This document shows, in pieces, positions 1-41,295 of a DNA stretch of 41,295 nt (the first letter of the stretch is position 1; every line of letters starts with the position of its first letter). Source of the DNA: Acidithiobacillus sp. (GTDB lineage: Bacteria; Pseudomonadota; Gammaproteobacteria; Acidithiobacillales; Acidithiobacillaceae). A program made the translations under genes and the position numbers. The stretch is from the NCBI GenBank assembly GCA_027365525.1, contig DAHXMJ010000030.1, forward strand, positions 1 to 41,295, written 5' to 3'. Below the pieces are notes generated by a model that searched no databases, was not told the DNA's origin, and saw only the letters and a program-made list of their open reading frames with translations.

Positions 1-2406
1 GCCTACGCCATTGTCCGCAGCCTGGCAGGAAGACGTGCCTTTTCCCAGCCAGTAACGGAGGCCAAGGCCCTGGCAAACTACCGCAAAGGGATTGACAAGG
101 GACTGTACAAAATCCTCTCCAAAATGGGTATCGCCACCGTCCCATCCTACCGCAGCAGTCAGCTTTTTGAAGCACTCGGTCTAGACCGGGATGTGGTGGA
201 CCTGTGCTTTCATGGAACCGTCAGCAGGATATCCGGCGCCTCTTTCACCCACCTGGAAAGCGACATAAAACGGCTGGTGCAGGATGCTTACCGCCCCCAC
301 CGGCCCCTTCCCGCAGGTGGTCTGCTGAAGTTCGTGCACGGAGGGGAGTACCATGCGTACCATCCGGATGTCGTGCGCACACTCCAGGCAGCCACCCGCT
401 CCGGACGCTATGAGGACTACCGTGCCTTCGCGGATCTGGTCAACGGCCGGCCGGTAACCAACCTGCGCGATCTGCTCGTCCTTCGCGAAGGCAATGCCAT
501 CCCGATCGGGGAAGTGGAACCTGTAGAAGCCATTACCCCGCGCTTCGATACGGCTGCCATGTCCCTCGGCGCGCTTTCACCCGAAGCACACGAAGCCTTG
601 GCCATTGCCATGAACACCCTTGGCGGACGGTCCAATTCGGGTGAGGGGGGTGAGGATCCGGCACGCTACCGTACCAGCCGGGTGAGCCGGATCAAGCAGA
701 TCGCATCCGGACGCTTTGGCGTTACACCAGAATACGCGGTCAATGCCGAGGAACTGCAGATCAAGATCGCCCAGGGAGCCAAGCCCGGCGAGGGCGGACA
801 GCTTCCTGGTCACAAGGTCACTGGGATCATTGCCCGACTCCGGTACGCCAAAGAAGGAGTGGCGCTGATTAGCCCACCCCCGCACCATGACATTTATTCC
901 ATAGAGGACCTGGCCCAGCTGATTTTTGATCTCAAACAGATCAATCCAGCTGCCCATGTCTCCGTAAAACTGGTCTCGGAAGCGGGGGTTGGTACAATCG
1001 CTGCGGGGGTAGCCAAGGCCTACGCTGACCGGATCACCATTGCCGGCTATGACGGCGGGACTGGTGCAAGCCCCCTTACCTCCGTGAAATATGCCGGGTC
1101 TCCCTGGGAGCTCGGTCTTGCGGAAACCCAGGTGACCCTGCGCCGCAATTTTCTCCGGCACCGGGTACGCCTGCAGGCAGATGGCGGCTTCAAAACAGGA
1201 CTGGATGTCGTCAAGGGAGCGCTTCTGGGGGCCGAAAGCTTCGGATTCGGGACTGCCCCGATGATTGTTCTAGGCTGCAAGTACCTGCGCATCTGCCATC
1301 TGAACAACTGCGCTACCGGAGTGGCAACCCAGGACGAACAGCTGCGCCAGAATTTTACGGGTCTCCCGGAAATGGTCATTCACTATTTCCGTTTCGTAGC
1401 CCAGGAAGTGCGGGAAATCATGGCACAGCTCGGGGTGCGCCGTTTTGATGACCTGGTTGGAGCCAGCAGCTGGCTGGAACCCGGAAAAGGCCACACGCCG
1501 AAGCAGCAGGCACTAGACCTGCGCCCGCTCCTCGCCAACACGGTCCTCACGGAAGCAGACAGCAACACCCATACGCAGGACCGCAACCCGCCCTTTGACC
1601 GGGGTGAACTCGCGGAATCCATGGTACGGGATGCCGCACCTGCCCTGGAACGCCAGATACCTACACGCCTCCACTATCCGGTCCGCAATACCCAGCGCTC
1701 CATCGGTTCCCGTCTGGCAGGAGAAATTGCCCGCCGCTACGGAAACAGCGGGCTGGCAGATGACTGCATCCACATTGACCTGCACGGGACGGCGGGGCAA
1801 TCCCTTGGCGCTTTCTGCGTCCGGGGAATAACCCTGAGCCTCCAGGGCGACGCCAACGACTACGTTGGCAAGGCCATGAATGGGGGAAACATTGTGATTG
1901 CTCCACCCCCTGGAGTCCCCTACGCCAGTGAGCAATCGGCGATTATCGGCAATACCTGTCTGTATGGCGCCACCGGAGGACAGCTGTATGCCGCCGGGCG
2001 GGCGGGCGAACGTTTTGCAGTCCGCAATTCCGGGGCTACAGCCGTGATCGAAGGTGCCGGTGATCACGCGTGCGAGTACATGACAGGGGGACAGGTAATT
2101 GTTCTGGGGTCTGTAGGGGTCAATTTCGGGGCTGGCATGACCGGTGGTCTGGCATTTGTCCATGACATGGAAGAGCAGTTCCCAAACCGGATCAATGGGG
2201 AACTGGTCAACAGCCACCGTATTGATACCGAATTCATGCGGGGTTACGAAGCCCTGCTCCGCCGTCATGTGGAACGGCACGTAGAACTGACCGGCAGCGC
2301 CTATGCCCGCAGCCTACTCCAGGACTGGGCGCGTTTCGTGCGGAAGATCTGGCTGGTAGTACCCAAAGCTGCAAAACTGGATGTGCTTCTGGAAGAAGCC
2401 AGCTGA
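1..2406 (+). CDS. gltB: Glutamate synthase large subunit, C-terminal part (5' end outside window)
   Basis: The frame is open from the first base, so this is the last 801 residues of a protein usually near 1,480. The large subunit hydrolyses glutamine in its missing N-terminal domain and passes ammonia to 2-oxoglutarate at an FMN site, making glutamate. The central/FMN-binding region is visible, including [11 protein letters not shown] and [11 protein letters not shown]. The 3Fe-4S ligands are Cys426, Cys432 and Cys437 of the fragment ([13 protein letters not shown]). The C-terminal GXGXG beta-helix domain follows, with repeated glycine-rich turns such as [14 protein letters not shown]. The protein ends normally at TGA. 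gltD follows after 27 bases, so the two subunits are co-transcribed. Nothing looks broken in the visible part. Confidence 0.97.
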
Positions 2407-3831
<1,425 letters not shown>

Positions 3832-3837
3832 ACTTTG

Positions 3838-4902
3838 ATGCATACACCTGTACTACAGAATGACCTTTTTCTCCGTGCGTGTCTGCGCCAAACCGTAGAC
3901 ACAGTCCCCGTATGGCTGATGCGGCAGGCAGGGCGCTACCTTCCGGAGTACCAGGAAACACGGAAAAGGGCCGGGGATTTTCTCACGCTTTGCACCACCC
4001 CGGAACTCGCCTGCGAGGTCACACTGCAACCACTCGCGCGCTTTCCCCTGGACGCGGCGATCCTTTTCTCGGATATCCTTACCATTCCTCACGCCATGGG
4101 GCTCGGCCTGAGTTTCCACGAAGGGGAAGGGCCAGTATTTGCCCATCCGGTCCGCCACCCGCGGGATCTGGCACAGCTGGCAGTTCCAGACCCGGAAACC
4201 GAACTGCGCTATGTCATGGACGCCATACGCCTTATCCGTCACGAGCTGCATGGCCGTGTTCCACTGATCGGTTTTTCCGGGAGCCCATGGACTCTGGCCT
4301 GCTATATGGTTGAGGGCCGTGGCAGCCGGGATTTCCAGCACATCAAGGCGTGGCTCTATTCCGACACCAGCACCCTCAATGGACTGATTGGCCTTCTGGT
4401 AGACTCGGTTGGACAGTACCTGCAGGCCCAGGCAGCCGCTGGTGCGCAGGCGCTGATGCTGTTCGATACCTGGGGGGGAAGTCTCAGCACCGACGCCTAT
4501 TTCCGTTTTTCCCTTGAGCCCATGAAACAGATTATTGCCTATCTCCGCTCCTGCCCGGAAAGCCGGGATCTTCCGATCATCCTGTTTACTAAGGGTGGAG
4601 GAAACTGGCTTGAAGGAATGGCCGAAAGTGGTGCGGATGTGCTTGGACTTGACTGGACCATTGACCTCGGCCCAGCACGAGCGCGTGTTGGAGCCAAGGT
4701 GGCCCTACAGGGGAACATGGATCCCATGGTTCTCTACGGTGCCCCGAAACAGATCGGGCGGGAGGCGCTACGGATTCTGGAAAGCCATGGCAGCATGGCA
4801 GGCCTTGTTTTCAATCTCGGGCATGGGATCACTCCCCAGACCCCCATAGAGCATGTTGCACACCTGATAGATGCTGTCCATTCCTGGAAAGGCAGAGGCT
4901 AA
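3838..4902 (+). CDS. hemE: Uroporphyrinogen III decarboxylase
   Basis: HemE converts uroporphyrinogen III to coproporphyrinogen III by removing four carboxyl groups, a cytosolic step of haem synthesis that needs no cofactor. The 354-residue protein carries both family signatures: [15 protein letters not shown] at about 24-38 and [16 protein letters not shown] at about 145-160. The catalytic aspartate lies in ILFSDIL near residue 79. I chose the ATG at 3838; a TTG one codon upstream (3835) is possible but less likely. It is the last gene of the gltBD transcript, and the next gene is convergent. Confidence 0.96.
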
Positions 4903-4950
4903 AAACGCCTGGTCAGGCTGACCGCCAGCAGAATTTTACCGGAAAAAACA

Positions 4951-5859
4951 CTACGATCCATGGCGACGCCGACGCCAGGACGACCATGCATCCCGGAGGG
5001 GATGGTGTTTTTTCTTCAGGTAGGTGACCGAGGCGCCCTGCTCCATTTTCCGCAGGGCTTCCTCGACCATCTGCCTCGATTCGCCGGCCAGCTGGCGACG
5101 CCCGGCATCCGGGGACAGCATCGGCAGAAAATGGACCCGCAGGGTTAGGGGAGCAGCAGCCATGAGACGCCAGAGATGTCCGGCCAGACTGTCTTCCCCA
5201 ATAAATGGGCAGATGCGGTCCGCCTTCCCGGGATGCTGGATGTCCTCATAGCGCAGTGCGACGGGCAGAACCGGTGCTCCCGCCGACACGGCTGATTCAA
5301 AAGGAGCTGCATAGAATTCGCCAACACCGGTGCCATCACTGGTCGTTCCCTCCGGAAATACGGCTACAATCCGGCCCTGGCGCAAAACATCCGCCGCCTG
5401 TTTCAGGATACGCTGGCTTGCACGTGCGTCCTGCCGGTCAATAAACAGGGTACCCAGCCATTGGGCGAGCAGACCAAAAAAAGGCCAGGACTGCATTTCC
5501 GTCTTGGCAACAAACTGGCCCGGCCCAAGGCTGGCCAGGGCAAGAATATCCAGATAGGAAACGTGATTGGCAGCCACCAGAACCGCCTCTTCAGGGGGGC
5601 AGCCCTCAACCTTCAGGCGGATCCCCAGAATGCCCAAGGCAACGCGGCTCCACCAGCGAAACGTACGGAGGCTCGTGGCATCAATTTTTTTCCTGCGGGC
5701 ATAGGTCCACCAGGCCAGTGGAAACGCGAGCAGCAGATGGGCTGCCAGCATGGGCAGCCGCCAGATCCGGCGGTAGAAACGGGGACCACTCCGGTACTGG
5801 AAACGCCCTGGATAGGGGATGAGCCGGAACGCTTCCGTCCGGCGCCGGGACTGGTTCAT
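4951..5859 (-). CDS. olsA: 1-acyl-glycerol-phosphate-type acyltransferase, likely lyso-ornithine lipid O-acyltransferase
   Basis: A PlsC-superfamily acyltransferase of 302 residues. The catalytic NHxxxxD motif reads NHVSYLD and the acceptor-binding motif reads FPEGTTSDG. A hydrophobic segment near the N-terminus (MLAAHLLLAFPLAWW) should anchor it in the inner membrane. The start at 5859 overlaps the stop of the upstream OlsB-like gene by four bases (ATGA), so it is translationally coupled to it. Because the partner is an OlsB-type N-acyltransferase, I infer that this enzyme adds the second fatty acid to lyso-ornithine lipid. From sequence alone, ordinary PlsC activity (lysophosphatidate to phosphatidate) cannot be excluded. 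A longer reading upstream is open but would run deep into olsB. Confidence 0.85.
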   Translation of the reverse strand: MNQSRRRTEAFRLIPYPGRFQYRSGPRFYRRIWRLPMLAAHLLLAFPLAWWTYARRKKIDATSLRTFRWWSRVALGILGIRLKVEGCPPEEAVLVAANHVSYLDILALASLGPGQFVAKTEMQSWPFFGLLAQWLGTLFIDRQDARASQRILKQAADVLRQGRIVAVFPEGTTSDGTGVGEFYAAPFESAVSAGAPVLPVALRYEDIQHPGKADRICPFIGEDSLAGHLWRLMAAAPLTLRVHFLPMLSPDAGRRQLAGESRQMVEEALRKMEQGASVTYLKKKHHPLRDAWSSWRRRRHGS

Positions 5860-6632
5860 CTGACGGCTTCTACAGGATCCAGGAAGCGCTGCTGGTAGCG
5901 GGGTGTAATCAGACGGGACTCGCACCAGACAAAGAAATCGGCGCAATGGAACTGCGGATCCCAGTAGGGTTCCCCGCCAATACGCACTCCAGCCCTCAGA
6001 TAGCCTTTCAGAAGGGAAGGCAGCACAGCAGCTTCCGCGTCTGCCTGGGGGTTAAAGCCTGGAACCGGACGAAGCGGAAATACCCTCTGTTCCGGTGGTG
6101 TGAGATGGTCCTGCAGATTGCGGTACAGAGCGCCCAATGCCGGCCCATCCGTACTGTGCACACTGGCACAGCCCATCAGGTAGTCAATCTCCCACATGGC
6201 CATCGCTTCCGCCAATCCGGACCAAAGAAGGACAATGACGGCTCCCTGGCGGTAATCCGGGTGCACGCAGGAGCGGCCAAGTTCCATGATCCTGGAACGT
6301 AGGGCCAGCAGCCGCGAAAGATCAAATTCAGTCTCGGCGTAATAGCGCCCGACCCGGTGCACCTGTTCTGGCAGAAAGAGGCGGTATGTCCCCACGACTT
6401 CCTGCCGGACTTCATCCTCGACAATCAGATGTTCACAGAAGGGATCGTACTCATCCTGGTCGAGGCCCGGTGCCCCGCTAAGCTGGGCACCATACTCGGA
6501 ACTGAAGACACGGTAACGCAGCCGCTGGGCGGCCTCCACCTCATCCTGGTGTCGGGCCAGATAGAGGCGCAGGGACCGCTCACCTTTGCGGGTCTGATTT
6601 TCCACATCACCATGGGGCTGGGCATTGAGCAT
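5856..6632 (-). CDS. olsB: GNAT-fold ornithine-acyl-ACP N-acyltransferase (OlsB / hemolysin-like family)
   Basis: A 258-residue protein of the OlsB/COG3176 'hemolysin' family, which transfers a 3-hydroxy-acyl chain from acyl-ACP to the alpha-amino group of ornithine, the first step of ornithine lipid synthesis. Family landmarks are AQRLRYRVFSSEYG near residue 35, the DEYDPFCEHLIV segment, VVGTYRL, ELGRSCVHPDYR and GCASVHS. The ATG has an AGGGAGA ribosome site at normal spacing. It is first in a two-gene operon with the PlsC-type gene (4-base overlap). The promoter region carries a tandem Pho-box array (6685-6724), fitting the known phosphate control of ornithine lipid synthesis in other proteobacteria. 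Confidence 0.87.
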   Translation of the reverse strand: MLNAQPHGDVENQTRKGERSLRLYLARHQDEVEAAQRLRYRVFSSEYGAQLSGAPGLDQDEYDPFCEHLIVEDEVRQEVVGTYRLFLPEQVHRVGRYYAETEFDLSRLLALRSRIMELGRSCVHPDYRQGAVIVLLWSGLAEAMAMWEIDYLMGCASVHSTDGPALGALYRNLQDHLTPPEQRVFPLRPVPGFNPQADAEAAVLPSLLKGYLRAGVRIGGEPYWDPQFHCADFFVWCESRLITPRYQQRFLDPVEAVR

Positions 6633-6668
6633 CTAGGGCTCTCCCTGTTTCAGGTAAAACTGGCTAAC

Positions 6669-6724
6669 AGTATGACCCGGAAATGTGAAAAAGGTGCGAC
6701 AGTTTCATGAAGATTTGACTTCAG
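6669..6724 (-). promoter_or_regulatory. Tandem Pho-box array and -10 element upstream of olsBA
   Basis: Read on the minus strand, four heptamers repeat every 11 bp: CTGAAGT (6718-6724), TCTTCAT (6707-6713), CTGTCGC (6696-6702) and TTTTCAC (6685-6691), separated by CAAA, GAAA and ACCT. Exactly 10 bp after the last heptamer lies CATACT (6669-6674), a 4/6 match to TATAAT. PhoB half-sites are 7-mers with an 11-bp repeat that replace the -35 element, so this looks like a PhoB-activated promoter. Transcription would start near 6662, giving a leader of about 30 nt. The pstS promoter in this window has the same geometry. Confidence 0.68.
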
Positions 6725-6785
6725 TTTGCATGATTTCATGCCTTTAATGATACGCAAAGTTCATGCGGAAATCCAAAACGGCTGG

Positions 6786-8102
<1,317 letters not shown>

Positions 8103-9329
8103 TCAAAGAGAAGGAAAGGAGATGTTGTCAGGATCAGGCCCCCACAGATTCCAGCCTTCACCATCGTGCCGCAGTACCGCATCGTACCCGTCTGGCAGGT
8201 GCTGGCCAGCCGGTTCCTGCTGTTCACTGCGCAGTTCCTGGATAACAGTGTATCCCCTGGCACGAAGATCACAGATGGTTTTCCAGAGTTCCGTATCTGC
8301 GCCGGGAGGTGCCCACACCCGGAATCCGTTATGGTCCCCGCCGTTTTCCTTGAGAAGTGGACGGAGATCAATGCTGAACCCTGTGGCTGGCCGGGAGCAC
8401 CCAAAAGCTTCTCCAATGCCATCGTAGCGCCCGCCCTGGGCCAGGGCGTTTCCCCGCTGGGGTCCATAAATGGCAAACAGCAGCCCAGTATGGTAACGGT
8501 GTCCCTGCAGTTCGGCCAGATCACAGGCCACCTGAATCCCCGAGTAGCGCTCGGAAAACGCGTCCCATACCGCTCCAAGCGTATCCGTTGCCTTCCGAAT
8601 CGCAGGATGGTGGCCAAGGTATTTCCGTGCGTCCTCCAGAACCTGCCGTTCCCCCTGCAGATGGGCGAGCAGGGAAAAATCGTCCCGGATCCCGGCAGGT
8701 ACTCCGTTCTCCAGCAGAACCTGGCGGACATCCGCCCAGGCTTTCCGCTCCAGATGGCGCAGAAGTTCCATGCGGCGGCTTCCTGAAAGTCCGGCCGCCT
8801 CGACCAGGGCAAGTGCAATGCCCACATGGCCCAGATCCAGCAGAAGCTGGGCGTCCTGGCAGAGCATCAGGGTTTCTGCCATGAGACTGAGGATTTCCAA
8901 GTCTCCTGCTGGGCCTGTGACCCCAAAAAGTTCGGCCCCTACCTGGAAAGGGGCCCTACTGCCTCCCAAAGCATCTGGCTGCGCATGAAGCACCGTTCCG
9001 GCATAGCAGAGGCGGCGGAGTTCATGGTCACGGGACATCTGCGCGTCCATCCGTGCCATCTGGGGTGTCATGTCAGAACGGAAACCCAGCAGTCTGCCGC
9101 TGGCCTGGTCCAGCACTTTCCAAGTCTGCAGGTCCAGATCGGCAGCACTGCCGGTCAGAAGGCTTTCGAGATGCTCAAGCATGGGGGGTATGACCTGCCT
9201 GTACCCCCAGGCCGCGTACAGATCCAGCAGTTCCCGGCGCAGGTATTCGAGGGCGTTTGCCTGGCGGGGGCCAAGATCCTCAAAGCCGGAAGGCAGCAGC
9301 CATGCAGGGGATGCTTCACTGGGTTTCAT
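8103..9329 (-). CDS. hisZ: ATP phosphoribosyltransferase regulatory subunit HisZ
   Basis: HisZ is a catalytically inactive relative of histidyl-tRNA synthetase that forms an octamer with the short form of HisG and makes it sensitive to histidine. The 408-residue protein has the class II synthetase-like core: a motif-2-like region RLLGFRSDMTPQMARMDA and the GHRYHTGLLFAIY segment that parallels the HisRS HisA motif. It lacks the HisRS anticodon domain sequence. It lies between hflC (4-base ATGA overlap at 9326-9329) and purA, its usual place in beta-proteobacteria and relatives. Its presence implies a short-form HisG elsewhere. The true HisRS gene is also in this window (24537-25811). Confidence 0.94.
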   Translation of the reverse strand: MKPSEASPAWLLPSGFEDLGPRQANALEYLRRELLDLYAAWGYRQVIPPMLEHLESLLTGSAADLDLQTWKVLDQASGRLLGFRSDMTPQMARMDAQMSRDHELRRLCYAGTVLHAQPDALGGSRAPFQVGAELFGVTGPAGDLEILSLMAETLMLCQDAQLLLDLGHVGIALALVEAAGLSGSRRMELLRHLERKAWADVRQVLLENGVPAGIRDDFSLLAHLQGERQVLEDARKYLGHHPAIRKATDTLGAVWDAFSERYSGIQVACDLAELQGHRYHTGLLFAIYGPQRGNALAQGGRYDGIGEAFGCSRPATGFSIDLRPLLKENGGDHNGFRVWAPPGADTELWKTICDLRARGYTVIQELRSEQQEPAGQHLPDGYDAVLRHDGEGWNLWGPDPDNISFPSL

Positions 9330-10207
9330 GGATGGGACGGCTCCAGACCCTCATGAAAATAGCGGAGGAAAGGAGATCCAGTACCAAGAACCACCACGGC
9401 ACCATGCTTTAAACCCTCACGGTAGGCTTCCAGGCTGCGATAAAAACTGTAGAAACGGGGATTTCCACCATAGGCGGAGGCATAGATTTCCACTGCCTGC
9501 GCCTGCCCCTGCCCAATGATTGCCTGGGACTTCCTGTAAGCATCCGCACGGATCTGTACGCGATTTTTCTCCCCTTGCGCAAGGATCTGGGCAGCCTGGG
9601 CCTTGCCCTCGGCAAGGAGTTTCTTTGCTTTCTCTGCCTGGTGGCGGCTCTCTTCCTGGAACATGGCTTTCTGTGCCACCTGCGTCAGCCCAGTCTCCAA
9701 AACATGTACTGCCACAACATGGATACCGTCTCCAGACAGTGCAGAAGATACCCGTTCAAGGAACTGTCCTTCCCAGTACGCCCTGGATGGCGCGGACGCC
9801 TTCTGCCCGGCGATAAGCTGGTCCGCCAGACTGCCGAGGACGTCTCCGGCAGCGCTGCTTACACGGCTCTCTGCAAGCGGAATGCTGAGACCCTGCCGGT
9901 AAAATTTCCGCGGATCCGCTATCCGCCACTGCACAAAGGCATTGACAGTCATATCAGCTCCGCCCGGGCCGCGGACAGTGACCGGACGGGTATTCTGGCT
10001 CCGCAGCTTGATATCCACAATCCTGACCTGCTGGAACATAGGCCAATGGAAATAAAGCCCAGGATGCCGCTCCACGGAAACTATATGGCCACTGAGCCCA
10101 ACCAAAAGGCCATTTTGCCCGGGGAGCAGAATGCTGAAGCTGGAAGAAAGAGCAAAAAGCAGCAGAACAGCTCCCAGAGTAACCGCTCCCCAACGGCCGG
10201 CCTTCAT
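9326..10207 (-). CDS. hflC: HflC, modulator of FtsH protease
   Basis: HflC is an inner-membrane SPFH/prohibitin-domain protein that forms a large periplasmic complex with HflK around the FtsH protease. The 293-residue sequence begins with one membrane segment (about 8-28) and continues into an SPFH domain (GLVGLSGHIVSVERHPGLYFHWP). A helical, alanine/lysine/glutamine-rich stretch around 195-245 (EKAKKLLAEGKAQAAQ) is the usual coiled coil. Start and stop both overlap neighbours by four bases: hflK at 10204-10207 and hisZ at 9326-9329. Translation of hflK-hflC-hisZ is therefore probably coupled. Confidence 0.95.
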   Translation of the reverse strand: MKAGRWGAVTLGAVLLLFALSSSFSILLPGQNGLLVGLSGHIVSVERHPGLYFHWPMFQQVRIVDIKLRSQNTRPVTVRGPGGADMTVNAFVQWRIADPRKFYRQGLSIPLAESRVSSAAGDVLGSLADQLIAGQKASAPSRAYWEGQFLERVSSALSGDGIHVVAVHVLETGLTQVAQKAMFQEESRHQAEKAKKLLAEGKAQAAQILAQGEKNRVQIRADAYRKSQAIIGQGQAQAVEIYASAYGGNPRFYSFYRSLEAYREGLKHGAVVVLGTGSPFLRYFHEGLEPSHP

Positions 10208-11445
10208 GCTGCACCCCCCTTGGTACCGTGGAATCCCGGCCGTAGCGCCTCGGGAATGTTCCGGCCTGCCGGAACGGATGTCTTTCTGCCGCCCTCCGCC
10301 CTTCCGGAAGGGAAGACTGAAACCGTGGCGCTTCCCGATGGCGCTCCCTGATGAGAATTATGGACAGCAGAAGGCGGGAGCCCAAGCTCTAACGTTGTGG
10401 CGCCATTTTTCCCGCTGACTACAATTTTTCTGGCGTGGGTCAGAATATCCTGCATTGTTTCGAGGTACATCTGCTCGGCCACGATCTTCGGATTTTTCTC
10501 GTACGCCTGGAGAACGTCGTCAAACCGTTCTGCATCACCCCGGGCCCGGGTAACCAAACGTGAGGCCTCCGCCCTAGCAGCCGTGACCCGCTCCGCTGCC
10601 TGTTCCTTTGCCTGTACCTGCAGTTTTTCCACCTCCGCCCTGGCAGCGTCCTGTTCCTCTCCTGCGGTTTTTCCAGCCTTTCTAACCGCTGCAAAATCCG
10701 GCTGCAGGGCACGCGGAGGAGAAATTTCAAGAATCTGCAGAGATTCCAGCTTCAGGCCGCTGTGGGCCCCGGCCAGAAAAGTATCCGCATGGACAAGAAC
10801 TGAATGCGCCAGCGGGGCTTTGGGAGCATTGAACAGCGCATCGAAGTCCTGTCCCGCGACCGCCTGACGCATAGCAGAAGCCAGCATGTCTGCCAGAATC
10901 TGCTGGGGATTGACTGTGGAGAACAGATATTCCTGTACATTGGCAATGCGGTACTGGGCGGCATAACGGACATCCACAATTTTGCCGTCCGCCGTCAGCA
11001 TCCGTCCGGGGTTGGGGGACTCATCGACCCCCCCATAACCCAGCACCAGCCGCCGGGACCGGCCAACATCCACCAACAGGGCTGCCTGGAAGGGGTAAGG
11101 AAGATGGTAATGGGATCCAGGGGAAGAAACGCTAACAACACGCCCAAACTGCAGAACAACCCCTTCCTGCCCTGGTCCTACCATGTAAAAGCCCGAAAAC
11201 AGCCAAGCCAAGACAACAGCCGCAATGGCCACCCCCGGCACCCAACGAAACCACTGTTTTTGCGGGCGGGGAACACCTCTCCTCCGGCCATTCTTCACAC
11301 GGCCACCCAGCCTGCGCAATTCCTGCGTGATTTTGTCTATGTTCCAGGAAGTTCCAGAGGCTTTGGAGCGCTGCCCCCAAGGGTTCTGATTGCCGTTCTG
11401 ACTGCCTTTCTGATTGCCGCTTCCGCCCGGATCACTCCATGGCAT
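10204..11445 (-). CDS. hflK: HflK, modulator of FtsH protease
   Basis: Partner of HflC in the membrane complex that restrains FtsH. From the ATG at 11445 the protein is 413 residues: a Gly/Asn/Gln-rich N-terminal tail (MPWSDPGGSGNQKGSQNG), one transmembrane segment at about 68-89, then an SPFH domain beginning GPGQEGVVLQFGRVV. A charged Ala/Glu/Lys coiled coil and a Ser/Gly-rich C-terminal tail follow. The start is set by GGAGA five bases upstream and by the family's typical MPWSxPGG beginning; an in-frame reading 32 codons longer would overlap hflX. The gene is 20 bases after hflX and overlaps hflC by four. Confidence 0.95.
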   Translation of the reverse strand: MPWSDPGGSGNQKGSQNGNQNPWGQRSKASGTSWNIDKITQELRRLGGRVKNGRRRGVPRPQKQWFRWVPGVAIAAVVLAWLFSGFYMVGPGQEGVVLQFGRVVSVSSPGSHYHLPYPFQAALLVDVGRSRRLVLGYGGVDESPNPGRMLTADGKIVDVRYAAQYRIANVQEYLFSTVNPQQILADMLASAMRQAVAGQDFDALFNAPKAPLAHSVLVHADTFLAGAHSGLKLESLQILEISPPRALQPDFAAVRKAGKTAGEEQDAARAEVEKLQVQAKEQAAERVTAARAEASRLVTRARGDAERFDDVLQAYEKNPKIVAEQMYLETMQDILTHARKIVVSGKNGATTLELGLPPSAVHNSHQGAPSGSATVSVFPSGRAEGGRKTSVPAGRNIPEALRPGFHGTKGGAA

Positions 11446-11465
11446 GCCGCTCTCCTTGCCCAGAA

Positions 11466-12719
11466 TTATGCGCCCATTGTATGGGGCAGATCGCTTCGCT
11501 GACAACTCTCTGTAGGATAGGCGGACTGCAGGCGCCGCCACTTTTCGGCATCAATCTCCACAACAAGATGTCCAGTGCCGCTGGAATCAAAGCTTTCTTC
11601 CAAGACCTTCCCGGACCGGTGGAGATGGGACCGCAGGGCGCCATCGGCTGGCCCCAGGGTGCAGCTCAAGCGCAGGCGCTGTTTTCCAAGACACTGGGGC
11701 AGCAGCTCTCGCAGCAGACCCAGACCCTGCCCTGTTCTGGCGCTGACCCGAACCCCCCTAGGAACACCACCTGGATCATAGAAAACCAGGGGTTCTTCAC
11801 CTGTACAGTCGATTTTGTTGATCACCAGCAGCCTCGGAAGGTCCCCCGCGCCAATTTCGCGCAAAACCTCCTCGACAGCAGCCACCTGCGCATCCTGCTC
11901 TGGCGAGCTTCCATCAACCACATGCAGGAGAAGCTGGGCCTGGTTCACTTCCTCAAGGGTCGCCCGGAATGCAGCAATCAGCTCCGTAGGAAGGTCCCGC
12001 AGGAAACCCACGGTATCCGCAAGAAGAATGCCAGAACCGCCGCCGTCCCCGGCAAGCCGGCGCACGGACAGATCCAGGGTGGCAAAGAGACGGTCTGCGG
12101 CGTATTGCCGGGTATCTGTCAGCGCATTGAAAAGTGAGGATTTGCCTGCGTTGGTGTAGCCAACCAGTGCTACCGTCGGCACGGGAGCACGCTGTCGGGC
12201 ACGCCTCTGGGTCGCACGCTGGCCAGCAACGCGGGCGAGACGCGCGCGTAAAATGCGGATCCGCTCGCCAATCAGGCGGCGGTCCGTTTCCAGCTGGGTT
12301 TCTCCGGGCCCCCGCAGTCCAATGCCCCCCCGCTGACGCTCCAGGTGCGTCCATCCCCGCACGAGACGTGTGCGCAGATGGGTAAGCTGTGCGAGCTCTA
12401 CCTGGAGTTTCCCTTCATGGGTACGGGCACGTCGGGCAAAAATGTCGAGGATAAGGCCGACCCGGTCCACCACCCGGGCAGACCAGGCCTTTTCTAGATT
12501 CCGCTCCTGAACCGGGCCGAGCATCCGGTCAAAAAGGACAAGCCCGATCTCTTCTCCTGCGATCCGTTCTGCAATTTCTGCCACCTTGCCTCTGCCAATA
12601 CAGGTAGCCGGATCAAGGCGCTGGCGGCGAACGGTCAGAAAACCGGCAATCTCTGCACCGGCATCCTCGGCCAGATGCCGGAACTCCGCCCCGCCATCCG
12701 GATCCGCTTCCCCGTCCAC
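11466..12719 (-). CDS. hflX: Ribosome-associated GTPase HflX (true start probably upstream)
   Basis: HflX is a GTPase that binds the 50S subunit and splits stalled ribosomes. From the GTG at 12719 there are 417 residues. The HflX domain includes CIGRGKVAEIAERI, FDRMLGPVQERNLE and RTHEGKLQVELAQL. A GGIGLRGPGETQLETDRR linker leads to the G domain, with GYTNAGKS at 187-194, DTVGFLRDLP and NKID. The coordinates use the first standard start codon. The open frame continues upstream and encodes DRVLLLHVL directly before it, which matches the normal HflX beginning. Translation therefore probably starts 17-21 codons earlier at CTG (12782 or 12776) or ATT (12770). CTG 12782 would overlap the hfq stop as CTGA. 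Confidence 0.93.
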   Translation of the reverse strand: MDGEADPDGGAEFRHLAEDAGAEIAGFLTVRRQRLDPATCIGRGKVAEIAERIAGEEIGLVLFDRMLGPVQERNLEKAWSARVVDRVGLILDIFARRARTHEGKLQVELAQLTHLRTRLVRGWTHLERQRGGIGLRGPGETQLETDRRLIGERIRILRARLARVAGQRATQRRARQRAPVPTVALVGYTNAGKSSLFNALTDTRQYAADRLFATLDLSVRRLAGDGGGSGILLADTVGFLRDLPTELIAAFRATLEEVNQAQLLLHVVDGSSPEQDAQVAAVEEVLREIGAGDLPRLLVINKIDCTGEEPLVFYDPGGVPRGVRVSARTGQGLGLLRELLPQCLGKQRLRLSCTLGPADGALRSHLHRSGKVLEESFDSSGTGHLVVEIDAEKWRRLQSAYPTESCQRSDLPHTMGA

Positions 12720-12778
12720 GAGGACATGCAGGAGAAGAACCCGGTCCCTGTGGGACTTCTGTTCCGCAATATCCAGGC

Positions 12779-13048
12779 TCAGTCCCCGCCCCCTTCGACT
12801 GCTCCCCCTTCCTCCGTCTCGGGCAGTGGCAGCCGCACGTCCCGGCTGGGGACCACGGTAGATATGGCATGCTTGTAGATCATCTGGCTCACATTGTTTC
12901 TCAGGAGGACGACAAACTGGTCAAAAGATTCGACAAAGCCCTGCAGCTTGATGCCGTTTACGAGGTAAATCGCTACCGGAACGTGCTCCTTCCGCAGCAG
13001 GTTAAGGAAAGGATCCTGCAAAATCTGTCCTTTTTGCTGACCGGCCAT
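12779..13048 (-). CDS. hfq: RNA chaperone Hfq
   Basis: Hfq is the hexameric Sm-like protein that pairs small RNAs with mRNAs. The 89-residue protein contains [22 protein letters not shown] and [13 protein letters not shown] (Sm1), and [11 protein letters not shown] (Sm2, with the YKHA RNA-binding motif at 58-61). A short acidic, Gly-rich C-terminal tail ([12 protein letters not shown]) replaces the long tail of the E. coli protein. The ATG at 13048 follows a strong AAGGAG site (13055-13060). It heads the hfq-hflX-hflK-hflC-hisZ-purA operon and diverges from ppc. miaA, its usual upstream neighbour in gammaproteobacteria, is about 17 kb away here. Confidence 0.97.
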
Positions 13049-13070
13049 TATTATCTCCTTTCTATCTTGC

Positions 13071-13079
13071 ATTATGGCA
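13071..13079 (-). promoter_or_regulatory. Candidate extended -10 promoter for hfq operon
   Basis: On the minus strand TGC immediately precedes CATAAT (13071-13076), a 5/6 match to TATAAT with the TGn extension. No good -35 is seen 17 bp upstream. The start site would fall near 13064, a few bases before the AAGGAG of hfq, giving a short leader. A match this small can arise by chance. Confidence 0.4.
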
Positions 13080-13171
13080 CTTGTTAATGGTGTGGAGACT
13101 ACCCGAAAAAGTGCTCAGCTTCCATTGGAACCGGATGGTGCCGACAGAAAGACAGACCTGGCAACAGATTT

Positions 13172-13198
13172 TTGACCTTTTCCACCATTCCCTATAGT
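13172..13198 (+). promoter_or_regulatory. Candidate sigma-70 promoter for ppc
   Basis: TTGACC (13172-13177, 5/6) and TATAGT (13193-13198, 5/6) are separated by 15 bp, shorter than ideal. A 17-bp option places the -10 at TAGTTT. Transcription would start near 13205. This leaves only about 10 nt before the ATG at 13216 but about 70 nt before the alternative GTG start at 13276. Confidence 0.45.
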
Positions 13199-13215
13199 TT
13201 AACACCATTCTGCGT

Positions 13216-16074
13216 ATGCCCAGGACAGATAAAGGCCCCATCGGGCAAGACACCATTTTGGGAGACATCCAGCGCGTGGACATCAAGAAAAATTCCAGCG
13301 ACAGGGCGCTTCGTGCGCGCGTCAAACGGTTGGGAAACCTCCTTGGCGAAGTCCTGAAAGAGCAGGCAGGTCCACGTGTATTCAATGCGGTGGAGCAGCT
13401 CCGCCAAGGCTATATCCGTCTGCACCGGCGGGAGGATCCGCGGCTACGCCAGAAGCTCGCCCGCTTTATTGACGCGCTCCCCCAAGATGACCTGGTCATG
13501 GTCATCCGCGCCTTCAACACCTATTTCAGCCTTGTCAATATTGCCGAAGAAGAGTTCCAGCATGTTCAGCGGCGCCGGCTGCTCCAGCGCAGCGAAGCCC
13601 TGTGGACTGGCTCTTTTGAGGAAACATTCCGTGGTCTCCAGAATCAGGGCATCAATTCCGGCCAGCTGCAGTTTCTGCTTTCACAGATCCGGTATGTACC
13701 CGTTTTTACCGCCCACCCCACCGAATCCAAACGGCGGACAGTACTGCATGGCCTGCGGCGGATTTTTCTTACCAGCAAGGCCCTGGACGATTCTTCCCTG
13801 ACCGAGGAAGAAGAGAGCGATGTGCTCCAGCACCTCAAAGCGCAGATCCAGATTCTCTGGGAAACTGAAGAGGTCCGTGCCAACCGTCCCCAAGTCCAGG
13901 ATGAGGTCGAAAACGGGCTTTTCTATTTCCGCGACAGCCTGTTCAGTGCCATACCCATGACCTATCATGCGGCCAGGCGTGCCGCAAGACGGGTCTATGG
14001 CGCGGCCCGGGTGGACATCCCCGGTTTCATCCGGTTTGGCTCCTGGATTGGTGGAGACCGGGATGGCAATCCCAATGTCACAGCCGCTATTACCGGCTGG
14101 ACCCTGCGTACCCAAAGCATGGAAGTACTGCGGGAATACCAGCGCCGTCTGGCAGACCTGTACCAGCTCCTGGGGCATTCCAGCCGCTTCTGCGCCATAT
14201 CCCCGCTGCTGCTGGCATCCCTCGAAAGGGATGCGGATGACTTTCCCGAACTTGCCGAGTGGGTGGACCAGCGCTTTCCAAGTGAACCCTACCGGCGCAA
14301 GCTGCGCTACATGATTACCCGGCTGGACCTGCGCCTGCGGCTGCTAGAAAACGGCCAAGCCCTCAGTCCGGACCAGGAAGACAGTCCTGCCTACGGATGT
14401 GACGAGGATTTTCTCGCCGATCTGCTGCTCGTGCGGGATTCCCTGCGGGGACATGGGGACAGCTATATTGCCGAGCATGAGGTACAGGATCTCGTTTGGC
14501 TGGTGGAAACCTTCGGATTCCATCTTGCTTCCCTGGATATCCGGCAGGAATCCACTGTCCATAGCCGGACGGTTTCCGAACTGTACGCCAGCCTCCCGGA
14601 ATTTCACGGGTATCTGGACATGCCCGAAGAACGGAAGATCCTTCTGCTTTCGGAAACCCTGAGGCGTCCGGGGCCACTCCTGCAGGATCACCCACCTCTT
14701 TCTCCCCTTGCCAGTGAAACCTGCGCCATGTTCCGCTGCATGGCCCAGCTGCGCCAGGAAATTAGCCCGAGAAGCTTCGGCAGCTACGTCATTTCCATGA
14801 CCCACGAGGCCAGCCATATTCTTGAAGTGCTGGTACTCGCGAAGGAATTCGGGTTGGCAGGGTGGTCACGCCAGGGACTGTACAGTGAAATTCCGGTTAC
14901 TCCCCTGTTTGAGACCATCCATGACCTGGAACGCATGGATACGGTAATGAGCCGCCTTCTGGATGAACCAGTATATACGGAAATTCTCCGTTGCCAGGGC
15001 AACCTGCAGGAAGTCATGCTGGGATATTCCGATTCCTGCAAGGATGGAGGCATCCTTTCATCCAGCTGGTCTCTCTACCAGGCCCAGCTGCGCCTGGCCG
15101 CCCTTGCAGACCGGCGCCGGATCGATATCCGGATTTTTCACGGGCGCGGCGGCAGTGTCGGACGTGGAGGTGGCCCAACCTATGAGGCTATCCTTGCCCA
15201 GCCCCCGGATACGGTTCGTGGACAGATCAAGGTAACGGAACAGGGGGAAGTACTGTCCTTCAAATATGCCAATCTGGAAACTGCCATCTACGAGATGACA
15301 GTCGGCATTGCCGGACTGATCCGGGCCAGCGTTGGCCTCGTCCAGCCTGTTCCACCGGAGAGGGCCGAATACCTGCGGGTCATGACTGACCTGACCCAGC
15401 TTGGAGAAGCGGTCTACCGCGACCTCACGGAACAGACTCCCGGATTCATGGACTATTTCTATGAGGCCACTCCCCTGGATGAAATTGCCCAGATGAACAT
15501 CGGATCGCGGCCCTCACACCGCCAGCGTGGAGACCGGTCGATGTCGTCTATCCGGGCCATCCCATGGGTATTTGCCTGGGCCCAGTCCCGGCACGTGCTC
15601 CCTGCCTGGTACGGCCTGGGATCCGCGCTGAAGCAGTGGCGGGGAGACGATCCCGCGAGACTGAAGATTCTCCGTGAAATGGGAAAGAACTGGGCTTTTT
15701 TCCGCGCCCTGCTCGGAAATGTCTCCATGGCCATGGCCAAAACAGACATGACCCTGGCGGCAGAGTACGCGGGACTCCCGGCAGACCAGGAATGCGCCCG
15801 GCAAATTTTTACCAAAATCCGAGAGGAATATGACCGCAGTCTGGGAGAAATCCTGACCATACTGGAAAATCGGGAACTCCTTGCCGACAATCCGGGGCTT
15901 GCTTTTTCCCTGCAAAGGCGCAATGTTTACATGGAACCCCTGAACCACATCCAGCTCGCGCTGCTCCGCCGCTACAGGAGTGAGGACACTCCTGCCGAAT
16001 TCCGGGAGACCTGGCTGGATCCCCTTCTGCGCAGTATCAACGCCATCGCGGCCGGGCAGCGGAATACCGGATAG
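13216..16074 (+). CDS. ppc: Phosphoenolpyruvate carboxylase
   Basis: PEPC adds bicarbonate to PEP to give oxaloacetate, refilling the TCA cycle; in an autotroph it supplies C4 precursors. The 952-residue protein is complete. VFTAHPTESKRR near 163-174 holds the catalytic histidine, and GSWIGGDRDGNPNVT and FHGRGGSVGRGGGP (about 641-654) are intact. It ends in the family's RNTG terminus. The ATG at 13216 has no visible ribosome site and the family core begins only at ALRARVKRLG. A GTG at 13276 preceded by GGGAGA (about 10 bases away) is a reasonable alternative start giving 932 residues. A maf-type gene follows after four bases. Confidence 0.96.
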   Translation: MPRTDKGPIGQDTILGDIQRVDIKKNSSDRALRARVKRLGNLLGEVLKEQAGPRVFNAVEQLRQGYIRLHRREDPRLRQKLARFIDALPQDDLVMVIRAFNTYFSLVNIAEEEFQHVQRRRLLQRSEALWTGSFEETFRGLQNQGINSGQLQFLLSQIRYVPVFTAHPTESKRRTVLHGLRRIFLTSKALDDSSLTEEEESDVLQHLKAQIQILWETEEVRANRPQVQDEVENGLFYFRDSLFSAIPMTYHAARRAARRVYGAARVDIPGFIRFGSWIGGDRDGNPNVTAAITGWTLRTQSMEVLREYQRRLADLYQLLGHSSRFCAISPLLLASLERDADDFPELAEWVDQRFPSEPYRRKLRYMITRLDLRLRLLENGQALSPDQEDSPAYGCDEDFLADLLLVRDSLRGHGDSYIAEHEVQDLVWLVETFGFHLASLDIRQESTVHSRTVSELYASLPEFHGYLDMPEERKILLLSETLRRPGPLLQDHPPLSPLASETCAMFRCMAQLRQEISPRSFGSYVISMTHEASHILEVLVLAKEFGLAGWSRQGLYSEIPVTPLFETIHDLERMDTVMSRLLDEPVYTEILRCQGNLQEVMLGYSDSCKDGGILSSSWSLYQAQLRLAALADRRRIDIRIFHGRGGSVGRGGGPTYEAILAQPPDTVRGQIKVTEQGEVLSFKYANLETAIYEMTVGIAGLIRASVGLVQPVPPERAEYLRVMTDLTQLGEAVYRDLTEQTPGFMDYFYEATPLDEIAQMNIGSRPSHRQRGDRSMSSIRAIPWVFAWAQSRHVLPAWYGLGSALKQWRGDDPARLKILREMGKNWAFFRALLGNVSMAMAKTDMTLAAEYAGLPADQECARQIFTKIREEYDRSLGEILTILENRELLADNPGLAFSLQRRNVYMEPLNHIQLALLRRYRSEDTPAEFRETWLDPLLRSINAIAAGQRNTG

Positions 16075-16078
16075 CGCA

Positions 16079-16663
16079 ATGCCCGACGCTCCGAACAGGC
16101 TGGTCCTAGCATCCTCCAGCCCCTATCGCAGGGAACTTCTCACACGCCTCCAGATTCCCTTTGAGGTGATGTCTCCTGGCATAGATGAAAGCCGTCGCGC
16201 AGGCGAATCTCCAGATGCCCTGACATGCCGGCTCGCCGGGGAAAAGGCGGCCGCCATAGCGCGGGAACATCCAGATGCCTGGGTGATTGGAGCCGACCAG
16301 GTCGCCGTCTGCGAAGGGGCCGTCCTGTGCAAGCCAGGAGACCGGGAAAAAGCGGCTGCCCAGCTGCTCCAGATGCAGGGGAAACCGGTCGATTTTCTAA
16401 ACGGACTGGTCCTTCTGGCACCCGGGTTTGAAGAATGCCGGTGCATCCCTTTCCGCGTCCATCTCCGTCCCCTGACTCCGGAGCAGATCATGCGCTATAT
16501 TGAGCGTGACCTCCCGTTCGACTGTGCAGGAAGCTTTCGGTCTGAAGGTTTGGGAATCACGCTGGCAAGCGGCATGGATGGGGGAGATCCGACCGCCCTG
16601 ATGGGACTGCCGCTGATTGCCCTGACGGAGATGCTTGGCAATGCGGGGCACCCGCTCCCCTGA
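16079..16663 (+). CDS. yceF: Maf-family nucleoside triphosphate pyrophosphatase, YceF type (m7GTP pyrophosphatase)
   Basis: A 194-residue Maf/HAM1-fold enzyme that hydrolyses modified nucleotides. The N-terminal LVLASSSPYRRELL and central IGADQVAV place it in the YceF branch (preference for 7-methyl-GTP) rather than the YhdE branch, which has GADTVV. KPGDREKA and the C-terminal DCAGSFRSEGLG are also conserved. The ATG at 16079 lies four bases after the ppc stop, so the two are probably co-transcribed; an in-frame ATG within ppc at 15980 would add unrelated residues. The gene converges on pstA. Confidence 0.88.
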   Translation: MPDAPNRLVLASSSPYRRELLTRLQIPFEVMSPGIDESRRAGESPDALTCRLAGEKAAAIAREHPDAWVIGADQVAVCEGAVLCKPGDREKAAAQLLQMQGKPVDFLNGLVLLAPGFEECRCIPFRVHLRPLTPEQIMRYIERDLPFDCAGSFRSEGLGITLASGMDGGDPTALMGLPLIALTEMLGNAGHPLP

Positions 16664-16668
16664 CTTTG

Positions 16669-16687
16669 ACCCGCGCAGAGGCGGGGT
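16669..16687. terminator. Weak hairpin between convergent yceF and pstA
   Basis: ACCCGC (16669-16674) can pair with GCGGGGT (16681-16687) with one bulged G across a six-base loop. There is no T-run on either strand, so termination activity is uncertain. It occupies almost the whole 24-base gap between the two convergent stops. Confidence 0.3.
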
Positions 16688-17575
16688 TCAGCGGTATGCT
16701 CCCATGCGCCGCAGGCGGCGGACCATGATCCACCGTCCACCAAGAATCAGCAGCAGAATGACCAGGGTGATCAGGAAAGCGGCACTGAAAGCGAGGATGT
16801 GCGCTTCTCGGAACGGCTCATTGATAAATGTCCAGATCACGTAGGTAAGATATCCTATGGGCTCTTTCGTGAACTGGCCGTTCCACATGTAGTCGGACCA
16901 TCCGGCCGTATAGATCAGCGGGGCGGTTTCCCCCATGGACAGGGCCAGGGCATAGGACATCCCCGTCATCACTGCTGGCAGCGCACCAGGCAACAGGATG
17001 CGCAAAATGACGGTTCCTTCCCCAGCCCCAATTCCAAATCCAGCCTCCCGCACTGCCTGGGGGATATTGTTCAGGGCCAGTTCCGTGGTCCGTGCGATAT
17101 AGGGCAGAAGCATGATGCCCAGCGTGATGATGCCTGCCGCTACGGAAAACTGCCAGCCAAGGTACACCACCATGGTAATGTACCCCACATAACCCAGCAC
17201 AATAGACGGCACTCCAACAAGAATGTCGGAGAGAAAGCGGAGGACTTTTCCCCCTGCACTGCTGCCAAACTCGTTGAGATAGATGCCGGCCGCAATTCCT
17301 ATGGGTGTGCTAACCAGCAGCGATCCCAGCGACAGGACCAGAGTGCCCTCAATGGCGTTCTTCAGCCCCCCCCCTATACCGGTACTGGTTTCGGTGAGCA
17401 GCCGTACATTGAGGCCAGGAAGTGCCTTGTAGAAAACATCTCCGATAATGGACAGGAAGGCCAAGGCCACTACCGCAAAGCTAGCTACCACAAAAACTGA
17501 ACCGGCTACACGGAACAGCCTGCGCCTGACTGACAGGCGCAGCCGGCGTACCGGTAGTACAGACGGGTTTTCCAT
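16688..17575 (-). CDS. pstA: Phosphate ABC transporter permease PstA
   Basis: Second membrane permease of the high-affinity phosphate transporter. About six hydrophobic segments are visible. The ABC-permease coupling loop reads EAGFGIGAGEGTVILRILLPGALPAV in two blocks, followed by the PstA signature ALSMGETAPLIYTAG. From the ATG at 17575 the protein is 295 residues. I chose this start because AAAGGA lies six bases upstream, the same ribosome site sequence as for pstC. An ATG at 17596 overlaps the pstC stop (ATGA) and would add seven residues. It is the last gene of the cluster; pstB, normally next, is absent. Confidence 0.94.
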   Translation of the reverse strand: MENPSVLPVRRLRLSVRRRLFRVAGSVFVVASFAVVALAFLSIIGDVFYKALPGLNVRLLTETSTGIGGGLKNAIEGTLVLSLGSLLVSTPIGIAAGIYLNEFGSSAGGKVLRFLSDILVGVPSIVLGYVGYITMVVYLGWQFSVAAGIITLGIMLLPYIARTTELALNNIPQAVREAGFGIGAGEGTVILRILLPGALPAVMTGMSYALALSMGETAPLIYTAGWSDYMWNGQFTKEPIGYLTYVIWTFINEPFREAHILAFSAAFLITLVILLLILGGRWIMVRRLRRMGAYR

Positions 17576-17592
17576 GGCGGTCCTTTCTGTGC

Positions 17593-18552
17593 TCATGTGC
17601 GTGCCTGGGCCAGCCACAGGATCATCCTTGCCAGCAGATTCACCACCACAGAAAGCAGGAGGAGCACGAGTGCGATTTCCGCCAATGCCTCAACCGCCAT
17701 GTTGGTGGGATCCTGAAGGGCGCTCTCCAGCTGGGAAACAATGAAGGCTGCCATGGTGGAAATAGGCGTATAGATGTTTCTGGGCAGATAGTTAAGGGCA
17801 TTGCCACTCACCATGACTACCGCCATAGTTTCCCCAAGGGCACGCCCCAGGGCAAGAATGGAAACCCCGATGACGGTTGTGCGCAGCTTGGGAAGGACGA
17901 TGTGCCAGAATACTTCCAGACGGCTCAGGCCAAGAGCCAGGCCGGCCTCCTTGAGCGTGGATTCCGTCGCGCTGATCGACTCCCTCACGGTGGCTGAAAT
18001 CAGCGGGATGATCATAAAAGCCAGAACAATCGCCGATGTCAGAAGACCATACCCGCTTCCCGGGTTTCCCCCCAGAAACGGGATAAAATCCAGGTGTTTC
18101 GCCATCCAGGGAAACACGGATGTCCCCAGAAATGGGATCAGGAGGGCATACCCCCACAGGCCAAAAACCACACTGGGAATGGCGGCCAGAAGATCCACCA
18201 GAAACGTCAGGGGTCCGGACAGAACTTTGGGCAGGGATTCTGCCAGAAAATAGGCGGTTCCAACCGCTGTCGGGAGTGCAAACAGCAGCGACAGCAGCGC
18301 GCTGGCGAGGGTACCCACTACCAGAAACCAGATACCGTAACGGGCGCCAGGCATGACTTCCTGTCCATGGACCGTTACCGGATTTCCGTACAAATTCCCC
18401 AGATTCCAGTTGTTTGTCCAGAGAAAATGGATCCCGTTGTAATGGATTGCGGGCGAGGAATAAACCACCAGAAAGAGTACCAGAAGCAGAAGGGAGAGGG
18501 GCAGGAAACTTGCGGTAGTTACCAGACCAATCCGGAATAGCGGTAATTTCAT
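17593..18552 (-). CDS. pstC: Phosphate ABC transporter permease PstC
   Basis: First membrane permease of the Pst transporter, 319 residues from the ATG at 18552, which follows AAAGGA at good spacing. The N-terminal membrane segment is LSLLLLVLFLVVY. A periplasmic loop, several further membrane segments and the permease coupling loop EAGLALGLSRLEVFWHIVLP follow. The PstC signature ALGRALGETMAVVMVSGN is intact. The gene starts 132 bases after the pstS stop, and that gap holds two strong hairpins. It overlaps or abuts pstA depending on which pstA start is used. Expression should follow the Pho-box promoter upstream of pstS, reduced by the hairpins. Confidence 0.95.
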   Translation of the reverse strand: MKLPLFRIGLVTTASFLPLSLLLLVLFLVVYSSPAIHYNGIHFLWTNNWNLGNLYGNPVTVHGQEVMPGARYGIWFLVVGTLASALLSLLFALPTAVGTAYFLAESLPKVLSGPLTFLVDLLAAIPSVVFGLWGYALLIPFLGTSVFPWMAKHLDFIPFLGGNPGSGYGLLTSAIVLAFMIIPLISATVRESISATESTLKEAGLALGLSRLEVFWHIVLPKLRTTVIGVSILALGRALGETMAVVMVSGNALNYLPRNIYTPISTMAAFIVSQLESALQDPTNMAVEALAEIALVLLLLSVVVNLLARMILWLAQART

Positions 18553-18580
18553 GCAGGGTCCTTTCCGATGGCATCTCCGC

Positions 18581-18622
18581 AAATAATAAATCCGCGGGGC
18601 CAATACAGCAAAGACCCGCGGA
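18581..18622 (-). terminator. Hairpin with T-rich tail between pstS and pstC (attenuator)
   Basis: TCCGCGGG (18591-18598) and CCCGCGGA (18615-18622) form a perfect 8-bp stem with a 16-base loop. On the minus strand the stem is followed by a T-rich stretch (TTTATTATTT, 18581-18590). It lies between pstS and pstC, where partial termination would give more binding protein than permease. Confidence 0.6.
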
Positions 18623-18640
18623 CATTTTCAGCCTCTGGCA

Positions 18641-18665
18641 GAGGAATGGCCTGAAAGGCCACCTC
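18641..18665 (-). terminator. Second hairpin just after pstS stop
   Basis: On the plus strand GAGG-AA-TGGCC-TGAAA-GGCCA-CCTC forms a 5-bp plus 4-bp stem with a two-base bulge and a five-base loop, 20 bases after the pstS stop codon. There is no T-run. A stable hairpin here could protect the 3' end of pstS mRNA made by termination at the next hairpin. Confidence 0.4.
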
Positions 18666-18684
18666 TCTCCCAATCTGGCGTTTC

Positions 18685-19773
18685 TTACTTGATCATCGCA
18701 ATTTGCTTTCTGGACAGTGTCACAGCACTGCCTGGCAGAGGGACAAAATTGACGGCCTTCATGAAGTGGGGTGCATTTCCGCCCCTTGCATCAAGGGCCC
18801 AGTTCAGGAACTCCCGCATGGCATCGGCAGTCTGGGCGTTGGGCTGATCCTTCTTCACAATGGCGTATTCATAGTTGATGATGGGGTAGGAATTTGCGCC
18901 GGGTGCGTAGACCAGACTGATGCGCTCGTCAGCAGGAGTCTTGGACACCATCTGTGCCGCGGCTGCCTTGGCCGTTTCCACTGTGGGAAGGACAAATTTC
19001 CCGGCGCGATTCTGCAGCATGGCTGTACCAAGACCGGCCTTGTCAACCGGTTTCTTCCAGCTGATTCCGATATACGCTACTCCGTAGGGCGTTGTCTTCA
19101 GGGCCTGAACCATCCCGGGATTGCCAACAGCTCCAATTCCGCCCTGGACATTGGGCCAGCTCACCGTTGTGCTGTAACCGATATTCTTGGCCCAATCCGG
19201 GGTCGTATCAGAAAGGTAGGTGGTAAAAATGAAGGTATCGCCGGAACCATCTGTACGGTGGACCGGAACAATCCTGTGATTGGGGAGTTTCACGCCCGGA
19301 TTCAGCCTAGCAATCTGGGGATCATTCCAGCTGGTGATTTTGCCAGAGTAGATCCCGGCAAGAACGGACCCGGAGAGATTGAGATGCCGGTTGTTCAGGC
19401 CAGGAAGATTGTAGTTGATCATCTGTATGGAAATGGCCAGCGGAATGTTCAGCATGTCAGGATGCATTTTCACCTGGGCATTGGCCATATAGGCATCGGA
19501 GGCGCCAATCTGGGCCACGCCGGAAATGGCCTGGGCAATACCCGTGCCGCTGCCAGTTCCCTGCGTTGTGATTTTTATGTTGGAGTGCCGCTTGGTGTAA
19601 ACAGGTACCCACAGATTGAAAAGGGGGTACAGCAGGGTTGATCCGGTCTCCAGCAGGCTGACCGCCGGGGCAGCAGAAGCCGGCATGGAAATGGCGGTTC
19701 CCATCCCCAGAAGGGAAACAAGAGCGGCTCCCTTCACCGCACGGGAAAAAGCTTTCTTGGAATAAAGCAACAT
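18685..19773 (-). CDS. pstS: Phosphate-binding periplasmic protein PstS
   Basis: The periplasmic phosphate receptor, 363 residues. The N-terminus is a signal peptide: Lys/Arg-containing start, hydrophobic AALVSLLGMGTAIS, then a likely cut after ASA at residue 34. The mature protein opens with the family segment LLETGSTLLYPLFNLWVPVY. TQGTGSGTGIAQ and VHRTDGSGDTFIFTTYL contribute phosphate-binding Ser/Thr/Arg/Asp residues. The ATG at 19773 follows GGAGG; a reading 23 codons longer would place the signal peptide internally. It heads pstS-pstC-pstA, with a Pho-box array about 90-145 bases upstream. Confidence 0.95.
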   Translation of the reverse strand: MLLYSKKAFSRAVKGAALVSLLGMGTAISMPASAAPAVSLLETGSTLLYPLFNLWVPVYTKRHSNIKITTQGTGSGTGIAQAISGVAQIGASDAYMANAQVKMHPDMLNIPLAISIQMINYNLPGLNNRHLNLSGSVLAGIYSGKITSWNDPQIARLNPGVKLPNHRIVPVHRTDGSGDTFIFTTYLSDTTPDWAKNIGYSTTVSWPNVQGGIGAVGNPGMVQALKTTPYGVAYIGISWKKPVDKAGLGTAMLQNRAGKFVLPTVETAKAAAAQMVSKTPADERISLVYAPGANSYPIINYEYAIVKKDQPNAQTADAMREFLNWALDARGGNAPHFMKAVNFVPLPGSAVTLSRKQIAMIK

Positions 19774-19861
19774 AAAACCTCCGAAGATGGCCAATGCAGA
19801 TAACTCTGTCTTTGAGATAGCCCCAGGGTAGATCCAGCCCAATCCTCTACCTCAGGCCAGA

Positions 19862-19917
19862 AACCTACCAGAAGTTCGTGACTCTATCATGAATTTTTTA
19901 TTGCATTTTTATGACAG
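19862..19917 (-). promoter_or_regulatory. Tandem Pho-box array and -10 element upstream of pstS
   Basis: On the minus strand four heptamers repeat every 11 bp: CTGTCAT (19911-19917), ATGCAAT (19900-19906), AATTCAT (19889-19895) and GAGTCAC (19878-19884), with spacers AAAA, AAAA and GATA. The first is an exact match to the PhoB half-site. Ten bp after the last heptamer is TAGGTT (19862-19867), a poor but correctly placed -10. The start site would be near 19855, giving a leader of about 80 nt. Control by PhoB under phosphate starvation is the expected behaviour for pstS. Confidence 0.78.
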
Positions 19918-19951
19918 GCATCCGGAGCTGTTCCCGGTTGCAGACGGAAGC

Positions 19952-19981
19952 CCGGAACCACCTGCCATCCGGTGGTTCCGG
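19952..19981. terminator. Perfect 11-bp inverted repeat downstream of dsrE-like gene
   Basis: CCGGAACCACC (19952-19962) and GGTGGTTCCGG (19971-19981) form a perfect 11-bp stem with an 8-base loop, 30 bases after the stop of the DsrE-like gene and just upstream of the pstS Pho boxes. No T-run follows on either strand. It probably ends or protects the dsrE-like transcript and insulates the pst promoter. Confidence 0.5.
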
Positions 19982-20010
19982 CCACACGTTCAGATGCCGT
20001 GGGCAGGAAA

Positions 20011-20388
20011 TTACCAGGTCAGTACGCGTCCGGCTGCACCAAGGGTCGGCAGCGCTGCACTGGGGTTTAGCAGGGGCATGTCCTTGGCGAGATCGTCACG
20101 GGTCATTCCATTGAGCTCCAGAGACTGTAGACAGCCGATAAACTGTACCCCATTGTCTTCAGCCAGCTTCATGAACTCGGCTACGCTTTTCCCACCCACC
20201 ATGGGAAAAATGCTTTCCGCCTTCCCCTTTCCCAGAAGTTCGGTGGCAGGGCCTGTAAAATACATCACTACCTTCTGCTCGCCTGCTGCTGCCGTTGCGG
20301 CGAGAAAAAAGGCAGATGGCAGACGCTTGGGGTTTTCGGGGCCGGTGATCAGAACAATAACCAGATCGGGGACTTGGTTTTCAGGCAT
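20011..20388 (-). CDS. DsrE/DsrF-like family protein
   Basis: A small cytosolic protein of 125 residues with the DsrE-type fold. The N-terminus LVIVLITGPENPKRLPSAFFLAATAAA and the strand VVMYFTGPATELL are the first half of the fold. VQFIGCLQSLELNGMTRDDL contains the conserved single cysteine (in IGC) that carries persulfide sulfur in characterised DsrE/TusD relatives. Whether this one transfers sulfur is not known. The ATG at 20388 has GGGAG seven bases upstream; upstream in-frame sequence is not conserved in character. It appears to have its own extended -10 promoter and ends before an 11-bp inverted repeat, so it is probably a single-gene unit. Confidence 0.82.
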   Translation of the reverse strand: MPENQVPDLVIVLITGPENPKRLPSAFFLAATAAAGEQKVVMYFTGPATELLGKGKAESIFPMVGGKSVAEFMKLAEDNGVQFIGCLQSLELNGMTRDDLAKDMPLLNPSAALPTLGAAGRVLTW

Positions 20389-20443
20389 GGTCAAACTCCC
20401 TCTTTCATCGAGCGTCACCAGGCATCCAATCACCTGATGCGTA

Positions 20444-20452
20444 ACTATAGCA
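20444..20452 (-). promoter_or_regulatory. Extended -10 promoter for dsrE-like gene
   Basis: On the minus strand TGC directly precedes TATAGT (20444-20449), a 5/6 match with the TGn extension that can replace a -35. It overlaps the sixA stop codon. Transcription would begin near 20437, about 50 bases before the ATG at 20388. Confidence 0.5.
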
Positions 20453-20957
20453 TACGGCCGTGATCCCCATGGGCGGCGGATTCTTCGCCACCTGCCATTC
20501 TGGCAACCATCTCTGGCCGGGCATGCCAGAGAAACTGGCACTTTTCCTTTCCAGGGCGTTCCCGGAGAATCGTGCAGCTGGCCTTGGATACTGGCAGGTC
20601 CACACCGGACAGCTCACGGATCCATTGCCCCATATGGGGTTGGTGTCCTACCAGGACGAGGGTTTCGGCAGCAAGGGATTTCCATTTCTGCTGCAGGGCC
20701 AGCAGATCTCCCTCCGCGATGGCGTCACAGGATCGCGCCTCCACGGGAAACAGGGAAGGGACAAGATATTCTGCTGTCTGGCGTGCGCGCAGCAGGGGGC
20801 TGAACCAGAGCACCAGGGGCTTTCGTAGAAGATCCGGAAGCAGGAGCGACAGGGCGAGCGCGTCCCTCTGGCCCTGCCGGGTCAGGGGGCGGTTAAAGTC
20901 CCCCGTTTCCGGAACCGGATCTTCAGCTTCAGCGTGACGGATCAGTACGATTTCCAT
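20445..20957 (-). CDS. sixA: Phosphohistidine phosphatase SixA
   Basis: A 170-residue member of the histidine phosphatase superfamily. The catalytic RHG-type motif near the N-terminus reads MEIVLIRHAEAEDP, with the nucleophile His8. FSPLLRARQTAEYL and VLVGHQPHMGQW supply the other arginine and the second active-site histidine. In E. coli SixA removes phosphate from histidine on phosphotransfer proteins, including NPr of the nitrogen PTS. The true partner here is not shown by context. The ATG at 20957 has GGAG upstream and overlaps the end of the preceding membrane-protein gene by 29 bases. A longer start at 20975 is possible. Confidence 0.88.
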   Translation of the reverse strand: MEIVLIRHAEAEDPVPETGDFNRPLTRQGQRDALALSLLLPDLLRKPLVLWFSPLLRARQTAEYLVPSLFPVEARSCDAIAEGDLLALQQKWKSLAAETLVLVGHQPHMGQWIRELSGVDLPVSKASCTILRERPGKEKCQFLWHARPEMVARMAGGEESAAHGDHGRML

Positions 20958-21351
20958 TACCAGTCTCCTGCCCATACCAGAAAAGGGCCAAAGAGCGGGG
21001 GACAAAACGGGCAACGATAGTGACGGCCGCAATGCCGATCAGTGCTGTCATCCACGCGTCAATCCGCATCTGTCCGGCCAGCCCAGACGCCGAAAAAAAG
21101 TCAGCTGCAGAAAGGATGGCACCCAGAAAAATGGTCACGGGACGCCAGTAATGGGGATTCCCGGCAGGCCAGAAACGGGCCGTAGTCCCAAGGGCTGCGG
21201 TTGCCCACACCGCATATTCCGCCGCCAGCACCCACTGGTAGGTATTGAACCGGGCAGCAGGCAGGGAATGGTTGAGCCACAGGATGCAGGCGAACAGGAT
21301 CACGCTCATGGCCAGCCAGAGCCAGCGGGCTGAACGGGCCTGCAGGGCCAT
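20929..21351 (-). CDS. Small integral membrane protein, unknown function
   Basis: I do not recognise this 140-residue protein. It has four hydrophobic segments of membrane-spanning length: LWLAMSVILFACILWL (about 10-27), WVLAAEYAVWATAALG (40-56), WRPVTIFLGAILSAADFF (68-88) and WMTALIGIAAVTIVARF (99-118). The C-terminus is short and polar (GQETGNGNRTDPSR). Its ATG abuts the der stop (TGAATG) and its 3' end overlaps sixA by 29 bases, so it is translated between two functional genes and is very likely real. No signal peptide cut site or cofactor motif is visible. Confidence 0.75.
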   Translation of the reverse strand: MALQARSARWLWLAMSVILFACILWLNHSLPAARFNTYQWVLAAEYAVWATAALGTTARFWPAGNPHYWRPVTIFLGAILSAADFFSASGLAGQMRIDAWMTALIGIAAVTIVARFVPRSLALFWYGQETGNGNRTDPSR

Positions 21352-22689
21352 TCAGCTCTTCCCCTGGGCATAGGGATTTTCTCCCTGGCGGAACAGGAGG
21401 CGCAGGGGGACAGATTCCAGCCCCAGCCCCTTGCGGAAGGCAGATTCAAGATAACGCTTGTAGCTGCCCGGGAGACGGTCAAGCTGGTTGCCGTGAAAAA
21501 CCAGCGTGACTGGATTTTCTCCCCCCTGGTGGCAGTAGCGGAGCTTGATGCGGCGCCCAGCGACAAGGGGTGGCTGATGGGCCGCCAAAATTTCCTGAAG
21601 CAGCCGGTTCAGCTCTCCCGTAGAGAAATGGCGGTGGCTGTCACGCCACAGCCGGTCAATACTTTTGTAGAGATCACCCACTCCAGTCCCGTGCAATGCG
21701 GAGATGGTGTAAACTGGCGCGTGGGCAATAAATGCCAGCCGCCTCTCCAAGGCCTCGCGGACCGCCTTTTTCTGTGGCAGATCCAGGCCATCCCACTTGT
21801 TCACCACTAGGACGATGGGACGGCCCAGATCGGCCGCCACACCAACCAGATGGGCGTCCTGATCCGACACACCCTCCCGTGCATCCATGACCATAAGCAC
21901 CACATCTGCTTCCCGGAGGGCAGCCAGCGTCTTCAGGACTCCAAGCTTTTCGAGACCCTCGCCAACCCGGGCACGTTTCCGGACTCCCGCCGTGTCGATC
22001 ATCACGTAGGATTTTCCCTGACGTTCATAGGGAATCCGGATGCTGTCCCGTGTCGTGCCGGGCGCATCAAATACGATTACCCTCTTCTCGCCAAGCATGG
22101 CATTAACCAGTGTGGACTTTCCCACGTTGGGCCGCCCGAGTACGGCTATGCGTGGAGCTTTCTCTTTTCCGGAAGATTCCGGAGCTGGCTCTTCTTCCGG
22201 CAGGCCGGAAACCAGCGCCTCCAGCAGGGCCTGTACGCCATGGCCATGGGCTGCAGAAACCGTATGAGGGTGCCCCATTCCCAGCCGGTGAAATTCTGGA
22301 AGCTCTGCCACGGCATGGCGCACATCCATTTTGTTGATTACCAGAAAGACCGGCTTGCCGCTACGGCGCAGTTCTGACGCAATCTCTTCGTCCTGTGCTG
22401 AAAGGCCGGATTTCGCATCTACGAGAAAAAAGACGGCATCGGATTCGGCAATTGCCTGGCGGGTCTGGTCCGCCATGGCGGCTACCAGTCCTTCCCGCTC
22501 TTCCGGCTCAAAGCCCCCGGTATCTACCACAATAAAGTCCCTGCCTTCCGCACTGGCCATTCCATAATGGCGGTCCCTGGTCAGTCCCGGGAAATCGGCC
22601 ACAAGGGCCTCCCGGGTGCGGGTCAGGCGGTTGAAAAGCGTTGACTTGCCTACATTTGGTCGGCCAACCAGGGCGATGACAGCCGTCAT
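21352..22689 (-). CDS. der: Ribosome biogenesis GTPase Der (EngA)
   Basis: Der is an essential GTPase with two tandem G domains that helps assemble the 50S subunit. The 445-residue protein shows GRPNVGKS at 9-16 and again at 185-192, with DTGGF and DTAGVRKRARV as the two G3 regions and NKMD and NKWD as the G4 motifs. A KH-like C-terminal domain follows (PPLVAGRRIKLRYCHQGG). Length and order are normal. It follows bamB by six bases, the conserved bamB-der arrangement of gammaproteobacteria. Confidence 0.97.
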   Translation of the reverse strand: MTAVIALVGRPNVGKSTLFNRLTRTREALVADFPGLTRDRHYGMASAEGRDFIVVDTGGFEPEEREGLVAAMADQTRQAIAESDAVFFLVDAKSGLSAQDEEIASELRRSGKPVFLVINKMDVRHAVAELPEFHRLGMGHPHTVSAAHGHGVQALLEALVSGLPEEEPAPESSGKEKAPRIAVLGRPNVGKSTLVNAMLGEKRVIVFDAPGTTRDSIRIPYERQGKSYVMIDTAGVRKRARVGEGLEKLGVLKTLAALREADVVLMVMDAREGVSDQDAHLVGVAADLGRPIVLVVNKWDGLDLPQKKAVREALERRLAFIAHAPVYTISALHGTGVGDLYKSIDRLWRDSHRHFSTGELNRLLQEILAAHQPPLVAGRRIKLRYCHQGGENPVTLVFHGNQLDRLPGSYKRYLESAFRKGLGLESVPLRLLFRQGENPYAQGKS

Positions 22690-22695
22690 TTAGGA

Positions 22696-23886
22696 TCAGT
22701 GCCGGAGCAGGTTCAGCTGGTACAGGGTCCCTGCAGCGTCCATCACCAGAATGTGGTGGGTATTCGTGCAGGCTGGCTGGCTCTCTATCCCGCTGGACGA
22801 AATCTGCCTCTGGCCGATACGGTGTCCACTGTTGGGGTCAAGAACATAAACATACCCGGCCGTATCCGTTGCCACCAGATCACCGTCACAGAAGGTAAAA
22901 CCGCCGAGATTCTTTCCCCTGAGCCGGTCGTTCTGCCACAGGACCACTCCAGAGCGGGGATCTACAGCCGCGATTTTGCCATCCGCCTCGGCCACATAAA
23001 GATGTTCGCCCACTAGGAGGGGAGTAAGTACGACCGACATCGGAATCGACCATCTCTGGGCACCCCCCTGCAGCCCAAACGCGGCAAGGCTGCCCTGATA
23101 GGAAGCAGCAATGACACTGTCCCGGTATGCTATCGGGGTTGCTGCAACATCCACCATCCTGGCCAGTTCATTATTTCCGTGAGGAAGGGCGACAGTCGTT
23201 CTCCACAGTTCGGCCCCACTTTGCAGCCCAAGAGCTGCCAGGTGTCCATCGGCAAAACCGGCATAAACAATGCCATCCTTTACCAGAGGGGCCGCTGCAG
23301 TACGCAGGACCAGGGTGGGCTGGGTCATTGAAAAAGTCCATTGCACCGCACCGGTCCCGGCATCCATGGACAGCAGGTGGCCGTTGGCCAGCTGGACCAG
23401 CACATGGCCTTTGGCCACCACGGGCACACTCAGAATTTCGGAATCCAGTTCTTTTTTCCAGAGCACATGGCCATTCGCAGCCTTGAGAGCATACATCTTC
23501 CCGGAGTCGGTACCGATGTAGGCAACTCCGCCCGACACGGCAGGCCCACGCGCAGATTTCCCGTCCAGACTCCGCATCCAGCGCTGCCGGCCTGTTGGCC
23601 CCAAGCTGATGAGCCGGTCTCCATTGTCCGACAGCAGGAGGGTGTGGGAAGTCACTTGGATCTGCGTCATGTTGTATGGTTCCATGCGCCAGTTCCCATA
23701 CAGCCGCGCCTGCCAAGCCTTCTCAATGGAAACCTGTTTTTCCCCCTTTGCCAGGGGTGGAACAGCCGACTGTTCCGGGCCCGGGGAAAACCATCCAGCA
23801 ATGCCACACCCCCCAAGGGCCGCCACCACAATGCCCACGGCAGCCGCACGGGAAAAAGAAAGGAAAATCTGTGACCTGCAGCTCAT
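22696..23886 (-). CDS. bamB: Outer membrane protein assembly lipoprotein BamB
   Basis: BamB is the beta-propeller lipoprotein of the BAM complex, which inserts beta-barrels into the outer membrane. The 396-residue precursor has a lipoprotein signal peptide with lipobox LGGC and acylated Cys27. The remainder is repeated PQQ-type blades with the recurring pattern of glycine, a short turn and W at the strand end (LRTAAAPLVKDGIVYAGFADG; GGVAYIGTDSGKMYAL). Residue after the Cys is Gly, compatible with transport to the outer membrane. The start overlaps the yfgM stop by four bases (23883-23886). Confidence 0.95.
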   Translation of the reverse strand: MSCRSQIFLSFSRAAAVGIVVAALGGCGIAGWFSPGPEQSAVPPLAKGEKQVSIEKAWQARLYGNWRMEPYNMTQIQVTSHTLLLSDNGDRLISLGPTGRQRWMRSLDGKSARGPAVSGGVAYIGTDSGKMYALKAANGHVLWKKELDSEILSVPVVAKGHVLVQLANGHLLSMDAGTGAVQWTFSMTQPTLVLRTAAAPLVKDGIVYAGFADGHLAALGLQSGAELWRTTVALPHGNNELARMVDVAATPIAYRDSVIAASYQGSLAAFGLQGGAQRWSIPMSVVLTPLLVGEHLYVAEADGKIAAVDPRSGVVLWQNDRLRGKNLGGFTFCDGDLVATDTAGYVYVLDPNSGHRIGQRQISSSGIESQPACTNTHHILVMDAAGTLYQLNLLRH

Positions 23887-24494
23887 GGACCCACTCCGAT
23901 ATTGGCAAGTTTCAACTGCAGATAGGCCCGGTAAGGGTCTGCTGCAGGCAGAACCGCCTGTGCACGCTTATAGTCATTGCGCGCCTCCTCCGGCTGCCGC
24001 AGCGCCACCTCCGCATCCCCGAGCAGTTCCCATTCAAGCGTCGCATAGGCAGTGTTCTGTCCATGGAGCAGCGTCAGAACCTCTCCTGCCTTTCCCTCTT
24101 CCAGATCCAGCTGGGCCAGCGCAATACGCGCGATAGGACGCATGCCTTCCGGAAGTCCTGCACCATGGGCCAAACTGGAAAGCTGTGACTGCGCAGCCGC
24201 AGTCTTGTGGTCTTCCATGTCCATTCTAGCCAGAAAAAAACGCGCGAGACTGGCGTAAGGTGTCGAACCATACCGGTGGACAAGCGTTTCCGCACTGGCA
24301 CGGGCCTCACTGCTCGCCCCGGACGCCATACTGCTTCCAAGTTCGCTGTACACTACGGCGGCACGCTGCATCAGATGCTGCTGGTATTTTTTGTAGCCAA
24401 AAAAAGCCAGAAAGACCACAAGAACGGCGACAGCCAGATAAATGGCCGTTTTCCGGTTGCGCTGCATAAAATCTAGGGACGGCAAACCTGTCAC
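23883..24494 (-). CDS. yfgM: YfgM-like TPR protein, SecYEG ancillary subunit
   Basis: A 203-residue bitopic membrane protein: a short cytoplasmic N-terminus, one membrane segment (TAIYLAVAVLVVFLAFFGY), then periplasmic TPR-like helical pairs ending in AVLPAADPYRAYLQLKLANI. In E. coli YfgM binds SecYEG with PpiD and links translocation to periplasmic chaperones. The start is uncertain. GTG at 24494 is used here; ATG at 24467 would give 194 residues beginning right at the membrane segment. Neither has a clear ribosome site. Position between hisS and bamB is the conserved one and supports the name. Confidence 0.85.
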   Translation of the reverse strand: MTGLPSLDFMQRNRKTAIYLAVAVLVVFLAFFGYKKYQQHLMQRAAVVYSELGSSMASGASSEARASAETLVHRYGSTPYASLARFFLARMDMEDHKTAAAQSQLSSLAHGAGLPEGMRPIARIALAQLDLEEGKAGEVLTLLHGQNTAYATLEWELLGDAEVALRQPEEARNDYKRAQAVLPAADPYRAYLQLKLANIGVGP

Positions 24495-24536
24495 GATATA
24501 GGATCTGTATATGGGGGAAAGGCTGCCAGTATGGGG

Positions 24537-25811
24537 TCAGGCGTTAGGGAAATCAACGCCAAGGGCTGCCAGACCGGAGGGCAGATCCCGCCAGGGTCCC
24601 TCCCATTGCCGGTTACCCAGCTGTTCTTTCAGTAAAACGGTATCCCCCTGCAGCTGCGACCTCCCCAGCAGCACCTGATAACGGGATGCGGAGCGTTCTG
24701 CCTGACGGAGCAGGGCCCGGAAACCAGCCGGCCCGGCAGTAACCGTACGCACTCCGCGGCTACGGAGATCTTCCGCCATCTGCAGCAGGGAGGCCACCGA
24801 TTCTTCCTCCAGTGCGCCCATAAAGAGGTCTGGGACCGGCAGTGGAGCCATGCCATTCTGCAGGGCCTGCAGGGCAAGAAGACGTTCCATGCCCAGCGCA
24901 AAACCGATGGCAGGGGTATCCGGTCCTCCAAGCTGGGCTACCAGCCCGTCATACCGGCCACCGGCAAGAACAGTCCCCTGGGATCCCAAAGCGCCCGTGA
25001 CCCACTCAAAGACGGTCCGGTGATAGTAGTCAAGCCCCCGAACCAGCGCCGGATTAACGGTGTAGGGGATTTGCAGGGCATCCAGAAGATGCTGAAGCTG
25101 CAGAAAATGCTGTTCTGACTCCGGATCGAGATGGTCAGAGAGCCGTGGCGCCCCGGTGGAAATCTGCTGGCAGTTTTCCACCTTGCAGTCCAGTACTCTC
25201 AGAGGATTCCTCTCAAGACGTGACTGGCAGTCAGCGCACAGGCTCTCTGCCTGCGGGCGCAGGTAGGCAAGAAGAATTTCCCGGTAACTGGCCCTGGATG
25301 CCGGGGTTCCCAGTGAGTTGATCTGCAGGTCTGCCGAAACCGATGCACTTTTGAGGAGGCGTGCGGAAAGGGCGATGATTTCTGCATCCGCAGCAGCCTG
25401 CCCCATTCCCAAATATTCCACGCCCAGCTGGTGGAACTGGCGGTAACGCCCTTTCTGCGGCCGTTCATGGCGGAACATCGGCCCCATATAATACACCCGT
25501 GGCGTTTTTCCCCGCAGGCTTCCATGCTCGACAAGGGCACGGACTACCCCTGCCGTACCCTCGGGACGCAGCGTCAGGGATTCGCCATTGCGGTCTGGAA
25601 AGGTATACATTTCCTTCTGGACAATATCCGTAACATCGCCTATGGCCCGGGCAAAAAGGTCGGTGTGCTCGACAAGGGGCACACGGATCTCACCGACATC
25701 ATAGCACGCGAGCACTTCCCGGAACTGCTCCTCCAGCAGTTGCCAAGAAAACGTATCTTCGGGGAAAAGATCGTTCATTCCCCGGACTGCCTGCAGAACC
25801 GGTTTTGCCAA
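24537..25811 (-). CDS. hisS: Histidyl-tRNA synthetase
   Basis: A class II aminoacyl-tRNA synthetase of 424 residues that charges tRNA-His. The N-terminal VRGMNDLFPED, motif 2 region MGPMFRHERPQKGRYRQFHQ and the histidine-specific LVRGLDYYHRTVFEW are intact. Motif 3 is AIGFALGMERLLAL, and a C-terminal anticodon-binding domain follows. Unlike the HisZ paralogue at 8103-9329, all catalytic segments are present. It lies between ispG (14-base gap) and yfgM (42-base gap) in the conserved operon order. Confidence 0.97.
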   Translation of the reverse strand: MAKPVLQAVRGMNDLFPEDTFSWQLLEEQFREVLACYDVGEIRVPLVEHTDLFARAIGDVTDIVQKEMYTFPDRNGESLTLRPEGTAGVVRALVEHGSLRGKTPRVYYMGPMFRHERPQKGRYRQFHQLGVEYLGMGQAAADAEIIALSARLLKSASVSADLQINSLGTPASRASYREILLAYLRPQAESLCADCQSRLERNPLRVLDCKVENCQQISTGAPRLSDHLDPESEQHFLQLQHLLDALQIPYTVNPALVRGLDYYHRTVFEWVTGALGSQGTVLAGGRYDGLVAQLGGPDTPAIGFALGMERLLALQALQNGMAPLPVPDLFMGALEEESVASLLQMAEDLRSRGVRTVTAGPAGFRALLRQAERSASRYQVLLGRSQLQGDTVLLKEQLGNRQWEGPWRDLPSGLAALGVDFPNA

Positions 25812-25825
25812 ATCCGCTCTCCGCC

Positions 25826-26926
25826 CTAGAGGGGCTTCCGTGAAGCAAATCGCTCCGCTATCTCGGTCCGGATGCGTTTTTCGAGGACATCCACAATATC
25901 CTGGTTTTCTACTCGGTCTACCTGTTTGCCGCGGTAATACAGGATGCTGCGCCTGTCTCCACCGGCAAGCCCGATGTCTGCCTCTTTCGCTTCACCAATG
26001 CCGTTCACCACGCATCCAATGACCGAGACATCCATGGGTTCCAGAATATCTTCCAGCCTCGACTCGAGCGCATTTATTGTACTTATCACATCAAACTCCT
26101 GCCGGGAGCAGGACGGGCAGGCAATCAGGTTGATGCCTTTCTGGCGGAGGTGCAGGCTTTTCAGGATATCAAAACCCACACGGATTTCTTCCACCGGATC
26201 AGCCGCCAGGGAAATTCGGATGGTATCACCAATACCTTCGTTCAGCAGAAGACCCAAGCCAATGGACGACTTGACAGTACCCGAGCGCAACCCTCCAGCT
26301 TCCGTAATGCCCAAGTGCAGGGGGTAGTCCACCTTCTGTGCCAGGAGCCGGTAGGCTTCCACGGCCAGAAAAACGTCTGAGGCTTTAACACTGATCTTCA
26401 CGTCATGAAAATCCAGTTCATCCAGAATGGCGACATGGCGCAGGGCCGACTCTACCAGAGCCTCTGGCGTAGGTTCACCATATTTTTCCTGGAGATCCTT
26501 TTCCAGAGAACCGGCATTGACACCGATGCGGATTGGGATACCCCGGTCTTTCGCCATTTCCACGACCAGCCGGGTTTTTTCTGTTGAACCAATGTTGCCC
26601 GGATTGATGCGCAGTCCATCTACTCCATCCTGCATTACCTGGAGGGCGATACGGTGGTCGAAATGGATATCGGCAACCAGTGGGACTTCGACCTGCTGCC
26701 GGATCGCCTTGAACGCCTCGGCTGCTTCCATGCTGGGTACGGATACGCGGACGATATCCGCTCCTACAGCCTCTAGCCGGCGGATTTGCGCCACCGTCGC
26801 AGCAACATCCCGGGTCTCCGTATTGGTCATGCTCTGGACACTGATTGGAGCATCACCACCGATGGCAACCTTGCCAACATGGATCTGCCGGCTCCTGCGG
26901 CGGCGAATGGGCGATTTATGGTTCAT
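25826..26926 (-). CDS. ispG: 4-hydroxy-3-methylbut-2-en-1-yl diphosphate synthase
   Basis: IspG converts methylerythritol cyclodiphosphate to HMBPP in the MEP isoprenoid pathway, using a 4Fe-4S cluster. The 366-residue protein has the TIM-barrel N-terminus ([19 protein letters not shown]) and the cluster cysteines in ACPSCSR and [18 protein letters not shown]. Its length fits the two-domain bacterial form. The ATG overlaps the rodZ stop by one base (TAATG), indicating coupled translation. Confidence 0.96.
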
Positions 26927-27972
26927 TAGGAAACCTCACTGGCTGTAGGACTGGACGCCAACCCGGATTTTACGGCAGCCCCGGCAGGAACTGGGGCCAC
27001 TGGGCGATTCCCGGAAGTCGGAGAGGATAGCGTGCGGGCTACAGAAGAATCCAGCCCTGGAGTCAGCACGGGACTTCCGGGGACTGGCAGCCCCGCCTGT
27101 GCCCCACCATTTTTGGGGGCCGTTCCTGACACAGGTCCGTGGACAGGTGTACCGATCTCAAGCCGCACCACTCCAAAAGGATTCCCTGGCAGCTGGACAG
27201 GCTGGCCTTCGTAGTAGACGCGTACGGCACTGGCCTTCCCTACCAGCACCCGGTATGGAGGGGTTCCAAGACCTGCCCGCATTTTTTCTCCTGCCTTTCC
27301 AAGCCCGGAAAGAAGGATCCTGCCAGTGGCATCCCTCACCTGAACCCAGCAGGTTCCTGAAAAGCGGAATTCCAGCCCGGGTGATGGCTGCGCAGACGCC
27401 GTCGCGGCTGTAACGGATGGGCCGCTGACGGCAGGAGGATGGACCTGGACCGCCCCGGCCGGTTCCGGTACTCCTGGAGCGGGCCGGGCTGCCGGCTCTG
27501 GGGCAGATACCGCCGGCGCACTGGCAGCACTGGAGTGCGGAGCATTCCCCTCGTGCCGGGAAGACTCCCGCGAACTGCCCCAGAGCCACCAGGCGAGTCC
27601 GATCAGCAGCAGGACCGACACTGCGGAAACAAACAGCGTCCTGCGGCTGTAGTCAAGGAGTGGACCTTCCGTCGGAGGCAGAACATGTTGGGTCGGCTGC
27701 CGGCCACCTTCGCCACTCATGCGGGCATAGGCCTGCAGAACAGCCTCTGGATCCAATGCAAGAAGCCGGGCATAGTTCCTCAGATAACCACGCACGAACG
27801 TAGGCCCGGGAAGATCAGCGTAGCGGTCCTCCTCCAGGGCCTGCAGCTGTGCTGGCGATATCCGCAGCCGCCCGGCAGCCTCAGCCAAAGTCCAGCCCCG
27901 TTTTTCGCGTTCTGCACGCAGCTCCCCTGGTGCAGCACCCTCCTGCCTGGGGGACGAACCAGAATCCATCAT
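26926..27972 (-). CDS. rodZ: Cytoskeletal / helix-turn-helix protein RodZ
   Basis: RodZ links the MreB cytoskeleton to the membrane and maintains rod shape. The 348-residue protein has an N-terminal helix-turn-helix domain (about 15-75, [20 protein letters not shown]) and one membrane segment at 112-132. A long low-complexity linker rich in Ala, Pro and Ser, and a C-terminal DUF4115-type beta domain ([18 protein letters not shown]), follow. The Pro/Ala/Gly tail after that domain is longer than in E. coli. The start overlaps the pilF stop by four bases. Confidence 0.92.
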
Positions 27973-28841
27973 CTGTCTCCCGGTTCCAGAAGCAGTTTCT
28001 GTGCTTCTTTTCCTGGCGGCGAGTATGGTGCAGCTTGGACACAGCGCTGCCAGTAGCCTTTTGCCGCATGGCGTTTTCCCAGCGCAAAGGCCACTTTCCC
28101 GGCCAGCAGGAGAGCCTGGGGGTCATCAGGCTGCTGTGCCAGCGCTTCCTGGAGATGGCCATGTGCCGACGCCAGATCTCCGTGCCGGTATTCCATCTCC
28201 GCCCACAGGATCAGGGCGGGCGGGTACCCGGGCTGGAAATACAGCGCACGCTGCAGGGCAGCTACGGCTTGCGTTTCTTTTTTCATGCTGCGGTACGCCA
28301 GCGCCAGATTGGTCCAAGCAAACTGCGGAGTTGCGTAGAGGGGATCGGCCGTCGCCTTGCGCAGTTCCCGTACCGCGGAAGGGTAGTCCTTTTTATGGAG
28401 CAGAAATGCCCCATAATTGTTCAGAATCTGAGGATTCCCGGGACTGTCGGCAAGGGCGTGCCTGAAAGCGGATTCCGCGAGCCCCATCTTTCCCAAGGAC
28501 TCGTAAGCCAGTCCCAGAACATCATAGGCAGAGGCATGATTGCCATTTTGACGCAGGGCAATCTGGAGCTCCCGGATACACTGCCGCGGATGCCCACCCT
28601 GAAGGTAGGCAGTTGCGAGTGCCGTGTAGATCCCTACCTTGTCGACGGGACTGGAATGCAGACCATACTGGTCTGCCGCTGCCCCAGCCCGGCGCGCCTC
28701 CCGCGCTGCCTCCTGGGCAGGCGTAAGGCTGGAAGAGTCTCCCCCGAAAAGCCCGCATCCGCCAAGAAAACCACTGGCCAGAAAAAAAAGGGGCAAAAAG
28801 AGGTGCAGGTGTCCCCGCCGCTGAATGGCCGGTCTCGCCAT
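27969..28841 (-). CDS. pilF: Type IV pilus biogenesis lipoprotein PilF/PilW
   Basis: A TPR lipoprotein of 290 residues that acts as pilotin for the PilQ secretin of type IV pili in related bacteria. The signal peptide ends in lipobox LGGC with acylated Cys29. TPR units follow, for example ASAYDVLGLAYESLGKMGLA, NPQILNNYGAFLLHKKDY and PQFAWTNLALAYRSMKK. Position between rlmN and rodZ is the standard one. No other pilus genes are in the window, so the pathway is inferred from family and context. It overlaps rodZ by four bases. Confidence 0.9.
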   Translation of the reverse strand: MARPAIQRRGHLHLFLPLFFLASGFLGGCGLFGGDSSSLTPAQEAAREARRAGAAADQYGLHSSPVDKVGIYTALATAYLQGGHPRQCIRELQIALRQNGNHASAYDVLGLAYESLGKMGLAESAFRHALADSPGNPQILNNYGAFLLHKKDYPSAVRELRKATADPLYATPQFAWTNLALAYRSMKKETQAVAALQRALYFQPGYPPALILWAEMEYRHGDLASAHGHLQEALAQQPDDPQALLLAGKVAFALGKRHAAKGYWQRCVQAAPYSPPGKEAQKLLLEPGDR

Positions 28842-28859
28842 CGTTCTAGGCTCCCGGGA

Positions 28860-29954
28860 TCATGCAGGCCGAAGCGGAAAACTCCGCCGCCCTTTCTGGA
28901 CCTGACCTGCTAGTTGGCCACATGCGGCTGCAATATCTTCTCCCCGCGTCTTTCGCGTAACGGTCATCAGCCCTGAGCCGAGGACAATGTTGCGGAAAGC
29001 ATCAATTCTCCCGGAAGACGAGCGGCGATACCCGGAACCCGGAAATGGATTGAATGGAATCAGGTTTACCAGAGCGGGGATGCCCTGAAGAATCCGCACC
29101 AGCTCCCGGGCATGTGCATCCGCGTCATTGATCCCGTCCAGCATGACGTATTCGAACGTAATGCGGCGCCGCGGGGGAAGAGGATAATTACGGCAGACTG
29201 CCAGAAGCTCGGCAATGGGATAATGGCGATTAACCGGCACCAGCTCGTTGCGGATCTCGTCACGGGTGGCGTGGAGACTGATGGCCAGATTCACCGGCGT
29301 TTCCCGGCCGAGCTGGGCCAACCCCGGAAGAACGCCAGCAGTGCTTACCGTCACCCGCCGTGCACTCAGGCCATACGCATAATCATCCAGAAGAAGCCGG
29401 ATGGCCGGGAGCACCTGGCGGAGATTGAGCAGGGGCTCCCCCATTCCCATGAATACCACATTGCTAACGGCATCAAGACCGAGAGTCCTGCGGACAATCC
29501 GGATCTGCGAAATGATTTCATGGGTTTCAAGATTGCGGCTCAGTCCCTGGGCACCAGTAGCGCAGAAGCTGCAGGCCAGCGAACACCCCACCTGGGAGGA
29601 AATACAGAGCGTCCCCCGGTCTTCTTCTGGAATAAAGACCGTTTCGATGGCATTGCCATCCGGCAGCCTGAGCACCCATTTCCGGGTACCATCCACCGCC
29701 AGATGGTCGGCAACAATTTCGGGCTCCTGCAGGGAAGTTTCTTCCAGAAGCCTCGCACGCAGTGCCTTGCCGATATTCGTCATTGCGGCAAAATCCGTCA
29801 CCTGGCGGGCATGTATCCACTGGAGAATCTGTGCTGCCCGAAAGCGGGATTCTCCCCAGCCGTCCAAGAGCGACTCCAGTCCGGACCGATCGAGCCCCAG
29901 AAGGTGTGGAAGGCACATTTCAGAGGGGGAAGCAGCACCAACACCCATGGTCAT
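28860..29954 (-). CDS. rlmN: 23S rRNA / tRNA adenine-2 methyltransferase RlmN
   Basis: RlmN is a radical-SAM enzyme that methylates C2 of A2503 in 23S rRNA and A37 in some tRNAs. From the ATG at 29954 it has 364 residues. The cluster motif CSLACSFC supplies Cys124, Cys128 and Cys131. The second catalytic cysteine is in AAACGQLAG near 344, and the N-terminal accessory domain ([14 protein letters not shown]) is typical. The ATG overlaps the ndk stop (ATGA at 29951-29954). A GTG four codons upstream (29966) and an ATG two codons downstream (29948) are alternatives. Confidence 0.95.
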
Positions 29955-30379
29955 TGGCGGGGACACAGCTCCCTCTGGGAGAAAAAGTAGGAAATTTCCC
30001 AGGACGCCGTTTCTGGGCTGTCGGAGCCGTGGACGGCATTGGCATCAATGCTGTCGGCAAAATCGGCACGGATGGTTCCCGGAGCCGCATCCTTGGGATT
30101 GGTAGCACCCATCAGCTCACGATTTCTGGCAATGGCATTTTCCCCTTCCAGCACACTGACAAGAACCGGCCCACTGCTCATGAATGCGCAGAGTTCCCCA
30201 TAAAACGGGCGGGCCCTGTGCACCGCATAAAAGCCCCCCGCATCCTCGGCACTCAGGTGTATCATCCGGGCAGCCACAATCCGCAGTCCTGCCGTCTCGA
30301 AACGGGACAGGATGGCGCCGACAGCATTTTTCTGCACGGCGTCCGGCTTGATGATCGAAAGGGTGCGCTCAACGGCCAT
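29951..30379 (-). CDS. ndk: Nucleoside diphosphate kinase
   Basis: Ndk moves the gamma phosphate between nucleoside triphosphates and diphosphates through a phosphohistidine. The 142-residue protein is full length, with the N-terminal [10 protein letters not shown] and the active-site histidine in [10 protein letters not shown] near residue 117. The ATG follows GAGGAA. It is the first gene of the ndk-rlmN-pilF-rodZ-ispG-hisS-yfgM-bamB-der run and has a candidate promoter about 40-70 bases upstream. Confidence 0.97.
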
Positions 30380-30419
30380 AGATTCCTCGAATGGATGAAA
30401 GTCAGAAACAAATGCTCAT

Positions 30420-30448
30420 AGCCTACCATCACCCGGATGCTGCGGCAA
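30420..30448 (-). promoter_or_regulatory. Candidate promoter for ndk operon
   Basis: On the minus strand TTGCCG (30443-30448, 4/6) is 17 bp from TAGGCT (30420-30425, 3/6), which is preceded by TGG as an extended -10. Transcription would begin near 30413, a 34-base leader before ndk. The rest of the 250-base gap to miaA shows only the terminator-like hairpin noted separately. Confidence 0.4.
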
Positions 30449-30562
30449 TTTCCAGGCACTTCCAGTAGCATATGAAACAGAAGGGAGGTTTGGGATTATC
30501 GGAGAATGGCCACGCCAGTCTGGACCATGGGGTACCAGGCGCACGGACATTACTTTTCCCCG

Positions 30563-30596
30563 AAAAACCACAGCCTGCGGGCCCACTGTCCTGTGC
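30563..30596 (-). terminator. Candidate terminator after miaA
   Basis: On the minus strand CACAG (30591-30595) can pair with CTGTG (30569-30573), with a GGGCCC core between them, and the stem is followed by GTTTTT (T-run 30563-30567). It lies about 35 bases after the miaA stop, where the ffs-to-miaA transcript should end. The stem is short with a long loop, so strength is uncertain. Confidence 0.42.
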
Positions 30597-30629
30597 TTGA
30601 CGGCTCCGGCCTGTAAATACCCTCGAGGG

Positions 30630-31574
30630 CTATTTCTCGTCTGGAAAGGATTTCTCCGGACAGGTTTCCTGCAGCCGCACCCGCAGCCAGGACCACAGTG
30701 CCTGGAAAGCACCATCTGCTTCTGGATCAATACGCCAATCCAGGGTTTCCGCGCGAAGCCAGGTCTCCTGGCGCTTTGCCAGCTGCCGTGTAGCAGCCAG
30801 CGCTTCCTCCCCGGCCTGCTCCAGGCCGGTGCTTCCACGGGCCCAGGCAAAAAGCTGGCGGTAGCCGACCGCCCGCATGGCAGGGAAATCGGCATCCCCG
30901 TACCGGGCATGCAGTGCCTGCACTTCGTCAGGAAACCCCTCCGAAAGCATTTGTCTGAACCTCTGGGCTATGCGGGCATGCAGCCGTTTGCGGGGAAGGC
31001 AGAGGGCAATTTTCCACACTGGCCCCGGAAAATCCTCGCACCAGTGCTTTTCTGCCGGAGATACCCCCAGCCCGTTCAGCTCCAGTGCCCGCAGGATCCG
31101 CTGGCGATCCTGCGGGTGGATACGGGAAGCCCGCCCGGGATCCAGAATACCCAGCCGTGCATGCAGGGCCGGCCATCCAAGGCTTTCCCCTTCCCTGGCA
31201 ATCCGGAGCCGCAACTCCTCTGCTGCAGGAGGAAAATCGGCGATTCCCCGCTCCAGTGCCCGGAAATACAGTCCGGTTCCACCTACCAGCAGCGGAATTT
31301 TTCCCGCCGCACGGGCCGTATCCACCAGTGCACGGGCGTCCTTCCGGAAATTACCCGCCGAATAGGGATCATCCGGCTCGCGGATATCAATCAGTTCATG
31401 GGGATACCGGGACAGCACTCCCGGCGGCGGTTTCGCACCGCCAATATTGAAATGCCGGTATACCAGCAGGGAATCGACACTGACAAGGGACACGGGAAGC
31501 AGCTCTGCCAGACGGATGGCCAGCTCGGTTTTCCCGCTGGCAGTTGGCCCCATAAGAAAAATGGCCGGGATCAT
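30630..31574 (-). CDS. miaA: tRNA dimethylallyltransferase
   Basis: MiaA adds a dimethylallyl group to N6 of A37 in tRNAs reading UNN codons. The 314-residue protein has the P-loop GPTASGKT at about 9-16, then VSVDSLLVYR and DIREPDDPYSAGNFR, and LLVGGTGLYFRAL. The tRNA-binding AVGYRQLFAW and ATRQLAKRQETWLR are also present. The ATG at 31574 overlaps the mutL stop (ATGA); an in-frame reading 24 codons longer lies inside mutL. It is the last gene of its operon. In many gammaproteobacteria hfq would follow directly, but here it does not. Confidence 0.96.
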   Translation of the reverse strand: MIPAIFLMGPTASGKTELAIRLAELLPVSLVSVDSLLVYRHFNIGGAKPPPGVLSRYPHELIDIREPDDPYSAGNFRKDARALVDTARAAGKIPLLVGGTGLYFRALERGIADFPPAAEELRLRIAREGESLGWPALHARLGILDPGRASRIHPQDRQRILRALELNGLGVSPAEKHWCEDFPGPVWKIALCLPRKRLHARIAQRFRQMLSEGFPDEVQALHARYGDADFPAMRAVGYRQLFAWARGSTGLEQAGEEALAATRQLAKRQETWLRAETLDWRIDPEADGAFQALWSWLRVRLQETCPEKSFPDEK

Positions 31575-33364
31575 CGCCCACGGAGGAAAAGACGGTCCAG
31601 ATCCCGGAGGTCCAGCTGGACAACCGTAGGACGTCCATGATTGCACTGGCTGTACCGGGGCGTCTGCTCAAGCTGGCGCAGCAGCGAGTTCATGTCTTCC
31701 AGGGTCAGCGCATGATGGTCCTTGACAGCCGCCCGGCAGGCCATGGCTGCCAGCCAGGCGTCTTCATTTCCTGGCTCCCATGGGAATTCCTCCTCCAGAC
31801 AGTCTTCCAGCAGCTGTCCATACCGGTCGGGAGGGATATCTGCGGGACCCGCATGGATACTGACGGTACTAGGCCCGCTCAGGCTCCAGTCCAGCCCCGC
31901 CTCGGAAAGAAGCGCGGCACGCCCACTGAGGCGTTCCACCTGGACCGGGTTCAGGCTCACTGTTACCGGCACCAGAAGGTGCTGCCGGAACGCTCCGGAT
32001 CCCCTGTTTTTCAGCCGCTCGTAAATTATGCGCTCATGGGCAGCGTGCTGGTCCACCAGAACCAGCCCCTGGGCATTCTGGGCCAGGATGAACCGCTGGT
32101 GGACCTGGCCAATGGCAAAGCCCAGCGGAAACCCCGGGCCCAGCCCGGAAACTTCTACAACCGCTTTTCTGTCCCGGACCTCCTCGGGAGGTTGCAGGAG
32201 GTCATGCTCTCCGGGCATCTCCACGGCTTTAGCCCCGGACCAGGGGCCCTCTGTGGGATCCACCCGCACCACATCCTCCCGGGAAACAGGTTCCCGGGCC
32301 GCCCCGGACTGGCCACGCCACCCTGCGATCAGGGAAGCCGCAGGCACTGTTGGCCGCGTTTCTTCCGCCAGTACTCGTGCGAGGTTGTGCCGGACAAAAT
32401 CATACACCAGCTTCCCGTCGCGGAACCGGACTTCACTTTTGGCAGGATGTACATTCACGTCTACCGCTTCGGGCGGAAGTTCCAGATAGCAGATGCCTAC
32501 GGGGTGGCGCCCATGGTAGAGAACATCTCCATAAGCACTGCGGAGGGCATGGGAAAGGCTGACATCGCGGACCGGACGGCCATTGATAAAAAAATGCTGC
32601 TCATCCGCCCTTGCCCGGCTGTAGGTTGGTAGCGCCATCCAGCCCCAGAGATGCATTCCCAGGTGTTCCTGGTCAAAAAACAGTGCGTTGCGGAGAAATT
32701 CTTCCCCCAGAATGGCAGCTACACGGGAATCCCGCCCGGCAGGGGTATGGGCAGACGGGTAATGGGACAGCGGGCGTCCACCATGGGACAGGTGCAGGGC
32801 CACCAAAAACTGCGACAGGGCAATCTGCCTCCAGGCCTTCTGGATGCGGCCCAGCTCTGCTCCCGGGGATTTCAGGAATTTGCGGCGTGCGGGGACATTG
32901 AAAAACAGGTCCTGCACCCGGACAGTCGTACCTGGCGCCCGGGCTGCGGGCAGATGCTTCAGCAGCCTTCCCCCGACCACCTGAAGAACGGTGCCTGCCG
33001 CGGCTTCTGCGGTACGGCTTATAATCTCCAGTCTGGAAACTGAAGCGATCGCCGGCAGGGCCTCTCCCCGGAACCCGAAACTCTGGATGGCCTCAAGCTC
33101 GGAAAGATTCTGGATCTTGCTGGTTGCATGGCGCGACAGGGCGAGTGGCAAATCCTCCGCGAGGATGCCGTGCCCATCATCTTCCACCGCCAAGAAGCTT
33201 GTTCCTCCATCTTCAAGCTCCACATGGATTTTTCCGGCACCCGCATCCAGGCTGTTTTCCACCAGTTCCTTCAAAACTGATGCTGGACGCTCGACCACCT
33301 CCCCTGCCGCGATCTGGTCTGCCAGACGGCCATCCAGGATCCGGACCCGCCGGTGCATGGTCAT
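31571..33364 (-). CDS. mutL: DNA mismatch repair protein MutL (endonuclease type)
   Basis: MutL couples mismatch recognition by MutS to strand removal. The 597-residue protein has the GHKL ATPase domain: IAAGEVVERPASVLKELVEN, DDGHGI and FGFRGEALPAIAS. A variable linker is followed by a C-terminal dimerisation domain. That domain carries DQHAAHERIIYE near 437-448, matching DQHA(X)2E(X)4E, plus ACRAAV and CNHGRP. These are the metal-binding motifs of MutL proteins that nick DNA themselves, as opposed to E. coli MutL, which uses MutH. The start overlaps the tsaE stop (ATGA at 33361-33364). Confidence 0.96.
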   Translation of the reverse strand: MTMHRRVRILDGRLADQIAAGEVVERPASVLKELVENSLDAGAGKIHVELEDGGTSFLAVEDDGHGILAEDLPLALSRHATSKIQNLSELEAIQSFGFRGEALPAIASVSRLEIISRTAEAAAGTVLQVVGGRLLKHLPAARAPGTTVRVQDLFFNVPARRKFLKSPGAELGRIQKAWRQIALSQFLVALHLSHGGRPLSHYPSAHTPAGRDSRVAAILGEEFLRNALFFDQEHLGMHLWGWMALPTYSRARADEQHFFINGRPVRDVSLSHALRSAYGDVLYHGRHPVGICYLELPPEAVDVNVHPAKSEVRFRDGKLVYDFVRHNLARVLAEETRPTVPAASLIAGWRGQSGAAREPVSREDVVRVDPTEGPWSGAKAVEMPGEHDLLQPPEEVRDRKAVVEVSGLGPGFPLGFAIGQVHQRFILAQNAQGLVLVDQHAAHERIIYERLKNRGSGAFRQHLLVPVTVSLNPVQVERLSGRAALLSEAGLDWSLSGPSTVSIHAGPADIPPDRYGQLLEDCLEEEFPWEPGNEDAWLAAMACRAAVKDHHALTLEDMNSLLRQLEQTPRYSQCNHGRPTVVQLDLRDLDRLFLRGR

Positions 33365-33849
33365 TCCCCGGTCGCTCCCCACCCTTCCAGAGATGCTATC
33401 AGCCGGTGCAGGATTTCCTCTCCCAGTGCGCTGCACGCGGATACATCTGCCCTGTGGCAGGCATCCGGCTCCAGTTCCATCTGGATACGCAGATCCGGGG
33501 CCGGCAGGTAGGACCAGGCCCGTTCCGGCCATTCCACAAGCCAGACTGCAGGGATCTCAAAATAGTCACGGATCCCCAGGTATTCCAGTTCCTCGCCTTC
33601 TGCCAGCCGGTACAAGTCCATATGGAGTATTCTCCCGGCTGCCGTATCATAGGGTTCAACAAGGGTATACGTGGGACTTCTCACCGGGCCTGCATGGCCG
33701 CACGCATGGATAAATGCCCGGGCCATGGCAGTTTTTCCCGCGCCGAGACCGCCTTCCAGAAAAAGGACTGCAGGAGGGGATACCATGGCAGCCAGGGTGG
33801 AGCCCCATACCTGCGTAGCTTCCAGACAGGCAAGGCGCCAGGATCTCAT
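33361..33849 (-). CDS. tsaE: tRNA threonylcarbamoyladenosine biosynthesis ATPase TsaE
   Basis: TsaE is the small ATPase of the TsaB-TsaD-TsaE complex that makes t6A at position 37 of ANN-decoding tRNAs. The 162-residue protein has the P-loop GGLGAGKT at 33-40, then SPTYTLVEPYD, HMDLYRL and VEWPERA, all typical. Both ends overlap neighbours by four bases (CBS-domain gene upstream, mutL downstream). In gammaproteobacteria amiB often lies between tsaE and mutL; it is absent here. Confidence 0.94.
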   Translation of the reverse strand: MRSWRLACLEATQVWGSTLAAMVSPPAVLFLEGGLGAGKTAMARAFIHACGHAGPVRSPTYTLVEPYDTAAGRILHMDLYRLAEGEELEYLGIRDYFEIPAVWLVEWPERAWSYLPAPDLRIQMELEPDACHRADVSACSALGEEILHRLIASLEGWGATGE

Positions 33850-34304
33850 GTGGTCCGGACAAGCTCCCTCAGAATATCGGACCGGCTGATGATGCCAACA
33901 AGCCTCCCTGTACCATCCGCCACAGGCAGGACGTGGAAACCATGCCGGAACATTTTGTCCGCCACGGCGTCCAGGCTGTCTTCCGGTCTGGCCAGAACAA
34001 GATCACGGGATGCCAGCTGCCCGGCTGTTACCGCCGTTGCCTTGCGCAGCTCTTCCCGGTATTCGTGCATGCCTGAAACTGGAATGACGCTGTCCAATAG
34101 AGAAATTACCGTTGGAAGATGAACCTGGCGGTGCGCGTCAATGAGATCGCGTTCCGTGACCATTCCGGCAACCCGCCCACCGCCATCCAGCACTGGCAGC
34201 CCATGATGCCCAGACTCAAGAAAACGCTGTCCGATTTCCTGGACCGGATCATCTTCATGGACACTGATAACTTCTCTGGTCATCAAATCTGCTGCGGTTT
34301 TCAT
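33846..34304 (-). CDS. CBS-domain pair protein
   Basis: A 152-residue protein consisting only of two CBS domains: ADLMTREVISVHEDDPVQEI with GLPVLDGGGRVAGMVTERDL, and LVLARPEDSLDAVADKM with VLPVADGTGRLVGIISRSDIL. CBS pairs bind adenine nucleotides and usually regulate a partner, but nothing here identifies that partner. The ATG at 34304 overlaps the bioA stop (ATGA), and the 3' end overlaps tsaE by four bases, so it is translationally tied to both. There is no attached enzyme domain or membrane segment. Confidence 0.88.
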   Translation of the reverse strand: MKTAADLMTREVISVHEDDPVQEIGQRFLESGHHGLPVLDGGGRVAGMVTERDLIDAHRQVHLPTVISLLDSVIPVSGMHEYREELRKATAVTAGQLASRDLVLARPEDSLDAVADKMFRHGFHVLPVADGTGRLVGIISRSDILRELVRTT

Positions 34305-35653
34305 CCTTGGGTTTCCTCTGCCATGGCATTCCTGAGAGTTCCCAGAATAAAGTCTATCTCGCAGGCTGTCACCGACAGGGGGGGGACAATCACAAGGGAA
34401 TCCCCGAGAGGACGCAGATAGACTCCAGCATCCCTGGCACGGCGGCATACCTGGTACTCCCTGCGCTCTCCATACGGGTAGGCCGTTCCTGTACGGGGAT
34501 CCCGCAGCGGCACGGCAGCCATCAGCCCAAAAAATCTCGGGCGGAAAGAAAAAGGCAGGCTGGCAAACTGGAGCAGGGACTCCCCGAAATGCCGGATTTT
34601 CCCGGGGAGGGTATCCAGAAGCCCCGTACTGTCAAAAATCGCCAGGTTTTCCAGGGCTACGGCGCAGGCAAGGGGATTGGCGGTGTAGGTATGGCCGTAA
34701 TAGAACTGCCTCGCCTCCCCAAACGGGGCCAGGAAGGCCTGGAAAATCTCTTCGCTGGCCAGGGTGGCGGCGAGGGGCAGATAACCTCCGGTGATTCCCT
34801 TCCCCAGGGCCATGAGATCCGGCTGCACGCCTTCTTCCTCGCAGGCAAAAAGCCGGCCGCTGCGCCCAAACCCGGTAGCCACTTCATCCACGATCAGCAG
34901 AACCCCATGGCGACGGCAAAGTTCCGCGGCACCGGCCAGAATTCCGGCCGGATACGGAAGAATGCCAGCCGCTCCCTGGACTCCTCCTTCAACAATCAGT
35001 GCAGCGCAGCGCTGTCCTTCACTGCGGAGTACCGATTCTAGGACACCCAACCACCGCGAGGCTGCTGCCGGTCCATCTTCTGCGGCTTCCTGGTACAGTT
35101 TCCATGGACTCGGGAGATGCCTGGCAGCAAAATGCAGGCGGCCATAAACTCCATGAAACAGCGGGAACCCCCCAACAGATGTGGCCCCCACAGTATCTCC
35201 GTGGTAGGCATCCTCAAGGGTCAAAAAAAGGTGCTTTTCCGGCCGGCCCAGATTGTGCCAGTACTGGACGGCCATTTTGATGGCAATTTCCACCGCTTCA
35301 GCACCATCTTCGGAAAAAAATACGTGCTGCAACCGTTCCGGAGTCCGGTCTGCCAGTGCCTTGGCAAGAAGAATACCCGGCGGGTGGCTTGCACCCAGTG
35401 CAGTACTGTGGGCGATCCTGGCCAGCTGTTCCTGGAGGGCGGCGTCAAGCCGGGGATGACGATGGCCATGAATGTTGCACCATAGGCTTGCAATGGCATC
35501 CAGCGCCCTGCGTCCGCGAATGTCATAAAGGTAGTGGCCTTCAGCATGGCTGATAATCCAGGGATCGTCGTCCCCCCAGCAGGCCATCTGGGTAAAGGGA
35601 TGCCAGAAATGGCGGCGATCCCATTCCCACAGTACGGATTCTTCCGGATTCAC
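34301..35653 (-). CDS. bioA: Adenosylmethionine-8-amino-7-oxononanoate aminotransferase
   Basis: BioA uses S-adenosylmethionine as amino donor to make 7,8-diaminopelargonate in biotin synthesis. This class III PLP aminotransferase has 450 residues. HFWHPFTQM near the N-terminus, DAYHGDTVGATSVGG, LIVDEVATGFGRSG and the PLP lysine in LMALGKGITGGYLP (about 280) are all seen. No ATG is available before the conserved N-terminus. The GTG at 35653 overlaps the nnrD stop as GTGA and is the best start; a TTG two codons earlier is the alternative. No other biotin genes are in the window. Confidence 0.94.
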   Translation of the reverse strand: MNPEESVLWEWDRRHFWHPFTQMACWGDDDPWIISHAEGHYLYDIRGRRALDAIASLWCNIHGHRHPRLDAALQEQLARIAHSTALGASHPPGILLAKALADRTPERLQHVFFSEDGAEAVEIAIKMAVQYWHNLGRPEKHLFLTLEDAYHGDTVGATSVGGFPLFHGVYGRLHFAARHLPSPWKLYQEAAEDGPAAASRWLGVLESVLRSEGQRCAALIVEGGVQGAAGILPYPAGILAGAAELCRRHGVLLIVDEVATGFGRSGRLFACEEEGVQPDLMALGKGITGGYLPLAATLASEEIFQAFLAPFGEARQFYYGHTYTANPLACAVALENLAIFDSTGLLDTLPGKIRHFGESLLQFASLPFSFRPRFFGLMAAVPLRDPRTGTAYPYGERREYQVCRRARDAGVYLRPLGDSLVIVPPLSVTACEIDFILGTLRNAMAEETQG

Positions 35654-36501
35654 TGGCAATGCCGTGATTTCTCCTGCAGGGCTTCTGGAAGCCTGTCCAG
35701 CAGGTCTCCTGCCAGCATGCTGTTTTCTCCCCGCTCGCGGGCAGCCAGATCTCCGGCACGTGCGTGACAGCACACCCCCAGGGTGGCAGCCGCCCCGGGC
35801 TCCAGTCCCAAGGCCAGAAGTCCGGCCAGCAGCCCGGCAAGCACATCGCCGGTGCCCCCTTTTGCCATTCCGGGATTGCCATAAGGACATCGGCCGAAAA
35901 AGGTATCACCCAGCACCAGGGTGCCCTCTCCCTTCAGGATCCATACCCCCCCATAACGCTCCCTCAAGGCTTGTATGGCACCGGCACGGTCCTCCTGAAT
36001 CATGGACGCCCGGACGCCAAGCAGTCTCCCTGCCTCTCCCGGATGGGGAGTAAAAATCCGCACTGCCGTCCCCACCAGAAGGTCGGCACCCAGTCTGGCC
36101 AAGATGTTCAGGGCATCAGCATCCCACACCTGGGGAAATGGAAGCTGTCCAATTTCCTGCACCATGTCATGGGCTGCAAGGCCCTGTCCAAGCCCTGGAC
36201 CAACGGCAAGAACAGAACCTGCAGGCAGCCGGCCAGCAAAACGCGCGGGCCAGTCCCACCAGACCGCCTCCGGAAGGCTGGCCGCCAGATAGATTCTGGC
36301 GGCCGGATGTCCAACCGCCGTCACCAAGCCTGCCCCTGCAGCATAGGCAGCCCTGCTGGCAAGGGCAAGGGCACCCCCCATCCGGGGGTCCCCACCAACC
36401 ACATGCACGTGGCCAAACTGGCCCTTGTGGGCATTGCGGGGCCGGACCGGAAGATCCGGCAGGCTGTTCCACTCAAGCGTAATGCATTCGCTGTTGCCCA
36501 T
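35650..36501 (-). CDS. nnrD: ADP-dependent NAD(P)H-hydrate dehydratase, stand-alone
   Basis: NnrD repairs damaged NADH and NADPH by dehydrating their hydrates with ADP. The 283-residue ribokinase-like protein carries RPRNAHKGQFGHVHVVGGD at the N-terminus, AVGPGLGQG, FTPHPGEAGRLLG and the catalytic GGTGDVLAG near 215. E. coli-type Nnr fuses an epimerase domain (NnrE) in front; it is absent here, so the epimerase must be encoded elsewhere or be dispensable. The ATG is at 36501, five bases past the amtB stop, and the stop overlaps bioA. Confidence 0.93.
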   Translation of the reverse strand: MGNSECITLEWNSLPDLPVRPRNAHKGQFGHVHVVGGDPRMGGALALASRAAYAAGAGLVTAVGHPAARIYLAASLPEAVWWDWPARFAGRLPAGSVLAVGPGLGQGLAAHDMVQEIGQLPFPQVWDADALNILARLGADLLVGTAVRIFTPHPGEAGRLLGVRASMIQEDRAGAIQALRERYGGVWILKGEGTLVLGDTFFGRCPYGNPGMAKGGTGDVLAGLLAGLLALGLEPGAAATLGVCCHARAGDLAARERGENSMLAGDLLDRLPEALQEKSRHCQ

Positions 36502-36505
36502 ATAC

Positions 36506-37726
36506 TCAGACTTTCTGGATATCTTCCTCGGGATAGGCACTGACGTGGTGGATGGCAAGATCCGGGCCCAGATATTCGGCCTCTTCCTCCATACGGATTC
36601 CGACAAGCTGTCGCAACGCGCCATAGACAAGAAAGCTGCCCAGAACAGCTATGGCAACACCCAGGGCCGTACCGGCGACCTGTGATGCCATGCTGACGCC
36701 ACCTGCTCCACCAAGTGCCCGGGATCCAAAAATGCCGGCCGCGATCCCCCCCCATGTTCCACAGATCCCATGGAGTGGCCAGACACCCAGTACATCGTCC
36801 AGACGGAGCCGGTGCTGCACAAAGGTAAAAAGATAGACAAAAATGGCTCCGGCTATAGCCCCAATAAAAAGCGCACCGACAGGCTGGACAATATCGGACC
36901 CGGCGCAGATTGCCACCAGACCAGCCAGGGCACCGTTATGGGTGAATCCCGGATCCCCCTTCCCAAGGGCCAGTGCAGCCAGAACCCCGCCGACCAGCGC
37001 CATCAAGGAGTTTAGCGCTACCAGGCCCTGAACCGCCTCAAGACGCTGTGCACTCATCACGTTGAAACCAAACCAGCCAATAATGAGAATCCAGGACCCC
37101 AGGGCAAGAAACGGAATGTTGGAAGGCGGCATCGGGTGAATGCTTCCATCCCGGCCATACCGGCCCCGGCGCGGGCCGAGGAGAGCCACCGCCATGAGCG
37201 CCATCCAGCCCCCTACCGCATGCACCACCACTGAACCGGCAAAATCATGGAAAGGCGCGCCAAAATGCTGGGAAAGCCAGGCCTGGATGCCGTAGTTTCC
37301 ATTCCAGACAATCCCTTCGTAAAAAGGGTAGACCAGTCCGACCAGAAGCGCCGTTGCAATCAACTGGGGAACAAAGCGGGCACGCTCCGCAATGCCACCG
37401 GAAATGATCGCGGGCACAGCCGCGGCAAAGGTAAGCAAAAAAAAGAAACGCACCATGGCAAAGCCATGGTCCTGTGCTGTCAGGCTGTGTACATCTCCCA
37501 AAAAACTTATGCCGTAGGCAAGATGGTAGCCAACAAAGAAATAGACGATGGTAGAAATGCCAAAATCGCTCAGGATCTTTACCAGTGCATTGACCTGGCT
37601 GCGCCGGCGCACGGTGCCCAGCTCAAGAAACGCAAAGCCCCCGTGCATGGCAAAAACCAGGATGGCACCCATCAGCAGGAAAAAGACACTTCCTCCCGGC
37701 GTGGATGCAGATGCGGTGACGCTCAT
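36506..37726 (-). CDS. amtB: Ammonium transporter, Amt family
   Basis: An 11-helix ammonium channel of 406 residues. The pore features are present: the phenylalanine gate region FAAAVPAIISGGIAERARF, the conserved aspartate in HDFAGSVVVHAVGGW, and the twin pore histidines at about 166 (VVVH) and 318 (PLHGICGTWG). The N-terminus begins almost directly with TM1 (FFLLMGAILVFAMHGGFAFLELG), without the signal peptide of E. coli AmtB. TM1 ends in FAFLELG where many Amt proteins have LALFYGG, marking a divergent subgroup. The ATG follows GGGGAG. It lies between recR and nnrD, with no glnK (PII) gene beside it. Confidence 0.92.
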   Translation of the reverse strand: MSVTASASTPGGSVFFLLMGAILVFAMHGGFAFLELGTVRRRSQVNALVKILSDFGISTIVYFFVGYHLAYGISFLGDVHSLTAQDHGFAMVRFFFLLTFAAAVPAIISGGIAERARFVPQLIATALLVGLVYPFYEGIVWNGNYGIQAWLSQHFGAPFHDFAGSVVVHAVGGWMALMAVALLGPRRGRYGRDGSIHPMPPSNIPFLALGSWILIIGWFGFNVMSAQRLEAVQGLVALNSLMALVGGVLAALALGKGDPGFTHNGALAGLVAICAGSDIVQPVGALFIGAIAGAIFVYLFTFVQHRLRLDDVLGVWPLHGICGTWGGIAAGIFGSRALGGAGGVSMASQVAGTALGVAIAVLGSFLVYGALRQLVGIRMEEEAEYLGPDLAIHHVSAYPEEDIQKV

Positions 37727-37758
37727 TATGGCTCCCCAATACAGAGTAATATAGGTGT

Positions 37759-38358
37759 CTAATCTTCTATGGACCGGCGCCCGAGGAGCGCGCGCCCAAC
37801 CGTACTCCGGTCCACATATTCCAGTTCCCCACCCACAGGAATGCCGCGGGCAATTCGGCTGGTCCCAATGCCCACAGGAATCGTTGATGCGAGGAACTGG
37901 GCGGTCGCCTCTCCCTCCAGGGTGGAGTTGGTGGCAAAAATGACTTCTTTCAGCCCGGGTTCCTGCAGACGCTTTTCCAGCAGGTCCAGGTGCAGGGCCT
38001 CCGGGCCAACCCCGTCCAGGGGGGACAGATGGCCCATCAGGACAAAATAGTCCCCTCCGTATACACCGGAATCCTCAATCGCCACTACATCAGCTGGCGA
38101 TTCGACAACGCAGAGCAGGGTCCGGTCCCGGCTGCCAGCACCACAGATGGTGCAGAGCTCCTGCTCGCAGAGATTGTTGCAGCGCCGGCAGTGGCCTACC
38201 TGCTCACAGGCGGTAGCCAGAGCCGACGCCAGCTGGAACATGAGATCACGTTTCCGGAGCAGAAGATCAAACGCGATCCGCTGGGCGGAACGGGGACCAA
38301 TACCTGGAAGCCGGCGCAGAAGGGCCGTAAGCCGGTCGAGACTGGGAGTCGCAGACAT
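37759..38358 (-). CDS. recR: Recombination mediator protein RecR
   Basis: RecR works with RecO (and RecF) to load RecA on single-stranded gaps. The 199-residue protein has the helix-hairpin-helix LPGIGPRSAQRIAF at about 17-30 and a zinc finger with Cys57, Cys60, Cys69 and Cys72. The Toprim domain (LCVVESPADVVAIEDSG) and a C-terminal Walker-B-like region follow. Length is exactly typical. It follows ybaB by four bases; dnaX-ybaB-recR is a widely conserved order. Confidence 0.97.
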   Translation of the reverse strand: MSATPSLDRLTALLRRLPGIGPRSAQRIAFDLLLRKRDLMFQLASALATACEQVGHCRRCNNLCEQELCTICGAGSRDRTLLCVVESPADVVAIEDSGVYGGDYFVLMGHLSPLDGVGPEALHLDLLEKRLQEPGLKEVIFATNSTLEGEATAQFLASTIPVGIGTSRIARGIPVGGELEYVDRSTVGRALLGRRSIED

Positions 38359-38362
38359 GGGT

Positions 38363-38686
38363 TCAGAACGGCAGGTTCAGTCCTGGAACATTCATCCCGC
38401 CAGTGATGGCCGACAGGCGCTCGGCACTGGTTTTCTCAGCGTTGCGCAGGGCATCATTTACTGCGGCAGCCACCAGGTCTTCCAGCATTTCCCGGTCCGC
38501 TTCCACGAGAAGTGACGGATCGATGTGCACCCGCCGCACGTCATTGCGGCAGGTCATGGTCACTTCTACCAGATTTCCGCCCGCACGCCCCTGCACTTCC
38601 ACATGGGCCAGTTCTTCCTGTGTTTTCTGCAGGCGTTCCTGCAGCTGCTGGGCCTGTTTCATGATATTTCCCAAACCGCCTTTCAT
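38363..38686 (-). CDS. ybaB: YbaB/EbfC nucleoid-associated protein
   Basis: A small dimeric DNA-binding protein of 107 residues that spreads over the nucleoid. It starts with a helical [19 protein letters not shown], then the strand [17 protein letters not shown] and the [13 protein letters not shown]-like region (here [13 protein letters not shown]). The C-terminus reads [19 protein letters not shown]. The ATG follows AAGGAG at good spacing. It is placed between dnaX (52-base gap) and recR as in most bacteria. Confidence 0.95.
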
Positions 38687-38738
38687 GTGTTTTTCTCCTT
38701 CGTGTGAATATTCCTGCGACAGCTGCCCCCCCCCGGAT

Positions 38739-40337
38739 TCAGACTTGCCCGCCAGCCTCCGGTGTTTCCAGCTCTACCCGGAGAATCCTCGCGTCGAACT
38801 GTTCCATATATTCCAGCACCCGTGCATCGCTCCCCACCGTCTGCTCCGCCTGCTGCTGGAGCAGACGCTTCTCACGGGCCGCTTCGGCGGCCAGGCTGCC
38901 CGGGCCCTCCCCCTCAACCAGGGTCTGGAGACCAATAGCTGGCCTCTGCCCCCAGTGACGCTCCAGGGCGGACAGAAGGCCGCGCTGGGCTCTGGGATCA
39001 TCCAGATAGGGCCGGTAATTTGCCTCCACTCCAATCTCCAGGCGCTCAGCATCACAGCGGGATGCCCGGGTGTGGCGTAGCACCTCGCGAAGCGTAGGCG
39101 GAAGATCCAGAATGGCCAGCAGGTCCTCCCAAGAAGGAGACGGCTCCGCAGGCGTCTGTCTGGAAGATCCGGTCATGGCCGCCAGCGGGTTTTCTGGAAC
39201 AGGGGCAGATTCCTGCGGCTCCTGCTCCCTCCAGCCGTCCGGACTTCGTGGTCCGTCCGGGCTCTGGAAAGCAAAGACACGGAGAAACGCCATTTCGACA
39301 GCCATGCGGGAATCGGGATACAGGTAAAAATCTCTCCGTGCCGACAGCAGGATGTAATGCCAGGCCTGCAGGGTCAGAAGATCCACGGTGAGCAGGCCAT
39401 CTCCGGCGAAAGGGGGTATCTCCAGGGTATCCGAACGGATCCACCGGGAAAGGCAGGCCTGGTGTACGGCCTCAATCACAGCGTCCAGAATGGCCTCGGG
39501 CTCATGGCCTACAGCAATCTGGCTGTACAGAAGCTCAAACAGTTTCCCCGCATCCATCCGGACCATGGAATCCACAAGGGTCCAGGCGGCCTCACTACCG
39601 CCAGTCCCCAGCATCTGGTGGACTCCCTCAAGAGTCACCTCCCCCCCGCCCTGTGCAATCGCCTGGTCAGCCAGGCTAAGGGCATCCCGCAGGCTGCCGT
39701 CGGCTGCCTTCGACAGCCGTTTCAGTGCTTCAGGTTCTGCCGGCACAGCTTCAGCTTCCAAGATCTGCTGCAGGCGCCTCTCAATCAGGGGGAGATCGAG
39801 TCTCCGCAGCTGGAATTGCAGGCAGCGGGAAAGGATTGTAGGCGGGATCTTTTGCGGATCTGTAGTCGCAAAAATGAATTTTACGTGCTCAGGCGGTTCT
39901 TCCAGGGTTTTAAGCAGGGCATTGAAACTGTGCGCAGACAGCATGTGCACTTCATCGATCAGGTATATCTTGTACCGCCCGGCAGATGGGGCATACTGGA
40001 CATTGTCCAGCAGTTCGCGGGTTTCATCCACACGGGTCCGGCTGGCTGCATCGACTTCCAGCAGGTCCATGAAACTGCCTGCCGGAATGGAGAGGCAGGC
40101 GTTGCAGATTCCGCAGGGACTGCTGCTTACACCACGCTCACAGTTCAGGCATTTGGCTACCAGCCTGGCCAGTGTGGTTTTTCCGACCCCCCGAGTGCCG
40201 GTAAAGAGGAGAGCATGATGCACGCGCCCGGAATCCAGGGAATGCCGTAGGGCCCTGACAGTGCTTTCCTGACCGACAAAATCGGAAAAATTCTGTGGAC
40301 GCCAGCGCCGGGCCAGAGCCTGATATGCACCAGACAT
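38739..40337 (-). CDS. dnaX: DNA polymerase III subunit tau/gamma
   Basis: DnaX forms the clamp loader and, in its long form, ties the replisome together. From the ATG at 40337 it has 532 residues. It begins with the family's [18 protein letters not shown]. The Walker A motif GTRGVGKT is at 47-54, the zinc cysteines are in [16 protein letters not shown], and [23 protein letters not shown] is intact. A Pro/Ser-rich linker and a C-terminal tau domain follow. I saw no A-AAA-AAG slippery site, so a shorter gamma form by frameshift is not supported. The start lies about 14 bases after the SRP RNA gene and has no recognisable ribosome site. Confidence 0.96.
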
Positions 40338-40351
40338 CAGGCAGGAAGAAG

Positions 40352-40453
40352 GGTGGCGACTCCAACCAGCCACACCCCGGCACCTGGATCAGTAGCTGCC
40401 GCTGCTCCCTTCCGGGCCTGACGGGGTTCACCACCTACCACTGCGAGAGGACC
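40352..40453 (-). ncRNA. ffs: Signal recognition particle RNA (4.5S RNA)
   Basis: The minus strand contains the hallmark apical hairpin of bacterial SRP RNA: CAGGCCCGGAAGGGAGCAGC, flanked by the pairing arms GTGGTGAACCCCG on the 5' side and GTGCCGGGGTGTGGCTGG on the 3' side. The size (about 100 nt) fits the short 4.5S type, which binds Ffh to target membrane proteins. Ends are estimated: 5' at GGTCC (40453 to at most 40460) and 3' near 40352. A sigma-70-like promoter is just upstream. Location directly before dnaX is known in other gammaproteobacteria such as Pseudomonas. Confidence 0.93.
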
Positions 40454-40466
40454 GGTTTTTGTCGCC

Positions 40467-40496
40467 ATAGTATGGAAGCAATCTGCCTCTTGATAA
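40467..40496 (-). promoter_or_regulatory. Promoter for ffs
   Basis: On the minus strand TTATCA (40491-40496, 4/6) is 18 bp from TACTAT (40467-40472, 4/6). The predicted start near 40460 falls within a few bases of the SRP RNA 5' end, which supports the call. Read-through would also transcribe dnaX. Confidence 0.55.
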
Positions 40497-40757
40497 AACA
40501 TGCTGGGGGAGGGTAGCACATCCAGGGATAGAAAGCATAACCTGCGTTGTTTCACCCGAAATACGGACCTTCTGCAGGACCATATTCCCTGCATTCCCCG
40601 GCAGACCGAGGCAGCATACTGGTACCCTGGCAGAACGTCAAATGAAGGAAAGCCCCGGCATGAATGGCGCAGCCAAGGCCAAGCTGGAAACAGGGTAAAG
40701 AACCATGGCTGCTCACAAAAAAACTTCCACTCCGAATTAAGGAATCCTGCAATAAGC
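40497..40757. other. Non-coding stretch upstream of ffs
   Basis: I find no convincing protein gene, tRNA or repeat here. Short open frames exist on both strands but lack ribosome sites and recognisable sequence. The only clear signal is a sigma-70-like promoter on the minus strand (40613-40641). The stretch links the end of the housekeeping operon to the interrupted accessory gene. Confidence 0.6.
40613..40641 (-). promoter_or_regulatory. Good sigma-70-like promoter 150 bp upstream of ffs
   Basis: On the minus strand TTGACG (40636-40641, 5/6) is exactly 17 bp from TATGCT (40613-40618, 4/6). Transcription would start near 40606 and run about 150 nt before reaching ffs. It could be a second promoter for ffs-dnaX or drive a small RNA. 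Confidence 0.5.
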
Positions 40758-41169
40758 TCACTTACCAAGATGGGTCTTGGTCAAGAGATCAAGCATCATC
40801 CCTCCTGGCACCAAGCTTATGGAAGCATGCCGGTGAGCCAGGGCCACAGGAATGACCGCGCTTTCGTATAGGTCAAACTGCAAATGGCGGATCAGATCGA
40901 ACGCCCTTGCCAATTGCCCTGTATAGCGAGACTCGTCCGCCTTGTCCTTCTGGAAATTTCCGCCACTCTTATCCTTGAAGGGGTATGGCAGCCCAACCGT
41001 GAAGACCTGCCCTGACTCCGCCTCGAAAATGAAGTCTTGGCCATAGTAAGTGTCGTCGCCGAAATTGCGCTTGAACGGAATTCCCCCATTGATGAAGCGT
41101 TCGCGATAAGCATCGCCCACCACTCGATAGCTCCCCTTCTGAAGGAAGCGTTTGATTGGTAATCCCCCC
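40758..41169 (-). pseudogene. 3' remnant of a possible NurA-type nuclease gene, interrupted by an IS element
   Basis: An open frame encodes about 137 residues ending at TGA (40758) but has no proper start. It reads back into the IS end, where the only start-like codon is a TTG at 41174. Visible segments are GDDTYYGQDFIFEAESG, FTVGLPYPF and, near the C-terminus, VIPVALAHRHASISLVPGG. The PYPF and ALAHRHAS segments resemble the C-terminal part of NurA-domain nucleases, which work with HerA-type ATPases; this match is from memory and tentative. The N-terminal part with the catalytic residues would lie beyond the IS. Base composition looks lower in GC than the neighbouring genes, suggesting acquired DNA. 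Confidence 0.45.
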
Positions 41170-41295
41170 TGCAAAAAGTTGGGATTGGAAGTAGAATTTT
41201 CTCGATACGAGGGGGTTCTACATGAAGCAGTCGAAATTCACGGATAGCCAGATCATTGCGGCATTGAAACAGGCAGAAGGCGGTACGCCGGTACC
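41170..41295 (+). mobile_element. IS3-family insertion sequence, left end (continues outside window)
   Basis: The sequence changes from the reading frame of the interrupted gene to a typical IS3-family left end: a terminal region beginning near TGCAAAAAGTTGGG, a short leader, a GAGGGGG ribosome site and the start of OrfA. The exact end is not proven, because the right inverted repeat and target duplication lie outside. The boundary at 41170 is chosen for the TG that begins most IS3-family ends and could be off by several bases. Confidence 0.65.
41222..41295 (+). CDS. IS3-family transposase OrfA, N-terminal fragment (runs off window)
   Basis: The first 24 residues, MKQSKFTDSQIIAALKQAEG followed by GTPV, match the helix-turn-helix start of IS3-family OrfA proteins (commonly MKKSRFTESQIV). 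OrfA binds the IS ends, and a frameshift normally joins it to the OrfB integrase domain. The ATG follows GAGGGGG at six bases. No stop is reached before the window ends, so whether the element is intact cannot be judged. Confidence 0.85.
   Translation, partial: MKQSKFTDSQIIAALKQAEGGTPV

Follow-up and report, generated by a model that had tools for sequence, protein, structure and literature searches.

In the PhoB-activated promoters of E. coli, such as those of pstS and phoA, 11-bp direct repeats replace the -35 element and lie ~10 bp before the -10 element. The E. coli Pho box has been printed as CTGTCATNNNNCTGTCAT (PMC11828411). In Acinetobacter, as at the locus described here, a Pho box near the E. 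coli consensus lies 5' of olsB, and aminolipids are formed at low phosphate in a PhoR-dependent manner (PMC11828411); the Acinetobacter olsA gene is described there as having no Pho box and as not phosphate-responsive, whereas here olsA directly follows olsB, and the two cases differ also in the four tandem repeats found here and in the kind of proof, which is experimental in Acinetobacter and drawn from sequence in the present work (PMC11828411). In Pseudomonas putida BIRD-1, OlsB and OlsA are reported to be phosphate-induced and PHO-dependent and are accompanied by PlcP, the term 'Pho box' being absent from the main text of that report (PMC5082522). Vibrio cholerae resembles the present proposal in that ornithine lipid synthesis at low phosphate is PhoB-dependent, but the enzyme described is the bifunctional OlsF and not OlsBA (PMC12186959).

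Control of ornithine lipids by phosphate and PhoB is already known in other proteobacteria, to which the Acidithiobacillaceae would add a well-supported new example and no new mechanism. Ornithine lipids of Thiobacillus thiooxidans have reportedly long been known, to go by paper titles. A phosphate-starvation response with PhoR/PhoB is already in print for Acidithiobacillus, ornithine lipids are listed for pit-lake samples in a paper that mentions Acidithiobacillus, and acid mine waters, the habitat of such bacteria, are described as capable of being phosphate-poor (PMC4478699). Within the literature covered, which leaves many subscription papers outside, no paper was found that pairs Acidithiobacillus with olsB or with a Pho box. 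A family-wide putative PhoB site 5' of olsBA predicts that ornithine lipid is a phosphate-starvation lipid in the Acidithiobacillaceae; a search of 29 family genomes gave no betaine-lipid gene of the DUF3419 (BtaA) type, and ornithine lipid may therefore be a main phosphorus-free substitute in the family.

The stretch of DNA analyzed here (the window; 41,295 bases) comes from a host that its relatives place in the Acidithiobacillaceae and not among the alphaproteobacteria. It contains a 56-bp element that we interpret, with a probability of about 0.88, as a PhoB-activated promoter driving an operon of two genes, olsB and olsA. The features of this region are as follows.

4951-5859, minus strand: olsA, lyso-ornithine lipid O-acyltransferase (NCBIfam OlsA); likely start at 5859, judged from the translation
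5856-6632, minus strand: olsB, L-ornithine N(alpha)-acyltransferase, 258 aa (NCBIfam OlsB and Pfam PF13444)
6641-6646, minus strand: probable ribosome-binding site AGGGAG, 8 nt 5' of the olsB ATG, read from the sequence and visible in the alignment
6669-6674, minus strand: -10-like hexamer CATACT; CATAAT or CATACT in 23 of 26 aligned sequences
6675-6684, minus strand: 10-bp spacer from the last heptamer to the -10, constant in length in the 26 aligned
6685-6691, minus strand: heptamer 4, TTTTCAC; TTGTCAT or TTGTCAC in 24 of 26 aligned
6696-6702, minus strand: heptamer 3, CTGTCGC; a CGCAC starting within it is shared by all 26 aligned
6707-6713, minus strand: heptamer 2, TCTTCAT, from sequence and alignment
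6718-6724, minus strand: heptamer 1 (distal), CTGAAGT; YTGTCAY in 23 of 26 aligned
6786-8081, minus strand: purA, the upstream neighbour, on the olsB strand

Read along the minus strand from 6724 to 6669, the element consists of four heptamers at exact 11-bp steps, followed by 10 bp and then CATACT; the reverse complement of 6669-6724 is CTGAAGT CAAA TCTTCAT GAAA CTGTCGC ACCT TTTTCAC ATTTCCGGGT CATACT. It lies on the olsB strand inside the 153-base gap between purA (stop 6786) and olsB (start 6632), 36 bases 5' of the olsB ATG. The heptamers, their spacing, the 10-bp gap and the -10-like hexamer reported in a preliminary description of this DNA all match the sequence exactly. The best family matches of the gene pair are to OlsB and OlsA, though these fall under the strict equivalog cut-offs. 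For 5856-6632 the best NCBIfam match by far is OlsB (165.5 bits, E 1.9e-48, below the 350-bit equivalog cut-off), with 123 bits to PF13444; for 4951-5859 OlsA is best by E-value (2.4e-36; 125 bits, under its cut-off of 300), and the generic AGP_acyltrn model comes second, above its own cut-off. Going by the model names, it is Rhodobacter- and Brucella-type proteins for which the OlsB and OlsA equivalog cut-offs seem to have been chosen. The gene olsA probably starts at an ATG within a 4-nt overlap (ATGA) with the olsB stop, and it lies directly 3' of olsB in 25 of 26 array-bearing loci, the remaining locus (L026) stopping at a contig end. Because hemE converges on olsB-olsA from the opposite side, the transcript probably comprises olsB-olsA alone.

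When both strands of the window were scanned, the olsB array was the top site with four repeats at an 11-bp step, its heptamers matching YTGTCAY at 4, 5, 6 and 6 positions (21 of 28). Dinucleotide shuffles of the window contained a mean of 0.105 sites scoring at least 21 (18 of 200 shuffles had one), and when the 153-base intergenic region alone was shuffled 6 of 5000 sequences reached the score. The window copy is thus only moderately improbable as a chance event and, taken alone, suggestive and not decisive, since shuffled windows sometimes reach its score. A strict consensus scan of 6600-6850 reported no sigma-70 -35/-10 pair; PhoB promoters need no strict sigma-70 promoter. A promoter-like TTGGAT-N18-TATCAT element that the strict scan does not report lies upstream of the array at 6776-6747 on the minus strand, and a loose pattern gives a similarly placed match in eight of nine purA-linked upstream sequences; this element (6747-6776) is a possible second promoter.

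The family was then represented by 29 genomes, of which 27 contain olsB (the two without it are 85% and 71% complete), and by a named collection of 30 loci, 20 of them in the family (titled Acidithiobacillus, Igneacidithiobacillus and, in two cases, Proteobacteria bacterium) and the other 10 distant. Among 27 distinct Acidithiobacillaceae upstream sequences from four genera, 26 show the array 5' of olsB in a gap-free layout. The preliminary description had proposed conservation of the 11-bp heptamers in close relatives as a test of its reading, and they are kept in these 26; this conservation settles what a single sequence only suggested, namely that the array is real and not a chance occurrence. 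The 11-bp step is specific, with a mean score of 23.1 of 28 in the 26 arrays, whereas steps of 8-10 and 12-16 average 16.2-17.8, and in relatives the YTGTCAY score reaches 26 of 28. The sole sequence without an array belongs to a second olsB copy in G005 (A. ferrivorans DSM 22755; L029, L049). This second copy has 79% identity, no olsA match in the fetched locus and, in the last bases 5' of its ATG, a resemblance to the other olsB copy. Genome G027, excluded from the set of 27, likewise has an R1 match (R1 being a model built from the olsB arrays) upstream of olsB. The olsB match in that genome (L028; G027:C43) begins only at residue 70-71, and the distance from array to residue is ~35 bases shorter than elsewhere; either an assembly error or a deletion would account for the short match.

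The array of L011, for example (CTGTCAT AAAA CTGTCAT CAAA GTGTCGC ACTC TTGTCAT, 10 bp, CATACT), carries CTGTCATAAAACTGTCATCAAAGTGTCGCACTCTTGTCAT, close to the printed E. coli Pho box. The third repeat departs from the consensus throughout: CGC takes the place of CAT in all 26 aligned sequences, TGYCGC is present in 24 of the 26, and CGCAC is invariant and is not explained by the Pho consensus. The olsB arrays differ in this TGYCGC repeat, and in the gene they precede, from the E. coli pstS and phoA promoters.

Comparison of the window with its sister locus L003 suggests that the array is still under constraint in this lineage. The two differ at 1 of 56 positions within the array, as against 10 of the 62 that separate it from purA (Fisher p 0.009) and 144 of the 377 four-fold degenerate sites of purA plus olsB (p 1e-9), which is why the array still looks constrained; constraint is not limited to it, however, as the bases leading from the array to the ATG are conserved too (2 of 36 differ). 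These same two arrays are the two most degenerate of the 26.

The window provides a comparison site of its own, a Pho-box array in front of pstS, which at 19917 on the minus strand is the only other independent site in the window scoring at least 20.

16688-17617, minus strand: pstA (TIGR00974, 198 bits, cut-off 193)
17593-18603, minus strand: pstC (TIGR02138, 248 bits, cut-off 196)
18685-19842, minus strand: pstS, listed from TTG 19842, likely ATG 19773 (TIGR00975, 346 bits, cut-off 205)
19862-19917, minus strand: pstS Pho-box array, CTGTCAT AAAA ATGCAAT AAAA AATTCAT GATA GAGTCAC, 10 bp, TAGGTT

In 12 of 30 fetched pstS loci, the window included, a -10-like hexamer lies 10 bp past an array of four repeats (in one relative, GTGTCAC AAAA GTGTCAT AAAA AGTTCAT GATA GTGTCAT, 10 bp, TATGAT); several more have two strong repeats, and nine of the 30 have no site scoring at least 20 of 28. 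From the 12 pstS arrays, the window's own among them, a pstS matrix and a second model, R2, were built. With the pstS-only matrix the olsB array is the top-ranked site in 25 of 25 relatives' loci, and in the window it ranks second after pstS, or third on heptamers alone; the scores are 6.1 for the window and 7.5 for L003 and range from 22.1 to 37.0 for the other 24 arrays. In all 26 loci the best R2 match falls inside the olsB array, with E below 0.002 in 23 and only about 0.1 in the window, L003 and L018; many of the 26 matches are partial and shifted by one repeat. Both R2 and the pstS matrix recover the pstS array of the window, though it is among their 12 building sequences. Run at E up to 5 on the assembly that contains the window, R2 returned the pstS array and a site before an OprD-like porin gene and missed olsB (150 of 282 candidates scored); R1 on the same genome at E up to 0.5 recovered olsB together with the porin site and missed pstS (150 of 367 candidates scored).

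The regulator itself is encoded in this genome. PhoB reaches 309 bits (cut-off 296), with PhoR, PstB and PhoU in the same cluster on contig C17, and PhoB exceeds its curated cut-off in 27 of the 29 genomes, this one included. The protein contains the stretch RTVDVHIRRLR, presumably the recognition helix, which recurs unchanged in the solved PhoB chains 3t72, 1qqi and 1gxp; these chains we take to be E. coli PhoB. The system is split between contigs, pstSCA lying in the window at 16688-19917 on the minus strand whereas pstB, phoU, phoR and phoB are on C17. The phoB locus of this genome (L062) shows no array scoring at least 20 of 28, and the same holds for 26 of the 30 loci that the PhoB search gave. 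The family-wide conservation, the PhoB and PhoR genes and the pstS array within the window together support the PhoB-type promoter layout put forward in the preliminary description. As the arrays of the window and L003 are the weakest, R2 misses olsB in this genome and phoB has no array of that score, the case for control by PhoB is strongest for the family and extends to this organism through descent and continued constraint.

If the E. coli scheme applies, phosphate starvation would cause PhoR to phosphorylate PhoB, which would bind the tandem 11-bp direct repeats, standing in for a -35 element, and recruit sigma-70 RNA polymerase to the CATACT/CATAAT -10 located 10 bp past the last repeat. 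Judging from the pathway, OlsB and OlsA would then make the phosphorus-free ornithine lipid, a possible stand-in for phospholipid, and lipid replacement at low phosphate would be expected in this organism.

Three other readings of the array were weighed against this one. That the repeats are a chance match in an AT-richer intergenic region is scarcely credible and was rejected: an expectation of 0.105 sites per shuffled window, with 18 of 200 shuffles reaching the score, speaks for it, but conservation in 26 of 27 upstream sequences, specificity for the 11-bp step and the constraint seen against L003 all speak against it. It is more difficult to set aside, though we consider it very improbable, that the olsB repeats are bound not by PhoB but by another OmpR-family response regulator, for example one responding to acid or envelope stress. 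Such regulators are numerous in the family (the window's genome gives nine matches to the PhoB model, and one relative as many as 31), a PhoB-like winged-helix protein of unassigned role itself has an upstream site of this type, and the invariant CGCAC at the third repeat deviates from the Pho consensus; yet like arrays stand 5' of pstS in the window and in relatives, a matrix derived from pstS finds the olsB arrays, the heptamers fit the printed Pho box, and PhoB carries the same RTVDVHIRRLR as the solved PhoB chains.

The degeneracy of the window copy leads to another interpretation, improbable in our estimation, in which the site is decaying in this lineage: an ancestral Pho box would now be weak or non-functional, and olsB would be read mainly from an upstream promoter or by read-through from purA. 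The low scores of the window and L003 with the pstS matrix (the lowest of the 26), the failure of R2 to recover olsB in its own genome, the TTGGAT-N18-TATCAT element at 6776-6747 and the finding of no terminator-like site in 6600-6850 would all fit such decay, whereas a decaying site would not be expected to differ at only 1 of 56 positions when its flank differs at 10 of 62 (Fisher p 0.009) and four-fold sites at 144 of 377 (p 1e-9). Within the preferred reading of the array as a PhoB-activated promoter, a more elaborate history can be sketched that we regard as speculative and on the whole unlikely: phosphate control of ornithine-lipid synthesis would be ancestral to all Acidithiobacillaceae, the CGCAC-containing array would be specialised and might admit a second signal (acid), and the lineage of the window would have weakened its distal repeats toward a less phosphate-dependent olsB.

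Beyond the family the association of olsB with such an array appears to recur in places. In the sister family one of two genomes (G171) has olsB (65% identity) with an upstream four-repeat array scoring 22 of 28, and the other (G054) gave no OlsB match. Among the ten distant loci (L050-L059), a Burkholderiales locus has CCGTCAT CAAA CCGTCAT CGAT ATGTCAT TTCG CTGCCAC, 10 bp, TAATGT (L052:4871-4926), ~119 bases 5' of the olsB match; in L059 two repeats match (12 of 14) at 115 bases, and in the other eight no pair of repeats reaches 12 of 14 within 900 bases of the start of the olsB match. R1 was also run, with stricter filters, against 143 genomes of the class, and at E up to 1e-4 it matched the window's own genome alone; at that threshold, then, R1 does not reach past the family.

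The R1 search of the 29 family genomes also yielded 32 further sites, which were selected and read. In 28 of the 32 a script finds TANNNT or CANNNT exactly 10 bp after the last repeat; in the four scripted misses (L150, L162, the first site of L173, and L176) the chain had overrun the last clear repeat and the distance is 10 bp by eye, and in L163 and L166, which are among the 28, the scripted chain end is wrong and the true end, judged by eye, also gives 10 bp. This regularity is independent of R1, as all 32 matches stop short of the columns that describe the -10 in the model (positions 51-56). The downstream gene was taken as the longest ORF starting within 600 bases, an assignment that may be wrong for the L156, L174 and L169 second sites. 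Ten of the downstream proteins were scanned. For two of them, both MFS transporters, the top NCBIfam model is the phosphate:H+ symporter, its cut-off not being reached, and the other eight are the phosphate-selective porin type Porin_O_P, OprD-like, a TonB receptor, ExbB-like, a PhoB-like winged helix, an ABC ATPase, Sel1 repeats and a weak NHL match.

In L151-L160, L169, L173 and L174, Pho-type arrays stand 5' of ExbB-like, TonB-receptor-like, PhoB-like winged-helix and beta-propeller-like genes, some of them clustered (unscanned proteins being named by eye), and a phosphate-controlled TonB uptake system in Acidithiobacillaceae is possible. The OprD-like porin gene of the window's own genome, with its upstream Pho-type array, lies at L150:114-1430 on the minus strand (G000:C50). 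Omp40 of Acidithiobacillus is described as increasing at low pH and under phosphate starvation, and the porin at L150 may be related to this phosphate- and pH-responsive protein.
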